From: Mycobacteroides abscessus ATCC 19977
Lineage (GTDB): Bacteria > Actinomycetota > Actinomycetes > Mycobacteriales > Mycobacteriaceae
DNA length: 64,000 bases
Direction: 5' to 3'
NCBI RefSeq assembly: GCF_000069185.1
Contig: NC_010397.1
Span: forward strand, 744,001 to 808,000
Shown: positions 1 through 64,000 of the stretch, one piece after another
Layout of the letters: the number at the start of each line of letters is the position of its first letter
Numbering within the stretch: position 1 is the stretch's first letter
The notes under the pieces: generated by a model
What the model was told of the DNA's origin: nothing
Database searches by the model: none
Seen by the model: only the letters and a program-made list of their open reading frames with translations
Made by a program: the position numbers and the translations under genes

Positions 1-171
1 GGCCACCGACGGATCGGAGCTCAGATTGGCCTCGGTACGCAGCGTCCGGGACAGCCGGTATTCGGCGAAAATCGCAAATCCGAAGTCGGTGCCCGTGGCC
101 GCGAGCGCCAGGGCACACACCGCCGCGATGGTGGCGATCAGGGGCTTGCGCATTCGCATATTCTGGCGCAT
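1..171 (-). CDS. lmeA: LmeA, mannosyltransferase of lipomannan/LAM synthesis (5' part only)
   Basis: This is the first 57 codons of a minus-strand gene that leaves the window at base 1. The visible protein has a basic start, one hydrophobic segment and then a [18 protein letters not shown] stretch, which is the conserved N-terminus of the DUF2993/LmeA family (Rv0817c in M. tuberculosis). LmeA is a periplasmic, membrane-anchored alpha-1,2-mannosyltransferase that extends the mannan backbone of lipomannan. ATG at 171 or an in-frame ATG at 159 could be the start. Its divergent position next to glnR matches M. tuberculosis. The family call rests on the N-terminus plus gene order. Confidence 0.8.
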
Positions 172-302
172 TGCCGCGGGACCGCCGCTCCCGACAGGCC
201 CCGCCGATGCTCACACGAGCGGCTCATCCGCGCTTACCAGCAGGTGGCGCGGTACATTATGGAACACCTGGAGACCGAAGCACCCGGGTGTTGGAGGGCT
301 CG

Positions 303-1094
303 TTGGACCTGTTGCTGTTGACCGCTGACCCAAATCCCGATGGGGTGCTGCCGTCCCTGTCGCTGCTGGCCCATACCGTGCGACCGGTACCCAGCGAGGT
401 GTCCTCGCTGTTAGAGGCGGGCGCCGCAGACGTGGCCATCGTCGATGCCCGCACCGATCTGGCCTCCGCGCGGGGGCTGTGCCGGCTGCTCGGCGCGGCC
501 GGGTCGTCGGTTCCCGTGGTCGCTGTGGTCAACGAGGGCAGCCTGGTGGCGGTCAACGTCGACTGGGGTCTGGACGACATCCTGCTGCCCGGAACGGGCC
601 CTGCCGAGATCGATGCCCGGCTGCGCCTGCTGGTGGGCCGTCGCGCGGGTGCGGTCAACGTCGAGAACGCCAGCAAGGTGGTACTCGGTGAACTGGTCAT
701 CGATGAGGGCACCTACACCGCGCGCCTACGCGGCCGCCCGCTTGATCTCACCTACAAGGAATTCGAGCTGCTGAAGTATCTGGCGCAGCACGCCGGCCGC
801 GTTTTCACCAGGGCTCAGCTGCTGCAAGAGGTCTGGGGATACGACTTCTTCGGCGGTACACGCACCGTGGATGTGCACGTGCGACGGCTGCGCGCGAAGT
901 TGGGCGGTGAATACGAATCGTTGATCGGCACCGTACGCAACGTCGGCTACAAGGCGGTGCGCCCGCCGCGCGCCAAGGGCGAGCCCGGCCCGTCCGCGGC
1001 CGATGACGACGACGAGTCCGATATCGACGATCTTGACGACGACGGTACCGATCAGGACATCGCCTCCGAACCGGGGGCGATCAACGCGGGGTGA
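303..1094 (+). CDS. glnR: GlnR-type nitrogen response regulator
   Basis: 263-residue OmpR/PhoB-type transcription factor. Residues 1-120 form a receiver-like domain. Residues about 145-240 form a winged helix with [15 protein letters not shown] and [18 protein letters not shown]. It matches Rv0818 in sequence and position (divergent from lmeA, upstream of mshD), the actinobacterial GlnR that controls ammonium assimilation and nitrate/nitrite genes. TTG at 303 is chosen because a GGAGG lies 5 nt upstream and the protein then aligns with known GlnR starts; the frame is open further upstream. The last 40 residues are acidic and of low complexity, as in mycobacterial orthologues. Confidence 0.88.
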
Positions 1095-1116
1095 ATCTCC
1101 GACTAGCGTTGGCGGT

Positions 1117-2007
1117 ATGACCGAATGGGTCCCGCTTCTCGATAATCGGCGCCAACTACAGATCCGCGAGTTGATTGTCGAGGCCACCCGCGCCGACGGC
1201 ATCGCCCCGGTGGGTGAACAGGTATTGCGCGAGCTGCGGGGAACCGGCGCCAAGCACCTGGTTGCCGAGGATGGCGACGATGTGGCCGCATTCCTCAATT
1301 TGGTGGTGCCCGATGAGGCAGCCTCCGAGAACGCCACGGCGATGGCCGAATTGGTGGTGGCGCCGGCCGCACGCCGCCGCGGGATCGGTTCGGCGATGGT
1401 GAGAGAAGCACTCGCCGAAGGTGGTGCGGGCACGCGGGTCTGGGCTCACGGTGATCTACCTGCCGCCCAGTCGCTCGCCACGAAGCTGGGGCTGGTGGCG
1501 CTGCGACGGCTGCATCAGATGCGGCGCGCATTGGCCGATCTGCCCGCGATACGCGTGGACGCCAGTGTCACGGTCCGGCACTACCTTGGGCCCCAAGATG
1601 ATTCGGACCTGCTGCGTGTCAACAATGCGGCGTTCTCCTGGCATCCGGAACAGGGTGGCTGGACACCAGGGGATCTGGCCGACCGGTTTGCCGAACCCTG
1701 GTTCGACCCGCGGGGATTGTTCCTGGCGCATGACGTGCAGACCGCCAAGCTGCTCGGGTTCCATTGGACCAAAAGGCATTTGGACAAGCCGGGCATGGGT
1801 GAGGTGTACATCGTGGGAGTGGACCCCGCCGCACAGGGCCGAGGGCTGGGGCACCTACTGACCCTGGTGGGGTTGCATCACCTTGCCGGCCTCGGCCTGG
1901 AGACCGTGTTGCTGTACGTCGAATCGGACAATCAGGCGGCGTTGCGGACGTACGAGCGGCTGGGGTTTGCGGTGGCGCTCACCGATGCCGCCTACGGTCG
2001 CGCCTGA
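1117..2007 (+). CDS. mshD: Mycothiol synthase (MshD)
   Basis: 296 residues with two tandem GNAT acetyltransferase folds. The first has an acetyl-CoA loop near residues 80-100 (AARRRGIGSAMVREAL). The second has VGVDPAAQGRGLGHLL followed by ESDNQAALRTYERLGF. MshD transfers acetyl from acetyl-CoA to Cys-GlcN-Ins, the last step of mycothiol synthesis in the cytosol. Length, double-GNAT architecture and position after glnR match Rv0819. It starts 22 nt after glnR, so the two may be co-transcribed. Confidence 0.92.
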   Translation: MTEWVPLLDNRRQLQIRELIVEATRADGIAPVGEQVLRELRGTGAKHLVAEDGDDVAAFLNLVVPDEAASENATAMAELVVAPAARRRGIGSAMVREALAEGGAGTRVWAHGDLPAAQSLATKLGLVALRRLHQMRRALADLPAIRVDASVTVRHYLGPQDDSDLLRVNNAAFSWHPEQGGWTPGDLADRFAEPWFDPRGLFLAHDVQTAKLLGFHWTKRHLDKPGMGEVYIVGVDPAAQGRGLGHLLTLVGLHHLAGLGLETVLLYVESDNQAALRTYERLGFAVALTDAAYGRA

Positions 2008-2013
2008 CAGGGC

Positions 2014-2069
2014 GTTTACCTGCGATAACGACCGGACTGTCAAGTCTGTGAGTTCACTTCCCGTTCACC
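2014..2069 (+). promoter_or_regulatory. Pho box (RegX3-type direct repeats) upstream of pstS
   Basis: Two GTTCAC units at 2052-2057 and 2063-2069 repeat with an 11-bp period, and a related GTTTACC sits at 2014-2020. Eleven-bp direct repeats of this heptamer are the Pho-box pattern bound by PhoP/RegX3-type regulators in actinobacteria. The site lies about 100 bp upstream of pstS, so phosphate-starvation induction through SenX3-RegX3 is the natural reading. Binding itself is inferred. Confidence 0.7.
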
Positions 2070-2170
2070 TGCGAGCGGGTGCCCGTCCATCGACTGCCTT
2101 TAGTTTCCGGGGTGCGCGTAGAAGATCCATCCCCGTCGTCGTCCATCACACATGCGAGAAAGCGAGAGCC

Positions 2171-3301
2171 GTGAACCTCAAGGCCGTGAATCTCAAAAGC
2201 ACCGGCACCACGATCTTCGCGGCGGCCGCCGCGGTCGCTCTGTCCGCAAGCCTTGCCGCCTGCGGTAGTGACAACACCACCGGGGCCTCGTCGTCCAGCG
2301 CCGTTTCCGCCTCGGGCGACTGCGCGGGTAAGGCCAAGCTGAGCGCGGAGGGCTCCTCGGCGCAGAAGAACGCGTTCGACATCTTCGCCAACGAGTACTC
2401 GACCGCGTGCCCCGGCAAGTCGATCAACTACAACCCCACCGGCTCGGGCAAGGGTCGCGACAACTTCATCGCCGGCCAGGTGGACATCGGCGGCTCGGAC
2501 TCGGCGCTATCGGAGGAAGAGGCGGGCAAGGCCAAGGAGCGCTGCGGCGGCAACGAAGCATGGAACCTGCCCGTTGTCTTCGGCCCAATCGCGTTGGCGT
2601 ACAACCTCCCCGGCGTTGACAAGCTGGTTCTGAACGCGGATACCGCGGCCAAGATCTTCACCGGTGTCATCACCGCCTGGAACGACCCCGCGATCGCCGC
2701 GCTGAACCCGGGTGCGACCCTGCCGGACACCAAGGTCACCCCGGTGTACCGCAAGGACAAGTCCGGTACCAGCGAGAACTTCGGCAAGTACCTCACCACC
2801 GCGGCCCCGGAGAGCTGGACCAAGGGCAGCAGCGGCAGCTGGGAGGGTGGCGCCGGTGAGAGCGCCGAGAAGTCCTCGGGCGTCGCCGAAAAGGTCAAGG
2901 CGCTGCCCGGAGCCATCACCTATGTGGAAAAGGGCTACGCCGACGACGTCAAGCTGCCGTACGTCCAGATCGACAGCGGTGCCGGTGCGGTGGCGCTGAC
3001 CCCGGAGACCGCCGCCGCGTCGGTGGAGACTGCCAAGTTCGCGGGTGAGGGCAATGACCTCAAGCTCGATCTGGCCTCGATCTACGGGACCAAGACCGCC
3101 GGGGCCTACCCGATCGTGTTGGCCACCTACGAGATTGTCTGCTCCAAGGGTTACAAGGACGCCGACGTCGCCTCCGCGGTGAAGTCGTTCCTGACGGTCG
3201 CGGTGAACCAGGGCCAGAAGGGGCTTGCCGATGTCGGTTACGCACCGCTGCCCGCGCAGTTCAAGTCCCGCCTCGAGACGGCCATCAAGGCGCTCTCTTA
3301 G
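2171..3301 (+). CDS. pstS: Phosphate ABC transporter substrate-binding lipoprotein PstS
   Basis: 376-residue lipoprotein. A lipobox LAAC gives the modified cysteine at about residue 31, followed by a Ser/Thr-rich linker and a type-II periplasmic binding fold. Phosphate-contact motifs visible are SAEGSSAQ, NYNPTGSGKGRDNF, GGSDSALS and RKDKSGTSENF. It captures inorganic phosphate outside the membrane for PstCA/PstB. GTG 2171 follows a purine-rich GAGAAAGCGAGAG; a second in-frame GTG at 2186 is possible. It is the first gene of pstSCAB and sits behind a Pho box. Confidence 0.93.
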   Translation: MNLKAVNLKSTGTTIFAAAAAVALSASLAACGSDNTTGASSSSAVSASGDCAGKAKLSAEGSSAQKNAFDIFANEYSTACPGKSINYNPTGSGKGRDNFIAGQVDIGGSDSALSEEEAGKAKERCGGNEAWNLPVVFGPIALAYNLPGVDKLVLNADTAAKIFTGVITAWNDPAIAALNPGATLPDTKVTPVYRKDKSGTSENFGKYLTTAAPESWTKGSSGSWEGGAGESAEKSSGVAEKVKALPGAITYVEKGYADDVKLPYVQIDSGAGAVALTPETAAASVETAKFAGEGNDLKLDLASIYGTKTAGAYPIVLATYEIVCSKGYKDADVASAVKSFLTVAVNQGQKGLADVGYAPLPAQFKSRLETAIKALS

Positions 3302-3309
3302 CAACGTCA

Positions 3310-3351
3310 CGTCCCCACCCGGTGCGCTCGGGGCGGGCCCGGGTGGGGACG
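3310..3351 (+). terminator. Intercistronic hairpin between pstS and pstC
   Basis: Thirteen-bp perfect inverted repeat (CGTCCCCACCCGG at 3310-3322 pairs with 3339-3351) around a 16-nt loop, immediately after the pstS stop. There is no T-run, so it is either a partial terminator/attenuator or an mRNA-stabilising structure that keeps pstS more abundant than the permease genes downstream. Confidence 0.65.
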
Positions 3352-3380
3352 TACCATCGACGACATAGACAGCGAGTTCA

Positions 3381-4445
3381 ATGAGCAGCCAGACCAGCGG
3401 CATCGATCCCGTGGGGGTAGCCCGTCCGGCCGATCTTGACGGAACGGTCTTCGAGGAGAAGCCACAACCCATGAGCGACGAGGGCGACCATCAGCCACCC
3501 GCCAAGTCCACCAAGGCGGTTACCCGCCCCGGCGACCGCATCTTTGCCGGACTGGCCACGGGATCGGGCGTATTCGTCGTCGCCCTCATCGCCCTGGTGG
3601 CGATCTTCCTGATCCTGCGCGCCGTCCCCGCGCTGAACAACGACGACGAGAATTTCTTCCTCTACAACGGTCCGTGGCGCACGGACGACACGGCACACAT
3701 GCAGTTCGGTGTGCTCGACTTGTTCTCGGTCACCGTATTCGTCTCGATCTTCGCGCTCCTGCTCGCCATGCCCGTGGCCTTGGGGATCGCGATCTATCTC
3801 ACCGAATACGCACCCGACCGGGTGCGCGGGCCGCTGGCGTACGTCATCGACCTGCTGGCCGCGGTGCCCTCGATCGTCTACGGCCTGTGGGGCATCTACG
3901 TGCTTGCTCCGGCGATCGCGCCGGTTGCCCTGTGGCTCAATAGGAATCTGGGTTTCATACCACTGTTCGCCGATAGCCCCGTGAACATCGCCGGCGGCGG
4001 CAACCTGTTTACCGGTGGCATCGTGCTGGCGGTGATGATCCTGCCGATCATCGCGGCGGTCACCCGCGAGGTCTTCATCCAAACCCCCAAGGGCCAGATA
4101 GAAGCCGCGCTGGCCTTGGGCGCCACCAAGTGGGAGGTGGTGCGCACCACCATCATCCCGTTCGGCACCTCCGGCTACATCAGTGGATCCATGCTCGGTC
4201 TGGGCCGTGCGCTGGGCGAGACCATCGCACTGATGCTGATTCTCTCGGGAACCTCGGTGGCGTTCGGGTGGTCGCTGTTCGACAGCGGTAGCACCTTCGC
4301 AACCCACATCGCGTCCAACGCGTCGGAATTCAACAATGAGCTGGAGGCCGGCGCCTACATCGCGGCCGGCCTGGTGCTGTTCGTGCTGACATTCCTGGTG
4401 AACTCGGCGGCGCGTGCCGTCGTCGGCGGAAAGGGCCGGGTATGA
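3381..4445 (+). CDS. pstC: Phosphate ABC transporter permease PstC
   Basis: 354-residue integral membrane protein with about six transmembrane segments and a 50-residue hydrophilic N-terminal extension common in mycobacteria. The ABC-permease coupling loop EAALALGATKWEVVRTTIIP (about residues 235-255) contacts the ATPase. It forms the membrane channel with PstA. Its stop overlaps the pstA start (ATGA at 4442), indicating translational coupling. Confidence 0.93.
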   Translation: MSSQTSGIDPVGVARPADLDGTVFEEKPQPMSDEGDHQPPAKSTKAVTRPGDRIFAGLATGSGVFVVALIALVAIFLILRAVPALNNDDENFFLYNGPWRTDDTAHMQFGVLDLFSVTVFVSIFALLLAMPVALGIAIYLTEYAPDRVRGPLAYVIDLLAAVPSIVYGLWGIYVLAPAIAPVALWLNRNLGFIPLFADSPVNIAGGGNLFTGGIVLAVMILPIIAAVTREVFIQTPKGQIEAALALGATKWEVVRTTIIPFGTSGYISGSMLGLGRALGETIALMLILSGTSVAFGWSLFDSGSTFATHIASNASEFNNELEAGAYIAAGLVLFVLTFLVNSAARAVVGGKGRV

Positions 4446-5350
4446 CCGCGACTCTCGACAGGCCGGTCAAGGAGCCTGCGTTCCATCCGCTCTCGGGAAG
4501 GCGCAAGGCTACCAACGCCATTGCCACGGTGCTGGTCTCGAGTGCGGTGCTGATCGCACTGGTCCCGCTGGTGTGGGTGCTCTACACGGTGTTCGATCGT
4601 GGTTTCGCCGCCATCCTCAGCGCCGACTGGTGGTTCAAGTCCCAGAACATGATGACCAACCGGATCGCGGGGGGCGGTGCGTATCACGCTATTGTCGGCA
4701 CCCTCTTCCAAGGCTTGTTCTGCGCGATCATCTCGGTGCCGATCGGCATCTTCGTGGCCATCTACCTTGTCGAGTACGGCCGTAACTCTCGGCTGGCCAA
4801 GCTCACCACCTTTATGGTCGACATCCTCACCGGTGTGCCGTCCATCGTCGCGGCATTGTTCATCTACGCGCTATGGGTGGCTACGCTCGGGCTGCCGCGT
4901 TCGGGGCTGGCGGTGTCACTTGCGCTGGTGCTCTTGATGATTCCGGTGGTGGTGCGATCATCGGAGGAAATGCTCAAGATCGTCCCGAACGATCTGCGCG
5001 AGGCGTCCTACGCACTGGGTGTTCCCAAATGGAAGACCATCTCCCACATCGTGCTGCCCACGGCGCTCTCGGGTGTGGTCACCGGTGTGATGCTGGCACT
5101 GGCTCGTGTGATGGGTGAAACCGCGCCCCTGCTCGTGCTTGTCGGCTATAGCAAGCTGATCAACTACGACATGTTCGGCGGTGAGATGGCTTCACTGCCC
5201 GGCATGATGCTCGACCAGCGCAGCGGTTCGGTGGTGGGCCTTGCCGAATCCAGGCTATGGGGCGCCGCCCTCACCCTCATCTTGTTGGTCGCGGTTCTGA
5301 ACGTTATCGCCAAGCTCATTTCGCGCTTTTTCGCGCCGAAGAAGATTTGA
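4442..5350 (+). CDS. pstA: Phosphate ABC transporter permease PstA
   Basis: 302 residues with six predicted transmembrane helices. The permease signature reads REASYALGVPKWKTISHIVLP near residues 182-202. It is the partner of PstC in the high-affinity phosphate channel. It overlaps pstC by 4 nt and is followed 19 nt later by pstB, which has an AAGGTAGG ribosome site. Confidence 0.93.
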   Translation: MTATLDRPVKEPAFHPLSGRRKATNAIATVLVSSAVLIALVPLVWVLYTVFDRGFAAILSADWWFKSQNMMTNRIAGGGAYHAIVGTLFQGLFCAIISVPIGIFVAIYLVEYGRNSRLAKLTTFMVDILTGVPSIVAALFIYALWVATLGLPRSGLAVSLALVLLMIPVVVRSSEEMLKIVPNDLREASYALGVPKWKTISHIVLPTALSGVVTGVMLALARVMGETAPLLVLVGYSKLINYDMFGGEMASLPGMMLDQRSGSVVGLAESRLWGAALTLILLVAVLNVIAKLISRFFAPKKI

Positions 5351-5369
5351 AAGGTAGGCTGGGTTTCTC

Positions 5370-6146
5370 ATGGCCAAGCGCCTCGATCTCAAGGATGTCA
5401 ACATCTTCTACGGCAAGTTTCATGCCGTTCAGGATGTGGCACTGTCGGTTCCGCCCCGCAACGTGACGGCCTTCATCGGCCCGTCCGGCTGTGGCAAGTC
5501 CACTGTGCTGCGCACCCTCAACCGGATGCATGAGGTGACTCCGGGCGCCCGTGTCGAGGGCTCGGTGCTGCTCGACGGCGCCGACATTTACGGTTCCGCA
5601 GTCGATCCGGTATCGGTGCGCAAGACCATCGGTATGGTGTTCCAGCGACCAAATCCTTTCCCTACCATGTCGATTCGAGACAATGTGGTGGCCGGGCTGC
5701 GGTTGCAGGGCGTGCGTAACAAGAAGACCCTCGACGAGGTCGCCGAACGCTCGCTGCAGGGTGCCAACCTGTGGAACGAGGTCAAGGATCGTCTGGACCG
5801 CCCGGGTGGAGGGCTCTCCGGCGGTCAGCAGCAGCGTCTGTGTATCGCCCGGGCGATCGCGGTGCAGCCGGATGTCCTGCTCATGGACGAGCCATGCTCG
5901 GCGCTGGACCCCATCTCGACCCTTGCTATCGAGGATCTGATCTCCGAGCTCAAGCAGGAATTCACCATCGTCATCGTCACGCACAACATGCAGCAGGCCG
6001 CCCGAGTGAGCGATCAGACCGCGTTCTTCAACCTGGAGGCCGCAGGCAAGCCCGGCATGCTGGTAGAGATCGATGACACCGAGAAGATCTTCTCCAACCC
6101 CACTCAGAAGGCCACCGAGGATTACATCTCGGGCCGCTTCGGCTGA
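5370..6146 (+). CDS. pstB: Phosphate ABC transporter ATP-binding protein PstB
   Basis: 258-residue ABC ATPase. Walker A is GPSGCGKST (about residue 33), the ABC signature is LSGGQQQR, and Walker B is VLLMDEP followed by CSALDP and a switch His in THNMQQA. It powers PstCA import and, with PhoU, connects transport to phosphate signalling. It occupies the position of M. tuberculosis phoT (Rv0820). It is the last gene of the pst operon. Confidence 0.95.
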
Positions 6147-6205
6147 GCCGGCGGCAGCCCGCCGATCCCGGCAGACCCATGGCGATAGCACCTACTGTGG
6201 TGAGT

Positions 6206-7132
6206 ATGACCAAGGCGGTGCAGTTCGATCAGTACGGCGGTATCGACGTCTTGCAGGTGCGCGACGTGCCACGCCCGGTTCCGGCGCCCGACGAGGTGTT
6301 GGTGCAGGTCCGTGCCGCGGGAATCAATCCGGGCGAAGCCAAGATCCGCGCCGGGATGCTGCACGACAGGTTCCCGGCCACCTTCCCATCCGGGCAGGGG
6401 AGCGACCTGGCCGGTGTCGTGGTGGAGGCCGGCCACGGAGTCGCGCGCTTCGCGCCAGGAGACGAGGTATTCGGTTACACCGATAATCGGGCCAGTCATG
6501 CCGAGTTTGTCGTGGTCCCGGCCAGTCAGCTGGTCACCAAACCGGAGGGCCTGTCCTGGGAGGTGGCGGGCAGCCTATTCGTCGCGGGAACCACCGCATA
6601 CGCCGCCGTCGGCTCGGTTCATTTGAGTCCGGGCGACACGGTGGCCGTCTCTGCCGCCGCGGGCGGCGTGGGCACCATTGCCGTCCAGCTCGCCAGGGCT
6701 GCTGGTGCGACGGTGATCGGGATCGCGGGGCCGGACAACGACGAGTGGCTCACCGCGCATGGCATCATCCCGGTCAACTACGGCGACGGGCTGGCCGAGC
6801 GCATCACGGCCGCCGCGCCCCAGGGGCGTGTCGACGCGTTTCTGGACCTGTTCGGCGGCGGCTATGTGGATCTCGCACTCAATGAGCTCGGCGTGGATTT
6901 GCAGCGGATCGACACCATCATCGATTTCGCGGCGATCGAGCGATACGGGGTGCAGAGCGTGGGCAATGCCGAGGGCGCCTCAGCGCAGGTGCTCTCCGAG
7001 CTGGCCGCACTGATCGTCGATGGAAAGCTGGAAGTAACTGTTGCGCAGACCTTCCCGCTCGACGAGGTGCGCAGTGCGTACGAACTGTTGGAGCGGCAAC
7101 ACACCCGCGGAAAAATTGTGTTGGTGCCCTAA
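6206..7132 (+). CDS. NADP-dependent quinone/zinc-type oxidoreductase
   Basis: 308-residue medium-chain dehydrogenase/reductase of the quinone-oxidoreductase branch. It has an N-terminal GroES-like domain (residues 1-120, no structural-zinc cysteines) and a Rossmann domain with the nucleotide motif AAAGGVGTIAVQLAR near residue 160. The family reduces quinones or enones with NADPH; the substrate here is unknown. ATG 6206 is preferred over an upstream start because it begins the conserved MTKAVQFDQYGG sequence. It lies between pstB and the convergent phoU, with no obvious link to phosphate. Confidence 0.8.
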   Translation: MTKAVQFDQYGGIDVLQVRDVPRPVPAPDEVLVQVRAAGINPGEAKIRAGMLHDRFPATFPSGQGSDLAGVVVEAGHGVARFAPGDEVFGYTDNRASHAEFVVVPASQLVTKPEGLSWEVAGSLFVAGTTAYAAVGSVHLSPGDTVAVSAAAGGVGTIAVQLARAAGATVIGIAGPDNDEWLTAHGIIPVNYGDGLAERITAAAPQGRVDAFLDLFGGGYVDLALNELGVDLQRIDTIIDFAAIERYGVQSVGNAEGASAQVLSELAALIVDGKLEVTVAQTFPLDEVRSAYELLERQHTRGKIVLVP

Positions 7133-7136
7133 CGCG

Positions 7137-7814
7137 TCAGATCGCCGTGAGGTGGTCGTGGCCCTGTCCCTCGGGCGGCAGGCTTCCGGTCACCTGGAAG
7201 ATGACCCGGCGGGCGACCTCGACAGCGTGATCGGCGAACCGCTCGTAGAAGCGGCCCAGCAGTGTCACGTCGACGGCGGCGGCCACGCCGTGCTTCCATT
7301 CGCGGTCCATCAGAACGGTGAACAGGTGCCGGTGCAGGTCGTCCATCGCATCGTCTTCTTCGTTGATACGGGCAGCCTTCTCGGGATCGCGGGTCAGCAG
7401 CACCTCTTGCGCGCTATTTCCCAAATCGACTGCAACGCGGCCCATCTCGGCGAAGTAGCCGTTGACCTCTTCGGGCAGGGCATGCTGCGGGTGGCGGCGG
7501 CGGGCGATCTTGGCGACATGCAGGGCAAGAGCGCCCATCCGGTCCACGTCCGCGACTATCTGGATGCTGCTGACGACCTCGCGCAGGTCACCAGCGACCG
7601 GGGCCTGCAAGGCCAGTATGGCGAAGGCGCTTTCCTCGGCGGCGGCACTCATCGCGGTGATCTGCTCGTGATCGGTGATCACCTGCTCGGCGAGAACGAG
7701 GTCAGCCTGTAGCAATGCGCGGGTGGCTCGCTCCATAGCGGCTCCGGCCAACCCACACATCTCCCCGAGCTGTGCCGACAATGAGGACAGCTGCTCCTGA
7801 AACGCGGTACGCAT
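7137..7814 (-). CDS. phoU: Phosphate uptake regulator PhoU (PhoY2)
   Basis: 225 residues, all helical, in two tandem PhoU repeats. Each repeat has a metal-cluster motif, seen as [21 protein letters not shown] and [20 protein letters not shown]. PhoU negatively regulates the SenX3-RegX3 response by linking the Pst transporter to the sensor kinase. It corresponds to Rv0821c and is convergent to the oxidoreductase, near but not inside the pst operon. The call is secure; the partner kinase is outside the window. Confidence 0.92.
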
Positions 7815-7926
7815 GGATCAAGCCTACGGACCCGTCGCCGTCGAGTCATGGACCTGGTGTGAACGGCGAGTGAATGCCACTACAGGGTCCGCGTAAGAAA
7901 CTGCGAGCAGCGTCTAAATTGTCGGA

Positions 7927-10212
7927 CTATCCGCAGCTAGTGTCGCCGGCGTTCACGACCGTCAGGTCCATCGGCAGCTCGGTGGGGGCCATTGCGCCCG
8001 AGGACAGCTGCAGCGGGACGGTTGAACCCGCCGCGGGCGGAGCCTGCAAGTTCGCGGTAGACGCGTAGTCGCTGCCGAGCACCACCCGCACCGTGGTTTG
8101 GGCTCCGGTGATCCGCTGCAGCTTGGCTCCGCCGAATGAGGCGGCAACCGTCGCGGCCTGTTGCTCGTGGCCCGGCGAGAAGAAGACGGTGGTGGTGGGC
8201 AGTGCCGAGGGGTAGTCGTCGGTGGTGGTGATGCCAAAGCCGTAGTTGCTCAGCTGGCTGGCCGCCGACGCCGCCAGGCCGGTTTGGCCCGTGCTGTTGG
8301 ACACGTGCACGTTGATCTCGCTGGGTTCGGTGGTCACCAGGTCGACCTGCTCGGTGGGTGTTGCTGCGGGAGTCGGTGGGGCAGTGGATGTTTCGCCTAG
8401 CTCGCTGGCGGCTCCGTGCTCGCTGGCGGCCAGGGTGGTGTCCTGAGTGGTGGTGCCTGGCATGGGAACACGGGTGCCATCGGGCAGCAACTCGCCGGGC
8501 AGCGGGTCGTCATTGATGATGGCGTCGAAGATCTTCCGGATGTCGGTGGTGCGCGGTGTCTCGTTGCCCTCGGAGTCGGTGCCGTCGGTGGGCACCGTCA
8601 GGAAGGTGATTCGGCCAGCCTTCACATCCTGAAGCGACTGACCAAGGTCCACAAGGTCTTTCGTCCTGATGTTGTCGACATAGGAGTCGTCGATGAAGGT
8701 GTTCACCACGTTGTTGAGCTTGCTCAGCGAGAAGAAGGTGTTGTGCGAAATCATCGAACGCAGCAAGGAGGACAGGAACAACTGCTGGCGCTTGATGCGT
8801 CCGTAGTCGCCGTTGTATTCGGTGGTGACCTGGCGGGCCCGCACATACTGCAGGGCGGTGTGGCCGTCGATCGTTTGGCGGCCGGCGTTTTGCAGCACCG
8901 TGCCCAACTCGTAGTCCTCGATCGGTGTGGGTGTGCACACCTCGACCCCACCGAGTGCGTCGACCATCTTGGAGAATCCGGCGAAATCCACGCCGAGGAA
9001 GCGGTTGATGTTCAGTCCCGACATCTTCTGGATGACCTTGACCAGGCACTTGGGGCCGCCGAAGGCGAACGCCGAGTTGAGTTTGGTCTCGGTGTAGGCC
9101 TTATCGGGCCCATAGGACTTGGTGTCCTCATTCCAGACCTCGCACAGTGTCGGCTGGATGGCCAGATCGCGGGGGAAGGACACCACCGCGACGCGCTTAC
9201 GGTTGGCCGGGATGTTGACCAACATCATGGTGTCCGAGCGTGTGCCCTCAGCGTCTGAGGTGTCGCCGGCGCCCATGGCGCTGTTGGCGCCGGCACGGGT
9301 GTCGACGCCGATGATGAGGAAGTTCTCGTCGCCGTACTGGGCGTTGGGATCGCGGATGTCGCGCGAGTTGGGGTCCAGCGCCTCAACGTGATTGAGCCTG
9401 TTGTTCTTGACGTTGCTCCACTGCCACGCACCGCCGGTCACGGTGAGTGAACACACCGCGACGACGGCGGCGATCGAGCGTCCTAGGTAGATGGGCCGCC
9501 GTGAGCGTTTCGGTTCTTCTTCTCGGACCGCGGCGTCCGGGTTGCCCACCCGGACGGGAATGGCGCGGGTGTCGATGTTGTCGTCCAGATTCGATGCCCG
9601 AACCCGACGCGCGGCGGCCTTGTCGTAGAGGGGCGCGTCATCGGGGTAGTCCACGTACGGCGGGTGCTCGTCGGCCGGCCCATCGGTGTACTGAGCACGC
9701 TGCGGTGCGGCTTCGTGCACCTGTGGGAGAACGTCTGTGTGGCTGTCGTCGGCGGACGACGCTGGAGCAGGCTCCTCTGCGTAGTCGTCCGACTCCTGGG
9801 TGCGCGCGTGCCGACGTGAACGACGGCTGCCGTTGGCGCCCTCACGGGCCAGCAGATCGGCGACCGACAACGAGTGCGATCCGGTCTCGTGTGCGGAGGG
9901 CGCCGGCGGCTGCGGGGCCGTGGGTGCCGTTGCGTTGGGGGCCGGTCGGGCGGGCCGGGATGCCGGTACCTCGGGCACCGCCCGCCGCGGTTCGCGTAGG
10001 GATTGTTCGGTCTCGAGCCGTCGCGTCCACTCGTCGTCGGTGGGGTCGGGCAATGAGTGATTGAGAGCCGGCGGTGGCGTCCACGGTGTGTTGGATGGTT
10101 CTGGCGCCACGTCGATGTCAGGATGACTGCCAACGGGTTCGATCGCGCGTTCCCAGGGGGCCGAGCCATACGCGCGTGGTTGGGCAGGAGTGGCGTTTGG
10201 GCCATCACCCAT
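7927..10212 (-). CDS. LytR-CpsA-Psr family cell-wall ligase with LytR_C domain
   Basis: 761-residue membrane protein, orthologue of Rv0822c by position. An N-terminal cytoplasmic Pro/Arg-rich tail (about 240 residues) precedes one transmembrane segment near residue 250. The extracellular LCP domain follows at about 290-490 (VGVDTRAG, VSFPRDLAI, RFLGVDFAGFSKMVDALGGVEV, RARQ) and a LytR_C domain at about 620-700. LCP proteins join arabinogalactan to peptidoglycan. ATG 10212 is chosen over TTG 10218 because GAGG lies 6 nt before it. Length exceeds Rv0822c by about 80 residues, mostly in the tail. Confidence 0.88.
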   Translation of the reverse strand: MGDGPNATPAQPRAYGSAPWERAIEPVGSHPDIDVAPEPSNTPWTPPPALNHSLPDPTDDEWTRRLETEQSLREPRRAVPEVPASRPARPAPNATAPTAPQPPAPSAHETGSHSLSVADLLAREGANGSRRSRRHARTQESDDYAEEPAPASSADDSHTDVLPQVHEAAPQRAQYTDGPADEHPPYVDYPDDAPLYDKAAARRVRASNLDDNIDTRAIPVRVGNPDAAVREEEPKRSRRPIYLGRSIAAVVAVCSLTVTGGAWQWSNVKNNRLNHVEALDPNSRDIRDPNAQYGDENFLIIGVDTRAGANSAMGAGDTSDAEGTRSDTMMLVNIPANRKRVAVVSFPRDLAIQPTLCEVWNEDTKSYGPDKAYTETKLNSAFAFGGPKCLVKVIQKMSGLNINRFLGVDFAGFSKMVDALGGVEVCTPTPIEDYELGTVLQNAGRQTIDGHTALQYVRARQVTTEYNGDYGRIKRQQLFLSSLLRSMISHNTFFSLSKLNNVVNTFIDDSYVDNIRTKDLVDLGQSLQDVKAGRITFLTVPTDGTDSEGNETPRTTDIRKIFDAIINDDPLPGELLPDGTRVPMPGTTTQDTTLAASEHGAASELGETSTAPPTPAATPTEQVDLVTTEPSEINVHVSNSTGQTGLAASAASQLSNYGFGITTTDDYPSALPTTTVFFSPGHEQQAATVAASFGGAKLQRITGAQTTVRVVLGSDYASTANLQAPPAAGSTVPLQLSSGAMAPTELPMDLTVVNAGDTSCG

Positions 10213-10359
10213 GTTCAACCTCGCTTAAAACGTCTGGACAGTTGCAAGTTCACGGCACACCGGCAGCAGATAACGCCGTGCCCGGGGCACGGTCGTCGTC
10301 ACATGCTACTGAGCATTGCCGCAGATCACCATGCCCGGTGACCTAGATGTGACCCCGCG

Positions 10360-11535
10360 TCATCCACCAGAGTGCATGACGTCGGCTGCTGAGGGAACTG
10401 TGCAATCGTCGGGGTCATTGAGCCAGCCATCGGGTAGCGACACCTTCGCGGGTGACCCCTGGCGTCCGCGAGGTCCGTTTCCGCCCTCAGGGAAGGGCGC
10501 GGATTGATCGAGCTGTTCGAGCAGGGTGTCCAGCTCGGCGCGGGTGCTCACGAGCGCGAGCGCCCGCCGGATGTCACCACCGGCGGGGAAGCCGTGGAGA
10601 TACCAGGCGATGTGCTTGCGCATGTCGCGCAACGCCTTGTCTTCCCCAAAATGGTCGACGAGCAACTCCGCGTGACGACGCATAATCACCGTTACCTGAC
10701 CGAGATTCGGAGGCGCCGGAATCGTCTGACCGTTGAAAACGGCACTCAATTCGGCAAAGAGCCACGGACGTCCGAGACAGCCGCGGCCGATGACGACGCC
10801 GTCGCAACCGGTCTGTTCCATCATCGCGACCGCGTCGGCGGCGTCGAATATATCGCCGTTCCCCAGGACGGGGATGGTTGTCACGTGGTTCTTGAGCGCG
10901 GCAATCTGGCTCCAGTCGGCGGTGCCCGAGTAGCGCTGTGAGGCGGTGCGGGCATGCAGCGCGACGGCTGCGGCCCCCTCCGACTCGGCGATGGCGCCGG
11001 CGTCCAGGTGGGTGTGGTGGTCGTCGTCGATGCCGACGCGGAATTTGACCGTCACCGGGATATCGGTCCCCGCGGTGGCACGCACGGCGGCGGCCACGAT
11101 CTGCCCGAACAGCCGCCGTTTGTAGGGAAGGGCGGCGCCACCGCCGTTTCTGGTGACCTTGGGTACCGGGCAGCCGAAATTCATGTCGATGTGATCGGCG
11201 AGGCCTTCGTCGACCACCATCTTGGCGGCGCGGTAGGTGGTCTCCGGATCGACCGAATACAGCTGCAGGGATCGTGGCGACTCTTCCGGCGAGAAGGTGG
11301 TCATGTGCAGCGTCACCGGATGCCGCTCGGCGAGCGCACGGGCGGTGACCATCTCACAGACGTACAGCCCGCTGACGGTTCCCGTGGTGGCCAGTTCGAG
11401 CTCGCGGCACAGCGTTCGGAACGCGACGTTGGTGACACCGGCCATCGGGGCCAGCACCACCGGGCTGGGCAATGCCAAAGACCCGATCCGCAGTTCGCGG
11501 GATCGGGCCTCTGGTAGGTCGACAGATGCGGTCAC
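10360..11535 (-). CDS. dus: tRNA-dihydrouridine synthase
   Basis: 391-residue FMN-dependent TIM-barrel enzyme that reduces uridine to dihydrouridine in the tRNA D-loop. Hallmarks are the start of the barrel LAPMAGVTNVAFR, the catalytic-cysteine motif DMNFGCPVPKVTRNGGG and IGRGCLGRPWLF, followed by the helical RNA-binding domain. It matches Rv0823c in position and starts 6 nt after desA1, so the two are probably one transcript. The last 40 residues are low complexity. Confidence 0.93.
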   Translation of the reverse strand: MTASVDLPEARSRELRIGSLALPSPVVLAPMAGVTNVAFRTLCRELELATTGTVSGLYVCEMVTARALAERHPVTLHMTTFSPEESPRSLQLYSVDPETTYRAAKMVVDEGLADHIDMNFGCPVPKVTRNGGGAALPYKRRLFGQIVAAAVRATAGTDIPVTVKFRVGIDDDHHTHLDAGAIAESEGAAAVALHARTASQRYSGTADWSQIAALKNHVTTIPVLGNGDIFDAADAVAMMEQTGCDGVVIGRGCLGRPWLFAELSAVFNGQTIPAPPNLGQVTVIMRRHAELLVDHFGEDKALRDMRKHIAWYLHGFPAGGDIRRALALVSTRAELDTLLEQLDQSAPFPEGGNGPRGRQGSPAKVSLPDGWLNDPDDCTVPSAADVMHSGG

Positions 11536-11541
11536 AGCCGG

Positions 11542-12549
11542 TTAGACGCTGACAGCTTCCCGGGCAGCCTTGGCGGCCTGGCGTTCTGCGCGCTTGGCCT
11601 GGCGTTCCAGGTACTTGGCCTTGACCTCTTCGAAGTCCGCGGACGTCTTCTTGAGGTCTCCGATGATCCGGTCGAGGTCTTCGCGGTACCACTCGCCCTC
11701 GCTGCTGATGTCGTCGCGTTCGAAGATGCGCCACTTGCGCAGCACCGGCATGACGACCTCATCGAGGTGCGACTGCGGGTCGTAGACACCGCCGGTGGCG
11801 ATGGTGACGGCATTGCGGCGGAACCCCGGAATCGTGTAGCCGGGCATCTTGAAGTTGTCGAGCACCTTATGGATGGACTTCAGGGCCTGGTCGGGAGCGA
11901 TGTGCATGCCCGCCTCGACAAGGTTGCGGTAGAAGATCATGTGCAGGTTCTCGTCGGTGGAGATGCGCTTGAGCAGCTCGTCGGCGACGGGCTCGGCGCA
12001 GGCCTTACCGGTGTTGCGGTGCGAGACGCGGGTGGCCAGCTCCTGGAAGGTCACGTAGACCACCGAGTCAAACAGGCTCTCGGCGAAGAGTTCGTCGCCG
12101 CCCTGGCGGTTCTGGCCGGGGGAGAAGCCGCGGGTCATCTGCTCCACGCGCAGTTTCTCCAGTTCCACCGGGTCCACCGAGCGGGTGACCACCAGGTAGT
12201 CGCGGATGGCGATGCCGTGCCGGTTTTCCTCGGCGGTCCAGCGGTTGACCCAGGTGCCCCACGGGCCGTCCATGGTGAAGTTCATGGCGATCTCGCGGTG
12301 ATACGAGGGCAGATTGTCCTCGGTGAGCAGGTTGGTGATCATCGCGATCTTGGCGACCTCGGAGAGCTTGGACTGCTCCGGATCCCAGTCCTGCCCGCCC
12401 AGGGCCTTGTAGTTCTTGCCCTCCGACCACGGGACGTAATCGTGCGGGTTCCAGTCCTTGGTGACACCGAGGTGGCGGTGGACATTCTCCTCGACCACGG
12501 GCTCCAGCTCGTGCAGCAGCTCGAGGTCGGTGAATTCCTTCTGCGACAT
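11542..12549 (-). CDS. desA1: Acyl-ACP desaturase DesA1
   Basis: 335-residue soluble di-iron acyl-[ACP] desaturase. Iron ligands are visible in the two helix pairs as EENRHG and DENLH. In mycobacteria DesA1 introduces double bonds into meromycolic chains during mycolic acid synthesis and is essential. Length and context (Rv0824c followed by dus) agree. A long non-coding leader with repeats lies upstream. Confidence 0.93.
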   Translation of the reverse strand: MSQKEFTDLELLHELEPVVEENVHRHLGVTKDWNPHDYVPWSEGKNYKALGGQDWDPEQSKLSEVAKIAMITNLLTEDNLPSYHREIAMNFTMDGPWGTWVNRWTAEENRHGIAIRDYLVVTRSVDPVELEKLRVEQMTRGFSPGQNRQGGDELFAESLFDSVVYVTFQELATRVSHRNTGKACAEPVADELLKRISTDENLHMIFYRNLVEAGMHIAPDQALKSIHKVLDNFKMPGYTIPGFRRNAVTIATGGVYDPQSHLDEVVMPVLRKWRIFERDDISSEGEWYREDLDRIIGDLKKTSADFEEVKAKYLERQAKRAERQAAKAAREAVSV

Positions 12550-12576
12550 GAATGTGGTCCTCGGTTCGACAGAGTT

Positions 12577-12625
12577 ATCTGTATCTGGAAGTTGCAGTCA
12601 ATATATCTGTAAACGGCGGTTGCAT
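12577..12625 (-). promoter_or_regulatory. Direct repeats upstream of desA1, possible operator
   Basis: The pattern ATCTGTA-N7-GTTGCA occurs twice, at 12577 and 12605, 28 bp apart, in an AT-rich stretch just upstream of the desA1 start. Mycobacterial desaturase genes are known to be repressed by a TetR-type regulator (MadR in M. smegmatis); whether this repeat is that operator cannot be decided here. Confidence 0.4.
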
Positions 12626-12762
12626 ACAAGTGGACCGGCCGTGGCACACATCCACCCTTCCGCGCGCCTTCTGACGTGCGGATTAATGCTTTTCCCGCTC
12701 GGGCTGCGAGGCCCTTACACCCGCAGTATGCTTGCTCACAACCCAAGGTGGAGGTCTAACCA

Positions 12763-13110
12763 GTGAAGTCGGTATTCAATGCGGCCATTGTCGCGGTTGC
12801 GGGTGCGGGTTTCTCGTTGACAATGGCCGGGCTGGCCCATGCGGGCGGTCCTACGGACACCACCGGGCAGTTCTACTCCGACGCCTCCTCGACACTCAAG
12901 GGCGAGGGCTACACGGTCGTCGTCGCGGGCCGCTCCGGTGATCAGGTCGGTCTGGACAATTGTCTCGTCGCGCATCAGGAAGCCTTCACCGTCAAGAAGG
13001 GCCAGGACGACCGCGGCAAGATGGTCCATGTGACTCTGCGTTGCTACAAGGCGGAGGTCGCCGCTGCTAAGAAGGCTGCTGAGGAGAAGGCGAAGTCGGC
13101 CGCGGCGTAA
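12763..13110 (+). CDS. Small secreted protein of unknown function
   Basis: 115 residues with a clear Sec signal peptide (hydrophobic residues 5-25, cleavage after LAHA). The mature part of about 88 residues has two cysteines (DNCLVAH and LRCYK) that may form a disulphide, and a Lys/Ala-rich coiled tail. GTG 12763 is supported by GGAGGT 8 nt upstream. Its 3' end overlaps the convergent TetR gene by 44 nt. I do not recognise the family; similar short exported proteins are common in mycobacteria. Confidence 0.75.
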   Translation: MKSVFNAAIVAVAGAGFSLTMAGLAHAGGPTDTTGQFYSDASSTLKGEGYTVVVAGRSGDQVGLDNCLVAHQEAFTVKKGQDDRGKMVHVTLRCYKAEVAAAKKAAEEKAKSAAA

Positions 13111-13699
13111 CCGACGCGTTCGCTCCCTGTAGCAGTATCTGCACGCAGTAGTCCACGAAACGCTGTCGGTCCACGTTCAGTTCCTCGTTCAGGTACGCCG
13201 TGAAGAGGCTTGTCAGGGCACCGACCAGGCTGGTGGCCACCAACTGCTGCTGGACCTCGTCGGCGAGGTTGGTGCTGAGCTTTCCCTGCAACAAGGCCAC
13301 GAATCGCGGCAGCCAGTCATACCCGGATTCGGAAAGTGTCGGCTCAAAGGTCGGTGCTATCAACAGGACTCGTCCCATGGTCGGTTCATCGACCATGAGG
13401 CGGGCGAAGGCATCGACACCCTCATACGCTGACCGCACACCACTGAGCGCTTCGATCGCGCGGAAGCCCACGTGGTCGTATACGGCGCGGACAAAGGTGT
13501 CGCGGTCGGAGAAATGTTCGTAGAAGTACCGCTCTGTCATACCCGCGGAGCGGCAGACCGCGCGGACGGTGACGGCGGGCCGGGGGCGCAGGCCCAGTAG
13601 CCGCACGCCGGCAGCCATGAGTTCACGACGCCGCTCATCGGCACGCTCGGCCGGTGAGACACCTGCCCAGCTCCGTCGCTGCGCTTGACCGTTCGCCAC
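13067..13699 (-). CDS. TetR family transcriptional regulator
   Basis: 210 residues. The N-terminal HTH at about 20-70 reads RAVCRSAGMTERYFYEHFSDRDTFVRAVYD, the TetR signature, followed by a helical ligand domain. It corresponds in position to Rv0825c and is divergent from the MpaB-like gene. A palindromic site in the shared 74-bp intergenic region suggests that it represses both genes. Its C-terminus overlaps the convergent secreted-protein gene. Confidence 0.88.
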   Translation of the reverse strand: MANGQAQRRSWAGVSPAERADERRRELMAAGVRLLGLRPRPAVTVRAVCRSAGMTERYFYEHFSDRDTFVRAVYDHVGFRAIEALSGVRSAYEGVDAFARLMVDEPTMGRVLLIAPTFEPTLSESGYDWLPRFVALLQGKLSTNLADEVQQQLVATSLVGALTSLFTAYLNEELNVDRQRFVDYCVQILLQGANASVTPRPTSPSPQQPS

Positions 13700-13711
13700 G
13701 GGCCTCCTAGT

Positions 13712-13743
13712 GTGATGTCAAAGTTGACAACCTTGATTGTCAC
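13712..13743. promoter_or_regulatory. Palindromic operator between tetR-type gene and mpaB-like gene
   Basis: Core inverted repeat TGTCAA-AG-TTGACA (13716-13729) lies inside a larger imperfect dyad GTGA..GTCAA / TTGA..GTCAC. It sits between the two divergent start codons, the usual position for a TetR autoregulatory operator. Confidence 0.6.
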
Positions 13744-13773
13744 TATACGTCGAACCGCAATGGAGCGTTCCGC

Positions 13774-14790
13774 ATGGTCAACGATATGTCCGAGCTCGCC
13801 AAGGTGCAGCCTGCCGCCGAATCCGGTGCCTTCGTGTCGGGCTGCCCGGTGAGTCACGGGACGGGCAAGTCCATGCCGGTACCGCTGGGGCCGGAATCGT
13901 TGACCTGGAAGTACTTTGGCGACTGGCGCGGCATGCTGCAGGGGCCCTACGCCGGATCCATGCAGAACATGCACCCGCAGTTGGGCGCGGCCGTCGAGCA
14001 GCATTCGCAGTTCTTCCGCGAGCGCTGGCAGCGGTTGTTGCGTTCGCTGTATCCGATCGGAGGAGTGGTATTCGACGGGGACCGGGCGCCGATGACCGGG
14101 GCCGAGGTTCGTGATTACCACGTCAATATCAAGGGCGTCGACGATCAGGGGCGTCGCTACAGCGCGCTCAACCCCGACGTATTCTATTGGGCGCACGCCA
14201 CTTTCTTCATGGGCACGATCATCGTGGCCGAGCGCTTCTGCGGTGGAATCACCGAGGCCGAGAAGCGGCAGCTCTTCGATGAGCACATCACCTGGTACCA
14301 GATGTACGGCATGAGCATGCGGCCGGTGCCCAAGTCCTGGGAGGAATTCCAGGAGTACTGGGATCACATGTGCACCAACGTGTTGGAGGACAACAAGGCC
14401 ACACGCGATGTGCTGGACCTGACGACCTTGGCGGTGCCGCCCTTCGCGCCGTGGATCCCCAAGTGGCTGTGGGCGTTGCAGCGGCGCATGTTGTCGCCGT
14501 TCTTTGTCTGGTTCACGGTGGGGTTGTACGACCCGCCGGTGCGAAAGCGGTTGGGCTACACCTGGTCTGATCGAGACGAGTGGTTGCATCGCAGCTTCGG
14601 CCGACTGGTCAATGTGGTGTTCAGGTTTGTCCCGGAGAGATTCCGCCGGCATCCCCGTGCGCGTGCGGGGTGGGATCGCGCGCTCGGGCGCATCCCGGCC
14701 GACGCTCCGTTGCCGCAGACTCCGGATCGCAACCTTCCACCGTTGGACACCTGGGGCAGCCCGAACCACTACAACCCCAAGGTCTCGTAG
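13774..14790 (+). CDS. Oxygenase MpaB family protein (DUF2236)
   Basis: 338 residues of the DUF2236/MpaB-like family, which includes the latex-clearing oxygenase Lcp and the mycophenolic-acid enzyme MpaB, both heme-dependent oxygenases. Conserved features seen are the central WAHATFFMGTIIVAERF helix and DEHITWYQMYGMSMRPVP. It corresponds to Rv0826 and is controlled presumably by the adjacent TetR. The substrate is unknown. No signal peptide is seen. Confidence 0.8.
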   Translation: MVNDMSELAKVQPAAESGAFVSGCPVSHGTGKSMPVPLGPESLTWKYFGDWRGMLQGPYAGSMQNMHPQLGAAVEQHSQFFRERWQRLLRSLYPIGGVVFDGDRAPMTGAEVRDYHVNIKGVDDQGRRYSALNPDVFYWAHATFFMGTIIVAERFCGGITEAEKRQLFDEHITWYQMYGMSMRPVPKSWEEFQEYWDHMCTNVLEDNKATRDVLDLTTLAVPPFAPWIPKWLWALQRRMLSPFFVWFTVGLYDPPVRKRLGYTWSDRDEWLHRSFGRLVNVVFRFVPERFRRHPRARAGWDRALGRIPADAPLPQTPDRNLPPLDTWGSPNHYNPKVS

Positions 14791-14796
14791 CCGCAG

Positions 14797-15012
14797 TTTG
14801 GATTTCGGCGCCGTCGGCGTGTTCGTGATGACATGATTTCTGCCTCGGTCGCCGTCCCGATACTGGCCTATGTCGCTGCGGGCCACCGCCTTGATGACGC
14901 GATGCGACGACTCAAGGACTGGATGGATAAGAACAATGCCGCGTTGATGGCCGCAATACTGATCGTCATCGGTGTGATGGTGCTGTACAACGGGATCCAC
15001 GCACTGAGGTGA
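14797..15012 (+). pseudogene. 3' remnant of a GAP (Sap) family membrane protein gene
   Basis: Bases 14833-15012 encode 59 residues (VAVPILAYVAAGHRLDD, KDWMDKNNAALMA and a final hydrophobic helix) that match the C-terminal end of GAP-family polytopic proteins, the group named after sulfolipid-1-addressing protein. The short preceding stretch LDFGAVGVFVM lies in another frame from 14797 and appears to be the residue of the previous helix, so there is a frameshift near 14832 and the whole 5' half is missing. It abuts the mpaB stop. Confidence 0.6.
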
Positions 15013-15020
15013 GCGTGCGC

Positions 15021-15905
15021 TTAGTCGTGTGATGGTTCCGGGCAGTCGTGGTAGAAACCCTCGCCCGACTTCACCCCCAGCTTGCCCTCGTCGACATATT
15101 GCTGCAGCAGGTCGCGTGACGTAGTGGGGATGTAGGGGAAGTGTTTGATGTAGTTGTCCTCGATATCCAGTGCGACGTCGAGGCCGACGCGATCGATGGC
15201 CCGGAATACGCCGATCGGACTCATGCCGGATGCGACCCAGATGCGGTCGAACTCGGCGGGTGTCGAAACTCCCTCGGCGACAACGGCCAAGGCTTCACGC
15301 TTAACGGCAGCCCATACCCGGTTGATGATGAAGCCGACGCTTTCCTTGTGCGCGACGGCGGTCACGAATCCGTGTTTGGGCAGTTCGGCCCCGAGGATGT
15401 CGAAAATCCGTTCATTGGTGTGTCCGTCGGTGACCAGCTCGGCCTGCGGTGCCTCGGGCGGCTGCCCGTAGTGGGTGTTGAGAAACCGCTGCGGATGCTT
15501 GACCTTGCCGATGAGCTCGCTGCTCATGAAGGACGACGAGTTGGTGCCGATGATCGCATCAGGTGCGGCGATTTCGTCCAGCTGGCCCAGCATATCGATC
15601 TTGAGCGCCTGCACCTCGGGAACCGATTCGACTACATACCAAGCATCTTTCACTGCGCTGGGCAGGTCGGTGTAGTACTCGATGGTCGCGGGTTGAGCGC
15701 CCAGGGCGGAGCGAGCCTTGACCAATTCCGGGATCCGCTGATCAAGGAACTCCTTTGCTGACTGTAGTGATTCCTCCGAGACGTCGTAGAGATGCACCAC
15801 ACCGCCGCGGGTGGCGAAGGTCAGGGCGATGCGGCGGCCGAGTGTTCCTGCGCCGAGCACGGCGACCGGGCGATTGTCGATATCTGCCGGGGGTGAGTAC
15901 GTCAC
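15021..15905 (-). CDS. 3-hydroxyacyl-CoA dehydrogenase family protein
   Basis: 294 residues. The Rossmann NAD-binding motif VLGAGTLGRR is near residue 16, and the helical C-terminal domain carries SVGFIINRVW. The family oxidises 3-hydroxyacyl-CoA or related 3-hydroxy acids. The usual catalytic HxFNP motif reads HYGQPP here, so Asn is replaced by Gln and the enzyme may act on an unusual substrate. It shares a minus-strand cluster with a beta-propeller protein and a second dehydrogenase. GTG start at 15905. Confidence 0.85.
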   Translation of the reverse strand: MTYSPPADIDNRPVAVLGAGTLGRRIALTFATRGGVVHLYDVSEESLQSAKEFLDQRIPELVKARSALGAQPATIEYYTDLPSAVKDAWYVVESVPEVQALKIDMLGQLDEIAAPDAIIGTNSSSFMSSELIGKVKHPQRFLNTHYGQPPEAPQAELVTDGHTNERIFDILGAELPKHGFVTAVAHKESVGFIINRVWAAVKREALAVVAEGVSTPAEFDRIWVASGMSPIGVFRAIDRVGLDVALDIEDNYIKHFPYIPTTSRDLLQQYVDEGKLGVKSGEGFYHDCPEPSHD

Positions 15906-15962
15906 GTTCTGTCCTGTCTATAGCGGTCTCTAGCGGTCTATGACGATGATTGGTGAGTTGGT

Positions 15963-16883
15963 TCAGACTCCAACGATTCCGGTGAGGTTGCCGTCGACCT
16001 TCGCGAACGTGCGCTCGCCACTCCCATCGAGGTTGACCGCCCGAATCTCGCCGGACATATCGCTCACGTAGGCGATACCGGCCTCCTTGTCCACCGCCAG
16101 GCCGATGGCTTCCGCGAAGCCCGAGGCAAGCACGGTGACCTCGCCGCCCGCCTGCCCTGAGGCGGGAATCTGGGCCTTGTTCAAGGTGTTGCCCAACGGG
16201 GCGGCGCCTCGGTCGGTCCAGTAGATCACCCCCGCCTCGAGGTCCAGTTCGATGTCGATCGGTTCGGGGAGACCGGACCACAGCACCTCGATATCGCGGT
16301 TTTCGGGTGTGTGCCCGGCAGGAATCTTTAAGGAAGTGCGGAAGATTCGGCCATCGCCGCCCTTCGAGGGGCCCTTCTGCGTCCAGTACAGCAGCCCGTT
16401 CTGCTCGTCGACCGCTATTCCGACACACTGATTGCGGGCCACGTGACGGCCCTCGTCGTCCAGTGCGACCAATACCTCGTCACGTAGGTCGCTGCCGTCC
16501 AGCAGCACACTGCGTATCGCCGCGCCTTCGCGATCGGACCAGTACAGGCGGCCAAGCGACCAGGCCGCCGAAAGTTGTTTTCCGGTAACAAAACTCCCCG
16601 GAGTCAGCAGATAAGTCCGTGCACTGCCGTCGATCGCCGCCCGTTCGATGGAACCGGTCTGGCCAGAGAAATCCAGATTACGTTCGGTGGGTGGCGCATT
16701 GGTGTCAACGAGCGTGGGCACACCCATGTTGGTCCAGTAGATGTTCTGCCGGGCCGGATCGACGGCAATGCCATCAGGCAATTCATTCAGGTCCACCACG
16801 AGTTCGGTGAACTCTTCCCCGGACGTGGGGAACTTCAGGATGGACCTCTTGACCTGGTTGAGGGCCAGCAAGTATTGAAACAT
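15963..16883 (-). CDS. YWTD-type beta-propeller protein
   Basis: 306 residues built of repeats with the LDL-receptor class B motif: IYWTNMG, LYWSDREG, LYWTQKG and IYWTDRG, then a degenerate YVSDMSG, about five to six blades. No signal peptide is seen, so it is probably cytosolic. ATG 16883 is preferred because AAGGAG lies 7 nt before it. Such propellers act as lactonases/hydrolases (SMP-30-like) or binding scaffolds. Between two hydroxyacyl dehydrogenases it may hydrolyse a pathway lactone, but that is inference. Confidence 0.7.
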   Translation of the reverse strand: MFQYLLALNQVKRSILKFPTSGEEFTELVVDLNELPDGIAVDPARQNIYWTNMGVPTLVDTNAPPTERNLDFSGQTGSIERAAIDGSARTYLLTPGSFVTGKQLSAAWSLGRLYWSDREGAAIRSVLLDGSDLRDEVLVALDDEGRHVARNQCVGIAVDEQNGLLYWTQKGPSKGGDGRIFRTSLKIPAGHTPENRDIEVLWSGLPEPIDIELDLEAGVIYWTDRGAAPLGNTLNKAQIPASGQAGGEVTVLASGFAEAIGLAVDKEAGIAYVSDMSGEIRAVNLDGSGERTFAKVDGNLTGIVGV

Positions 16884-16911
16884 GTTGTTCTCCTTGTGGT
16901 GTAACACGTGG

Positions 16912-17805
16912 TTAGGCGTCGAGCTGGCGTAGTGCCGCCAAGACCGCGCGGGTGCGTTCGTTGCGCCGAGCGAGCAGCCGTTCGTAGTTCTCTGGTCCCG
17001 TACCGTAGGCGGTGTCTATATCTTCGATCAGTTTCTCGATCACCCGCGGATCTGACGACGGGGTTCCCATTGTGATCTTTCCTACTTCGGCGCCGAGTCC
17101 CTCGTAGAGGTGCCGCGCACCCTCGGGACCGCCGCCCAGCGTGTTCCCTTCGAATAATCCCGTTGCAGCCCACCGCAACCCAAGCGAATTCTGCAATGCG
17201 GTGTCGAGGTCGGTAACGCTGACCACCCCTTCTTCGACGAGGTACTGCGCTTCGCGGGTCAGCGCTACCTGGAGCCGGTTGGCTACGAAACCGGGGATCT
17301 CCTTGCGGATTACGATCGGCGCACGGCCGAGTTTCCGATATAGGTCGACAGCGGCATTCAGGGTGGAATCACTCGTCTGGGTTCCAGGTACCACCTCGAC
17401 GAGTGGCATCAGCTCGGGTGGATTGAATGGGTGCCCCACAATCACCCGGTCACCAGCGCCGAGGCCGTCGGCGATGAGGGTCGCCCCAATCGAAGAACTG
17501 GACGTGGCCAACACGGCGTGCTCGGGCGCTGATTCGAGAAACTGGCCGAACAGCTCGCGTTTGACGGCCAGGCGTTCAGGGCCGTTCTCCTGGACCAGAT
17601 CGGCTTCCGCGACCACATCGGCGAGCGTGTGACTCGTGAACACATCGGAGTCGTCCGCGCCGAAGGCCGCTCGCACGACCGCGTCGAGATCGTCGCGGGG
17701 GTCGGTTATCCCGACGCGCCACCCGTGGCTGCGGGCCAGTCGTGCCCACGAGAGCCCGATAACCCCGGCGCCCACCACGGCCATAGTCTTCTGCTGATCA
17801 CTCAT
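16912..17805 (-). CDS. 3-hydroxyacyl-CoA / carnitine-type dehydrogenase
   Basis: 297 residues. NAD motif VVGAGVIGLSWA at residue 10, classic catalytic HPFNPPELMPLVEVVPG near residue 135 and PGFVANRLQ in the C-terminal domain. The VEVVPG sequence and the length resemble the L-carnitine dehydrogenase/L-gulonate 3-dehydrogenase branch more than beta-oxidation enzymes. It is the first gene of a three-gene minus-strand cluster (29 nt to the propeller gene) divergent from a PucR regulator, so it probably belongs to a substrate-inducible catabolic operon. Confidence 0.82.
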   Translation of the reverse strand: MSDQQKTMAVVGAGVIGLSWARLARSHGWRVGITDPRDDLDAVVRAAFGADDSDVFTSHTLADVVAEADLVQENGPERLAVKRELFGQFLESAPEHAVLATSSSSIGATLIADGLGAGDRVIVGHPFNPPELMPLVEVVPGTQTSDSTLNAAVDLYRKLGRAPIVIRKEIPGFVANRLQVALTREAQYLVEEGVVSVTDLDTALQNSLGLRWAATGLFEGNTLGGGPEGARHLYEGLGAEVGKITMGTPSSDPRVIEKLIEDIDTAYGTGPENYERLLARRNERTRAVLAALRQLDA

Positions 17806-17964
17806 CGTCCTGCTCCTCCTGTGCGTACCAGCAATGTCTGTCTGGATGTCTCGCCGTCCGGCTGCCCGCCCTGCGTTTCGGGATGAATACTGGCTATAGG
17901 AACAACATATCGATCTCTTCCTCGCACGTCGATGGCATCCGAGCCAACAAGTTGGCGGATGAGA

Positions 17965-17980
17965 TTGTTCATTTGAACAA
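17965..17980. promoter_or_regulatory. Palindrome in the pucR/dehydrogenase divergent promoter
   Basis: TTGTTCA-TT-TGAACAA is a perfect 7-bp inverted repeat 34 bp upstream of the PucR-type start and in the 209-bp region shared with the divergent dehydrogenase cluster. It is the probable operator of the adjacent regulator. Confidence 0.6.
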
Positions 17981-18014
17981 TTCGCCGCGGAGATAAAGCG
18001 CTATCCTTGGGACC

Positions 18015-19208
18015 GTGAGTGAATCACCCTCAGGTAGTGCAGGAGCAAACTTGAAAACGGTGGGCGAGCAGCTACTGGCCCGGGTGGACGAACTTTGTGC
18101 CGAACAGTGTCGGATCATTCGTGAGCGGGTGGCCGCGTACCGCGACCCGGTGTTGGTCACCGATGAGGATTTGTTTGCGGCCGGCCGTGACCAGATGGTG
18201 TACGTCTTGGCGGCGATGGGCTCGGGGGCACCTGACACGAGCGCGGCGGCCCGGGTGGGCAGGCTGCGCGCTGAACAAGGTGTGCCCCTGGCCGACGTGA
18301 TGTCGGCCTACCGGGCCGGGGGCCAGTTCCTGTGGGACGCACTTTCACAGGCTATTGATGCGGCGGGCTTGTCTCGGCAGGAGCTGCGAGCCGCGGCGTC
18401 GCAGGCGTGGCAGAACCACGACAGGTACACGGACGCGATGGCTGAGGGATATCGCGATGTCGTTGTCGAGCAGCTCATCCAGCGGGACCAGGAACGTGCC
18501 GCCCTGGTGAGTGGCCTCATTGACGGGCGCTTCCCGGCGGGGATAACCGCCTGGAACGCGGCGCATCAGCTGGGATTACCGGAATCCGGGGCCTTCGTCG
18601 TGGTCGCTATCGAATCGGGTCCGCTCGACTACCGGACATTGCGGAGCGCGGAGAAGGCCTTGCGTGACCAGGGGTTCGCTTCGGCATGGCGGGTCGACCC
18701 CGACATGCAGGTGGGTATCGTCGCGCTCCCCACGCCTTCGCGGCTCGAGGAGCTCGGTGAGACCTTGCGTAATCTTGGTGTACGACGTATCGGCGTCAGT
18801 CCGGTATACGACGGTTATCCGCCGCCGGGCCCGCCTCTGAACTACGCGAAGGCGGCGTTGCTTGCGGCCACCGAGGATGACCCGGTGGTGGCGTTTGACG
18901 CGAATCCCTATGCCGTTGCCGCCATTACCGATCCACAGACCATGGCACGGTACCGCGATCTGGTGCTGGGCAGTCTTACCGAGATCGGAGTAGTGGACCG
19001 CCAGTTGCTCGTGGACACCTTCCGGCAGTGGGTGGACTGCGACGGCTCCATCCCCGCCACAGCGAGGGTGTTGTTCTGTCATCCGAATACCGTGAGGTAC
19101 CGGCTGCGCAGGCTAAAACAATTGACCGGGCGTGATGTCGCCCGGCCGCGCGACATCGCTGAACTCCATCTCGCCGTCGAGGCCGATCGTCGGCTGAGCT
19201 GGGCTTAG
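18015..19208 (+). CDS. PucR/CdaR family transcriptional regulator
   Basis: 397 residues. An N-terminal helical sensory domain (about 1-160) and a GGDEF-like middle segment lead to the PucR C-terminal HTH, LLVDTFRQWVDCDGSIPATARVLFCHPNTVRYRLRRL, at about 335-372 (HTH_30 type). These proteins usually activate divergent catabolic genes in response to a metabolite. Here the target should be the hydroxyacyl-dehydrogenase/propeller cluster on the other strand. GTG start. Confidence 0.85.
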   Translation: MSESPSGSAGANLKTVGEQLLARVDELCAEQCRIIRERVAAYRDPVLVTDEDLFAAGRDQMVYVLAAMGSGAPDTSAAARVGRLRAEQGVPLADVMSAYRAGGQFLWDALSQAIDAAGLSRQELRAAASQAWQNHDRYTDAMAEGYRDVVVEQLIQRDQERAALVSGLIDGRFPAGITAWNAAHQLGLPESGAFVVVAIESGPLDYRTLRSAEKALRDQGFASAWRVDPDMQVGIVALPTPSRLEELGETLRNLGVRRIGVSPVYDGYPPPGPPLNYAKAALLAATEDDPVVAFDANPYAVAAITDPQTMARYRDLVLGSLTEIGVVDRQLLVDTFRQWVDCDGSIPATARVLFCHPNTVRYRLRRLKQLTGRDVARPRDIAELHLAVEADRRLSWA

Positions 19209-20062
19209 CCGCGTACGGGCAGCGGCTCGACGCCCACCAGCGCACAGCTCTTAGCGTAGAGGTTATCTTGTGCCGCTAGGTTTTTCGTGTAGCGGCGTAC
19301 CGGGCTTGGCGTTTGTGCGGCGAGGTAGTCGCCATTGCGCCCACGGTGCTCTTCCGATACCGCCATATCGGCGATCAGCTGGCTTGGCCGCTCCGGCGTG
19401 ATCAGGGCCAGCATCACCAGCGAGCGGACGGGCTGTGGTATCTCACGCCAGATTTCCGATCTGACGTTGCCCGGGTGCAGTGCGTTCGAGGTCACCCCAT
19501 CGGGAAGGCGGCGGGCCAGCGCATTGCTGAACATGAGATTGCCCATCTTCGACTGCGCGTACGCCGAGAAGGTGAAGTAAAAACGTCTACCGTGCCAAGT
19601 CTTTTCGTTGATCCTTCCTACGCTGTGGGCGACGGAGGCCAGATGGATCACGCGGGCGTCTCCGCTTCGGGAGGCTTGCAGCTGCGGAAGCAGCAGATGC
19701 GTCAGCAGAAAGGGGCCCAGATAGTTCGCACCCCATTGCAGTTCGAAGCCCTCGTCGGTTTTGGACTGGCGCATGGGGGAAGCGCCCGCGTTGTTGACCA
19801 GTACGTCGATCTGCGGATGCTGTGCGGCCAGCTCGCCGGCGAAGCGATAAATGCGTTCGAAGGACGACAGGTCCAGCGACATGATGTCGATCTGAGCCCC
19901 CGGTGTCGCGGCCAGGATCTGATCCCGCGCCTGCTGAGCCTTCTGCTGATTGCGGCATGCCATGACGATGGAGTGCCCGCCGGCGGCGAGTCGATGCGCC
20001 GAGGCCAGACCGATCCCGGCGTTCGCGCCGGTGATGACCACCGTTTTCGGAGTGCCGGGCAT
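19205..20062 (-). CDS. Short-chain dehydrogenase/reductase
   Basis: 285 residues of the retinol-dehydrogenase-like SDR group. Cofactor motif TGANAGIG near residue 14, NNAG at about 90, and a YxxxK active site in SAYAQSKMGNLMFS. The Ser is less clear (HLASVAHS). It reduces or oxidises an unknown alcohol/ketone with NAD(P)H. ATG 20062 is preferred to longer starts because GAGGAG lies 8 nt upstream. It overlaps the PucR gene tail by 4 nt (convergent). Confidence 0.85.
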   Translation of the reverse strand: MPGTPKTVVITGANAGIGLASAHRLAAGGHSIVMACRNQQKAQQARDQILAATPGAQIDIMSLDLSSFERIYRFAGELAAQHPQIDVLVNNAGASPMRQSKTDEGFELQWGANYLGPFLLTHLLLPQLQASRSGDARVIHLASVAHSVGRINEKTWHGRRFYFTFSAYAQSKMGNLMFSNALARRLPDGVTSNALHPGNVRSEIWREIPQPVRSLVMLALITPERPSQLIADMAVSEEHRGRNGDYLAAQTPSPVRRYTKNLAAQDNLYAKSCALVGVEPLPVRG

Positions 20063-20103
20063 ACTGAATCTCCTCATCGAGACGTCCAGAACACCGAGAA
20101 GTC

Positions 20104-20601
20104 TCACACGGCACTTGCGGGGTGTCGAGCCCAGGCCTGCCACACAAGGCGCAGGGCTCGCATCGCGAAGAGCAACGCAACTGCCGTGAGCGCCACGCGA
20201 ACCAGGTTCAGCACATTCCATTGCAGTGCGAGCCGGTGCAGCTCCTGAGGTGTTTCGCCCAGTGAGCCGAAGTAGAGCGTCATGTTGAGCTTGGCGATGA
20301 CGTAGACGGACAGGACGATTGCCATGATCTCAGCGACGCAGGCCAGAAGCAGTGAAAGCTTCTCAGGGGCCTTGCGCGGTGTGCGTACGAACCACACGAT
20401 CAGCGTGACCGCGGCGATCAAGGTCAGCGGTACGTAGTAGTACATCGGGTTGGTCACCTCGGTGAACTGCTGAAAGGCCCTCAGTTGCTCCTTGCTGTCG
20501 CCGGCGATGTTGGGGCCGATCACGATGGCCTCGTACAGGTTTCCGAAGAACCACATCGCTATCCCGAACACGGTGAAATACATCAGTATTCGACGGCCCA
20601 T
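20104..20601 (-). CDS. Four-helix integral membrane protein, DUF1772-like
   Basis: 165 residues with four hydrophobic helices (about 5-25, 60-80, 92-112, 137-157). An early helix carries GNLYEAIVIGP and a loop carries NPMYYYVP. The pattern resembles DUF1772-type four-helix proteins, but I cannot assign a function. ATG 20601 is preceded by GGGAG. The gene follows the SDR on the same strand and is divergent from another small membrane protein. Confidence 0.65.
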   Translation of the reverse strand: MGRRILMYFTVFGIAMWFFGNLYEAIVIGPNIAGDSKEQLRAFQQFTEVTNPMYYYVPLTLIAAVTLIVWFVRTPRKAPEKLSLLLACVAEIMAIVLSVYVIAKLNMTLYFGSLGETPQELHRLALQWNVLNLVRVALTAVALLFAMRALRLVWQAWARHPASAV

Positions 20602-20704
20602 CGGCTCATACTCCCAAGAACGCGGTCCGATACGGCCAAAAGTCGTCGAAATATGGCCAGCAGCGGGCTTTCGGTTCCGGTGGTGGGGCAGATAGCGTCT
20701 GCGC

Positions 20705-21163
20705 GTGACCAAGCTATTGCTCTCGATCCATGTCCTGGCCGTGATCCTGGCGGTTGGGCCGATCGCCGTGGCGGCCAGCATGTTTCCGGCGTTCGCACGC
20801 CGGGCCGCGGCCGAGGGCGGCGCGGAGCTGGGCAGCCTGCGCACGTTGCACCGGGTATGCCGCGTGTACGCGGTGGTGGGCATCGCGATTCCGATGTTCG
20901 GTCTGCCGCTGGCCGATCTGATGGGCGTGTTGGCCAGCCCGTGGCTGATCGCGTCGTTGGTGCTCACAGGTGCGGCGGCGGCCGTGCTGGTGTTCGTGGT
21001 GCTGCCCCGACAGCAGCGTGTGCTGGCCGAGCTGGGCGGTGGGCACCCGCTCGATGCGCGGGTGTTCGGGAGATTGGCCATGTTCACCGGGATTTTCAAC
21101 CTGCTGTGGGCGGTGGTGACGGTGCTGATGATTGTGCGCCCCGGGTCCAGCACGGGCGTGTAA
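20705..21163 (+). CDS. DUF2269-type integral membrane protein
   Basis: 152 residues, four transmembrane helices. Conserved opening LLSIHVLAVILAVGPIAVAA and a short basic loop LPRQQRVLAEL. This resembles the DUF2269 family, whose function is not known; some members have been linked to heme-related or electron-transfer loci. GTG start at 20705. Divergent from the DUF1772-like gene. Confidence 0.65.
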   Translation: MTKLLLSIHVLAVILAVGPIAVAASMFPAFARRAAAEGGAELGSLRTLHRVCRVYAVVGIAIPMFGLPLADLMGVLASPWLIASLVLTGAAAAVLVFVVLPRQQRVLAELGGGHPLDARVFGRLAMFTGIFNLLWAVVTVLMIVRPGSSTGV

Positions 21164-21217
21164 ACGACGGCAGAAATCCGCTAGCGCCCTCCGCCGGTAG
21201 TCCTGTGCAATTGTCGG

Positions 21218-22120
21218 GTGGATACCGCGACCGCCGCTCCGGCCCGTAGCCGTTGGCTGCCTCTTCAGTTCGCGGCTCTTGCCCTGGTGTGGGGCGCGAG
21301 CTTCTTGTTCATCAAAGTCGGGTTGCAGGGGCTGTCGGCGTTGCAGGTGGCGGCGGCGCGCCTGGATTTCGGCGCCCTTACCCTCGTGTCCCTGCTTGTA
21401 CTGCTGCGGGTTCCGCTGCCGCGCGAGATCAAGGTGTGGGGACATATCGCTGTCGTCTCGCTGACGCTGTGCGTGATGCCCTTCGTGCTCTATCCGTGGG
21501 CCGAGCAGACCATCGACTCCGGGCTGGCAAGCATTTACAACGCCGCAACGCCGTTGATGACCACCTTGGTGACGCTTTTGGCGCTGCGCGCCGAGCGGCC
21601 CGATCGGACGCAGCTGCTCGGATTGGCCCTGGGGTTCCTGGGTGTGTGCGTGGTGCTGGCCCCGTGGCAGCTGATCGGTCACGGGGGGCCCGTGCTCGCG
21701 CAATTCGCCTGCTTGGCAGCAACTCTGAGCTACGGGATCGGCTTCGTCTACATGCGCAAGTACGTCACGCCGCTCAGGTTGCCCGCGTTGACGGTGGCCG
21801 CGATTCAGGTTGGCCTGGGCGCGGTGCTGATGACGGCCGTCGTAGCGCTCGTCGACCCGCATCGGATCGTCGCGACGTCGGCGGTGGTGCTCAGCATGTT
21901 GGCGCTCGGGATGCTGGGAACGGGTTTGGCCTATGTCTGGAACACCCACATCATCAATGGCTGGGGTGCCACCGCGGCGTCGTCGGTCACGTATCTGACC
22001 CCGGTAATCGGTGTGTTGTTGGGGGCGTTGCTGTTGGGTGAGCACATCGGCTGGCACGAGCCGCTCGGCGGGGCGATCGTGATCGCAGGAATTGTGGTGA
22101 GCCGCAGGGGTAGTCGGTGA
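21218..22120 (+). CDS. EamA/DMT superfamily transporter
   Basis: 300 residues with ten hydrophobic helices arranged as two EamA repeats. The first begins ALVWGASFLFIKVGL, the second GIGFVYMRKYV and ends with YLTPVIGVLLGALLLGEH, the characteristic last-helix motif. The family exports amino acids, nucleotides or drugs; the substrate is unknown. GTG start at 21218. Confidence 0.85.
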   Translation: MDTATAAPARSRWLPLQFAALALVWGASFLFIKVGLQGLSALQVAAARLDFGALTLVSLLVLLRVPLPREIKVWGHIAVVSLTLCVMPFVLYPWAEQTIDSGLASIYNAATPLMTTLVTLLALRAERPDRTQLLGLALGFLGVCVVLAPWQLIGHGGPVLAQFACLAATLSYGIGFVYMRKYVTPLRLPALTVAAIQVGLGAVLMTAVVALVDPHRIVATSAVVLSMLALGMLGTGLAYVWNTHIINGWGATAASSVTYLTPVIGVLLGALLLGEHIGWHEPLGGAIVIAGIVVSRRGSR

Positions 22121-22126
22121 CCTTTG

Positions 22127-23047
22127 TCATCCGGACCGGTGGTGTGTACGCCAACGCAGTGGTGGTTCACCGAATCGGCGCTGAAACGCGCGGCTGAACG
22201 CGGCATCGGATGTGTATCCGACGGCTCGCCCGATCTGGCGCACCGGGTCGGTGGTGGAGCGCAGCAGATGCGCGGCACGGTCGAGGCGCCGCTCGCCGAT
22301 ATAGGCGGCAGGCGGCTGGCCCAATAGCTCGGTGAATCTCTGCGTGAAGGCCGAGCGCGATTGCCGGGCATGCTGGGCGAGCTCCGCGATCGACCAGGGG
22401 TGCTCCAGGTTGTTATGTATCGCGGTGAGCACGGGCGCCAGACGCGGATCCATTGCGGCCGTAAGCCACCCGGGCTCGGCGTGACTGGAACTTGACCATT
22501 CGCGCACGGCGTGGATAAACAGCAAGTCCAGGATCCGCGAAATCATCACCCACGAGCCCGGACTGGGCGTCAGGATCTCGGCCAGGATGAGCTGAAGTGA
22601 GAGCGGCAACCACTCGTGTCCGGGCCGAGCGGCTTGAATGATGATGGCGGGAGGCAACACCGAGAGCAGCGGGTCGGCGGCCTTACGCTCCGCCGTGAAC
22701 CTCCCGCTGACCCAGTGCAGGGTGCCCGCGGGCTCGCCGTGTGGCTGGGCTCCGGAGAGCCGATGCGCGGTGCCGCGCGCCATGAGCACCATGTCTCCGG
22801 CAGCAAGCACGCACACCGGATTCCCGTCGACATACACACGAAGCCCGGCCGTCTCGGCGATATGCAGCACACGCTCGTTCGCGGGTACGGAGACGTCAAA
22901 CGGGAGCTCGGCCGAGCAACGCAGTGCGGATTCACCGCGCAGCCCAATGGCAGACAGGATCCCGGAGAAGGCGTCGATACTCGGCGACCCTGTGGGCCAG
23001 CTGAGAGATTTTGGCTGATCGGCAAAATAATCTGGATTATGGATCAT
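22127..23047 (-). CDS. AraC family regulator with cupin sensor domain
   Basis: 306 residues. The N-terminal cupin_6 domain (about 20-190) contains VDGNPVCVLAAGDMVLMARGTAH. The C-terminal double HTH (about 205-305) includes WSIAELAQHARQSRSAFTQR and IGRAVGYTSDAAFSRAFQRRFG. Divergent from the alpha/beta hydrolase gene (109-bp gap), which it probably activates. Confidence 0.88.
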   Translation of the reverse strand: MIHNPDYFADQPKSLSWPTGSPSIDAFSGILSAIGLRGESALRCSAELPFDVSVPANERVLHIAETAGLRVYVDGNPVCVLAAGDMVLMARGTAHRLSGAQPHGEPAGTLHWVSGRFTAERKAADPLLSVLPPAIIIQAARPGHEWLPLSLQLILAEILTPSPGSWVMISRILDLLFIHAVREWSSSSHAEPGWLTAAMDPRLAPVLTAIHNNLEHPWSIAELAQHARQSRSAFTQRFTELLGQPPAAYIGERRLDRAAHLLRSTTDPVRQIGRAVGYTSDAAFSRAFQRRFGEPPLRWRTHHRSG

Positions 23048-23156
23048 TTAACTTGCCTCATCATCCAAATATGTTGGTGTGATCCCTGGAAGTCAAGAGT
23101 GCCGCAGTCCCTGGGCGCAACGGGATGATTCATCCGACATCTACTGAGAGGAAGAC

Positions 23157-23849
23157 ATGTCCAGCAAACCGACTATCGTTCTGGTCCACGGATTCTGGGG
23201 TGGTGCCGCGCATTGGGGGAACGTGATCGTTGAGCTGCACGGGCGCGGCTTTGAGGATCTTCACGCGGTGGAGAACCCATTGACGTCGTTGGCAGATGAC
23301 GCGGCGCGTACGCGGCAGATGGTCCAGCAGATCGACGGGCCGGTGCTTCTTGTCGGGCACTCCTATGGCGGTGCGGTGATCACCGAGGCCGGCGATCTGC
23401 CGAACGTGGCGGGGTTGGTTTATGTGGCGGCGTTCGCTCCCGACGCGGGGGAGAGCCCCGGTCAGCTGACCGAGCAACTGCCGCCGGCCGCCGCGGCCAA
23501 TCTGGTTCCCGACAGCGACGGTTACCTGTGGATCAAGCAGGACAAGTTCCGCGAGAGCTTCGCTCAGGACCTTCCCGAGGATGCGGCGCTGGTGATGGCG
23601 GTCACGCAAAAGGCGCCGCTGGCATCGACATTCGGCGATGCCATCACCGCGCCGGCGTGGCGCAACAAGCCGTCCTGGTATCAGGTATCGACGCAGGACC
23701 GAATGATCAACCCGGAGAACGAGCGTCGGATGGCACAGCGGATCAAACCCCGCAAGACCATTGAACTGGATGCCAGTCACGCCTCGTTGGCGTCTCAGCC
23801 GGTTGCCATCGCCGATCTCATTGCCGAGGCCGCTGGGGACATCGCGTAG
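23157..23849 (+). CDS. Alpha/beta hydrolase (esterase-like)
   Basis: 230 residues. Oxyanion-hole sequence LVHGFWGGAAHW near residue 8, nucleophile elbow GHSYGGAV (Ser about 65) and a C-terminal catalytic His in DASHASLAS. It belongs to the small EstC/hydroxynitrile-lyase-like branch common in actinobacteria. Substrate unknown. Good ribosome site GAGAGGAAG before ATG 23157. Regulated presumably by the divergent AraC protein. Confidence 0.87.
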   Translation: MSSKPTIVLVHGFWGGAAHWGNVIVELHGRGFEDLHAVENPLTSLADDAARTRQMVQQIDGPVLLVGHSYGGAVITEAGDLPNVAGLVYVAAFAPDAGESPGQLTEQLPPAAAANLVPDSDGYLWIKQDKFRESFAQDLPEDAALVMAVTQKAPLASTFGDAITAPAWRNKPSWYQVSTQDRMINPENERRMAQRIKPRKTIELDASHASLASQPVAIADLIAEAAGDIA

Positions 23850-23858
23850 CAACGAGGC

Positions 23859-23893
23859 CCGGGGGCGTCGGTTGCGGCCGCCGGTGCCCCCGG
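23859..23893. terminator. Bidirectional hairpin between convergent genes
   Basis: CCGGGGGC (23859-23866) pairs with GCCCCCGG (23886-23893), filling the 57-bp gap between the convergent hydrolase and XRE genes. There is no U-run on either strand. Confidence 0.5.
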
Positions 23894-23906
23894 TGGCGGT
23901 GCGCTG

Positions 23907-24464
23907 TCACTGAGCGACGGGTGTCGTGATGCCGGGCGGGTAATGCATCGTCAGGACCGCTTCGGCGGGGCCGTTCACGGCACGGTAGACGTGAGGGACA
24001 TTCCCTGGGAAGCACATGGTTTCACCGGCGGCCGCGATCTGTGGGTCGCCCAGCGGCCCCGCCTCGAGCGTTCCCGCAACCACGGTGATCGTTTCACGTA
24101 CCCCGGTAGCGTGCGCCGGAGAGTGTTGAGTGGTGGTCTCGACGGTGATCCGGTAGACCTCGACGTAGCCGTCGTCGGTCTGCCACCCGCTCAGTGACAC
24201 GGCGTGTACGGCCTGACCGTGCACCGACGGTCCGTCGGCGGGAGGCGAGACGCCGACGGCTGCGCTCAACGGAGCGCCGAGTGCTTTGGTCAACGCGAAC
24301 AGGGTGTCCAGGCGGGCCGTGCGACGTCCGTTCTCCAACTCCGAGATGCTGCCCTTGCCGACGCCGCTTCGCGTCGCCAATTCTGCGAGGGACAGTCCTG
24401 CCTCTGTGCGGAGTCGGCGTAGCCGGGCGCCGACCTCTGCAGGGGCCGATTGGTCGTTGTCCAC
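23907..24464 (-). CDS. XRE-family regulator with C-terminal cupin
   Basis: 185 residues. The HTH_3 domain at about 10-65 contains AGLSLAELATRSGVGKGSISELENGRR. A cupin domain at about 105-175 has the His/Glu positions in ETITVVAGTLEAGP and MCFPGNVPHVY. Proteins of this design repress a neighbouring metabolic or detoxification gene in response to a small ligand. It faces the YbaK gene across a 49-bp divergent region containing a palindrome. Confidence 0.87.
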   Translation of the reverse strand: MDNDQSAPAEVGARLRRLRTEAGLSLAELATRSGVGKGSISELENGRRTARLDTLFALTKALGAPLSAAVGVSPPADGPSVHGQAVHAVSLSGWQTDDGYVEVYRITVETTTQHSPAHATGVRETITVVAGTLEAGPLGDPQIAAAGETMCFPGNVPHVYRAVNGPAEAVLTMHYPPGITTPVAQ

Positions 24465-24478
24465 GGGACCACTCTAGA

Positions 24479-24494
24479 GTTCTGTTTACAGAAC
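24479..24494. promoter_or_regulatory. Palindromic operator of the XRE-cupin/YbaK divergon
   Basis: GTTCTGT-TT-ACAGAAC is a perfect 7-bp inverted repeat in the 49-bp gap between the two divergent starts. It is flanked by CTCTAGA and CCTAGAG, which extend the dyad imperfectly. Its position makes it the probable binding site of the XRE protein. Confidence 0.65.
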
Positions 24495-24513
24495 CCTAGA
24501 GGAAGGCTCCCTG

Positions 24514-24990
24514 ATGACCGAAGTATTGCCCGAAACCAGCCGACAATTGCAGGCCACCCTTGCCGGTTTGGGATGTCGGGGACGCATCCGTCAGCTGCCC
24601 GATTCCACGCATTCGGCGAACGATGCGTCGGCGGCAATCGGTTGTGCGATCGATGCCATCGCCAGCAGTCTGCTGTTTATGGCGGACGATTCACCGCTGC
24701 TGGTGATGGCCAGCGGCGCACATCGCGTTGACACTGACCGCGTTGCCCAGCTGGTCGGTGCGCTCAAGGTGCGGTTGGCGCCCGCCAAGGCCGTCGCGAA
24801 GATTACCGGCCAGGTAGTGGGAGGTGTTGCACCGGTTGGTCATCCGAACCCGATCCGGACCTTGGTGGACAGCACGCTGGAAAAGTGGGATGAGATCTGG
24901 GCGGCCGGTGGCACGCCGCGCACTGTCTTTCCGCTCACCTTCGCCGAGCTTGTCCGGATCACCGGCGGACAGGTGTGCGAGGTCGCTTAG
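24514..24990 (+). CDS. YbaK/ProX-type aminoacyl-tRNA deacylase
   Basis: 158 residues of the YbaK/EbsC fold, the trans-editing domain that hydrolyses mischarged aminoacyl-tRNA (Cys-tRNA-Pro or Ala-tRNA-Pro). Conserved elements are the Lys-containing LAPAKAVAKITGQVVGGVAPVGHP, placing the catalytic Lys near residue 90, and RTVFPLTFAEL near the end. Length matches the free-standing family. ATG 24514 with AGAGGAAGG upstream. Divergent from an XRE-cupin regulator. Confidence 0.85.
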   Translation: MTEVLPETSRQLQATLAGLGCRGRIRQLPDSTHSANDASAAIGCAIDAIASSLLFMADDSPLLVMASGAHRVDTDRVAQLVGALKVRLAPAKAVAKITGQVVGGVAPVGHPNPIRTLVDSTLEKWDEIWAAGGTPRTVFPLTFAELVRITGGQVCEVA

Positions 24991-24993
24991 CGA

Positions 24994-26280
24994 TCAGCCC
25001 GGCAGATCCTCGGTAAGCGCCTCGTCGGCAAGGTCTTCCAGCTCTTTACCCTTGGTTTCCGGTCCAAGCAGGTATCCGATGATCGTCAGTATCCACAGGC
25101 CGCTGAGAGCCAGGTAGGGCGTTTGGATTCCGTAATGCGTGATGGCCCAGCCCACCAGGGCCGGCGCCGCGATGGAGACGACGCGGCCGCCGCCGACGGC
25201 GATGCCGAACCCGGTGCCGCGTAGCACGGTGGGGAAGAGTTCGGCGACGTAGGTGTCACCGACTCCCCACAGCCAGCCCAAGGTGGCGATGGAGATGGCG
25301 CCGAACACCAGGTACTCCGGCAGGGTGTCCGAAGTGGCTCCCAATGCGGTGGAGGCGATTTCGATCAGGGCGCCGAGGACGGCCGAGGGTCGCCGCCCGA
25401 TCCGGTCGGCCAGTGCGGTGCCGATGAAGACGAACACAGCCTGTAGCAGGAAGAAGGCGAGGGCGTAACGGATCGCGTCAATGGAGGTGGCATGAAACTT
25501 CTTGACGATGTAGGTGGTCAAGAACAGGGTCATGCCCCAGTAGCCGACCGCATTGGCGGTGTAGACGAGCCAGCCGACGACGAGGCGCCGCCGTACTCCG
25601 GGAACATGCCACAGCTTCGGCCTGGTGGCACGGCCTTGGACGCGCGCCTTGGTTTGGGTGTAGCGGTGCGATTCCTTGATGCCTTGGCGGGCAAGGAAAA
25701 GCACCACCGCGGGGATGATCGCGACGATGAATGCCGCCTGCCAGCCAAACCGCGGGACCAATACGAGTGCGACCCCGGCGGCCAGGACGTAACCGAGTGA
25801 GAAGAGCGAAAAGATCACGCCACCAACGCCGATGGCCCGTGTCTTGGCCGGCCACACCTCGGCGGTGTAGGGCGCGCCGACCGCGAGCTCGCCGGCACCG
25901 CCCACACCCGTCAAAAAGCGCAACCCGGTGAACGCGGCCACATTGGTGGTCAGGCCGGCCAGGGCGGTGGTTATGCCATACAGCAGGATCGAGGCCCCGA
26001 GGGTGGTCTTCCGGCCCCAGCGATCGGCGGCGAGGCCGAATCCGACGGTGCCGATGGTGTACCCGAGCAGGAAGATCGAGCCGATGTACCCGGCCTGCGC
26101 CTCGGTGATGTGCAGTGTGTCCTTGATCTCCGGTAGCACTAGGCCGTAGATGTTCACCGCGTAGGAGTCGAACCCGTACCCGAGGCCTGCGGTCAACGCG
26201 ACGAAGAACGCCTGCCGGAACGTCACGGGACGGGATTGGGGCGGGTGCGTCCCGGTGGTGTTCTCGGCCGTGGAAGTCAT
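24994..26280 (-). CDS. MFS transporter (metabolite:H+ symporter-like)
   Basis: 428 residues, twelve transmembrane helices. MFS signatures GLAADRWGRKTT in loop 2-3 and TALADRIGRRPSA in loop 8-9. The opening FFVALTAGLGYGFDSYAVNIYGLVLP resembles the aromatic-acid/sugar-acid porter branch. The frame is open far upstream through the tRNA-like att site, but ATG 26280 begins the family's conserved part. Convergent with YbaK. It is the last chromosomal gene before the tRNA-Lys island. Confidence 0.85.
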   Translation of the reverse strand: MTSTAENTTGTHPPQSRPVTFRQAFFVALTAGLGYGFDSYAVNIYGLVLPEIKDTLHITEAQAGYIGSIFLLGYTIGTVGFGLAADRWGRKTTLGASILLYGITTALAGLTTNVAAFTGLRFLTGVGGAGELAVGAPYTAEVWPAKTRAIGVGGVIFSLFSLGYVLAAGVALVLVPRFGWQAAFIVAIIPAVVLFLARQGIKESHRYTQTKARVQGRATRPKLWHVPGVRRRLVVGWLVYTANAVGYWGMTLFLTTYIVKKFHATSIDAIRYALAFFLLQAVFVFIGTALADRIGRRPSAVLGALIEIASTALGATSDTLPEYLVFGAISIATLGWLWGVGDTYVAELFPTVLRGTGFGIAVGGGRVVSIAAPALVGWAITHYGIQTPYLALSGLWILTIIGYLLGPETKGKELEDLADEALTEDLPG

Positions 26281-26354
26281 TGGCCGAACGGTATGAGCCG
26301 GTCGACGGCCTGGTAAGGCTCCTGCTCCCGCTGATTGCAACGGATGATCTGGTG

Positions 26355-26397
26355 CCCCACCAGGGCTCGAACCTGGGACCTGCGGATTAAAAGTCCG
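26355..26397 (-). repeat. Left attachment site: orphan 3' half of tRNA-Lys
   Basis: Identical over 43 bp to the anticodon-to-acceptor part of the intact tRNA-Lys at 35019-35091. The next base on the acceptor side already differs (one C fewer), and the 5' half of the tRNA is absent, so this is not a functional tRNA. It is the attL/attR mark of the island. Confidence 0.88.
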
Positions 26398-26919
26398 CAG
26401 GATTGCGCAAAAGATCCGCAGATTCGCCAGCTGCCAGCCGCTCAGGCCCCAGTCGAGCCTGAGCGGAAGGCGGCATAAGAGTCCGTAGTTTCCAGCCCAG
26501 ACCGCGATCGGTGGTGCTGGCCTTATGGTCGGGCCTCGGCGACATAGGGTTCCATGATCACCACATCCGACGAAAATCCTTGGCGCCCAGCGCTTGTATC
26601 GGCCTCGGCGTGCGCTGGCGGTGCAGTGGGCGCAGGCACGACCCTTCCCGGGTGCGACGGATGGCTCGCTGCCGTCCTGCTCCACATCCAGCGTCCAGCC
26701 GTTGGCGCGGGTAGTGATGGTCATCGTGGTGTTCCCAGTGGGCTGGCCCAGCTCGGCCAGCGTGCCCGCCTGTGCGAGAGTGACTATCACGGCCAGACCC
26801 CAATCCTGCCCGCCGGATTGGCGCTTAAGGTCGGGGATATCCGGCGGCGTGGAACGCCACTTACCTGGGTCGGTGTCCATGAGGACCTTGCCGTCGACGG
26901 TGATCTTGATATTGCTCAT
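26398..26919 (-). CDS. Island protein of unknown function, 3' end uncertain
   Basis: Starts at ATG 26919 with MSNIKITVDGKVLMDTDPGKW and looks protein-like for about 85 residues (VIVTLAQAGTLAELGQ, TMTITTRANGWTLDV). The frame then stays open through the attachment site and into the MFS gene without a stop, so the natural end is unknown; the att boundary is used here. It overlaps the next upstream gene by 4 nt (ATGA). I do not recognise the family. The gene may have lost its stop, or the residues beyond about 90 may be translated junk. Confidence 0.55.
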
Positions 26920-27314
26920 TGGGCTAGGAACTTTCGTAGTTGACGGGCATCGATCGTCACGTCGTCGGTCTTGCCGACCGTCAGCACCAACAAGGGCGTG
27001 GCGCGCTGGTGGTCGGTGCGGTCGTACAGCGTGACGATTCGGGTGCCGTCCGGCGCTTCTGCGGCGTCCTGGCGCAGCTGTGCCGCATCGGCTTTGGTGA
27101 GTACGTCGAATTCGCCATCGATGACCGACTCGATGGCCTCGGCCCAGAGCTTGGCGGCCTGGCCGATCATTTCCTGCGCTTGGTCTTCAGGCATACCGGT
27201 CGCCCGGAAGCCGGGAATCGGAATCACTCGTGCGGGACTGTTTGCGTTGCCGGGATGTTGAAGGGCTCCCGAAGCGAACGTGCGAGTGAGCAGGTCGACT
27301 AGGGATTGGTTCAC
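26916..27314 (-). CDS. Hypothetical island protein
   Basis: 132 residues, soluble and mostly helical, with an acidic middle (AAQLRQDAAEAPDGTRIVTLYDR) and a final LLVLTVGKTDDVTIDARQLRKFL. Translationally coupled to the following gene through an ATGA overlap, so the two are a unit. No recognised domain. Confidence 0.7.
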   Translation of the reverse strand: MNQSLVDLLTRTFASGALQHPGNANSPARVIPIPGFRATGMPEDQAQEMIGQAAKLWAEAIESVIDGEFDVLTKADAAQLRQDAAEAPDGTRIVTLYDRTDHQRATPLLVLTVGKTDDVTIDARQLRKFLAQ

Positions 27315-27392
27315 AGCGCGTGTGCCCTCCTTTGGAGGCTGCCAGCGTTATGGCGGGGTCGCTCTGGCGACTGGCGGCCTGGCGTAAATGAA

Positions 27393-27486
27393 CTGGCCAG
27401 TGCATAGTGAGAAGAAAGTCAGCAAAGTAGTGGTCATGTGCAAGGGAGGGGTTGCAGTGAGCGTTGGGCTGATGGCACTGACGCCG
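27393..27486 (+). repeat. Duplicated leader/start segment, copy 1
   Basis: A stretch of about 94 bp (from CTGGCCAG through the first helix codons of the gene at 27457) recurs with scattered substitutions at 28034-28126. It covers the probable promoter, ribosome site and first codons, so the two downstream genes should be expressed alike. Confidence 0.75.
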
Positions 27487-27936
27487 GTTGTGGTGGTGTT
27501 TGGCTATCTCGGTTGGCAATCGGCCCGCGGCGTCGGGCGCTGGGTGCTAGATCGTCGGCGCCGTGACGTTTCAAATGCCGCCCTGGGATCCGAGTCGGAG
27601 GCCGGGGACGCCACAGGAATCTTTGATGGCAAACCTACTGGGCGGATTCGCGTGAAGAGTCAATCCGAATCCAGCTGGGAACTAGCGATAGAACCGATAG
27701 GTGACCATGTTCAGCTTCCTAGCGGCGACGATGCGCTCATCGAGTACGTGTTACCTGGTAGGCCGATGATCACTCGAGATGGTGTACCGGAGGTAATCGC
27801 TTACTCTGATCGCGGCATCGTTGTGTGCCTACCGCGATTCGACGAGTTCAGGGTCCTCAACAAGGCAGGCGAGATACTCATTGAAGTCGGAACCATAGGG
27901 CCGAAGCCCAGGAGTAGTGACGAAAACCCCAGCTAG
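27457..27936 (+). CDS. Membrane-anchored island protein, first paralogue of a duplicated pair
   Basis: 159 residues. Residues 1-25 form a single transmembrane helix (VSVGLMALTPVVVVFGYLGW), followed by a basic stretch RRRRD and a soluble domain of about 110 residues. GTG 27457 is chosen because GGAGGGG lies just upstream and the same upstream sequence and start recur at 28097. The start is shared with the next gene by duplication, but the C-terminal domain is unrelated to it. Unknown function. Confidence 0.65.
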   Translation: MSVGLMALTPVVVVFGYLGWQSARGVGRWVLDRRRRDVSNAALGSESEAGDATGIFDGKPTGRIRVKSQSESSWELAIEPIGDHVQLPSGDDALIEYVLPGRPMITRDGVPEVIAYSDRGIVVCLPRFDEFRVLNKAGEILIEVGTIGPKPRSSDENPS

Positions 27937-27947
27937 ACCGGGGTTTT
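27923..27947 (+). terminator. Intrinsic terminator, copy 1
   Basis: AAAACCCC (27923-27930) pairs with GGGGTTTT (27940-27947), overlapping the stop codon of the preceding gene. A near-identical hairpin follows the second paralogue. Confidence 0.75.
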
Positions 27948-28033
27948 CATACGGTGGACATAGTTGTCCAGGTCAAGAGATTGCCCGCCCAGCGGCGTCT
28001 TGAGCTGGTGACCTACTGCCCGGCGTTGAGATT

Positions 28034-28126
28034 CTGGCCAGTCCATAATGAGAAGAACGTCAGCAAAGTGGCTGCCAGATGCAAGGAGTGGTTGCAGTGA
28101 GCATTGGGCTGATCGCGCTGACGCCG
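28034..28126 (+). repeat. Duplicated leader/start segment, copy 2
   Basis: Second copy of the leader at 27393-27486, with the same ribosome site AAGGAG and GTG start at 28097. Confidence 0.75.
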
Positions 28127-28360
28127 TTTGCGGTGTTACTCGGGTACCTCTGCTGGCAGTTAGTCCGCAAAGCGAGCCCTCGGGGGCCAGATCATGGCGG
28201 TCGTCGCGTTTCGGACGGTGCGCCTGGGTATAGCCCGGGAGCCGGGGCCGACACGGGAACCTTTGGCTTCTTCGGCGGATTCGGCGGAGGCAGTGGCGGC
28301 GGGTACTGCGACAGCGGCGGATTTAGTGACGGCGGTGGTGGGTGCGACGGCGGTAGCTGA
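28097..28360 (+). CDS. Small membrane protein with Gly-rich tail, second paralogue
   Basis: 87 residues. The N-terminal helix VSIGLIALTPFAVLLGYLCW is nearly the same as that of the gene at 27457, but the rest is a Gly/Ser-rich tail (GFFGGFGGGSGGGYCDSGG) with two cysteines, unrelated to the first paralogue's domain. Same leader and same terminator as that gene, so a duplicated expression cassette carries different C-terminal contents. Unknown function. Confidence 0.6.
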   Translation: MSIGLIALTPFAVLLGYLCWQLVRKASPRGPDHGGRRVSDGAPGYSPGAGADTGTFGFFGGFGGGSGGGYCDSGGFSDGGGGCDGGS

Positions 28361-28382
28361 CCGCCAGAGCCTCGAAACGACG

Positions 28383-28407
28383 AAAACCCCAGCTAGGCTG
28401 GGGTTTT
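28383..28407. terminator. Intrinsic terminator, copy 2 (bidirectional)
   Basis: Perfect 11-bp stem AAAACCCCAGC / GCTGGGGTTTT with a 3-nt loop, serving the plus-strand gene at 28097. It also touches the stop codon of the convergent gene at 28407, so it can end both transcripts. Confidence 0.8.
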
Positions 28408-28853
28408 CATGCGGTGGATATAGTTGTCCCACCGACATGTTGGGACTCATTTTGCCATACGTGCAGGTCAGGCCTGCGATATCGGCGCTTTCGCGTGTCG
28501 CGACGCCACAGGGTGTGCGCGGCCATGAGTGCTGAGGCCAGCGCTGGCGCGTCCTGCACGGGCAGCTTGTCGGGCACGTTGCGAATGGCCACCTGGTCGC
28601 CGTGCGGGCTGATGCGAACGGCGCCGTCAGACCATGGTTGTGCGGTGATCGGTACTCGGACATATTGCCGGCCGGACTCGTAGGTCTCGACCTCGGGTAG
28701 TGCGATGACCACGTGGCCCCTGGACTTGAGGGCGTCGGGCAGTATCGAGGCGACGATGTCGGCGACCTGCGCCTGCGTGTACACGATGGTCTCGGTCTGA
28801 CCTTCGGCGCCGATGCTCTCGATGACCTCACGAATGGCCTTCCGGGCGTCCAT
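28407..28853 (-). CDS. Hypothetical phage-like protein
   Basis: 148 residues, soluble. It opens with MDARKAIREVIESIGAEGQTE, continues with VADIVASILPDALKSRGHVV, and ends with a basic KRRYRRPDLHVW. The compact alpha/beta pattern and position in the island suggest a phage-type accessory protein, but I do not recognise a domain. It ends at the bidirectional terminator. Confidence 0.65.
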   Translation of the reverse strand: MDARKAIREVIESIGAEGQTETIVYTQAQVADIVASILPDALKSRGHVVIALPEVETYESGRQYVRVPITAQPWSDGAVRISPHGDQVAIRNVPDKLPVQDAPALASALMAAHTLWRRDTRKRRYRRPDLHVWQNESQHVGGTTISTA

Positions 28854-29144
28854 GGGCGAGTTCTACGCCGAGAGTCCGACATGACGGCTAGATCGCGGGC
28901 AGAAGATGAAGATCTGGCGAACACGGTCCGACCCGCCGAGCGAGACGTGGCGTCCCATGGTCGATGTTGCTCCAAGATCGCGGTACCGCGCGAGGGTCTT
29001 CATGCTGTGTCTACCAGCGGAGATGCAAGCCCGTGCTGAAGTGGCTAACTCTTTAGCTGGGGTTTTCTCGACATGGCAACCATATGTGTGTAATGATCTG
29101 CCCAGGGGCGCGTTCAGCGTCGGCTGAAAGGGGCGGTTGTATTC

Positions 29145-30329
29145 ATGGTCATGAAGGAGCGTTGGACGATGCCAGCGGGTTTGCGGCGAGCCTCGGCGCT
29201 GGTGGCAATTGTCGCTTTGGCTGTCGGTGGAGCGAAGGTTATCGACGGCCACACCGTCGCTGGTAGCGGCTTTTCGGCGGTCGCGACCGTGGCAGCTGAT
29301 CCCACTGGCGGCCCAACAGGCGGGCCTGGCAGCGGGCCCGGAGGAATGAATGGAAGTCAGTTTCAGCCACCTTCTGCGCCTCAGCAGATGCCCGACTATC
29401 AGGGTGGAAACAACTTGCCGCCGCTAGATCAGAATGGCGGAATCAGCATCTATAACAGCGGGGTTCAAGGTGCCCCGCAACAGGCGCCGGGTGAGCAAAG
29501 CGCGCAACAGCCTCAGCAGGGCTGGGATCAGCCCGCTCATGGGAATCAGATTCCTGACTATCAAACGAATCCCGGGTTCACCCAAGGCCCCGGTAAGCCC
29601 AACCCGGACGCTCAAGCGCCTCAGCAAGGCAACCAGCCTCAGCAGGGTCAGCAGCAGCCGAGTCAAGCCCCGACACAACAGCAGCAGCCGGGGCAGGAGC
29701 GCGATAGTGATCGAATTCGGGATTTCTCCGAGAGGTGCAGTCTGGCGTCTGATGTGCTGCAGTCGGGAAGTGTGCCGGTCTCGCTGATCGGTGCGGCAGG
29801 GGGCGCCTTGGTGAATGCGCGCCTCGAGCCTGGTCGGGACCCGAGTATTCCGATTTGCCCGGACTGTAACCCACCGGTTCTTAAGCAATTCACTGATGGG
29901 GACAATCCGCTGGATCAGTTGTGGCGGGATGTGCTCAAAAAGTACGTCGACGAGAAGATGGATGAAGCCAAAGAAGAGGCCATTGACAGTGCTTTGGAGC
30001 CGTTGAAGAAGTGGCTCTCGGAGAACTCGACGGCGGACTGCGGTATCACCTCATGCTCGGTCTATTTCCACAAGAACGTAACGAAGTGGCTTAAGGACAA
30101 CGCAGCACTTACTGCTCTTGCTCCGGCGGTAAGCGGCTATATCCTGTGCACTGTCGTCGGCGCTAAAACTAACGCGTATGTGGGTGGCGCATGCGGATTG
30201 GCGAATACCGCCAGCTGGGCTTTTCTTATCAATGCCATCAACCGTGCGGGCGACGGCACTGGTTGCCTGCGCGTGCGTGCGGGTATCCCTGCCGGGTATT
30301 ACGCTGATCATTCGGGGTTCTGTGTATGA
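29145..30329 (+). CDS. Secreted Pro/Gln-rich protein with Cys-rich C-terminal domain
   Basis: 394 residues. A signal peptide (hydrophobic 13-32) is followed by a Gly/Pro-rich segment, the module QMPDYQGG...PPLDQNGGISIYN (residues 81-104), a Pro/Gln-rich linker to about 188 and a C-terminal domain of about 200 residues. That domain has roughly ten cysteines and ends with LRVRAGIPAGYYADHSGFCV. The module recurs in the protein at 49272. ATG 29169, preceded by AAGGAG, is an alternative start. It overlaps a lipoprotein gene by 4 nt. A secreted effector/toxin is plausible; function is not known. Confidence 0.7.
   Translation: MVMKERWTMPAGLRRASALVAIVALAVGGAKVIDGHTVAGSGFSAVATVAADPTGGPTGGPGSGPGGMNGSQFQPPSAPQQMPDYQGGNNLPPLDQNGGISIYNSGVQGAPQQAPGEQSAQQPQQGWDQPAHGNQIPDYQTNPGFTQGPGKPNPDAQAPQQGNQPQQGQQQPSQAPTQQQQPGQERDSDRIRDFSERCSLASDVLQSGSVPVSLIGAAGGALVNARLEPGRDPSIPICPDCNPPVLKQFTDGDNPLDQLWRDVLKKYVDEKMDEAKEEAIDSALEPLKKWLSENSTADCGITSCSVYFHKNVTKWLKDNAALTALAPAVSGYILCTVVGAKTNAYVGGACGLANTASWAFLINAINRAGDGTGCLRVRAGIPAGYYADHSGFCV
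29385..29456 (+). repeat. PPLDQN-GISIYN module, copy 1 (coding)
   Basis: Coding segment for QMPDYQGG-NN-LPPLDQNGGISIYN in the secreted island protein. The same module, with similar codons, is at 50298-50381 in another gene. Both copies precede an AHG-xx-P-D/N-Y element and a Pro/Gln-rich linker. Confidence 0.85.
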
Positions 30330-30763
30330 GCAAGCAGCTTATGAGGAGATATGCCGTCGCGTTTGGTGCCGTGGCCGTGCTGGTGGGATGCTCCGCCCCC
30401 GAAGAGGGTGCGGGGGAAGTCCCTGCGGTAGAGAAGGCCGTCCGGGGGTATGTTGAGGCCTATAACAGCGGGGACGTTCAGCGGTATCTAGGTTCGATGT
30501 GCCCAAGCCTGAGGGATTCGCGTGTAGCAAAAACAAGATCGCCCGACCGAGATTTGAAGGATGCTCTTGTTCAGGATGGGGCGATGGCCCTCGACTCCAT
30601 CACCGATGTTCACCTGGAATCGTCAACCAAGGCCACTGCGCTGGTTCAAATTCGCTACGCCAATGATGAGAAAAACGGCGGTACCGGCGCCTTTCCGCAG
30701 AAGCAGGTTTTTATTAAGGACGGTGACCGTTGGATGATCTGCACTGGGAAGACCGACGAGTAA
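30326..30763 (+). CDS. Lipoprotein with NTF2-like/DUF4878-type domain
   Basis: 145 residues. Lipobox VLVGCS puts the lipidated Cys near residue 22. The mature part begins with VEKAVRGYVEAYNSGDVQRYLGSMC, a typical start of NTF2-like/DUF4878 lipoproteins, and ends with a WMICTG strand. Start overlaps the stop of the secreted-protein gene (ATGA), so the two products are made together. A partner or immunity role for that protein is inference from coupling. Confidence 0.7.
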   Translation: MSKQLMRRYAVAFGAVAVLVGCSAPEEGAGEVPAVEKAVRGYVEAYNSGDVQRYLGSMCPSLRDSRVAKTRSPDRDLKDALVQDGAMALDSITDVHLESSTKATALVQIRYANDEKNGGTGAFPQKQVFIKDGDRWMICTGKTDE

Positions 30764-30767
30764 TAGA

Positions 30768-30950
30768 GTGCGTCAGATGGAGAAGAAAACCGCCCTCAAG
30801 CGCCTCACTCTTTTGAATAGTGCAATTGCCGCTGCGTGGTGGCTCACCTATCCGCTATTAGGCCTCAAAGGTGTGGTTATAGGCGAAATCGTTATCTTTG
30901 TGGTCACGGTGATCGCGGCCGTGTCGATCGAGAGAAAGATGGAACGCTGA
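30768..30950 (+). CDS. Small two-helix membrane protein
   Basis: 60 residues with two hydrophobic helices (about 17-30 and 35-52) and basic ends. GTG 30768 or ATG 30777 could be the start. It lies 4 nt after the lipoprotein gene and 2 nt before the next one, inside a compact operon. Small membrane proteins beside secreted toxins are often immunity proteins; nothing in the sequence proves this. Confidence 0.6.
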   Translation: MRQMEKKTALKRLTLLNSAIAAAWWLTYPLLGLKGVVIGEIVIFVVTVIAAVSIERKMER

Positions 30951-30952
30951 GA

Positions 30953-31534
30953 ATGTTTGCCAAGACCGGATCTTTGATCGCTGGGATGGTCGTACTCTCA
31001 GTAGCGGGATGCTCAAGCACGGAGCCATCAGGGACGGGCGCCACGACAGTCCGTACCTCCGTAGCGTCAGGTCCGGTGGATTTCGCAAAGATCCCGGGAC
31101 AAATACCTGCTGAGGCGGAAATGACGCAGCAGGGAAGCGAAGAGGCGCCTATCGGAGCCTGCGTCTACCTCAAGGGAAAACCCGGCAGCGTCACGCTAAA
31201 CAAAGTGGACTGTGACTCCCAAGATGCGAACTACCGTGTCATCCAGAGAGTCGGCTTCCCTGACCAATGCGTCAACGACGCAGACCGACGATTCTACTTG
31301 GGCAGTCCGCAGGGCGAATGGACTGCCTGCATGGACTACGCATGGACGAGTGAGGGCTGCATCAGCGTCGCGCCGGACAAGGTTGTCCGGGCCGAATGTG
31401 ATGACAAAAATCTGCCGAACCGAGAACGGCCAATAACGATCTTATTCAATACGATTGATACCAGCCGCTGTCTTTTCGGCGGGTTTGCACATCCGGTGCG
31501 CCGGTTCACGGTATGTACGGAGACCCAGAAGTAG
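30953..31534 (+). CDS. LppU-like lipoprotein
   Basis: 193 residues. Lipobox SVAGCS (Cys about 20). The mature domain has the LppU-type pattern: IGACVYLKGKPGSV near residue 64, VDCDSQDANYRVIQRVGFPDQC and a late Cys pair, with eight cysteines in all, probably disulphide-bonded outside the membrane. LppU-family function is unknown. Fourth gene of the operon headed by the secreted Pro/Gln-rich protein. Confidence 0.72.
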   Translation: MFAKTGSLIAGMVVLSVAGCSSTEPSGTGATTVRTSVASGPVDFAKIPGQIPAEAEMTQQGSEEAPIGACVYLKGKPGSVTLNKVDCDSQDANYRVIQRVGFPDQCVNDADRRFYLGSPQGEWTACMDYAWTSEGCISVAPDKVVRAECDDKNLPNRERPITILFNTIDTSRCLFGGFAHPVRRFTVCTETQK

Positions 31535-31544
31535 CCTGTCATGT

Positions 31545-32340
31545 GTGGCTGATGGTGTAGCTCAGCGGCGGTGGACCGCTGACGAGCTGGCAGTGGCGCT
31601 GGACCGGTCACTATCGTGCGCCGAGGCTGGCGCGAGGTTGGGCCGCACCCGGCTACAGGTGGAGAAGGCTCGAAAGCGGTACCGGGGACGCGATATTGAG
31701 CAACTGCTCGCCCAGAAACGTGGTCGCGCTGCCGAGCTAGAGCAGGTAGCCGAGACCGACATCGCCTGCTATGGGTCATGGACACCACAGGAGATCGCGA
31801 TCGCACTGGATCGGTCGATTTCCCGCACTGAAGCGGCCCGCCGGTTGGGGCGTTCCTTCAGGGCGATCAAGCACATTCGAGACCTGCAGCGCCAAAAGGC
31901 CTCGGGTTTGATCCCGGCGCGCGAGTCGCGCGCGGAGCCGATACGGCAGCGCCTCTGGACCGAGGATGAGATCGCTGTCCTGGCCGATGAGTCCCGCACA
32001 CCTACGGAGATTGCCGCCTTCGATCAATTCGGTCACTGTGGCTCGTGCGCGGTGGCTGGGGCGCCTGCAGGGCAAGGTCCCTGAACATCTGCACGGAACC
32101 AACACGGGCGTGAGCCGATACGGATGCCTATGTCCGCGGTGCCGGGACGCGGCCGAAGCAGAGCGGGAGCGACGCCAAGAGGCCACCCGGCACACGGCGG
32201 TCAACTACAAGGCGCCCTGGACCGACAGCGATATCGAGATCGCGCTAGATCGCAACCTGACCGTGATTGAGGCCGCCCAGCGCTTGGGACGAACCCACAG
32301 CGCGGTGCGTGCGCTGCGATACAAGTACCGAGACTCCTGA
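31545..32340 (+). pseudogene. Tandem SANT/Myb-like HTH protein, frameshifted
   Basis: Four repeats of one DNA-binding unit are readable: RRWTADELAVALDRSLSCAEAGARLGR, WTPQEIAIALDRSIS-x-TEAARRLGR, WTEDEIAVLADESRTPTEIAA (broken) and WTDSDIEIALDRNLTVIEAAQRLGR. Between repeats 3 and 4 lies an HGTNTG...YGC-x-CPRC motif frequent in actinophage proteins. The frame changes near 32015-32025, splitting the gene into 31545-32084 and a continuation ending at 32340. Restoring one frame gives a protein of about 264 residues. Probably an inactive phage-derived regulator. Confidence 0.65.
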
Positions 32341-32476
32341 TTGCCGTTGGGCACGAGGTCGCCGACGTACGCGTTAGGGAACTTGTCGCGTGGTGGGCGT
32401 GCCATGTTCTGGTTCTACGCCGAGGGTCTGACACATTTGCTACGTTCACGTGATGGTTGAAGTTAGGGGTGCGGAA

Positions 32477-33121
32477 ATGACTTCGATTTCGAATGAAACC
32501 GAAGATGAAAGGGCAGCCAAGGCTGGCATACGGATGCTTACAGGAATTGGCGGGTTAATCCTGCTGTTTGCCTTGGCGAATCTGGACTACGTTCCGCGCA
32601 TCATTCGTTTCAAACAAGTCCACCCTGATCTGTTCTGGTGGACTGCGGCGATAACCGGCATAAACGCGGCGATCATCCTGCTCGCGGCTGTCGTTCTATG
32701 GAACTGCCCGCCTCGACCACTGATACCCGACAATCGACTTACGGTGCGGGTGAAGCAGATTGCGAAATTCTTGGTCGGCGCCACGACCTTCGGACTCGCT
32801 GCCTTCTGGGGAGCCCTAGCTGGCGCCATGATGCCTTCGCCTGAGAAGGGCGTCACGCACGATGAGATGAATCATCTTCTAGGCCAGATCGTGGGTGAGC
32901 CATTGAAGTTCATGACCATGCTGGCGTTAGTGGGAATGGTCCTAGCACTTTGTTTGGATCTCTACGTGGTGGGTCGAGAACGTCGAAAATCTATATTTAG
33001 AGGGCTACGCCCCGTGCTGGCGTGGCTTTGCACGCAACTGACATCACCGCGGGTGATCGGCACCGTGTCTTATCTGTCGCTGGCGATGATCACCTGGTGC
33101 GGCACGCTCCCACGCACCTAG
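32477..33121 (+). CDS. Polytopic membrane protein of unknown function
   Basis: 214 residues with about five hydrophobic helices (22-42, 58-82, 102-125, 148-170, 190-210). ATG 32477 is preferred because AGGGG lies 7 nt upstream; longer starts at 32450 exist. A 100-bp gap separates it from the HTH remnant. No family recognised. Confidence 0.65.
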   Translation: MTSISNETEDERAAKAGIRMLTGIGGLILLFALANLDYVPRIIRFKQVHPDLFWWTAAITGINAAIILLAAVVLWNCPPRPLIPDNRLTVRVKQIAKFLVGATTFGLAAFWGALAGAMMPSPEKGVTHDEMNHLLGQIVGEPLKFMTMLALVGMVLALCLDLYVVGRERRKSIFRGLRPVLAWLCTQLTSPRVIGTVSYLSLAMITWCGTLPRT

Positions 33122-33220
33122 TCGGCTTCAATGCCAATTCTGAATTTCCCCTAAATATGCATACGGCCTGACGGCGCCAGTGTAAGTATCACGGCAAATA
33201 TGGTTCGTGGGGGATCTGAA

Positions 33221-33718
33221 ATGGAAGGCGGCACAATGGAACGCGAGCGCAGGCTACAGGCAGGACATTGGTATCTGGTAGCCGATGAGCACGGGCAGGC
33301 CGATATCCGGGCTTACATGGATGACGGGTGGTATCCCCTCACCCCCGAGCCGAAGTACGCCGTATGTGAGATGAGCAGATCACACCACCCGGACAACGTT
33401 GACCCCATCGTTGATTCGGCCGATGATGTGGAAGTGCCCGAATCTGATCAGGCCATTATCGAGCACCACTATCCCATCGCTATTTCCGGTTCGCCCGTAT
33501 CGAAACTGGTGTGGGTCTTCGCAGAGCGAATCTCAAGGGCAAACGGGGCCGATTGGGAAGACCTCGACAGCCGCGCAAACTACTTGGCGATCTCCACTGG
33601 TTTCATCAAGCAGGCGCAAGACAACACCAATCCGCCTACCCCGCCAATGCTAGGCGTCTTCCGGCCCAAGCGCTGGCCGATGAAAACTACGCCGCAGGAA
33701 CCGGTTCCAGTTGGCTAG
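33221..33718 (+). CDS. Hypothetical soluble island protein
   Basis: 165 residues, acidic in the middle (DSADDVEVPESDQAIIEHHYP) and ending in a Pro-rich tail. It opens with RRLQAGHWYLVADEHGQADIRAYMDDGWYPLTPE, a small beta-rich segment. ATG 33221 is chosen for its upstream GGGGGA; 33200 and 33236 are alternatives. No recognised domain. Confidence 0.6.
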   Translation: MEGGTMERERRLQAGHWYLVADEHGQADIRAYMDDGWYPLTPEPKYAVCEMSRSHHPDNVDPIVDSADDVEVPESDQAIIEHHYPIAISGSPVSKLVWVFAERISRANGADWEDLDSRANYLAISTGFIKQAQDNTNPPTPPMLGVFRPKRWPMKTTPQEPVPVG

Positions 33719-33742
33719 GCGTCGACCACGCCTTGAACACCT

Positions 33743-34753
33743 TTATGTGAGGCCCCTCGCGTTCCGTGGCCGCTCCGCCCGCACCGTGCGCACATCGCCA
33801 ATGCGAACCATCTGGTGCCCCTGGGCGTCCCGGCCGCGCACCGGCACCCGCCCGCGTCTGATCCACCGCTCGATGGTCGACTGCGGCACGTGCTCATCAA
33901 GGCGGGGGAGTATCACGTCGACGAGTTCGCGCACGGTCGCGTTGCGGTCGTCGAGCTCGCTAAGGTTGCGTGCCAGCACGTCGGCCACCGAATGCGCGGT
34001 GTCGCACTGGGGGCACACGATTGAGCCGCTGTGGCTCGGTGCCATGAGTGCGTATCCGCACCGGGTTGAGTTGTCGCCCTTGCGGCCCCGCTCGGCAAGC
34101 ACCTCGTCGGGTGCCGGGTCGGTGATGCATGGTCCGATGATCATGGGCTCGGGTGGGCGGTTCACCACGCGTGTAATTGACCGGTACACCTGCTCGATCT
34201 CGTCGCAGATCTCGGCGCCGTTCTCCTGCAACGCGATATTGGCCGCGTGCCGGTGCAGCCACTTGGCCATGCGCGCCGTCGTCGCGATCGAATGCGTCTC
34301 GTCGCCGCGCCTTCCTGCGTAGATGACGCGCCAGTTTTCCGCGGAAAACTGGTCGAGTGCGCGCGTCTCCGGGGCGCCGTCGCAGTCGTCGCACAGCGGT
34401 CCGGCCGCCGAGGTGGGCAACGTGACGAAGCATCGTCGACACGAGCCCGCCCGGGCCGGCGGTGCCGAATCGAGGCTGAACCGATCTGCCGGTCGCCGTG
34501 CATCCGATTCGACGACCATCGGCAGAGGCCTTGGACTCGTGCGGAACTCGGGCACCTCCAGCCCGCGCGTCTCGCACATGTCGCGGATGGTCGTCGACAG
34601 CGCGTTGCGGATTCGGTCGAGCTCGTCGCTGGCGCGTCCGTTGACCCGGCCGAGTGCCAGGGCATGCCACAGTGCCCCCTGGTGCCTGTCCCGGTGGTCC
34701 CTCGCGGTCGGGGTGGTGTCCTTGTCGCGCGGGAACGGTTCGACGTGGCTCAC
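33743..34753 (-). CDS. Phage-type zinc-ribbon/HTH protein
   Basis: 336 residues. Two zinc-ribbon candidates: CRRC...CDDC near residue 105 and CGYALMAPSHSGSIVCPQC near residue 230. The C-terminal region reads HVPQSTIERWIRRGRVPVRGRDAQG, a MerR/excisionase-like winged helix. This layout is common in mycobacteriophage and prophage genomes, usually annotated as DNA-binding. GTG start at 34753, divergent from the repressor-like ORF with only about 35 bp between them. Confidence 0.7.
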   Translation of the reverse strand: MSHVEPFPRDKDTTPTARDHRDRHQGALWHALALGRVNGRASDELDRIRNALSTTIRDMCETRGLEVPEFRTSPRPLPMVVESDARRPADRFSLDSAPPARAGSCRRCFVTLPTSAAGPLCDDCDGAPETRALDQFSAENWRVIYAGRRGDETHSIATTARMAKWLHRHAANIALQENGAEICDEIEQVYRSITRVVNRPPEPMIIGPCITDPAPDEVLAERGRKGDNSTRCGYALMAPSHSGSIVCPQCDTAHSVADVLARNLSELDDRNATVRELVDVILPRLDEHVPQSTIERWIRRGRVPVRGRDAQGHQMVRIGDVRTVRAERPRNARGLT

Positions 34754-34788
34754 GAGCGTGTCGTCGCCGTGCAGTACGTCGCGGCGCT

Positions 34789-35067
34789 ATTTCGATCCGA
34801 CTGAAGCAAGAGCTGGTTGCGTTGGGTCTATCGGTGAACAGGGCGGCCAAAGAGCTTGGTGTAAGCCAACCTTGGCTGTCACGCCGAACCCTCGGTGGCG
34901 TCCGATGGAAGGTGGAGGAGGTAGACGACATCTGCGACAAGCTCGGTCTTGATGCCAACTACACCCTCACCGGTTACCGCTCACTGCCTGACGGCGGTGA
35001 CGACGGCGGTGCTGCTGGTGCCCCCACCAGGGCTCGAACCTGGGACCTGCGGATTAAAAGTCCGTAG
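34789..35067 (+). CDS. Cro/C1-type HTH protein ending in the attachment core
   Basis: About 92 residues in the integrated state. The HTH is residues 3-40 (RLKQELVALGLSVNRAAKEL, then GVSQPWLSRR), followed by VEEVDDICDKLGL. No ATG/GTG/TTG lies at a convincing place; the frame is open upstream and ATT 34789 only marks where homology begins, so the 5' end may be damaged. The last 15 residues are read antisense through tRNA-Lys. Joining the left end would replace the stop at 35065 and add 26 residues ending ERKAA. Confidence 0.6.
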   Translation: MSIRLKQELVALGLSVNRAAKELGVSQPWLSRRTLGGVRWKVEEVDDICDKLGLDANYTLTGYRSLPDGGDDGGAAGAPTRARTWDLRIKSP

Positions 35068-35091
35068 CTCTACCAACTGAGCTATAGGGGC
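35019..35091 (-). tRNA. tRNA-Lys (TTT anticodon)
   Basis: 73-nt cloverleaf on the minus strand. Acceptor GCCCCTA pairs with TGGGGGC, anticodon TTT, TTCGAGC T-loop; CCA is encoded at 35016-35018. Its 3' half is the att core of the island to the left. Confidence 0.95.
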
Positions 35092-35230
35092 GTGCCGAGA
35101 CAGGATACTGGTCGAGTGTGCGCGCGAGCACCGAGGTTATCCGGTTTGGGTTCTGAGGCAGTTGTGCCCTAAGCTGGGCGAGCTCCCAACGCGACACGCG
35201 TTGTGGGTACCCCGGAGAGATTCGGAACGG

Positions 35231-35303
35231 GCCCCCATCGTCTAGTGGCCTAGGACGCCGCCCTTTCACGGCGGTAGCACGGGTTCGAATCCCGTTGGGG
35301 GTA
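35231..35303 (+). tRNA. tRNA-Glu (TTC anticodon)
   Basis: 73-nt cloverleaf with acceptor GCCCCCA, anticodon loop CTTTCAC and T-loop TTCGAAT. First of three plus-strand tRNAs in a row; CCA is not encoded. Confidence 0.95.
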
Positions 35304-35332
35304 CGCAACCAGTCATACTGGGAGCAGAGTAA

Positions 35333-35406
35333 GGCCCTGTGGCGCAGTTGGTTAGCGCGCCGCCCTGTCACGGCGGAGGTCGCGGGTTCGAGTCCCGTCA
35401 GGGTCG
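35333..35406 (+). tRNA. tRNA-Asp (GTC anticodon)
   Basis: 74-nt cloverleaf with acceptor GGCCCTG/CAGGGTC, anticodon loop CTGTCAC, T-loop TTCGAGT; CCA encoded at 35407-35409. Lies 29 nt after tRNA-Glu. Confidence 0.95.
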
Positions 35407-35445
35407 CCAGTACGGCGAGGCAGTAAGTAGTTGGGTCTGCCGTCC

Positions 35446-35519
35446 GGCCAGGTAGCTCAGTTGGTACGAGCGTCCGCCTGAAAAGCGGAAGGTCGCCGGT
35501 TCGATCCCGGCCCTGGCCA
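35446..35519 (+). tRNA. tRNA-Phe (GAA anticodon)
   Basis: 74-nt cloverleaf with acceptor GGCCAGG/CCTGGCC, anticodon loop CTGAAAA, T-loop TTCGATC; CCA at 35520-35522. Last tRNA of the cluster. The foreign-looking region to the right begins just after it. Confidence 0.95.
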
Positions 35520-35523
35520 CCAT

Positions 35524-35552
35524 AAAACCACCTGATAGCGGGTGGTTTTTCT
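35524..35552 (+). terminator. Intrinsic terminator of the tRNA cluster
   Basis: AAAACCACC pairs with GGGTGGTTTTT around a short loop, directly after the encoded CCA of tRNA-Phe. Confidence 0.8.
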
Positions 35553-35555
35553 CGT

Positions 35556-35915
35556 TTCTGGGGCGGGTGCTCGGAAGCGTAAATCTGGCCATCTGGCAGC
35601 TACGCGTCGATCGGGAAGTAAGGAACGGCTGAGGCTGTAACTCACGTGAGGCGCCATGCGTCGGTTTCCGAGACCACTGAAACGCCAGCTCGGGCCGGAT
35701 GCTTCGATTCCGGGGAAACCGCGTCGAGCTCAAGACGAATTGCGCGCTCCCCGAAAACGCTTCTCCTTGTGATCGGTAGCACGCGTCATGGGACAGTGTG
35801 GATAGAGAAGAGAAGGGACGTTACGCACCCCGCGGACGGCGGTGAGCACTGGTCGGGACGACACAGAACCGCACCACACTATGGCGATCCCTGACCTGAC
35901 GGGAAGGGCGGACAC
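35556..35915. other. Gene-free stretch before the paralogue array
   Basis: About 360 bp with no ORF I can support; short frames exist but none looks coding. It should hold the promoter of the operon starting at 35916. I see no copy of the tRNA-Phe 3' end here or at the far side of the accessory region. Confidence 0.5.
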
Positions 35916-36749
35916 ATGCCGCAGCACAGCCCGGGGATGGCGACCCCCAGCGATCACTCAGTGATATGGGCGAGCGCGAGCGCATCGATGCCGACCACCC
36001 TCGATCGCCCTCACGACGTTCCGCGTCCGGAGTCGGTCGACGAAATTAGCCGATGGGCCGGCAGCGAGGATCTGCGGCGCACCGAGCTCGTGTATGCGCC
36101 CGTGTTCTGGGTGTTCCTTCCCCTCGCTGTCATCGGTTTCCTGATCTACCAGATGATCACCGACCCGACGGGTGCTGGCCGGAGCATCACGGCAAATGGT
36201 GCGAGCCGTGATACGTGGCTGGCTTGGGTGCCGCGGCTCGCATGGATCGGCGTCACCGTATGGCTGCTCATCGCCGTCGCGGTTCTGCTGCTGCGGCTCA
36301 GTGCGCTGAGGGATCTGCGTGTCGAGAACGCGTGGGTCTACGGGCATGGCGTCGCGCACTCGATCCATCGCGCCTGCATCGACCACGACGACGGTGAGGC
36401 TCGCTGGGCGACGTACATCGCCCTCGACCACCGCCTCGATGACGGACAGGCTGCGACGATTCACGCCGCGTTCGAGCTGTGGCTCTTTCAGGCAGGACTG
36501 CCTCCTTCGGGCTCCAAGCCGATCTCCTCGGAGACGCTGTTCGGTCCGCAGGCCAAGGGTGGGTACTTCATCCTGCACCTCCCCGTCTCGACGATCGCCG
36601 GAGACACCACCGAGCACCAGTGGATGCTCATCACCCAACCGCAAGAGTACGAGCGCGACGTGATCGTCACACCTGTGCCGGTACCGAAGAAACTCGCGAG
36701 GATCCGCCGCAGGCTCCACCGGAAGACAGAACGACGGAGTACGTCATGA
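35916..36749 (+). CDS. Membrane protein with LFGPxAKGG domain (family II), array gene 1
   Basis: 277 residues. Two transmembrane helices (about 65-85 and 110-132) with a soluble C-terminal domain containing the segment AAFELWLFQAG and the motif ETLFGPQAKGGYF. Related sequences recur in the genes at 37983 (TELLFGPDAKGGF) and 43744 (DEIFGPEASGGY). ATG 35916 has GGGAAGGG upstream. It overlaps the next gene (ATGA). Function unknown; it is the first gene of a plus-strand operon of about eleven overlapping genes. Confidence 0.7.
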   Translation: MPQHSPGMATPSDHSVIWASASASMPTTLDRPHDVPRPESVDEISRWAGSEDLRRTELVYAPVFWVFLPLAVIGFLIYQMITDPTGAGRSITANGASRDTWLAWVPRLAWIGVTVWLLIAVAVLLLRLSALRDLRVENAWVYGHGVAHSIHRACIDHDDGEARWATYIALDHRLDDGQAATIHAAFELWLFQAGLPPSGSKPISSETLFGPQAKGGYFILHLPVSTIAGDTTEHQWMLITQPQEYERDVIVTPVPVPKKLARIRRRLHRKTERRSTS

Positions 36750-37363
36750 GCAGCTTCCGGATTATCACGCTGCGAAGTGTGTTCGGGACCGATCAGCAGA
36801 CCAGGCAGTGGATGGCGCGGGCACGGACTGTCGAGACCCGAACGGAGATCCGGCGCTGGGCGAGATGGGAGTCCGTCAGCTTCTGGTTGCTGCTGCTCGG
36901 CGGCATCTGCGTCTTCGCCGCCCCGGTTCTCGGTCTCGCCTCAGGTATTTGGAGCGCGTTCGACGATCAGGCCCCGCCGTGGCTGTGGTTCCTGTTTGCT
37001 CCGCTCGGCGCCGCATTCATCCTGCTGCTCGCAGGTGCCTGGTCCGGGTCGTATGCGAGTGACCGGCGGTTGACGGCGCTCTACGCCGACGGACAGTCGA
37101 CGGTCGGGCGTGTCGACGAAGTCATCACCCACCCGGGCGGTGGGGACGAGCAGACCACCTACGAGTTGCTCATCGGCGCAGAGCTCCCCGACGGGACATT
37201 GTTGCGCCGCAGGCTCGACTGGGGCGAGGACAACACCAGCTGGCCCATCCCCCGAAGATGGGTAGGCAGATCGATCCGGTTCCGCCACAACACCCTCGAT
37301 CCCGACGATCTGCGGGACGTGCGCTTCGACGGCTGGCCGGACCGGAACGGGAGCCGGTCATGA
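36746..37363 (+). CDS. DUF3592-like membrane protein (family I), array gene 2
   Basis: 205 residues. An N-terminal basic amphipathic motif MARARTVETRTEIRRWARWE precedes two transmembrane helices (about 50-72, 88-108). A beta-rich extramembrane domain ends in the family signature IRFRHNTLDPDDLRDVRFDG. The same signature occurs in the genes at 37360, 40753, 44496 and 45026. It resembles DUF3592-type small membrane proteins, whose role is not known. Overlaps both neighbours by 4 nt. Confidence 0.7.
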   Translation: MSSFRIITLRSVFGTDQQTRQWMARARTVETRTEIRRWARWESVSFWLLLLGGICVFAAPVLGLASGIWSAFDDQAPPWLWFLFAPLGAAFILLLAGAWSGSYASDRRLTALYADGQSTVGRVDEVITHPGGGDEQTTYELLIGAELPDGTLLRRRLDWGEDNTSWPIPRRWVGRSIRFRHNTLDPDDLRDVRFDGWPDRNGSRS

Positions 37364-37980
37364 GCAGACTCCGGCTCTTCTCTCGGACGTGGGATCGGCC
37401 CACGAAGGACCAGCACGCCGAGCACTGGGCGAGCCTCGCGAAGACCCCGGAGACCCGCGCCCGGATCCGCCGCCTGTCCCGGATCGAAAACATCACCATC
37501 TGGCCCATGGTGGTCGGCGGCCTCCTGCTCCTGCTCATGCTCCCGGTGACCCTCGGGAGCATGATCTGGTTCTGGATCACACGCACCGTTTACCCCGAGA
37601 TCCTGTTCTGGGGCTTCCCGATCGCGACCGGCGTCGTAGTGCTGGGGGCGATCCCGTATGGCATCGCCAGCGCTCTGCTGGGCAGGGCCCAGTACGCCGA
37701 CGCGGACAGCGCGATCGGTGTCGTCGAGGGCGTGACGAGCTGGGAGGAGCGGGACGGCGAGGGCGACCTCGTTACCGTCTACCGCGTCCGTGTGACCGCC
37801 TGGCCCTCCGACGAGCTCACGCTGCACCGGCACCTCGACGGCGGCAGGAGCGATCACGGCGGCCCGGACGAGACCTGGATCGGGCGCAGGATCCGCATCC
37901 TGCACAACACGGTCGACCCCGACGATCTGTACGACGTGCGCTTCGATGGCTGGCCGGACCGCGAGACGAAGGGGTGGTGA
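37360..37980 (+). CDS. DUF3592-like membrane protein (family I), array gene 3
   Basis: 206 residues, clear paralogue of the preceding gene: ASLAKTPETRARIRRLSRIE, two helices (about 50-75, 82-105) and terminal IRILHNTVDPDDLYDVRFDG. The final WPDR sequence is shared nearly exactly with gene 2, suggesting recent duplication or conversion. Start overlaps the preceding stop. Confidence 0.7.
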   Translation: MSRLRLFSRTWDRPTKDQHAEHWASLAKTPETRARIRRLSRIENITIWPMVVGGLLLLLMLPVTLGSMIWFWITRTVYPEILFWGFPIATGVVVLGAIPYGIASALLGRAQYADADSAIGVVEGVTSWEERDGEGDLVTVYRVRVTAWPSDELTLHRHLDGGRSDHGGPDETWIGRRIRILHNTVDPDDLYDVRFDGWPDRETKGW

Positions 37981-37982
37981 CG

Positions 37983-38801
37983 ATGAGCCGAGTAGATGAG
38001 ATCGCAGTGCAGCCCTGGCCGGGCAATCCGGCCACGGCGTGGGCCGCCGTGGAAGAGCGCGCGCGGACGCACCGTCTCTCCGACCGGCCTGAGGCGATCC
38101 CCCGTATGGACGATCTCGGCACCCGGCTGCAGAAGATGAGCGGTCTGATGAACCAGGTTGCCGGGGTCGGGCTGCTCATCGTCACGGCGATAAGCGTGAT
38201 GATGCTGCTTCGGTCGCTCTCGGGCGAGCCGGAGGACTGGCTCGTCGTCGGAATGGCGGCGTTGGTAGCCGCAGTGATGGTGCCGCTCGGTGTCTTCTTG
38301 CTGCTGTACCCGCGCCGGTCTTGGGGGCCGACCGCGTGGGTCGTGGATTCCGCGATGCTGTGCGAGGCGCACCCGTACCGGCTGCGGCTGCGCAAGCACC
38401 CGTCGAGCGCCGCCGTCGCGACGATCCTGCTCGGCGGCGGAGGCATCGAAGGCGAGACCGTTCGGATGGACGGCGAGAAAGCGATGCGCATCGTCAGCGC
38501 CTGCGAACAGTGGGCGACCCAGCTCGAGCAGGATCCGTCGGCCTATGCCGAGTTCTGGCGGCGATGGAAGCGGGAGGACCCGGAGGTGCTCCCCACCGAG
38601 CTGCTCTTCGGCCCGGACGCGAAGGGCGGCTTCATCACCTGCGTGGACCGCCACCACCGCTGGTTCCTCGCGATCCCCCGCCGCCGTAAGGCTCGGCTGG
38701 GCAACCCCTGGCACCATGCGCACGCCCTGCCCGTGTGGTGGACCACCGAGCACGCCGACTCGATCGGCATCGACTGGGACTCGATGAGGAGCGGATCATG
38801 A
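37983..38801 (+). CDS. Membrane protein with LFGPxAKGG domain (family II), array gene 4
   Basis: 272 residues. Two transmembrane helices (about 55-75, 85-108), a possible TM or buried segment AAVATILLGGGG, and then the motif PTELLFGPDAKGGF near residue 215 followed by HHRWFLAIPRRRKARLG. Paralogue of the gene at 35916. Two-nt gap after the previous gene; overlaps the next by 4 nt. Unknown function. Confidence 0.68.
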   Translation: MSRVDEIAVQPWPGNPATAWAAVEERARTHRLSDRPEAIPRMDDLGTRLQKMSGLMNQVAGVGLLIVTAISVMMLLRSLSGEPEDWLVVGMAALVAAVMVPLGVFLLLYPRRSWGPTAWVVDSAMLCEAHPYRLRLRKHPSSAAVATILLGGGGIEGETVRMDGEKAMRIVSACEQWATQLEQDPSAYAEFWRRWKREDPEVLPTELLFGPDAKGGFITCVDRHHRWFLAIPRRRKARLGNPWHHAHALPVWWTTEHADSIGIDWDSMRSGS

Positions 38802-39499
38802 GCAATCATTCACCCGGCCAACGGTCAGCTCGGTCTGTGCTCAGACGGATCGGGAAGGGCATCGCCAGCGAGTTCACCCCTCCGCCGAAGCCGCGCCCTG
38901 CCCCGCTCCGCAAAGAGCTCCTTGAGGGGCGAGAGACCGTTGGCGTCATCCGCTACGCCGTGTCGAACGACTCCCCCGAGGGTGGGCCGACAGACGACGA
39001 CCTCGTCATTCACATCGACGTGAGTGTCGACGGTAAGCATGTGACGTTGCCTCGGACGGTCCGGTCCCCGCTGCTCGGCCCGTCCGCGGGCCGCAGGCTC
39101 ATCGGGAAGGAAGTCGTCATCCGCCACACGACGCTCGATCCGACCTACGACAGCGACGTGCTCGTCGTCCAATGGCCGGCGGAGCTCGACGGAGAGCTGG
39201 CACCGTTCCGGCCGCACGGTCCTGGGACGCTTGGCTACCGGATCTGGGGCGTTCTCGCGAGCCTGTGCTTCATGATCGGCTGGGGCGGGGTCATGCTCGT
39301 CGTCCCGACGGCATGCTGGCTTCTCATCGGCATGCTCCTCCTCGGAAATCATCCGTTCGACGGCTTCCCTGGCTGGACGAACCCCGCGGTGCTGTTCCCG
39401 GCCAGCATCGTCGCGATCCCGCTCGGTTTCTGGTTATACGCTGCATGCGCTTACCGCAGGGACCGGGCGCAAGCACGGATCGAAGAGATGTCGTCATGA
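38798..39499 (+). CDS. Membrane protein distantly related to family I, array gene 5
   Basis: 233 residues. Order is inverted relative to family I: a soluble N-terminal domain with VVIRHTTLDPTYDSDVLVV (the equivalent of RFRHNTLDPDDL) comes first, and two or three transmembrane helices (about 148-182, 197-215) come after it. Overlaps both neighbours. Unknown function. Confidence 0.65.
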   Translation: MSNHSPGQRSARSVLRRIGKGIASEFTPPPKPRPAPLRKELLEGRETVGVIRYAVSNDSPEGGPTDDDLVIHIDVSVDGKHVTLPRTVRSPLLGPSAGRRLIGKEVVIRHTTLDPTYDSDVLVVQWPAELDGELAPFRPHGPGTLGYRIWGVLASLCFMIGWGGVMLVVPTACWLLIGMLLLGNHPFDGFPGWTNPAVLFPASIVAIPLGFWLYAACAYRRDRAQARIEEMSS

Positions 39500-40137
39500 G
39501 CAAGTGCGGATCAGTGTTCGACCGGGTCACGATGCGGCTGCTGGGCATCGGGTACGGGCCCGACATGCCGTTCCACCGCTACGACCGAGTGATGCCGACG
39601 ATCGTCATCGCCTGCGTCATCGGGGTCGTTGGGCTCGCCGTCCTCTTGGTAGCGCTGGGGCCGGTGTTCATGTGGGCTTTCATCGGACTCCTCGTGCTCT
39701 TCTCTGCCATCGTGATCCTGCGCGCAGTGCTTCTCAGCCCGAAATCTCTCGACACCCTGCCGGCCATCGACCGGACCCCGCGCGTTGCGACGGTCTCGGC
39801 GAACGAGGGCACCGACTCAGTGACCGGTTGGCCCGGCCTGTACGTGACCTATCAGGGCAGGGGTGGCAAACAATACGAAGTGCATCTCGCCGATGACGTC
39901 GATGAATCCTGGCTCGATCGCTTCCCCATCGGGAGCACCTGGCAGGTGTACGCGTTCCGCGATACAGCGCTCGCGGACACCGTGGTGTTCCTGACGGAGG
40001 CCCACGATGAGGTGCTGCGCTCGGGCATCTACCTCTGGCTCGGGGTCCGGGGCGAAGTGCACACCGGTCGGTTCCGGAAACCTCGCCCGGGATCGACATT
40101 CTTCAGCCAGGATTCCAAGTGGAGGATCGAGTCGTGA
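39496..40137 (+). CDS. Membrane protein, family III, array gene 6
   Basis: 213 residues. Two helices (about 33-55, 57-78), a linker PAIDRTPRVATV and a soluble domain with DESWLDRFPIGSTWQVYAF and LADTVVFLTEAHDEVLRSG. The next gene repeats this plan closely. No known domain recognised. Overlaps both neighbours (ATGA before, GTGA after). Confidence 0.66.
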   Translation: MSKCGSVFDRVTMRLLGIGYGPDMPFHRYDRVMPTIVIACVIGVVGLAVLLVALGPVFMWAFIGLLVLFSAIVILRAVLLSPKSLDTLPAIDRTPRVATVSANEGTDSVTGWPGLYVTYQGRGGKQYEVHLADDVDESWLDRFPIGSTWQVYAFRDTALADTVVFLTEAHDEVLRSGIYLWLGVRGEVHTGRFRKPRPGSTFFSQDSKWRIES

Positions 40138-40756
40138 CCGGCGCAGCAGACAGCCGCCGGCTAGGTCCGGTGAACGGTTCGCGCGGCTCGATCTGGACCG
40201 ACGGTCGAACATGGATCGGACTGTTCCTGACCAGCTCGGTCCTGCTGAGCTGGGGCATCTTGTCCTTGCCGCTCGACGGGACTGTCCGCGGCGTGATGCT
40301 GTTCTTCGCCATTCTCGTGGTCGCGATCGCGTGCGGCGTCGGGTGGCTCCAGGCGATGTCGAGCACACCACTGCCCGCGCTGGACCACACCCCCGGGTGG
40401 CGCGCGTGCGCGAGATCCGCGAATGGGACCAACCTGACACCACAGCGGAAGCAAAAACGAAGAAGGTCATCGTCGACTACGACGGAGCCGACGGGAAGAC
40501 ACACACAGCCTGGCTGGGCGATCTCATCAACGAGGCGTCGATCGACCAGTTCACACCCGAGAGCAGCTGGCACGTGTACGCCTTCGCCGATCCGGAGCTG
40601 GCCGACACCATGGTTCTGCTCACCGAAGCACACGACGACGTGCGACGCAGCGGCTACCTGATCACCGGCCTCCACGGCAACACCGAGTTCACAAGCCTCC
40701 AACAACCCGCAGCAGGGTCGCCGTTCCTAAACGGGAAGCGCAGGTTCGTCTCGTGA
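40134..40756 (+). pseudogene. Family III array gene 7 with a frameshift in a C-tract
   Basis: Paralogue of the gene at 39496. The first part (GTG 40134, two helices, LPALDHTP) and the second part (IDQFTPESSWHVYAF, ADTMVLLTEAHDDVRRSGY) are in different frames. They would join if the five-C run at 40390-40394 had six Cs, matching RTPRVA in the neighbour. The whole gene would be about 207 residues. It overlaps both neighbours, so the break is recent, a slip-prone switch, or a sequencing error. Confidence 0.75.
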
Positions 40757-41295
40757 ACCGCGACGCCACAGCGTGGATGGCCCTGGCGCGGACGCCCGAG
40801 ACCCGGGCGCGGATCCGCCGGTGGGTGTTCCTCAAGCGCGTCTTCTTCGGGCTGGCCTGCCTCGGGTTGACGGGGTTCGTGATCACCGTCGTCGTGGCTG
40901 CGATCCGCGAAGTCCTCGGGAAGCCGGACCCGTGGTGGGTCTTCCTCGCAGCCTTCGCAGTACTCGTGGTTTCGATCCTCCCGTGGTGCCTGGCCTCGTT
41001 CAGGCTTGACGTCGCACGGTATGCCGACGGTGACGAAACCGTCGGCACTATCACCAAGATCGTTGTCGATGAACACACGGATCCAGAGGCACTGCCCGCA
41101 TACGACATCACGATCGCGGCCAGGCTTCCGAATGGGGGCATCCGTCGCACCTGCCGGGTGTCTGAGCGCACGGCGCCGGAGCTTGGACAGATGGTCCGGT
41201 TCCGTCACAACACCGGCGACCCGGACGACCTGAAGGATGTGTTGTTCCTCGGGTTCGTCGATGCACCAGATCCCGCAGAAGGCCCAGTGACATGA
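40753..41295 (+). CDS. DUF3592-like membrane protein (family I), array gene 8
   Basis: 180 residues: WMALARTPETRARIRRWVFLKR at the start, two helices (about 28-50, 60-80) and VRFRHNTGDPDDLKDVLFLG near the end. Closest in form to genes 2 and 3. GTG start overlapping the previous stop. Confidence 0.7.
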   Translation: MNRDATAWMALARTPETRARIRRWVFLKRVFFGLACLGLTGFVITVVVAAIREVLGKPDPWWVFLAAFAVLVVSILPWCLASFRLDVARYADGDETVGTITKIVVDEHTDPEALPAYDITIAARLPNGGIRRTCRVSERTAPELGQMVRFRHNTGDPDDLKDVLFLGFVDAPDPAEGPVT

Positions 41296-41609
41296 GTCGC
41301 GCAAAGAACTTCCTCGGCGCTCTGTTCGGGTGGCGACACCGCCGCGCCGAGCGTGCTCGGAGTATCCGGCTCACCGGGCCGCGGGTGCGGGCGAAGGTGG
41401 TCGAGGTGAAGCGCTCGAAGGGCAGCAACGTCCACGCGTACTACGACGTCATCCTGCGCTTCACCGACTCCCAAGGTATCGAGCACGATCACAAGGCCAT
41501 GACGCGCACCCACAAGCCCTACGTCGGCAGCAAGCACTGGATCCGCTACGACCCAAAGAAACCGAACCGAAAGTCCACCTGGTTCGTCGACTGGGAACGG
41601 CGGCGGTGA
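41292..41609 (+). CDS. Small soluble DUF3592-like protein, array gene 9
   Basis: 105 residues with no membrane helix. It keeps only the beta-rich part: VRAKVVEVKRSKGSNVHAYYDVILRF and a terminal SKHWIRYDPKKPNRKSTWF, the family-I signature in reduced form. Strongly basic. Overlaps neighbours by 4 nt at both ends. Confidence 0.66.
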   Translation: MSRAKNFLGALFGWRHRRAERARSIRLTGPRVRAKVVEVKRSKGSNVHAYYDVILRFTDSQGIEHDHKAMTRTHKPYVGSKHWIRYDPKKPNRKSTWFVDWERRR

Positions 41610-42121
41610 GTAGACAGAGCGCGGCCCCCAGGGGCGCGGGAGATCGTGCGTCCGTCACGGGGACGGCACCGCTCATCCTGGGCGCACTGTTGTTCACGGG
41701 GATGCTTGCCCTCGGTGCGACGACCGGCAACGTCCCCGCGGAGAACAAGGCGCTCTTGTTCGCGCCGGTGTTCTACTCGCTGACCGTGATGGGCGGGCTC
41801 ATCGCTTCTTTCCCCGGGTTCAGCATCCTCGAGACCGTCCTGCGCCGCCGGCACGATCCCGAGCAAGGGTGGACTCGCGCGGCGCTGACGATCCTGGTGT
41901 TGATCTCCGCTCTCTTCGTCGTCGCGTGCATGTTCGCGCTACCCGTGGTCGCACTCGGGATCGCCGCGAACGGGCTTGGAGTGGGTATCGCCCTGCTCTG
42001 GTCGGCGCGTGGTCCGCGTGACGGCTCTGGTGCGTTCTGGGCGTTGCTGTGGGTGTCGCTCGCACTGGCAGCCGTCGCCGCGGCATGGACCACAGTCGCC
42101 ATCCTCGGTGCGCTCAGTTGA
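41606..42121 (+). CDS. Four-helix membrane protein, array gene 10
   Basis: 171 residues, four hydrophobic helices (about 20-40, 48-68, 88-120, 135-165) with short loops; no signature shared with the other array families. GTG 41606 overlaps the previous stop. Unknown function. Confidence 0.65.
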   Translation: MSRQSAAPRGAGDRASVTGTAPLILGALLFTGMLALGATTGNVPAENKALLFAPVFYSLTVMGGLIASFPGFSILETVLRRRHDPEQGWTRAALTILVLISALFVVACMFALPVVALGIAANGLGVGIALLWSARGPRDGSGAFWALLWVSLALAAVAAAWTTVAILGALS

Positions 42122-42154
42122 GGCGCGAAGGCCGGGTGCACCCGCGTCGATATC

Positions 42155-42925
42155 GTGGCGTGTATGGGTGATGGGCAGGAACCAGCGGACGTGGAAGCGA
42201 CTGCGGTGCCGTGGCCACCGCGCCGCCGCCGGACGTTCGGTGTTCTCAGCGGGGTGGTGGTGCTGGCACTTTTCGTATTCGTTCCCGGCCCCGTCTCGGG
42301 GATCCTCAAGGCGAACAACGCCCGTCAGCTGGTTGACGACGTCTCCACCGGACGCGCAAAACTGCTCGCCAAACAGGACGAGTTCCGGCCACCGCTCGCG
42401 AGCTTAGGAAACCCGGCGCGCTCATGGACTCAGGTCTCGTGTTGGATGTCCCCGCGCTACAGCGACGGCGACGGTGAGCAGGACGTGGTCATGTTCTACT
42501 GGCAACAATGCGCGCTCCTGGCCTACGAGATCTACGCGCTGCCGCCCGATGCCGATGACGCAGCGCAGGTCGCACAGCGCCTCCGTGGCCACTCTGCGGG
42601 TGAACCCTCCTGTGCCGAGCCACTCTTCGACGTGCTGACCCCCGACGTCGGTGCCAGCAGGATCGACGAGTTTGCGACAGGTCTCTGGTGGATGAATCCC
42701 GAAGGAGTACCGCCGTCTCATCAGCCGGACCGCTGCACGATGCCCACCCCGGACGACCCCGACACTGCACACACGCAAATAGGTATCGATGCCCGATTGG
42801 GCGCGGACGCCTACGTCGTCTACCAGGTCCGATCGCCAGTCAGCATGGTCGATGTGGGCTGCGACCGGCGACTGTCCTGGCTCGCGCCCTGCCGGGGAGA
42901 ACCGGAGGGCTTCCCAACGCTGTGA
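42155..42925 (+). CDS. Single-pass membrane protein with external domain, array gene 11
   Basis: 256 residues (253 if ATG 42164 is used). One transmembrane helix after PPRRRRTFG (about 30-50), then an extracytoplasmic domain of about 200 residues with six cysteines (SCW, QQCALL, SCAEP, DRCTMP, VGCDRR, APCRG), probably disulphide-linked. It is the last gene of the plus-strand operon, 13 bp from the convergent operon. Unknown function. Confidence 0.65.
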   Translation: MACMGDGQEPADVEATAVPWPPRRRRTFGVLSGVVVLALFVFVPGPVSGILKANNARQLVDDVSTGRAKLLAKQDEFRPPLASLGNPARSWTQVSCWMSPRYSDGDGEQDVVMFYWQQCALLAYEIYALPPDADDAAQVAQRLRGHSAGEPSCAEPLFDVLTPDVGASRIDEFATGLWWMNPEGVPPSHQPDRCTMPTPDDPDTAHTQIGIDARLGADAYVVYQVRSPVSMVDVGCDRRLSWLAPCRGEPEGFPTL

Positions 42926-42938
42926 ACCGAGCAACGCG

Positions 42939-43736
42939 CTACAGCAGCTGCTCCGGCAGCGGGCCGCAGACGTCGACGAACGGACCCATCACCAGTTCGA
43001 AGACTCGGGCGTCGACGTCGTTGGGGGCGAGGTCGCGCATCAGGGCCGCGACGCCGAGTGTCCAGAACGGCCCGCGATCGATACCGCGGCCCTGCGGGGC
43101 GACATCATGCAGATGCGACAGGAACGCCCCGACCTGCTTGCGTAGATCGTCGGGGATGCTCGGGCCCCAGGAGTACAGCTCGGCTTCTGCTCGAACCCAG
43201 GCGTTTCCGTCACGGCGGATGTGATCGAGGATGGCCTGGGCCTCGGGCGTCGTCAGCAGGCCGAGCCGGTAGCAGACGGCGTCCCAGGCCGGGTGCGCCG
43301 CCGACGCGGTCGGTGTCATCAGGTTGGCCAGTTCGGCGGCGGAGGGCGGCGGGTACAGTGCCGCCAAGGCGCTCGTGCGCAGGTCCCGGGCGTCTCGGAT
43401 CGCCTGCAGATCATCTGGCACGAGCGGCAGATCCGGGCCGCACGGTGGTTCGAGCAGGATCACGCGTTTCGGATCGGCCCCGTCGATGATCACTGGGGCG
43501 TGCCAGCGGATGACCAGTCCGGTGAAGCTCTCTGGATCCGTGCCGCTGCGCAGTTCCGCTCGGAAGGAGGCTCGGCCCGGCGGCTGGACCTCGATGATCG
43601 CCGCGTCGTGATCAACTTGGAGCACGAGCGCACGCGCGTAGACGGGTTCGGCGAGGTCCGGGACACCGACGTCCGCCGACGCCGCGTCTCCGGTGGACGG
43701 CCGCTCCCGCCCGCGCAGTCGGTCTATCCAGCCCAT
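42939..43736 (-). CDS. Soluble protein of unknown function, last gene of the minus-strand array operon
   Basis: 265 residues without membrane helices. An N-terminal beta segment (VYARALVLQVDHDAAIIEVQPPGRASFRAELR) resembles the DUF3592-type soluble part. A helical C-terminal half carries LGLLTTPEAQAILDHIRRDG and EAELYSWGPSIPDDLRKQVGAFL. It may be a cytosolic partner of the membrane paralogues. Seven-nt gap to the upstream gene. Confidence 0.6.
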   Translation of the reverse strand: MGWIDRLRGRERPSTGDAASADVGVPDLAEPVYARALVLQVDHDAAIIEVQPPGRASFRAELRSGTDPESFTGLVIRWHAPVIIDGADPKRVILLEPPCGPDLPLVPDDLQAIRDARDLRTSALAALYPPPSAAELANLMTPTASAAHPAWDAVCYRLGLLTTPEAQAILDHIRRDGNAWVRAEAELYSWGPSIPDDLRKQVGAFLSHLHDVAPQGRGIDRGPFWTLGVAALMRDLAPNDVDARVFELVMGPFVDVCGPLPEQLL

Positions 43737-43743
43737 GCGCTTC

Positions 43744-44499
43744 TCACCCCTGTGCCTGGTCGACGGGGATCACGAGCGCATTGCGCATCGGGTATGCCGG
43801 GGCCTCGGGTTCTCGCCAGTCGAGCAGCAGCGCCCACCGTGAACGCTTGGCGGTCCCGCGGACGAGGTATCCACCGGAGGCCTCGGGGCCGAAGATCTCG
43901 TCAGATGCGAAGGCGTTGATGATGCGCCGCCGGAACCCCGAGTTCCACGCATTCTTGGCGGCGGAGTCGGCTTCCTTGTCGGCTTCGAGGCGGGCCAGCC
44001 AGATCCGGAATGCGGTCGCGATCCTCGACACCTGCTCATCCGGGGTGCGTGCGTCGATAGCGACCGAGGTCAGGCACCACCCATCGCCGTCACCGATGTG
44101 AAAGCTCGTCGGATAGATCTCACACAGCACACCGCGCGCGGGTGGGAAACCCTGGCGCTCTTCATACTTGCGCCACTGCCGGTGCCCGAGCCACAGCGCC
44201 GGCCCAACGATCAGCAGAACGACGCCGGCGAACCACTGCACACCAGCGGAGGTGCTGCGCCCGCTCAGCGGGAACACCCCGACCAGCAGGCCACCGACGA
44301 GAATCGCACCAACTACGGTGAACACCAGGGCGACCGCCGGCACGAACACCCGCTGCCCGCGCACGTCAGCCGCAATCTCCTCCAACGGCCTGATCGACGG
44401 CCGCTCGCCATACCGTGACTTCGCCGCTGGGGCAGCGACTGCCTGCGCCCATGCGGACACGGGATCGGCGGGCCAGGGCCGAAGCTCAGTCGGACTCAC
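43744..44499 (-). CDS. Membrane protein with FGPxASGG domain (family II)
   Basis: 251 residues. Two helices (about 55-78, 90-108) and the motif DEIFGPEASGGYLVRG near residue 210, matching TELLFGPDAKGGF in the plus-strand gene at 37983 and LFGPQAKGG at 35916. The start is GTG 44499, overlapping the stop of the upstream gene; the longer open frame upstream is noise. Confidence 0.68.
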   Translation of the reverse strand: MSPTELRPWPADPVSAWAQAVAAPAAKSRYGERPSIRPLEEIAADVRGQRVFVPAVALVFTVVGAILVGGLLVGVFPLSGRSTSAGVQWFAGVVLLIVGPALWLGHRQWRKYEERQGFPPARGVLCEIYPTSFHIGDGDGWCLTSVAIDARTPDEQVSRIATAFRIWLARLEADKEADSAAKNAWNSGFRRRIINAFASDEIFGPEASGGYLVRGTAKRSRWALLLDWREPEAPAYPMRNALVIPVDQAQG

Positions 44500-45029
44500 C
44501 CGGTGCCTCGCTGATGTTCGCGGATGCTGTCGAACAGTGCGTCCTCCAGGTCGTCGGGGTCCAGAGTGGTGTGCCGGAAGCGCAGCGTCTGCCCGATCCG
44601 TGGGCGGGGGTGGTCCCCACCCACGGTGCAGTGCCTTCGGATGGCCGGCCCGCCCTCCACTGCCACGGACACGGACACGGACACGGACACGGACACGGTG
44701 AGCATGAAGTAGCGCGAGACGCTGCCGTCGTCGTTGGTACGACGCACCTCGGTGACCTCTTCGATCGGCGCTTCGGAAACATGCGCGTTGGTGAACCACG
44801 CGCGGTACCGCTTGTGCCCGCAGTAGAGGCCGCCGAGGATGCCCGCCGGGATCAGGACGAAGACCGCGACGGCGGTTGCGACCCACAGCTGTTCTGGGCT
44901 GGAGCTGAACGCGCTCGCGATGGCTCCGAGCAGACCGGTCACCGCCAGAACCAGGCACGTGATCGCCCCGACGCCCCACCAGCGGTAGGCGCGGCCGGGC
45001 GGGGTCGACGCGGACTCGTGGGCGCTCAC
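44496..45029 (-). CDS. DUF3592-like membrane protein (family I) with Val-Ser repeat
   Basis: 177 residues. Two helices (about 20-42, 50-70), then TVSVSVSVSVSVAV, encoded by a hexanucleotide repeat, and the signature LRFRHTTLDPDDLEDALF. Paralogue of the plus-strand family-I genes. Overlaps both neighbours by 4 nt. Confidence 0.7.
   Translation of the reverse strand: MSAHESASTPPGRAYRWWGVGAITCLVLAVTGLLGAIASAFSSSPEQLWVATAVAVFVLIPAGILGGLYCGHKRYRAWFTNAHVSEAPIEEVTEVRRTNDDGSVSRYFMLTVSVSVSVSVSVAVEGGPAIRRHCTVGGDHPRPRIGQTLRFRHTTLDPDDLEDALFDSIREHQRGTG
44664..44699. repeat. Hexanucleotide tandem repeat CACGGA x6 inside a gene
   Basis: Six consecutive 6-bp units (five perfect, the last CACGGT) inside the gene at 44496. 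On the coding strand they give alternating Val-Ser. Changes in copy number would keep the frame, so length variation is tolerated. Confidence 0.9.
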
Positions 45030-45514
45030 GAGCCAGGCCCCAACGACGCGTTGCGCTCCTCACGCCCGACGAACGCGTCGTCGAGGTCATCCGGGTCGAG
45101 GGTGCGGTGACGGAACCGGACCTGGTTCCCGACCCAGCCGAGCGGATCAGGATCCCCGCCGATGTCGATCCGCCGGTGGATCGACACCCCGTGTGCGAGT
45201 TCCGCATCGATCAGCAGCTGGTACTTCGATGCCCCGTCTCCGAACTGGCTTTCCAGCACGTCGCGGACCGTGCCCACGGCGGTGGGGGCTCCCGCGAAGA
45301 GAGCCACGCGGTGCTTGTCCCAGGCGATCCTGAGCAGGCACCCGCTCACCAAGGTGGCGGCGAACCCCGCGATCCACACCCAGTGCGGGGAGGTGCCGAG
45401 CACACTGGCGATGCAGAACACGACCCCTGCCAACGTGAGGAACGCGAACAGCGACCGTGCGAGGTTCCAACGCCGGACGCGGTGATCGACCGACACGTCA
45501 CTCAGACCATCCAC
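45026..45514 (-). CDS. DUF3592-like membrane protein (family I), first gene of the minus-strand operon
   Basis: 162 residues. DHRVRRWNLARSL at the start, two helices (about 20-40, 48-65), a beta-rich middle and VRFRHRTLDPDDLDDAFVG near the end. Same family as the genes at 36746, 37360, 40753 and 44496. Overlaps the next gene by 4 nt. Confidence 0.7.
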   Translation of the reverse strand: MDGLSDVSVDHRVRRWNLARSLFAFLTLAGVVFCIASVLGTSPHWVWIAGFAATLVSGCLLRIAWDKHRVALFAGAPTAVGTVRDVLESQFGDGASKYQLLIDAELAHGVSIHRRIDIGGDPDPLGWVGNQVRFRHRTLDPDDLDDAFVGREERNASLGPGS

Positions 45515-45819
45515 GGCGCTCCCCTCATCCCTCGCTTCCCGACGATGTCACCCACCATATCCAGCGATCAGGCGGGCGATGTTCAGCTGCTGGGCGGCCG
45601 AAGAAGGGCCCCGTCGACGGGGCGCGGATCCTGACACCTGGGCTCCCACGGCTTGGGTTACGTGCTGTAGACCGCTCCGAGTCCGGCCGTCGCGTCGAGG
45701 AGGGACGGGCACCAGCGGTCACGGATCGACATGGAATCACTGTGGGGCGCGTGGCGGGCGGGCCGCAGGCCGTCGAAAACCGGTTGTGGCGCCCCCGCCT
45801 ACGACGCACCCTAGAGGGC
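45515..45819. other. Intergenic region left of the 45820 gene
   Basis: About 305 bp with no supported gene. It should contain the promoter of the minus-strand array operon. A GC-rich hairpin, GGGCCCCGTCGACGGGGC, is at about 45606. Confidence 0.4.
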
Positions 45820-46314
45820 ATGGAGGTCACGTTCGTCAAGCGCCGGAACGGGTACGACGTGCGGATCCGCCGGGAGAGGGGCCCCGAGCTCACGCCGCGC
45901 GGCGGGCCGGGTGGCCGTCCACCCGTGCCGCACGACGCGGCGCACCTCATCGTCGAGCAGGAGGCGCGGCTGCGCGGCGGCGTGTTCGGGCGCCTCGCCG
46001 ACGCCAACGGCCTCGACGGGCTCTTCTGGCCCGCCGATCCGGCGGAGCGGCGGAAGGCGTCCCGGCGAAACCGCAAGCCCACGGCGGCGCAGGCGGCGGA
46101 CATGGCACGGTCGGAGTACCTCGCGTCGCTGACGGCGGCGCTGTGGGAGGTCGAGCGCGGCCACCGGCAGGCCGCTGGCCCGTGGCCCGGGCCAGCGGCC
46201 GAGGTCTACGTCGAACCCGCTCTCCTGGACCGGATCTTCGCCCGCTACGACGACTTCGCACCGCGCTGGGCGGAACTCCCCGACGGCGGAGAGCTCACGT
46301 TGCTCTGGCGCTGA
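45820..46314 (+). CDS. Conserved actinobacterial hypothetical protein
   Basis: 164 residues opening with MEVTFVKRRNGYDVRIRRE, then PHDAAHLIVEQEARLRGGVFGRLA, a pattern I know from hypothetical proteins of Streptomyces, Rhodococcus and relatives. Soluble, very Ala/Arg-rich. GAGG lies close before ATG 45820. Unknown function; its base composition matches the array genes rather than the mycobacterial core. Confidence 0.65.
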   Translation: MEVTFVKRRNGYDVRIRRERGPELTPRGGPGGRPPVPHDAAHLIVEQEARLRGGVFGRLADANGLDGLFWPADPAERRKASRRNRKPTAAQAADMARSEYLASLTAALWEVERGHRQAAGPWPGPAAEVYVEPALLDRIFARYDDFAPRWAELPDGGELTLLWR

Positions 46315-46399
46315 ACCGTGGCCATATGGAGCACACGCACACGCAACGAACGGCGGCACCCTACCGAGTTCGTTCGCATCGGTCTCCGGGAACACGGCG

Positions 46400-47023
46400 A
46401 TGATCCGGTCGCGATACTCCACCCACTATTACTTGGCTTTTCACGAGATCGACTCTCCCTCAGAAGACGAGAAGTTCTATCAAGCCGCCGAGCGGCTCCT
46501 TCTGCGCATCAACGGCCTTGGGCGCGTTGAAAATCAGAACTTTCGTCCGGTAGCGCTGAGCGACGAGTACACGACGTCCGACGGTCGGCGGCACACGGTC
46601 CTCCGACCCGCACCGGCTCAGATCCGTGTGAATGTTGGGCGACCGACAGTTACGGTCGCGAGACCAGACGGCACGGTAGTTCCCGATCCGCCATCTCCCT
46701 GGCCGGACCGTTTCGCAGCGGCGGCGTCGAATCCAGATCTCGCCGAGGCGCTGGAAGTTCTGGGTAAGCCAGAGAATGTCTGGTGGTCAGATCTGTATTG
46801 GGTCTTCGAGATCATCACCGACGTGATTGGTGGCCGGAGTAAGATCTATGACGAATTAGATTGGGCCACAAAGACACAAGTGGATTCATTCATTGCCTCG
46901 GCGCAACGGGTGCGGCATGCCAGGTCGACAGCGGTACCCCCTCGCGAGCCTCTTACCGAGGCGCATGATCTGGTGAGCGCCCTTGTAGCCAAGTGGGCGG
47001 CGATGCTCGCCGCCAAGGGGTGA
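46400..47023 (+). CDS. Hypothetical protein
   Basis: 207 residues, soluble. Segments of note: FHEIDSPSEDEKFYQAAERLLLRI, VWWSDLYWVFEIITDVIGG and LDWATKTQVDSFIASAQRVRHA. The last part resembles C-termini of proteins of unknown function in which a helix ends with a RHA motif (abortive-infection or AbiV-like arrangement), but this is weak. Lower GC than the array genes to its left, so a different origin is likely. Confidence 0.6.
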   Translation: MIRSRYSTHYYLAFHEIDSPSEDEKFYQAAERLLLRINGLGRVENQNFRPVALSDEYTTSDGRRHTVLRPAPAQIRVNVGRPTVTVARPDGTVVPDPPSPWPDRFAAAASNPDLAEALEVLGKPENVWWSDLYWVFEIITDVIGGRSKIYDELDWATKTQVDSFIASAQRVRHARSTAVPPREPLTEAHDLVSALVAKWAAMLAAKG

Positions 47024-47966
47024 ATAAGTGTGGCAACCACCCTGGGGTCTTACAGGCCATATCCCTCAGCGGCGACTGCAGCTTTCGATGCGACGTGTGA
47101 TCGCATCGTGGATGGCGGGGAGATCCACCGCCCGGCTTTCATCACCCACGAGCGTTCGTCTCTCGCCGCACACCATATTCGCTGTGAAAGCGTTTGCGCC
47201 ACAACACCATATGCCGCTTCACTGGAGCCCCCTTGGGGCGACGCTCTCCCATTCGCCCGGATAGGTGAACGTCACCATCGCTGGGATGCGGCCCGATTCG
47301 ACTAACGGGCTGTAGTCGAGCTCGGCGAAACTGCGGCAGGTTGCAGAACGGGACTTACGCGACCACTTTCGTGATGACCCGCCCGGTTGAGCCGGGTGCA
47401 ATGTCCGTAAGGCTCCGTCGCGACACAGTCACGACGGCACGGGGATCAAGCTGGGATGCCTTGGCGAGGAGGTGGGGCAGCGGCGTAGAGCTCGGTTTCG
47501 GTCTGTGGAGGCCGGTCGAGCCAGCCGAGATCGACCGGGTTTGGTGCAGCTCGGACAAGCTCTCCGTCACAGCGTCGTCGGCAACGTAGCTACGCCCAAT
47601 TCCTCAGCTCCAACTGCATCACGGCTGTTGTCCCGAAAACTGCTTCGGCGTTGTTTTCGTAGGCGGGCTCTCGAAGTGGCCGCATTTGGTCGCTGGCGCG
47701 GGCAGGTGGTGATCGGCGACTGGGCACTTGGGTGCAGCGGCGGTCGGCCACATTTGAGGTTGCGGCTATCTTTTCCCCACGCCCGCAGCTTTCGTCATCA
47801 GTCACACTCAACGCCTGAACTCGGTCGAATATCGCCCTGGAGTGCAGAAACGGGCGGGTCAACGAAGGACGCCTTCTATAGTTTGCCATACCGTGTAGGT
47901 GTGCTGGTATTGCTGGTATAGTCTAGTCGCTGACAGGTTGGTATCAATACGGCTCAAGGGGGGCTC
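47024..47966. other. Decayed region without intact genes
   Basis: About 940 bp in which no complete gene can be supported. The minus strand carries recognisable pieces of a plasmid-type replication initiator (see 47219-47580). A short plus-strand frame at 47030-47305 (91 codons) has no family resemblance. The right end should hold the promoter of the gene near 48078. Confidence 0.5.
47219..47580 (-). pseudogene. Remnant of a plasmid-type replication initiator
   Basis: On the minus strand the fragment FAELDYSPLVESGRIPAMVT, followed by FTYPGEWESVAP, is the conserved core of actinobacterial replication initiator proteins (typically ...IPAMVTLTYPGDWE..P). A preceding piece in another frame (SRRSLTDIAPGSTGRVITK) looks like the upstream part. 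No start, and the rest of the protein is missing, so this is a broken rep gene and marks plasmid-derived DNA. Confidence 0.6.
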
Positions 47967-48077
47967 GTGGGCGGCGAAACCGGCAGTCGGGGCGTACCGC
48001 ATCGGCTGATGACGGTGATCAACTGCCGTACGCGACCTGCTTCCAGCGAATCTTCGGGCGTCCACTACAGCCGACGC

Positions 48078-49214
48078 ATGCCTAGGCGGTTCCATCTCAG
48101 ATCGGTTTTGTTGGCGGCCGTGACAGCGGTTGCTGGGTTTGCGTTATCTAGCGCGAGTGCAGCTGGAGCAGACCCCAATCAGCCTGGGCCTCCTGCTCCG
48201 GCTCCGCCGCCGTTGGCGGTGCCGCAGCCCGATAATTTGCCGCGTGCGGTGAGTATTGGTGGGGCACAGGCTAAGACGAATGTGCCGCAAGGGATGGGGT
48301 CAGGAACAGGGCGACCTCTTGCGGAGGCGCGCCAGCGTGGTGTGGTGGCCGTTCCGCCAATCGCTACCGACGGGGTACATGCCGCGACCGCTTGGCCAGG
48401 CAAGCAAGTCGTCATCCATCTACCCAACGAACGGGCCTTGACGGCTGCCAATTGGGGTGAGGGCGGTGCGGCCGCATACGGATCAGGCCCGGTGGATTAT
48501 GTGGTGCTCCCCGATGCCGGCGGGGGCGCCGATATTCGCATGATTCGCAAGACCTTCATCTCGCCGAGTGACTTCACGTTGGGCGTCCGCTATCCGGAGG
48601 GCACTCATCTGCGCCAAGCCGCGCAAGCGGTGGTTGTTGAGACCGATGCAGCCCCCGGACATTCGGCAGCGATTATCGGGGCGCTGAGCATCCCTGATGC
48701 AAAAGACGGTGCCGGTAACCCGATCCCGGTCACACCGTTGGTCGGGGGAAGTTATCTGTATCAGCAATCGGATGTGAATCTGAACGTCGGCGATGTCGGA
48801 TTGCTCAATTTTCCCGTCACCATCACCGTGGCCTACCGGCCATCTACCGGTGTTCCGGCGGTCGCTCAAGGCGATCCCGCGCCTAAAGCACCAGCGGGCA
48901 GTGCGGCCGGGCGGTGTGTGTCTGGGCCGCCACAATTCGCCGGCGGCGGGGACGACGGAACCCCTGGCGGGGCCGCTGATTTCGCGCCGTCGTGTGCCCG
49001 GCTGGCTGCGTGCATGAGCGCTGCCCCCGCCCACACCAGCGCCCTAACGTGTGAGAACACGTTTATGGCCGACCTGACGAATACCTGCGTGGCCGCGTTC
49101 GGCCACGACGGCGGTGACTACGAGGGCTGCCTGGCCACCGCCAACGGGCATGTGCGGTGGGCCAAAGAAAACCTGGCACCCGGCCAGCCCGCCGCAGCAG
49201 CGGGCGGAGCTTGA
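48078..49214 (+). CDS. Secreted protein of unknown function
   Basis: 378 residues. Signal peptide MPRRFHLRSVLLAAVTAVAG with cleavage after SSASAAGA, a Pro-rich segment, then a beta-rich domain (PDNLPRAVSIGGAQAK, GQVVIHLPNE-like strands, IRMIRKTFISPSDFTLGVRY). The C-terminal region of about 80 residues is Cys-rich (RCVSGPP, SCARLAACM, TCENTF, TCVAAFG, GCLATANG). GTG 47967 with AAGGGGGG upstream would give a longer start, but the signal peptide favours 48078. First gene of the second secreted-protein cluster. Confidence 0.65.
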   Translation: MPRRFHLRSVLLAAVTAVAGFALSSASAAGADPNQPGPPAPAPPPLAVPQPDNLPRAVSIGGAQAKTNVPQGMGSGTGRPLAEARQRGVVAVPPIATDGVHAATAWPGKQVVIHLPNERALTAANWGEGGAAAYGSGPVDYVVLPDAGGGADIRMIRKTFISPSDFTLGVRYPEGTHLRQAAQAVVVETDAAPGHSAAIIGALSIPDAKDGAGNPIPVTPLVGGSYLYQQSDVNLNVGDVGLLNFPVTITVAYRPSTGVPAVAQGDPAPKAPAGSAAGRCVSGPPQFAGGGDDGTPGGAADFAPSCARLAACMSAAPAHTSALTCENTFMADLTNTCVAAFGHDGGDYEGCLATANGHVRWAKENLAPGQPAAAAGGA

Positions 49215-49271
49215 CATGCCTACGGCACAACATCTTTCACAGCACGTTCTCCGGGGAAAGAAGGTTAACCG

Positions 49272-51428
49272 ATGACCGACACCGATCGCCCTGATGGCGA
49301 TGATGCGCCCACGCAAACCCTGCCCGCCGCAGCCCCATTGTCCGCGCCGGAGTTGACGGGCTTTCCTGCCGGGATCGTCGGGGCCGCGCTGACGGTGCTC
49401 GGGGTGTGGGGTCTACATGTGCTCACCCGCGGTGATGGTGTGGCAGGTGTCCTCGGCTGGGTGATCCTGCTGTGCTTGGCCTTTAGCGCCTTGGGTAAAG
49501 GCATCACCTTGCTACGTCGCGCCCTGGCCCCGCTGTCGGCGGTGTGGTCGGCATCGGTCGACGGTGTGCCACCGCTGCTACGAGCCGCGGCGGGGATCAT
49601 TGTCGGTGCGGCCGGTATCTGGTGGGTGATGCGCGGACACGCCAGCGGATGGTGGGCACAGATAACCGGCGGTGACTCCGGCAGCGGGCTGGGGTGGTCG
49701 CTGCCCTCACAGCTCGTGCAAGTGGCGATCATGGTGGTCGCCGGAGCGCTGCTGTTCGGCGGCGCCAAGGTCTTGGGCAAGCTTATCTTCGCCAACTCCG
49801 GTACCCGCCAACAGCCCTCACCCAACCACGACGGTGGCCAGCGTTGGCGGCAGTGGTGGGCCAGCCACCCTGGCCTGGGTTTGACGCTGCTGGCTGGCGG
49901 CGGCGCTCTGGTGTTCCTGTCCGGGTATGTAGTTCCGCGGGTGTCGTCATGGTTGACCGGCGATGACCCGATGGCGGCCCTGGCGGCGATCACCGCGATC
50001 CTGGCTCTGGCGCTGCTGGCCAACACGTGGTGGTGGCGGGCGCTGTCGGGCTGGTGGGCGTGGGCTCACACCCCCAACGGCCCCGGCGGGCCCACCCCGA
50101 TCGGGCAGATCTATGCCGGCGCCGGGGTGTTGGCATTGATCGCGTTCTCGGCCACCGCCTTCGGTCTGGCCACCTTCTCCTCTTACCTGCCCCAGAACGC
50201 CGCTACAGCTTCGGCTGATCCGTGTGGGGATCGTTGTGGTGGGGGTGGCAATGGGCAAGGTTCCTATGGTCCAGATACCGGTAACTTCCAGCCTCCGCAG
50301 ATGCCCGGTCAGCAGCCCGACTATCAAGGCGGGATCAATCAGCCGCCGCTAGACCAAAACTCGGGGATCTCGATTTACAACGAAAGCCCTGGCCAGGGCG
50401 GTCAGCAGATTCCGCAACAAAACATGGGCCCGCAGACCTCTGGCCAGCGCGCCGCACACGGAGAACCGTTGCCCAACTACGGGCCCTGGCAACCCGACGC
50501 ACAACCTCCCGCCCAAGCACCCGTACAACAGGCACCCGTTCAGCAGGCTCCTCAAGCTCCGCAGCAGCCCGCACAAGCACCACAAAATCCTGCCGGCCAG
50601 CAGCCGGCGCAGCAGGCACCGCAACAACCAGCCGGGCAGCAACCGGCACAACAGAATCCGCCGCAACAGGGCCAGCCTGGCCAGCAGCAGCCACAGAATC
50701 CTGTCAACCAGCAGACCCCGCAACAGCAGCCGCAGAAAGAGCCGGACACACCGAAGAAGAATCCGATGGATCCCACGGATCTCGCGACGGCGGCCACACG
50801 CCGCGGTTCACAACAAGCCGGGCAGCAAGCCGCCCAGCAGGCTGGACAACAAGGCGCCCAACAAGCGGCCCAGCAGACCACCCAGGGGACACAGCAGGCG
50901 ACCCAGCAGGGCACACAAAAGCCGGTCGAATCCGGCGAACAGTTCCCCGCCGACTTCCACATGGGCCAGCTCGGTGACGGCCTGAGCAAAACCGGGAAGT
51001 ACGCCAATACAGGTACCCACTGGGCTCCCGACGCGAAAGTCTCGACCATGTCGAAAAGCACGGCCCAAAACCTTCTGCGGGCCGGAGAAAAGTTCACTTG
51101 GCTGGGGCGTGGGATGGAAGTCGCCAAAGCTGGTGTCGACTTGGCCAATGGTGCGCCGGTACCGGAAACGGTCGGTAGCACTGTGGGTTCGCTTGCCGGC
51201 GCGTGGGCCGGGGCCGAGGGCGGTGCCATCATCGGGGCCTCGATCGGATCATTCTTCCCCGGCCCCGGCACCGTGATCGGGGGTGCAGTAGGCGGGGTGA
51301 TCGGCGGGTTCGTCGGCAGCGGCCTAGGCTCCGAAGTAGGAAAAGCGGCCGGCGGGGCTGTCCGCGCAGCTGGTTCTGCACTCTCCAAAGCTGGCGGCGC
51401 CGTCGCATCCTTCTTCGGCAGCTTGTAA
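49272..51428 (+). CDS. Polytopic protein with Pro/Gln linker and glycine-zipper C-terminus
   Basis: 718 residues. About seven transmembrane helices in residues 30-310. The module PDYQGG...PPLDQNSGISIYN follows at about 345-370, then a Pro/Gln-rich linker to about 540 and a C-terminal domain (about 560-718) ending in Gly/Ala helices (GSTVGSLAGAWAGAEGG, GGAVGGVIGGFVGSGLGSEV). The module is shared with the secreted island protein at 29145. Glycine zippers suggest a pore-forming or membrane-inserting end; a VirB6-like secretion component is the other reading. Good ribosome site at 49258. Confidence 0.7.
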   Translation: MTDTDRPDGDDAPTQTLPAAAPLSAPELTGFPAGIVGAALTVLGVWGLHVLTRGDGVAGVLGWVILLCLAFSALGKGITLLRRALAPLSAVWSASVDGVPPLLRAAAGIIVGAAGIWWVMRGHASGWWAQITGGDSGSGLGWSLPSQLVQVAIMVVAGALLFGGAKVLGKLIFANSGTRQQPSPNHDGGQRWRQWWASHPGLGLTLLAGGGALVFLSGYVVPRVSSWLTGDDPMAALAAITAILALALLANTWWWRALSGWWAWAHTPNGPGGPTPIGQIYAGAGVLALIAFSATAFGLATFSSYLPQNAATASADPCGDRCGGGGNGQGSYGPDTGNFQPPQMPGQQPDYQGGINQPPLDQNSGISIYNESPGQGGQQIPQQNMGPQTSGQRAAHGEPLPNYGPWQPDAQPPAQAPVQQAPVQQAPQAPQQPAQAPQNPAGQQPAQQAPQQPAGQQPAQQNPPQQGQPGQQQPQNPVNQQTPQQQPQKEPDTPKKNPMDPTDLATAATRRGSQQAGQQAAQQAGQQGAQQAAQQTTQGTQQATQQGTQKPVESGEQFPADFHMGQLGDGLSKTGKYANTGTHWAPDAKVSTMSKSTAQNLLRAGEKFTWLGRGMEVAKAGVDLANGAPVPETVGSTVGSLAGAWAGAEGGAIIGASIGSFFPGPGTVIGGAVGGVIGGFVGSGLGSEVGKAAGGAVRAAGSALSKAGGAVASFFGSL
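50298..50381 (+). repeat. PPLDQN-GISIYN module, copy 2 (coding)
   Basis: Codes for QMPGQQPDYQGG-IN-QPPLDQNSGISIYN. It corresponds to 29385-29456 apart from a short insertion (GQQ) and is also followed by an AHG-xx-PNY element and a Pro/Gln-rich linker. Confidence 0.85.
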
Positions 51429-51447
51429 CTGAAAGAAACGAGAAACC

Positions 51448-51723
51448 ATGCTCACAGTAGCCGCAGTAATAATCGGCTTTCTCGGATTAGCAATCACGCT
51501 CGTCCTCATCCAGCTCCCGGAACGCGTTTCATCTATTCAGCTATCGGCACTGGCGACCGGAGCGATGGCGTTCCTGGCGCTGACAACCTTCGGGCTATAT
51601 ACGCTGTCGGACTCACAGGCGCTGAAGACCGGCGCTGTATGCGGCGCTGTTGTCATCTTGCTGAATATCGCTACCGTGGTACGGCGGCGACACGACACAG
51701 CATCACCGGGTAGTAGCTCATGA
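51448..51723 (+). CDS. Small three-helix membrane protein
   Basis: 91 residues, three hydrophobic helices (about 2-22, 33-52, 58-78) and a basic end RRRHD. AGAAACGAGAAACC precedes ATG 51448. Directly after the polytopic glycine-zipper gene and overlapping the next gene by 4 nt. A candidate membrane immunity or accessory subunit for the upstream product, by position only. Confidence 0.65.
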   Translation: MLTVAAVIIGFLGLAITLVLIQLPERVSSIQLSALATGAMAFLALTTFGLYTLSDSQALKTGAVCGAVVILLNIATVVRRRHDTASPGSSS

Positions 51724-52052
51724 CCGCAGATGGAGTGCTAAAAGGGCTGTTCTACCTCGTTCTGATACTGAACTACATAGTCCTGGTATCACCCGTATTT
51801 AGCTCTAGAAAAGACGCCTATAAGGAGATGTCAACTGCCCGGTCCTGGCTGGCACCCGCAGCGGCGGCGGCGCTGTTTCTCTTCGTATCGCCAAATCTCG
51901 CAATCGCTTTCGGATGTATTTTGTTGTTCTTGTCAGCCCGATTTCTTTTTGTTCTCCGGTATACGCCACTAGGAAATAAAACGTTCGACCGGATTACCCT
52001 GCCGTTGCGTCGGCGCCTGCGCAGGAGCCGCAATAAGCACGACAAGTATTGA
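51720..52052 (+). CDS. Small membrane protein
   Basis: 110 residues with three helices (about 7-26, 42-58, 60-78) and a strongly basic tail RRRLRRSRNKHDK. Coupled to the previous gene by ATGA. Unknown family. Lower GC than the core genome. Confidence 0.65.
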   Translation: MTADGVLKGLFYLVLILNYIVLVSPVFSSRKDAYKEMSTARSWLAPAAAAALFLFVSPNLAIAFGCILLFLSARFLFVLRYTPLGNKTFDRITLPLRRRLRRSRNKHDKY

Positions 52053-52088
52053 CGAGCCAGTAATCGTTGAGCGGAAAGAGGTTCTGCT

Positions 52089-52733
52089 GTGAAAAGCTTT
52101 AGCTTGTTAGTGGCGTTGTTTGGCGCGGTAGTTGCTGTGGGCGCCGCAGGGTGTTCGTCACCTCAGTCACCGACCGTTGCATCTGACTCACCGGCTACGT
52201 CATCAACGCCGTCGACGGCAGCCACCGCCGCAGGGTGTGCGGCTAGTGACGTTCACCGGGTCATGTTGGATACCAAGGCTGCCGAAGAGCCGAAGCTGGC
52301 ATTGCCCACACCGGCCGGATGGGAGTACACGGCGGCGATGAATTCGCCGATGATCCGCGGCACCGTCACCAATATAGGGTTGCGGGCCAACGATTTCACA
52401 CCGAACGCGGTGGTGACCTTGGAAGACCTGACCGGCAAGGTCACATCCGCCCAGCAGGGGATAGATGCCGAGATCACCGGCGTGGAACAGGGCGGTATGG
52501 CCGTGCAGTCCCGCACTGCGGGAACTGTGTGCGGGCACCCGAGCAGCACAATCACCTACACCCTGCAGAATCGACCGGTCACGGCGCTCATCACCGCAGC
52601 CGAGGACGGCGCGAAAACCTGGGCCGCGATCGTAACCATCCAAACCACCGACCCCGACAACCCTGCCTACGTTGCGAGTAAGCAAGCCATTCTCGATGGC
52701 TTCCAGTTCACGGTGTCCGGGCAGGATCAGTAG
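52089..52733 (+). CDS. LpqN/LpqT-family lipoprotein
   Basis: 214 residues. Lipobox GAAGCS (Cys about 22), a Ser/Thr/Pro linker, and a mature domain beginning LALPTPAGWE and containing AVVTLEDLTG and SRTAGTVCGHPSSTITYT, the LpqN/LpqT pattern. In M. tuberculosis LpqN is an exported lipoprotein that interacts with host and cell-wall factors. GTG start at 52089 after GGAAAGAGG. Part of the cluster with the glycine-zipper protein. Confidence 0.75.
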   Translation: MKSFSLLVALFGAVVAVGAAGCSSPQSPTVASDSPATSSTPSTAATAAGCAASDVHRVMLDTKAAEEPKLALPTPAGWEYTAAMNSPMIRGTVTNIGLRANDFTPNAVVTLEDLTGKVTSAQQGIDAEITGVEQGGMAVQSRTAGTVCGHPSSTITYTLQNRPVTALITAAEDGAKTWAAIVTIQTTDPDNPAYVASKQAILDGFQFTVSGQDQ

Positions 52734-52741
52734 CAGTTGCG

Positions 52742-53497
52742 ATGTGGCTGCGAATGGCGTTGTGGCAAGCACTGCTTGTCGTGGTTGCGATGTTGGTTGG
52801 TTGTTCGGAGCTAGTTAACGGGCGGGCGCTCAAGCCTGCACCGCCCCCTGACCCGCCCGAGCGTCCGATTACGAGGGTGTTGCCCGATCAAGCGGAACTA
52901 TCCCGAGTGCTGCGTTCGCCGATGCAGGCCAGGTACGGCGGCAGACCTGGTGGGGTGCAGATGCTGCCGGATGGCATGGCCGGCGCATCCCTGGTGGAGT
53001 GCATCAAGGTCCATGCGCCAGTCATGCGGCACACCTATGAGCAAGCGCCAGTACACGCCGCAACCCGGATTACCTGGAACACCGAGCGCGGCCACATGCA
53101 GTTCCCCGCACCGGACTTGCGGACCACATTCGGGGTTATCGAACTCGACACCTCTGACAGCGCCCGTTCTTGGTACCGACGGTTGGCGGCCGACTGGCGC
53201 CGATGTGAAGGCAAAACTGCGGTCATAGTCAGGGCCAACTACACGCTTCGCTACGACATCGGCCCCATCTCCGATGCCGGCGACCTGATGACCACGGTGC
53301 TGATGTTCTCCGGAACGGGCAGTAGCCGCCCGATGCCCGTGCAACGTGCCTTGGCCCAAGTATCGCGCTATCTCATTGATGTTGAAATCATGGACTTCGC
53401 CGATCTGAAGCACCCCGCTGAACCCGGTATAACCGACAAAGCCGAGGCCATCGCACAGCTGATCACCGATCAGATCAACGCAGGCGGCGATATATAG
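52742..53497 (+). CDS. PknH-sensor-like lipoprotein
   Basis: 251 residues. Lipobox MLVGCS near residue 21, then VNGRALKP and a domain of about 200 residues with features of the PknH extracellular sensor fold (VLPDQAELSRVLRSPM, GASLVECIKVH, VIELDTSDSARSWYRRL, WRRCEGKTAVI). Two conserved Cys (VEC, RRC) fit the disulphide of that fold. Same order as in mycobacterial lipoprotein clusters. Nine nt after the LpqN-like gene. Confidence 0.72.
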   Translation: MWLRMALWQALLVVVAMLVGCSELVNGRALKPAPPPDPPERPITRVLPDQAELSRVLRSPMQARYGGRPGGVQMLPDGMAGASLVECIKVHAPVMRHTYEQAPVHAATRITWNTERGHMQFPAPDLRTTFGVIELDTSDSARSWYRRLAADWRRCEGKTAVIVRANYTLRYDIGPISDAGDLMTTVLMFSGTGSSRPMPVQRALAQVSRYLIDVEIMDFADLKHPAEPGITDKAEAIAQLITDQINAGGDI

Positions 53498-53721
53498 ACT
53501 CGTTGCAATGTGCCGGGGCACAACACAAGTAGAAGCGCTCTCTGTTCGGGTTCGTCGGGACGCGGCTTTGGAGCCGGACCAAGACGGGCAAAGTTTGACT
53601 ACTTACAGCGACCCTGGTTGGCCGATAGTTCGGCACACCCTTTAGCCAACGCGATCTCACGCCCGGTGCGCTCAACCCGCTTCCCTGAGCACGAGAAGGC
53701 GCCTGCAGACGCTGTGCAAGA

Positions 53722-54792
53722 ATGTTTGCTGTGTGGATACGCATGTCGGTGGCGCCCTGGTGGGTCAACTGGTTGGCGATGGTGTGCCTGATGACGGCGG
53801 TCTCCGCGCCGATGTGGCTGCTGATGCAGTCCGACAGCGATACCCGCGGCTGGCTGTTCTTCATCGTTAAAGTGACTGCTTTCAGCGTGGGGTTAGCGAC
53901 CATGTTTGCGTTGATTCAGCAGCCGGTTCGCCGTTCGTTCGCTACGGCGCTAGCCGGACTCAACCGGGTCCAGCGGCGGCAAGCCGCCACGGCAATTTCG
54001 CGCGGCGATATTCCGCGCGACCCCGCGGTGCTGTCCGCGGCCGTTCGACTGGCCACTATCGCTCTTGGCGTTCAACGCCGAGCACCTTCTTGGGCCAAAT
54101 GGTTTCAGCGGATATCACCAATCTTGTTCCTCGCCTTCGCAGTTGGCGATTTCATCAACGATAAGAATCGGCATGCACTGGCTTACACCGTATTCGCGGT
54201 GCTGCTCCTGGTTTCGGTGCTGTGGAGTGAACATGTCCGGCACCGCACACAGAGCCGTGTCGATCTCTTGAACTCGGCCGCAAGCGCAGCCGGGGCCGCT
54301 CCGCCCCACTCTGCAGCCGACTACCCGGCGTTAATGTCAGGGCGAAAGCAGGTATTGATCGCAGTAGCAATCGGGCTGACAACCGCCATCTTCGCCGCAG
54401 CAGTTACCTATTTCGCCGATCAACCAAACCGAACCCTCAAGCGAGACTGCGTAAATGCCGTGCATGGCATTTACTACTTCACTGAGCACAAGGAGATGAT
54501 CGACGGGCCAACGATCCTGCCCAACGGCCCGAGCCTGTCCGCCTACCAAGACTGGTCCGACGAGATCAACCGCTACGCAGCTCCAATACCGGAAGGTGAT
54601 ATCGGAGTATCGATGCACCGCGTCGCCAGCCTCTCAAAACAGGCGCTCAATCTCGTGCGCGACGCTCGCAATGACCCTGACGCCCCGCAAGCAAAAACGA
54701 CGGAACGACAGATCAACTACTACAAGATCATCAACCAGATGTATGACGAAACACACCAGGTACTCCAAGCCTGCGACGGCGTCTTTCACTGA
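53722..54792 (+). CDS. Polytopic membrane protein of unknown function
   Basis: 356 residues with about five helices (14-35, 46-66, 128-148, 152-170, 210-232). The large external C-terminal domain has two Cys (KRDCVNAVHGIYYF, QACDGVF) and a long helical segment. ATG 53722 is used; 53743 is an alternative. 224 bp separate it from the lipoprotein gene. Last gene of the second secreted/lipoprotein cluster. Confidence 0.65.
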   Translation: MFAVWIRMSVAPWWVNWLAMVCLMTAVSAPMWLLMQSDSDTRGWLFFIVKVTAFSVGLATMFALIQQPVRRSFATALAGLNRVQRRQAATAISRGDIPRDPAVLSAAVRLATIALGVQRRAPSWAKWFQRISPILFLAFAVGDFINDKNRHALAYTVFAVLLLVSVLWSEHVRHRTQSRVDLLNSAASAAGAAPPHSAADYPALMSGRKQVLIAVAIGLTTAIFAAAVTYFADQPNRTLKRDCVNAVHGIYYFTEHKEMIDGPTILPNGPSLSAYQDWSDEINRYAAPIPEGDIGVSMHRVASLSKQALNLVRDARNDPDAPQAKTTERQINYYKIINQMYDETHQVLQACDGVFH

Positions 54793-54860
54793 CCCAAGGG
54801 CGAGCACCGGCGCAGTTCCCTCAGAGGCCAGGCCACATCCACCCGCCCCTCGGCTGGGCT

Positions 54861-55148
54861 TTAAGCGGCCAACGCGCGATATACGGTGCGTTTGGAACAG
54901 CGCAGCGATGCTGCGATCTCTTCTGCGGAGCTATCGCCGTCAAACAGCATCTTCGCGTGCCGCCGGTCCGCAGCAGAAAGTGAGCGGGGACAGCCGATCT
55001 TCGCGCCGCGGGATCGAGCAGCAGCGAGGCCGGCCTTCGTGCTCTCAGCCAGAACCTCACGCCCCATGGTCGCGACGGCAGCTAGCAGTGTGTACGCGAA
55101 ACGACCTGCAGGGCAGGTGGTGTCGATCGGTTCGGTGCAGGAGAGTTT
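54861..55148 (-). pseudogene. C-terminal half of a serine resolvase/invertase
   Basis: Readable from EPIDTTCPAGRFAYTLLAAV (upstream, without start) through REVLAESTKAGLAAARSRGAKIGCP to a final HTH, SAEEIAASLRCSKRTVYRAL. This is the end of the catalytic domain, the E-helix and the DNA-binding domain of the Tn3-resolvase/invertase family. The N-terminal part with the catalytic Ser is missing. It marks the right edge of the mobile region. Confidence 0.8.
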
Positions 55149-55199
55149 CTGGCAGACAACGGATTCACTTCAGCCTTCGAGCACGTTCATGCTCAACTA

Positions 55200-55592
55200 T
55201 CATTTCACTGGAACTGCGTCGGCTGGGATGGAGTCGATCAGGGTGATTCGCCGGTTTGCGTAGCGGGCTCGAAATTGTGGTTGGGCCGACTTGCCGTTCC
55301 TGATCAGATGGACGGTCAGGTGAATGAGCGTGGGGTCGGTCTTGTCGACTTGGCCCTGCAGCCACGAATACGCGTGGTCGGTGACGGGTCCAACGTAGCG
55401 GCCATGATCGAACGTCAGCAGATAGGTGGGCATCGCCGTCATCTGGTGGTTGTTGTCGTAGTCGTTGGTGCCGGCCTGGAAGAGTTGCAGGTCCTGGTAG
55501 GTGTAGAAGTCGCCGGTTCCTACCGACGTCCAGTGCAGGCCAACGCTATTGGGTAGCGACGTGATGGCAGTTTGATCGCGGAGTAATTTCAC
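55200..55592 (-). CDS. Hypothetical protein, possibly 5' truncated
   Basis: 130 residues, beta-rich (VGLHWTSVGTGDFYTYQD, PTYLLTFDHGRYVGPVTDHAYSWL, TLIHLTVHLIRNGKSAQPQF). It starts abruptly and sits directly beside the resolvase remnant, so it may be the tail of a larger exported protein whose 5' end was lost. No family recognised. Confidence 0.45.
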   Translation of the reverse strand: MKLLRDQTAITSLPNSVGLHWTSVGTGDFYTYQDLQLFQAGTNDYDNNHQMTAMPTYLLTFDHGRYVGPVTDHAYSWLQGQVDKTDPTLIHLTVHLIRNGKSAQPQFRARYANRRITLIDSIPADAVPVK

Positions 55593-55711
55593 TCTGGTTC
55601 CGGAGTATGCGTTTCCTGGCGTACGCGGTTCGACACGGGAGTCCCGCGCGCATGGGCGAGATATCGCTCCTTGCGATCGTTAGTCAGCCGATCAGCCTGC
55701 GCTTCACCGCC

Positions 55712-57196
55712 TTAGTCCTGGCGGCCGTGCTCCGGGTCCCACGTATTGGGCACCATCGGCGCCCGCACTCCCTCGAACAAGTCGTCGTCGCGACTCAGCA
55801 TCGCCAACCCTGACGCCGTTGCGCCCGTTTTGATTACGGTCCCGGCGAATCCCATGGTGCCGGCTCCGCGATGCGAGGCGGTCGTGTCAGGAGCGGGCTC
55901 CTCGCACCGTGCAGTGGCATTCATATCCATGTACTCGATGCCGCGACCCTGTTGCTTGCCCTTGTCTCGCCGTCGTCGTGCCTGACGGGCCGCTGCGGTT
56001 TCCGCGGCGGCGGCCTGCTCTCGCGCCGAGGACCGCGCTGCCGCACTGGTTCCCCTACGTACTTGAGCCGCCAGCGCCAACCCGGTGCCGAGACGCGGCC
56101 CGCCACCGACGGCATACGGGAAGGAGAATCCCGGGTCGCCCACGGGCGGCGGGGATGGCGGAGCGGGCGCGGTACCGGATGCGGTGGGTGCGGGGGCGCT
56201 TGCAGGCGCTGCCGGGGCGGCGGCCGAAGCGGGCGGGCTGGGTGCCAGAGCCGTGCCGGCGGACGCTGCCATGGGAGCATCTTCAACGGAACCCGGTTCC
56301 ACGGCAAGGATTTCCGGTGACGGCTGGATTCCGGCCAGGCCCGCGAACCCGGCCGCCCAACCCAGGTTGGCGATCGCCAGAGCCAACGCCGGCTGAATCA
56401 GTGCCGGCGCGAACTGGCCGATTGTCGACGCCAATTGGGCCGCGTGGAAGGCCACATCTGCCAAGACCATTGGCAGGTTGGTGAGCAGCGCGGCGGGATC
56501 GGTGAGCAGGTTGTTGAGCAGCAACTCGAAATGCTCGACCATCTCTCCGGCCACATGCACCCACCATTCCGGGTCGGTCGGGTCCAGATCTCCGTGCCCA
56601 TGGTCGTCATCGTGACCGTGCTCATGGTCGTGATCGTCGTGTCCGTGATCATGATCGTGCAGGATCGACGGCGGTGGTGTTGAGGGAGGGGCGGACGCCA
56701 ACGCCACCTCGGAGGCCGTTTGGTAGGTCGCCATCGTGGTGGCGGCCTGCACCCACATGCGGACATAGTCCGCCTCGGTGGCGAGGATGGGAATTGTGTT
56801 GATTCCGAAGAAGTTTGTTGCCACCAGTGCCGCGTGTGTGGCGTGATTGGCGGCAAGCTCGGCAAGAGTGGGCATCACGGCCAGCGCGGTGCTGTAGGCG
56901 CCGGCGGCGGCTCCATGCTGGACTGCCCGGGCGTTGCTCTCGAGGGCTCCCTGGTTCAGCCATTCCAGGTATGGAGTGTGTGCTGCCACATACGTTTCCG
57001 CGCTTGGGCCGTGCCATGCACTCGCGTGGGTGGCGGCCAGAATTGCCCGGAGTTCTTGGGCAGTTGCGCTGTAGTGCGCGCCTAACGACGACCATTCGGC
57101 GGCCGCCGCGAGCAGGGGGCCGGGGCCCGGACCACTGCTGAGCAGGGCTGAATGCACCTCAGGCGGCGACGCCATCCACACCGGAGCAGCCAACAT
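55712..57196 (-). CDS. PPE family protein with His-rich zinc-binding stretch
   Basis: 494 residues. The N-terminal PPE domain (residues 1-180) has [21 protein letters not shown]-x-x-L (EWSSLGAHY) and the helical pair that binds a PE partner for ESX export. Residues about 178-205 are a His/Asp run ([18 protein letters not shown]) typical of zinc- or nickel-binding proteins. An Ala/Pro-rich region follows. A Zur-like palindrome lies 20 bp before the start, so it is probably made under zinc limitation to help zinc uptake. No PE gene is adjacent. Confidence 0.85.
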
Positions 57197-57216
57197 ATGC
57201 CCTCTCGCTAATGATA

Positions 57217-57233
57217 ATGAAAACGGTCTTCAT
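57217..57233 (-). promoter_or_regulatory. Zur-box-like palindrome upstream of the PPE gene
   Basis: ATGAAAAC-G-GTCTTCAT is an 8-bp inverted repeat with one mismatch, embedded in an AT-rich stretch. Its position and form match Zur sites found before zinc-responsive mycobacterial genes. Confidence 0.6.
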
Positions 57234-57330
57234 TTACATTAGCGGCAGCGATCTCACAGCTTTCGGCCACCTAGCTCACAGAGTTCGGCGCCCGTCGTGC
57301 CGCGTTGTGTGGTGTGCACACATTGGGCTA

Positions 57331-58782
57331 CTAGCCGGCGCCCTCGGCAATATATTTGCTGACCAAAGGTTCCAGGCGTCGTATTCCCTCAGAAATATCG
57401 GCGGGAGACGGGGCGGCGACATAGCTGATCCGGATATGTGGCCTGCCGCCGCCGCTGGTGAAGTAGTTGTCTCCCGGGGTGATCGCCACCCCCCGGGTGA
57501 GTGCCTCGGCGGCGAACTGCCGACTGTCGGACTGCGGGGGCAGCGACACCCAGAGGTGATATCCACCGCGCGGGTAGTGGGTGAGTTCGGTCGGGAAGGC
57601 CGCGGCGATGGCGTCGCGGGCGGTCGCGCGCCGGTGTTTGAGAGTCTTGCCGAGAGTCGCCAGGCCACGTCGCCACGACGGCGAGGTCACCACCTCCAGG
57701 GTGGTGTATTGCAGTGGTGCGGGAACCAGCATGGTGTCGATGACCGACGCCGCGCGCAGACGGGCCATGACGGGCCCGCGTGCGGCGATGGCTCCCACCC
57801 GCAAGTTGGGCGACGTCACCTTGGTCATCGAGCGTATGTGCACCACGGTGCCGTCGGGATCGTCGGAGATCAATGGCGGCACAAGCGGTTTGCCGTCATC
57901 GTGGGCCATGTACCGGGCGAAGTCGTCCTCGATCAAGAATGCTCCATGCCGACGGGCTATCTCGCGGAGTTCGTCGCGGCGTTGCGGTGTGAGGCTGGCA
58001 CCCGTTGGGTTCTGGAAGAGAGGCTGCACGACGATCGCGCGAGCGTTGGTGTGTGAGAGTGCCTCGTTGAGACGGTCCGGTCGAATCCCATTGATGTCCA
58101 ACGGAATAGCGATGGGCCGCAGACCCGCCGCACGTGCCGCGGCTGTCGCGCCGGGATAGCACGGTGATTCCAGTAGTACCGGGTCACCCGGCTGGCACAG
58201 TGCACGCAGGGAAGTGGACAGTGCGCTCTGGCCCGCGCCGCAGATCAGAATGTCCTGGCGGCCAAGCCCGCCGCCGAGTTCGGCGGCGAACCAATCGCGG
58301 AGCTCGGGAAGTCCGCCGGGAGGAGGACGGTCCCATGCCTCTGGCCGGCGCGCGGCGCGGGCCAGCGACGCGGTGAGCATCGACAGTGGTTGCAAGTCCG
58401 GATGCAGGTACCCGCCGTTGAGATCGACGACGTCGGCGGCGCTGGGCGCCAAGGTGCTCAGCAGCCCCGGGGCATCGAACACGCGCCGGATCCCGGGTGG
58501 GGATTCTTCTTGTGGGCCGAGCTCCAGTGCCGTCTCTTGCCATGAGGTGTCGCCCGGCCGGGGCACCGGGCGATTCTCGGTGCGGAAGGATCCGGCCCCG
58601 GGCCGCGATTCGATCAGGCCCTGCTGCGCCAGCAGCGATAGCGCATCGGCGACGGTGCTCGCGCTGACATGAAAGCGCCGGACCAGCTCTCGGTGGCTTG
58701 CAATGCGACTACCGGGCGCTAGTGCCAGGATCTCGCCACGCACCTGCTCAGCCACCTGGCGATGACTGCTACCATCATCCAT
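57331..58782 (-). CDS. MocR/PdxR-type GntR regulator with aminotransferase domain
   Basis: 483 residues. N-terminal GntR winged helix (about 8-75, SHRELVRRFHVSASTVADALSLLAQQGLIE) fused to a fold-type-I PLP aminotransferase-like domain (about 120-480). The domain shows LLESPCYPGATAA, QPLFQNPTGASL, EDDFARY and the PLP-lysine region RSMTKVTSPNLRVG. MocR proteins sense PLP or amino-compound adducts and usually control a divergent gene, here the DMT transporter. ATG 58782 begins the HTH; the longer open frame upstream is not used. Confidence 0.86.
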   Translation of the reverse strand: MDDGSSHRQVAEQVRGEILALAPGSRIASHRELVRRFHVSASTVADALSLLAQQGLIESRPGAGSFRTENRPVPRPGDTSWQETALELGPQEESPPGIRRVFDAPGLLSTLAPSAADVVDLNGGYLHPDLQPLSMLTASLARAARRPEAWDRPPPGGLPELRDWFAAELGGGLGRQDILICGAGQSALSTSLRALCQPGDPVLLESPCYPGATAAARAAGLRPIAIPLDINGIRPDRLNEALSHTNARAIVVQPLFQNPTGASLTPQRRDELREIARRHGAFLIEDDFARYMAHDDGKPLVPPLISDDPDGTVVHIRSMTKVTSPNLRVGAIAARGPVMARLRAASVIDTMLVPAPLQYTTLEVVTSPSWRRGLATLGKTLKHRRATARDAIAAAFPTELTHYPRGGYHLWVSLPPQSDSRQFAAEALTRGVAITPGDNYFTSGGGRPHIRISYVAAPSPADISEGIRRLEPLVSKYIAEGAG

Positions 58783-58792
58783 GAGATACAAT

Positions 58793-58804
58793 AGTAGCGC
58801 TACT
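58793..58804. promoter_or_regulatory. Palindrome between the mocR-type and DMT genes
   Basis: AGTAGCGCTACT is a perfect 12-bp palindrome just before the transporter start and 11 bp from the regulator's ATG. It is a probable half of the regulator's operator. Confidence 0.55.
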
Positions 58805-59680
58805 GTGCAGGCGGGAACGCCGTCACTATCCAAGGGCACCGGGCTGGCGGCCCTCGGCGTGCTGAGCTTCTCGCTCAGCTTCCCGGCGACAGCCTGGGCA
58901 CTGGAGGGTTTTGGGCCATGGAGCGCCACCGGTATCCGGGGCGCCGTCGCCGCGGCCCTCGCGCTCATCGCTCTTGGCGTGGCACGCAGCCCATTGCCCG
59001 CGCGCTCGGACTGGGGTGCGCTGGCGGTCGTCGCTATCGGCTGCGCCGTTGGCTTCCCGCTGCTGACCACGCTGGCCTTACAGACGTCGTCGACCGCGCA
59101 CTCGGCCGTCGTAATCGGTGCACTGCCCATGGCAACCGCGGCGATCGCGGCGGTCCGCACCGGAGCCCGCCATTCGGGAACGTTCTGGGCGGCAGCGTCT
59201 GTCGGTGCGGCCACCGTCATCGTCTTCACTCTCGCGCAGAATCATGGGCGTCCCACCCTCGCCGATCTCTACCTGTTCGCCGCGCTACTGGTCTGTGCGG
59301 CCGGATACGCCGAAGGAGGTCGGCTATCGGCCCGCATGCCCGGATGGCAGGTGATCGCCTGGGGGGTGGTGCTGGCAGCGCCGGTGAATCTGCTTGTCAC
59401 GGTGTTGGCGTTACCGCACGAACCGGTCCATCTGAACGCCCACGCACTGATCGGCATGGCCTATTTGGCCGCGATCTCGCAGTTCGGTGGCTTTGTGGTC
59501 TGGTACCGGGGTATGGGATTCATCGGCGTGGCGCGCGCGAGCCAGCTTCAGCTGGCACAGCCGCTGTTGACTCTGATCTGGGCGGTACTGCTGCTCGATG
59601 AGCGGTTCAGCCCGGCGGTCCCGCTCACGGCTGCGGTAGTGTTCACGTGCATCGTCATCACCCAGCGCGCGCGAACGTGA
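58805..59680 (+). CDS. EamA/DMT superfamily transporter
   Basis: 291 residues with ten helices in two EamA repeats (GVLSFSLSFPATAWALEGFG at the start, PLLTLIWAVLLLDERFSP at the end). GTG 58805 is chosen because an upstream ATG 58781 would overlap the regulator's start and place the palindrome inside the gene. Probably exports or imports the metabolite sensed by the MocR protein; amino acids or pyridoxal compounds are usual. Confidence 0.82.
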   Translation: MQAGTPSLSKGTGLAALGVLSFSLSFPATAWALEGFGPWSATGIRGAVAAALALIALGVARSPLPARSDWGALAVVAIGCAVGFPLLTTLALQTSSTAHSAVVIGALPMATAAIAAVRTGARHSGTFWAAASVGAATVIVFTLAQNHGRPTLADLYLFAALLVCAAGYAEGGRLSARMPGWQVIAWGVVLAAPVNLLVTVLALPHEPVHLNAHALIGMAYLAAISQFGGFVVWYRGMGFIGVARASQLQLAQPLLTLIWAVLLLDERFSPAVPLTAAVVFTCIVITQRART

Positions 59681-59710
59681 AACCGGCGGGCGGTCGGGTA
59701 CCGTCTGCCT

Positions 59711-60463
59711 GTGGTGGTCGAGGTCAAGAGCCTTGCGCGAGCTCTCGATGTCTTGCGCGCAGTGACGGGCTCGGACGCTCCGCTGTCGGCCACCATGGTG
59801 GCCGATTATCTCGGCCGCGACCGGGTCCAGATCGCTCGTACTCTCCACAGCCTGGAGTCGGCCGGCTTTCTCGAACGAGATGGCGACCGTCGGTATGCGC
59901 CCAGCCCGAGAGTCTTTGGTGTATCCGCACAGATTGCGGCGGCCCGGCTGCGGACTTTCGGAACCGAGGCGTTGCGCCAGACTGTCGAGGCAACGGGGGA
60001 GAGCGCTTTCATCGCGGAGGTCCGCGGGGATAGCTCGGTCGCGGTCCTGGAGCGGTTGGTCTCTGGGGTGTCCTGGGTGGGCCGGTCATTCCCGCTGTAT
60101 TGCGACGACGCCGGTCAGGCGCTGTTGTGGGACTGTGAGCGCGACGAAGTGGAGCTTATCTTTCGGGATACCGATTTCGTCGCGTACTCGTCGACGACAC
60201 CCACTTCGACGGCCGATTTCTATCAGCGGTTGGAACGTTCGCGTGAAGCCGGATACTCCTTGGTGGACGGGGAGTCTCAGCCTGGTGTTTATGCGATTGC
60301 CGCTCCGGTAAGGGATTTCACCGGGACGGTGCGGTGCGCTCTGCATATCCAGGGGCCAACGCACACCCTCGCGCCACGTGCCCGGGAACTGGGCCCCACT
60401 ATCAGGGAGCTGGCCGGCCAGCTTTCGGAGCGATTGGGCTGGCGGCCCGCAGTAATGCGGTGA
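59711..60463 (+). CDS. IclR family regulator
   Basis: 250 residues. N-terminal winged helix (about 5-65: SATMVADYLGRDRVQIARTLHSLESAGFLER) and the IclR effector domain (about 80-245) with LYCDDAGQALLWD and QPGVYAIAAPVRDFTGTVRCAL. Its 3' end overlaps the convergent IclR gene by 62 bp. The target is probably the permease/oxidoreductase cluster. Confidence 0.87.
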   Translation: MVVEVKSLARALDVLRAVTGSDAPLSATMVADYLGRDRVQIARTLHSLESAGFLERDGDRRYAPSPRVFGVSAQIAAARLRTFGTEALRQTVEATGESAFIAEVRGDSSVAVLERLVSGVSWVGRSFPLYCDDAGQALLWDCERDEVELIFRDTDFVAYSSTTPTSTADFYQRLERSREAGYSLVDGESQPGVYAIAAPVRDFTGTVRCALHIQGPTHTLAPRARELGPTIRELAGQLSERLGWRPAVMR

Positions 60464-61193
60464 CACCCTGCGCAGCTTCGGCCACCGAGGTGGCGATGGC
60501 CGTCGTCCGGCCGGAGATTCGGTGTTTGGGAACGGCAACGCTTACGGCCACCGTCATATCCAGCTGATCGCATTGTGCCGGGGCCGAGAACTCGACAACA
60601 TCGTGCTCGAATTCGCTATCGGCGACTACCGCAATCATCTTGGCGGACTGAAGGTTTCGTTCGAAAAGTTCTAGTGGGTCACGCACCGCTCCAGGTCCGC
60701 CGCCGACGAACGTTTCGTCCTGAAACAAGGTCGTCAGCTCTTCGCGAGAAAGGTCTTGGGTGAGCGCGCGGCCGGGCCCGCTGCACCAGGCCGGCGTCAT
60801 CGCGCCGACTCGTACCGGAAAGTACGGGAACCATTGGCTGGGCTCAGCCTGGACAGTGAGCACCTGCCCGCGAGACAGCACCGAGAGCCACGCGGGTTCA
60901 TGCCAGGCGTGCAGCAGCCCCCGAACCACGGGGCGGACTTTCGCGAGCACCTCGACACGCATGGCGGCAGCACCGATATCGAAGTACCTGGAGCCCACGC
61001 GATATCCCCGTGACTCGGGCTCTCGTTCTGCCAATCCGGCCGCCGCCAGCGCGCTGAGCATTCGTGATACCTGCGCCTGGTCAAGGTTCAACTGGTCGGC
61101 CAGCCACGTGTTGGTCACCGGCGCGCCCGTACGTGATTCCTCGGCGGCCAGCGCCTGCAACAGCAACAACCCCTTGTCGACGGTCGTGGCCAC
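60402..61193 (-). CDS. IclR family regulator
   Basis: 263 residues. HTH at about 8-70 (TNTWLADQLNLDQAQVSRMLSALAAAGLAERE), effector domain after residue 90 with WCSGPGRALTQDLSREEL. GTG 61193 is taken as start because it begins the HTH segment. Divergent from the APC permease gene (104-bp gap), which it most likely controls. Confidence 0.86.
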   Translation of the reverse strand: MATTVDKGLLLLQALAAEESRTGAPVTNTWLADQLNLDQAQVSRMLSALAAAGLAEREPESRGYRVGSRYFDIGAAAMRVEVLAKVRPVVRGLLHAWHEPAWLSVLSRGQVLTVQAEPSQWFPYFPVRVGAMTPAWCSGPGRALTQDLSREELTTLFQDETFVGGGPGAVRDPLELFERNLQSAKMIAVVADSEFEHDVVEFSAPAQCDQLDMTVAVSVAVPKHRISGRTTAIATSVAEAAQGVTALLRAASPIAPKAGRPAP

Positions 61194-61296
61194 AGCAAAA
61201 GAATAGCGCGTTCGTAATAAACAACAATGCTTGACAATTATGAACGTCACCCACCACACTGGGCCGCGCAGGTGATCTACGGCACACGGAGGATCG

Positions 61297-62877
61297 ATGA
61301 CGACCAGCACCAACACCGCCCCGTCCGGCTCGGGGCGCGCCCTAAATCCGACCCTTCGTCGCGTGGACGTCTTCGCGGTATTGGTCTGTGCGTTGGTGGG
61401 TGTCGACACCCTGGGCGCGGTCAGCGCCTATGGGCCGCAAGGGCTCCTGTGGATGGCGCTGGTCGCAGTCATCTTCTTCCTGCCGTACGGGTTGCTCACC
61501 GCGGAATTGGGGTCGGCTTTCCCTCAAGAGGGCGGCCCCTATGTGTGGACCAAGCTTGCGTTCGGCAAGTTCGCCGCAGGTATCAATCAGTTCTTCTACT
61601 GGATCTCCAATCCGGTGTGGATCGGTGGCACGCTCTGCATCGTCGCGGTGGTCACCTTTGAAGAGTTCTTCTTCCCGCTGCCGGGTTTGTGGAAATGGGT
61701 GGCCGCCGCCGTCTTCGTATGGGGTTCGGCGTGTGTGATCGGCGCCAGTGTCCGGTTTGGGCGATGGATCTTTCTGGTGGGCGCCGCCGCACGTATCGCC
61801 CTGTTGGGGTTGTTCATCGCGTCGGTGATCGTCTATGCGTACAAGAACGGTCTGCAGCCCATGCACACCAGCGACTTCTCCTGGACCTATGCGGGATTCG
61901 TTGCGGTGATACCCGTGATTGTCTTCAATTTCCTGGGCTTTGAAGTGCCCTCGAACGCGGCCGAAGAGATGGTCAATCCGCAAAAGGACGTCCCGCTGAC
62001 GGTGTTGCGTGGCGGACTGACTGCCACGTTGCTCTACGGCATCCCGGTCTTGGGAATTCTGTTGGTACTGCCCAAGAATCAGTTGGGAACCGTTACCGGA
62101 TTCGTTGATGCGTGCCGGGCCGTGTTCACCGTGTACGGCGGTAGTGTCGCGCCGGACGGGACCGCAGAGCTGCACGGGCTGGGACAAGCGGCCGCCCAAG
62201 TCGCGGCCGCCGGGCTGATCATCGGTCTATTCACGAGCGGTACGGCCTGGGCCATGGGGGTCAGTCGCGCGCAAGCGGTGGCATTCACCGACGGTGCAGG
62301 GCCGGCATGGCTTGGAAAGTTTTCCGGCAACGGTTCTCCGGCCAGGGTGAACATCATGTCGGCAGTGGTGTCGACGATCGTCATGGCGGCGGCGATGATC
62401 TTTGCCCACGGCAATGCCGAGAAGTACTTCTCGGCGGCAATCGGATTGGTGGTGTCAGCCACCGCGATCTCCTACATCCTGACGTTCTCGTCGTTCATCC
62501 GCCTGCGGCACAAGTATCCGCATACCCGGCGACCGTTCCAGGTTTTCGGTGGACGGATCGGCGGCTGGATCGTCACGGTATTGACGGTGGGGACGATGCT
62601 GTTTACCGTCGTTTCGCTGTTCTGGCCCGGTGTGGGGGTGGGGTGGACCGGCTCCGGGGATGATGCAGACGCATTGCTTCCGAAGGGGTTTGAGGGGCAT
62701 CGGCTCGAATACACGTTGAGCCAGCTGGTCCCGATGGCAGCCGTGTTGGGGATGGCCAGCTGTCTGTACTTGCTCGGTGTGTTCGGTAAACGGCCAACGG
62801 CGGCTCGCCGAGACATGTCTTCGCCGCAGGACGGCGTTCCCGGCATCACTAACGAAAAGGAAAGTATCGGTGCATAA
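61297..62877 (+). CDS. APC superfamily amino acid permease
   Basis: 526 residues, about twelve transmembrane helices. APC landmarks are TLGAVSAYGPQGLLWMALVAV, ELGSAFPQEGGPYVWTKLAFG in helices 2-3 and NFLGFEVPSNAAEEMVNPQKDVP in helix 6, a glutamate:GABA-antiporter-like pattern. It imports an amino acid or amine. Its stop overlaps the oxidoreductase start, suggesting uptake and oxidation of the same substrate. Confidence 0.87.
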   Translation: MTTSTNTAPSGSGRALNPTLRRVDVFAVLVCALVGVDTLGAVSAYGPQGLLWMALVAVIFFLPYGLLTAELGSAFPQEGGPYVWTKLAFGKFAAGINQFFYWISNPVWIGGTLCIVAVVTFEEFFFPLPGLWKWVAAAVFVWGSACVIGASVRFGRWIFLVGAAARIALLGLFIASVIVYAYKNGLQPMHTSDFSWTYAGFVAVIPVIVFNFLGFEVPSNAAEEMVNPQKDVPLTVLRGGLTATLLYGIPVLGILLVLPKNQLGTVTGFVDACRAVFTVYGGSVAPDGTAELHGLGQAAAQVAAAGLIIGLFTSGTAWAMGVSRAQAVAFTDGAGPAWLGKFSGNGSPARVNIMSAVVSTIVMAAAMIFAHGNAEKYFSAAIGLVVSATAISYILTFSSFIRLRHKYPHTRRPFQVFGGRIGGWIVTVLTVGTMLFTVVSLFWPGVGVGWTGSGDDADALLPKGFEGHRLEYTLSQLVPMAAVLGMASCLYLLGVFGKRPTAARRDMSSPQDGVPGITNEKESIGA

Positions 62878-64000
62878 CGTGCTCAACAGGTTTGACGTCG
62901 CGGTTGTCGGCGGCGGGACCGCCGGATGTGCGGTGGCCGCGCGCCTGGCAGGCAGCGGCAGGAAGGTGCTCGTGCTAGAGGCCGGCCCAGACTATGGGCA
63001 TGCGTTGTCCGGTCGTTGGCCGGCGGACCTGCTGTCGGCCGCCACTATCCCCAGTTCACATGATTGGGGTTACCGGGGAACCGGAGCGGGCGGGCAGCAT
63101 CTGGAGTTCGAACGCTGCCGGGTCATCGGAGGGTGTTCGACTCACAACGGCGCCACACAGAACGTGGGCTGGGGCGGCGACTATGACCGTTGGGCTGCAA
63201 CGGGACTGACCGGGTGGAGCTCGTCGGAGCTGGAGCCGTTCTTCGAGCTGGCAGGCAAGGCGCTGAATCTGCGGAACTATCGAGACGAGCAGCTCCAACC
63301 GCTCCAAACCGCCTTCGTGGCCGCGGTCGTTGACCAGGGCCTCGAAGAGCGCAACGACTTTCTGTCTATGAACGGCAGTGCAGGAGTCGGCTATTCGCCG
63401 GTCAGCATCACCGATGACGGCACCCGCTACAACACCGCTTTCGCCTATCTTGATGATCTTCGCGAATCGGGCAGGCTGACGGTACTCGGTGGCGTGGAGG
63501 TCACCGGCATACGGCTCGAACAGGGCCGAGCGGTCGGTGTCTACGTGTACGCGCCGGATCGCACTGCGCCGGAACCCGCACTGGTCTATGCCGATACGGT
63601 GGTACTAAGTGCGGGGGCCTATGGAACCCCTGAGCTGCTGCTGCGATCGGGTATCGGCCCCGCGGGTGAGCTCGCCGGAGTCGGCGTGCCGGTGCAATGC
63701 GACCTTCCCGGTGTGGGGAAAGGGCTGCAGGATCATCCCTCACTGCAACTCGAATACGCCGCCACCCGTGAACTTGCCGATGCCCTCGCGGAATTCATGA
63801 GCAGACAATGGCTTCCGGATGAGCAAGCCATTGCCAAGGTGAAGTCGCCGGAGGCCGGTGACGCACCGTTCGACCTACACATCTACCCATGGACGGAGCG
63901 CGATCCGGCAAGCCCACATGGCTGGCGATGCGTGGTGCCGATCGGGTTGGTCAAGCCGCGCTCGCGTGGCGCCTTGACTCTCAGGCTGGTGGGCGGAGAA
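62870..64000 (+). CDS. GMC family oxidoreductase (5' part)
   Basis: 377 codons visible; the gene leaves the window at 64000. FAD-binding motif VVGGGTAGCAVAARLAG near residue 11, the GMC motif CRVIGGCSTHNGA near residue 80 and VLSAGAYGTPELLLRSGIGP near residue 246. Choline-dehydrogenase-like FAD flavoprotein that oxidises an alcohol or amino alcohol. GTG 62870 with AAGGA upstream overlaps the permease stop, so the two are co-translated. Confidence 0.87.
   Translation, partial: MHNVLNRFDVAVVGGGTAGCAVAARLAGSGRKVLVLEAGPDYGHALSGRWPADLLSAATIPSSHDWGYRGTGAGGQHLEFERCRVIGGCSTHNGATQNVGWGGDYDRWAATGLTGWSSSELEPFFELAGKALNLRNYRDEQLQPLQTAFVAAVVDQGLEERNDFLSMNGSAGVGYSPVSITDDGTRYNTAFAYLDDLRESGRLTVLGGVEVTGIRLEQGRAVGVYVYAPDRTAPEPALVYADTVVLSAGAYGTPELLLRSGIGPAGELAGVGVPVQCDLPGVGKGLQDHPSLQLEYAATRELADALAEFMSRQWLPDEQAIAKVKSPEAGDAPFDLHIYPWTERDPASPHGWRCVVPIGLVKPRSRGALTLRLVGGE

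Follow-up and report, generated by a model that had tools for sequence, protein, structure and literature searches.

A short conserved module marks a family of predicted polymorphic toxins in Mycobacteroides, some of them encoded beside an MspA-family porin

RESULTS

Two accessory regions encode proteins with a common module

The window, a 64,000-nucleotide stretch of the Mycobacteroides abscessus ATCC 19977 genome (NC_010397.1, positions 744,001 to 808,000), holds two accessory regions, each with a gene for a module-bearing protein (Table 1). These proteins, named here by the first position of their ORFs, carry the module at the places given in an initial annotation made from the letters alone; in the 29145 protein, it reads QMPDYQGGNNLPPLDQNGGISIYN. 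That annotation had also described an AHG..P-D/N-Y element and a Pro/Gln linker in both proteins, and the alignment from a single BLASTP comparison spans all three parts, with 28 of 56 aligned columns identical (E = 6e-9). The termini are as unlike as had been claimed: the 29145 protein has one hydrophobic segment at its N-terminus versus seven in the 49272 protein, and a glycine-zipper profile matches only the latter of the two (at 15.3 bits, below the cut-off of 25). In the 49272 protein, DPTDLATAATRR marks the junction with a glycine-zipper-like C-terminal domain, which clusters with those of L146, L149, L150, L159, and L170 under a laxer clustering rule. The C-terminus of the 29145 protein is one of a diverse set that shares Cys positions and includes a hydrophobic segment; this domain, found in none of 23 other genomes, is predicted to be membrane-active.

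Tandem genes for small membrane proteins with similar N-termini (27388-27936 and 28079-28360, the latter with a Gly/Cys-rich tail) lie upstream of the first module gene, and four tRNA genes (Lys, Glu, Asp, and Phe; 35016-35522) separate the two accessory regions. GC3 is 0.59 to 0.73 in the accessory genes versus approximately 0.8 in many other long ORFs of the window.

Table 1. Features of the two accessory regions (positions are those of the window)
Feature	Position	Strand	Remarks
Class I toxin (predicted), 394 aa	29145..30329	+	Signal peptide, module, Pro/Gln linker, Cys-rich C-terminal domain
Conserved module QMPDYQGG-x-N-x-PPLDQN-x-GISIYN	29385..29456	+	~60 residues past membrane segment
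Pretoxin segment and variable C-terminal domain	29718..30326	+	Cys positions common to aligned relatives
Likely immunity lipoprotein, 145 aa	30326..30763	+	Lipobox, Rv0361-like; overlaps toxin stop by 4 bases
Hydrophobic ORF, 60 aa	30768..30950	+	Read from sequence; alternative or additional immunity candidate
LppU-like lipoprotein	30953..31534	+	Start at lipoprotein Met; ORF listed from 30836
UpB, conserved secreted protein	48078..49214	+	ORF listed from 47967
Class II toxin (predicted), 718 aa	49272..51428	+	Seven hydrophobic segments, module, Pro/Gln linker
Module of class II protein	50310..50381	+	Pattern search and alignment
Three-TM protein, 91 aa	51448..51723	+	Likely immunity to glycine-zipper toxin
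Membrane protein, 110 aa	51720..52052	+	Possible second immunity gene
LpqN-like lipoprotein	52089..52733	+	PF10738, 28.5 bits (cut-off 22.4)
PknH_C-like lipoprotein	52742..53497	+	PF14032, 68.6 bits (cut-off 27)

The family is large and mycobacterial

The family is large and occurs in the Mycobacteroides (M. abscessus-chelonae) group and in some other mycobacteria. A strict DNA pattern for the module finds four sites in the 5.09-Mb source genome (none with the reversed control) and, among 60 genomes sampled from the GTDB genus, is present in two. A profile built from 11 module regions (A2) finds six members in the source genome, namely, the two in the window and those at C2:3041939, 4917651, 220538, and 1579124, and is matched in 23 of 396 sampled genomes of the genus. 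Eleven positive genomes of 4.0 to 5.6 Mb contain 4 to 10 matches each, a few of them fragments, and twelve of 6.0 to 7.5 Mb contain 1 to 3 weaker matches each. The genomes are not independent: by size and copy number, eleven of 24 look like one clade. A pattern-based scan of 84,980 named species returned 34 loci, all from Mycobacteroides or Mycobacterium sp. Protein searches gave 318 homologues of the N-terminal part at E ≤ 0.001 (Mycobacteroides or Mycobacterium by the organism names shown for the 120 listed) and 96 homologues of a divergent form, with Mycolicibacterium among the names. PPLDQN-x-GISIYN is exact in 100 of 131 proteins examined (the 120 listed homologues and 11 from loci), and with so many homologues of the N-terminal part of these proteins, the module is not a general Pro-rich feature.

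Phage records yielded 21 matches, all from Mycobacterium phages, with M. abscessus or M. chelonae as hosts among the matches listed (20 of 21); a search of plasmid records gave no match. In two of three prophages inspected, phage genes on the opposite strand flank the toxin and the genes behind it. In prophiGD12-2, the toxin lies between opposite-strand lysis genes and a same-strand WXG polymorphic-toxin cassette. These prophage-borne toxins and the genes behind them look like added cargo, and the listed records annotate family members as hypothetical, membrane protein, or metallopeptidase.

Two N-terminal classes carry many C-terminal domains

The window and 94 fetched stretches contain 97 core-bearing ORFs (E 1e-5), and leaving out five fragments or short pieces and one duplicate gave a set of 91 predicted toxins. 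These fall into two classes by the number of hydrophobic segments ahead of the module: at most two in class I (61 proteins) and five to eight in class II (30 proteins). The SIYN end of the module lies 60 to 70 residues past the last hydrophobic segment in 47 of the 61 class I proteins (the rest being unmeasurable by script) and 59 to 66 residues past it in 29 of the 30 class II proteins (the other being unmeasurable); a separate measurement gave 58 to 69 residues in 63 proteins. A distance this near to constant fits a putative address tag or docking site. The Q that precedes GISIYN by three residues never varies in the set of 68 proteins that one expression matched. The Pro/Gln linker comes after the module, and the C-terminal domain is preceded by A-[AS]-[ST]-R-R, mostly DLSALLLGAASTRR, in 25/30 class II proteins and by two Cys, one to three residues apart, in 34/61 class I proteins. 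A twin-arginine motif ([ST]RRx[FGAVML][LITMVF]) occurs in no class I protein, though 51 of the 61 contain RR, and a Pfam search for PrsW peptidase in three whole multi-TM proteins (window 49272, L013, and L019) found none.

The middle is conserved and the C-termini vary, the pattern that the initial annotation had taken for that of modular toxins or secretion substrates. A strict rule separates the C-termini of the 91 proteins into 60 clusters, an overcount in that near-identical short C-termini (L155 and L157) and glycine zippers are split and truncated proteins are included; laxer rules give 47 to 51 clusters for 86 proteins, with truncated ones left out. Given these clusters, the module does not belong to one constant architecture of known function. 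In two paralogues of one genome, a stretch of 840 bp that begins 72 bp ahead of the start and closes with the pretoxin part matches at 98.3%, and the remainder is unrelated; we read this pair as an exchange of C-terminal domains (warheads).

Several warheads have recognizable functions. Matches above curated Pfam cut-offs include Amidase_2, Amidase_6, Matrixin, DUF6973, DUF2599, Abhydrolase_8, Endonuclea_NS_2 (in two scans), phospholipase A2, ADPrib_exo_Tox, Gln_amidase (a papain-fold toxin), SLT, Tox-REase-7, Tox-REase-5, and Colicin-DNase with WHH; GH19 and GmrSD_C fall below cut-off, and many C-termini have no Pfam match. Precomputed labels in the divergent-form search add PF15526, PF18664, and PF09000, which we take to be Ntox21, the CdiA tRNase, and a colicin E3-type domain, respectively. 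In L160 (2345-3790), L161 (5104-6513), and L099 (2114-3880), a metalloprotease-like domain seems to be followed by a second C-terminal domain; the first of the two is possibly a releasing protease.

Downstream genes are candidate immunity genes

A gene starts within 60 bp downstream of 80 of the 91 toxins (none does so in the other 11). The gap is zero or negative in 36 toxins, with an exact four-base overlap in 13, some gaps being off because ORF starts are the longest possible. Recognized immunity families appear among these neighbors. Imm52 is encoded behind Tox-REase-5 (above cut-off), a pairing already present in the portion of a 2012 survey drawn on here (PMC3482391), and a YezG-like immunity protein is encoded behind Endonuclea_NS_2 (also above cut-off). 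DUF6985 follows Colicin-DNase, and SUKH, at a subthreshold score, follows another Endonuclea_NS_2; the same family scan of six other downstream proteins gave nothing above cut-off. In prophiGD12-2, the depositors themselves named the pair a metallopeptidase and a metalloproteinase inhibitor.

The predicted compartment of the neighbor follows that of the toxin, with the reservation that toxin labels are Pfam based and were assigned with the downstream list already seen, and that clusters contribute several members each: the neighbor is soluble in 8/8 toxins of cytosolic type and is a lipoprotein, secreted, or TM protein in 19/21 envelope enzymes (one soluble, one with none within 60 bp). Where the C-terminus contains a hydrophobic segment (17 toxins), the neighbor is a multi-TM protein in only eight cases and otherwise a lipoprotein (one, 29145), a single-TM protein (one), a late-TM protein (one), a soluble protein (two), or none within 60 bp (four). 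For the 45 toxins with unlabeled warheads, the neighbor is exported or in the membrane in 30, has a late TM in 1, is soluble in 8, and is absent in 6.

Warhead and neighbor also travel together. Toxin pairs from one cluster have homologous downstream genes in 41 of 58 cases, versus 33 of 3,102 for other pairs; over 2,000 shuffles, this count averaged 1.4 and never exceeded 11. With laxer clusters, the figures are 45/74 versus 17/2,776. The 17 of 58 same-cluster pairs that lack homologous downstream genes count against such pairing, as do the 33 pairs that share them across clusters.

For the 29145 protein, the immunity gene is ambiguous between the lipoprotein and the 60-aa hydrophobic ORF. 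The lipoprotein scores 47.8 bits against Rv0361_Cterm (cut-off 37) and has only two weak matches in 23 other genomes (E = 5e-4 and 7.5e-4). Homologues of the three-TM protein behind the 49272 protein follow the similar toxins L149 and L150, not L170.

Judged by sequence, the family thus has what defines polymorphic toxins: a constant N-terminal part with a variable C-terminal part, known toxin families, and a downstream candidate immunity gene. Recognized toxin domains and recognized immunity families downstream both support the modular toxins proposed at the outset.

Recurring lipoproteins

The initial annotation had remarked on lipoproteins and membrane proteins beside both module genes and on varied C-termini as the thing to search for; that search was positive. 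The LppU-like lipoprotein falls short of the NCBIfam LppU equivalog (109.2 bits, cut-off 135) and passes the LppU/SCO3897 domain model (36.7, cut-off 25). Its relatives lie near 34/61 class I toxins, of many C-terminal types, and near 0/30 class II toxins. In L089, L104, L140, and L142, the multi-TM immunity candidate itself matches the LppU-like profile, suggesting a fusion. LpqN-like genes may be part of delivery or spare immunity genes, since they lie near 11/91 toxins and also beside a toxin-less UpA-UpB pair (L173, 7870-8514). In the window, both the LpqN-like and the PknH_C-like lipoprotein genes come after the class II toxin. A gene for a protein in which WTADELAVALDRS-type motifs are repeated (31455-32084), putatively a regulator (HTH), recurs near 12/91 toxins.

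A porin, UpA, and a secreted protein, UpB, accompany the toxins

Between a quarter and a third of the toxin genes are immediately preceded by genes for UpA, an MspA-family porin, and UpB, which has a supersandwich-like domain and a Cys-rich helical C-terminus. UpB adjoins 30 of the 91 toxins; because the other 61, including 29145 and the toxins of 22/30 class II loci, have no UpB alongside, UpA-UpB must act in trans if it serves them. The source genome has one full UpA-UpB pair (G000:C2:1888791-1890748), with no toxin alongside.

UpA and UpB are found in one and the same set of 24 genomes among the 396. This set includes all 23 with toxins, and the 24th has a weaker toxin beside the pair. These counts depend on a UpA limit of E 1e-60, chosen after UpA-type matches were seen at 1e-91 or better (split or remnant pieces lie at ~1e-53 to 1e-20, and other MspA-like porins start at ~1e-34), and on profiles built from these same genomes, which could miss distant forms elsewhere.

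UpA belongs to the MspA family by its PF09203 match and MspA rim fold; its sequence profile found no match in the PDB. Unlike MspA, it is genetically tied to toxins and has, in place of the barrel hairpin, a Gly-rich segment that is unmodeled in the predicted structure (pLDDT under 50 at 141-189). Because this region is poorly modeled, a pore is not assured. L185 (4034-5709) and L186 (4164-5758) contain a second, divergent UpA-UpB pair; its UpB is short and lacks the Cys-rich end, and no toxin lies alongside. Tandem genes in L014 (355-1026 and 1768-2439), by eye ordinary MspA porins and not of UpA type, lie ~7 kb upstream of an amidase-type toxin.

DISCUSSION

Four points go beyond the initial annotation: the division of the N-termini into two classes, the agreement in compartment between toxin and downstream gene, the partnership with UpB and an MspA-like porin, and the prophage-borne members. 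We assign a probability of about 0.8 to the reading that the module marks a toxin-immunity family with some link to UpA/UpB. The toxin-immunity identity is strongly supported by several independent lines, and toxin action held in check by cognate immunity is very probable on sequence grounds. The order of the genes, their co-occurrence, and the kind of protein that UpA is suggest that UpA/UpB probably has some role in delivery, be it export or entry. Export of toxins via UpA/UpB as such is a more tentative proposal, to which we give somewhat less than an even chance.

The proposed mechanism has four steps. (i) A signal peptide would take class I toxins across the inner membrane, and approximately seven TM helices would hold class II toxins in it; through such export or anchoring, the module would come to lie ~60 residues outside the membrane. 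(ii) PDYQGG-x-N-x-PPLDQN-x-GISIYN may then serve as a common address for UpB and/or UpA, with the Pro/Gln linker spanning the envelope, and the toxin would, via UpA, leave the producer's mycolic-acid outer membrane or enter the target. (iii) In the cytosol, the toxin would act on proteins or nucleic acid; in the envelope, it would attack peptidoglycan, lipids, proteins, or the membrane. (iv) The next gene, as is strongly supported, would encode the cognate immunity protein, sited in the compartment of toxin action: a soluble protein for cytosolic toxins, a lipoprotein or secreted protein for most envelope enzymes, and multi-TM for about half of the membrane-active toxins. Related mycobacteria would be the most likely targets. 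At its fullest, UpA-UpB would be a new mycobacterial secretion pathway, with a porin gated by a Gly-rich segment and an adaptor of supersandwich type in the periplasm moving module-tagged cargo across the outer membrane and serving a dispersed polymorphic toxin arsenal in trans, an idea that we hold just as tentatively as export.

UpA/UpB might instead act on the target cell, as receptor or translocon for entry, such that only porin-bearing kin are killed and the toxins are exported by another route. CDI toxins and colicins use BamA or OmpF in this way, a porin would be an obvious choice of receptor, and the co-occurrence of toxin, UpA, and UpB in the same genomes fits kin killing; indeed, a receptor role explains gene order and co-occurrence equally. 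However, UpA/UpB lies directly upstream of toxins in both the 4- to 5.6-Mb and the 6- to 7.5-Mb genomes, a layout commoner for export partners, and UpB resembles a soluble secreted protein, and we regard this alternative as rather unlikely.

Less likely still is export of the toxin-immunity family by type VII (ESX) secretion or another route, with UpA/UpB merely co-inherited. The portions of two prophage surveys drawn on here (PMC8092301 and PMC9434293) describe no polymorphic toxins of M. abscessus other than the WXG-100/T7SS kind, and 9/91 proteins have YxxxD/E within the last 40 residues. Against this, the proteins start with a signal peptide or multiple TM segments instead, 0/14 full-length toxins scanned match WXG100/LXG in Pfam, W-x-G occurs within the first 150 residues of only 3/61 class I proteins, and by eye there is no WXG gene in the 28 most recurrent neighbor groups listed.

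The group includes human and fish pathogens, and host cells could be the target of the phospholipase A2, ADP-ribosyltransferase, and metalloprotease domains. We nevertheless consider it improbable that the proteins are host-directed effectors (virulence factors) and not antibacterial toxins: bacterial targets are indicated by the peptidoglycan amidase, SLT, and GH19-like domains, and self-protection by a cognate downstream gene whose product is sited by compartment. That they are ordinary cell-envelope remodeling enzymes with Pro-rich linkers, as several peptidoglycan hydrolase C-termini might suggest, is hardly credible given that DNases, Tox-REases, and Imm52/YezG partners go with the same N-terminal part, that there are about 50 clusters, and that the family occurs sporadically.

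Returning to the toxin-immunity family with a UpA/UpB link, several known systems offer comparisons. CDI two-partner systems have the same toxin-immunity layout, plus an outer-membrane partner. In the text drawn on here, MafB/MafA of Neisseria are likewise described with a secreted protein, a conserved N-terminal part, a variable C-terminal part, and a downstream immunity gene (PMC4287609). The present family differs from both in that Pfam scans reveal no common N-terminal family and the partner is an MspA-fold porin. CpnT/TNT of M. tuberculosis similarly has separate N-terminal transport and C-terminal toxin parts; as the cited passages have it, ESX systems and EsxEF are needed for TNT (PMC8593097, PMC7810871, and PMC8092274), whereas the pore candidate here is a separate gene of the MspA family. 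The 49272 protein would resemble EsxX of Staphylococcus aureus in its predicted glycine-zipper, membrane-active C-terminus, but EsxX is described in the passages cited as having an LXG/T7SS N-terminus (PMC12744356).

With the WXG-100/T7SS prophage toxins, as described in the excerpts used here, the family shares hosts and toxin-immunity pairs (PMC8092301 and PMC9434293) as well as immunity proteins that are in some cases predicted lipoproteins (PMC8092301), and prophiGD12-2 carries both kinds. The module family differs by its signal peptide or multi-TM start, its module, and its MspA-like porin partner. The relevant part of the M. abscessus prophage survey has all of its polymorphic toxins carrying an N-terminal WXG-100 (PMC8092301), so the module family went unrecognized as such there. 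The initial annotation knew of no described family with this motif, and in the open PMC literature (subscription papers and preprints being outside the scope of the search) we found none, nor any description of MspA-linked toxin export. The family is apparently undescribed, and its link to an MspA-family porin and a secreted partner is new.

The toxin arsenal, which in each of eleven sampled genomes amounts to 4 to 10 profile matches, is mostly annotated as hypothetical. The passage of proteins through the mycobacterial outer membrane is a long-open question, for which UpA/UpB and the module constitute a testable candidate with a defined tag, a porin, and a partner. Some unexplained mycobacterial lipoproteins, several of which resemble immunity proteins, may likewise gain a suggested role.
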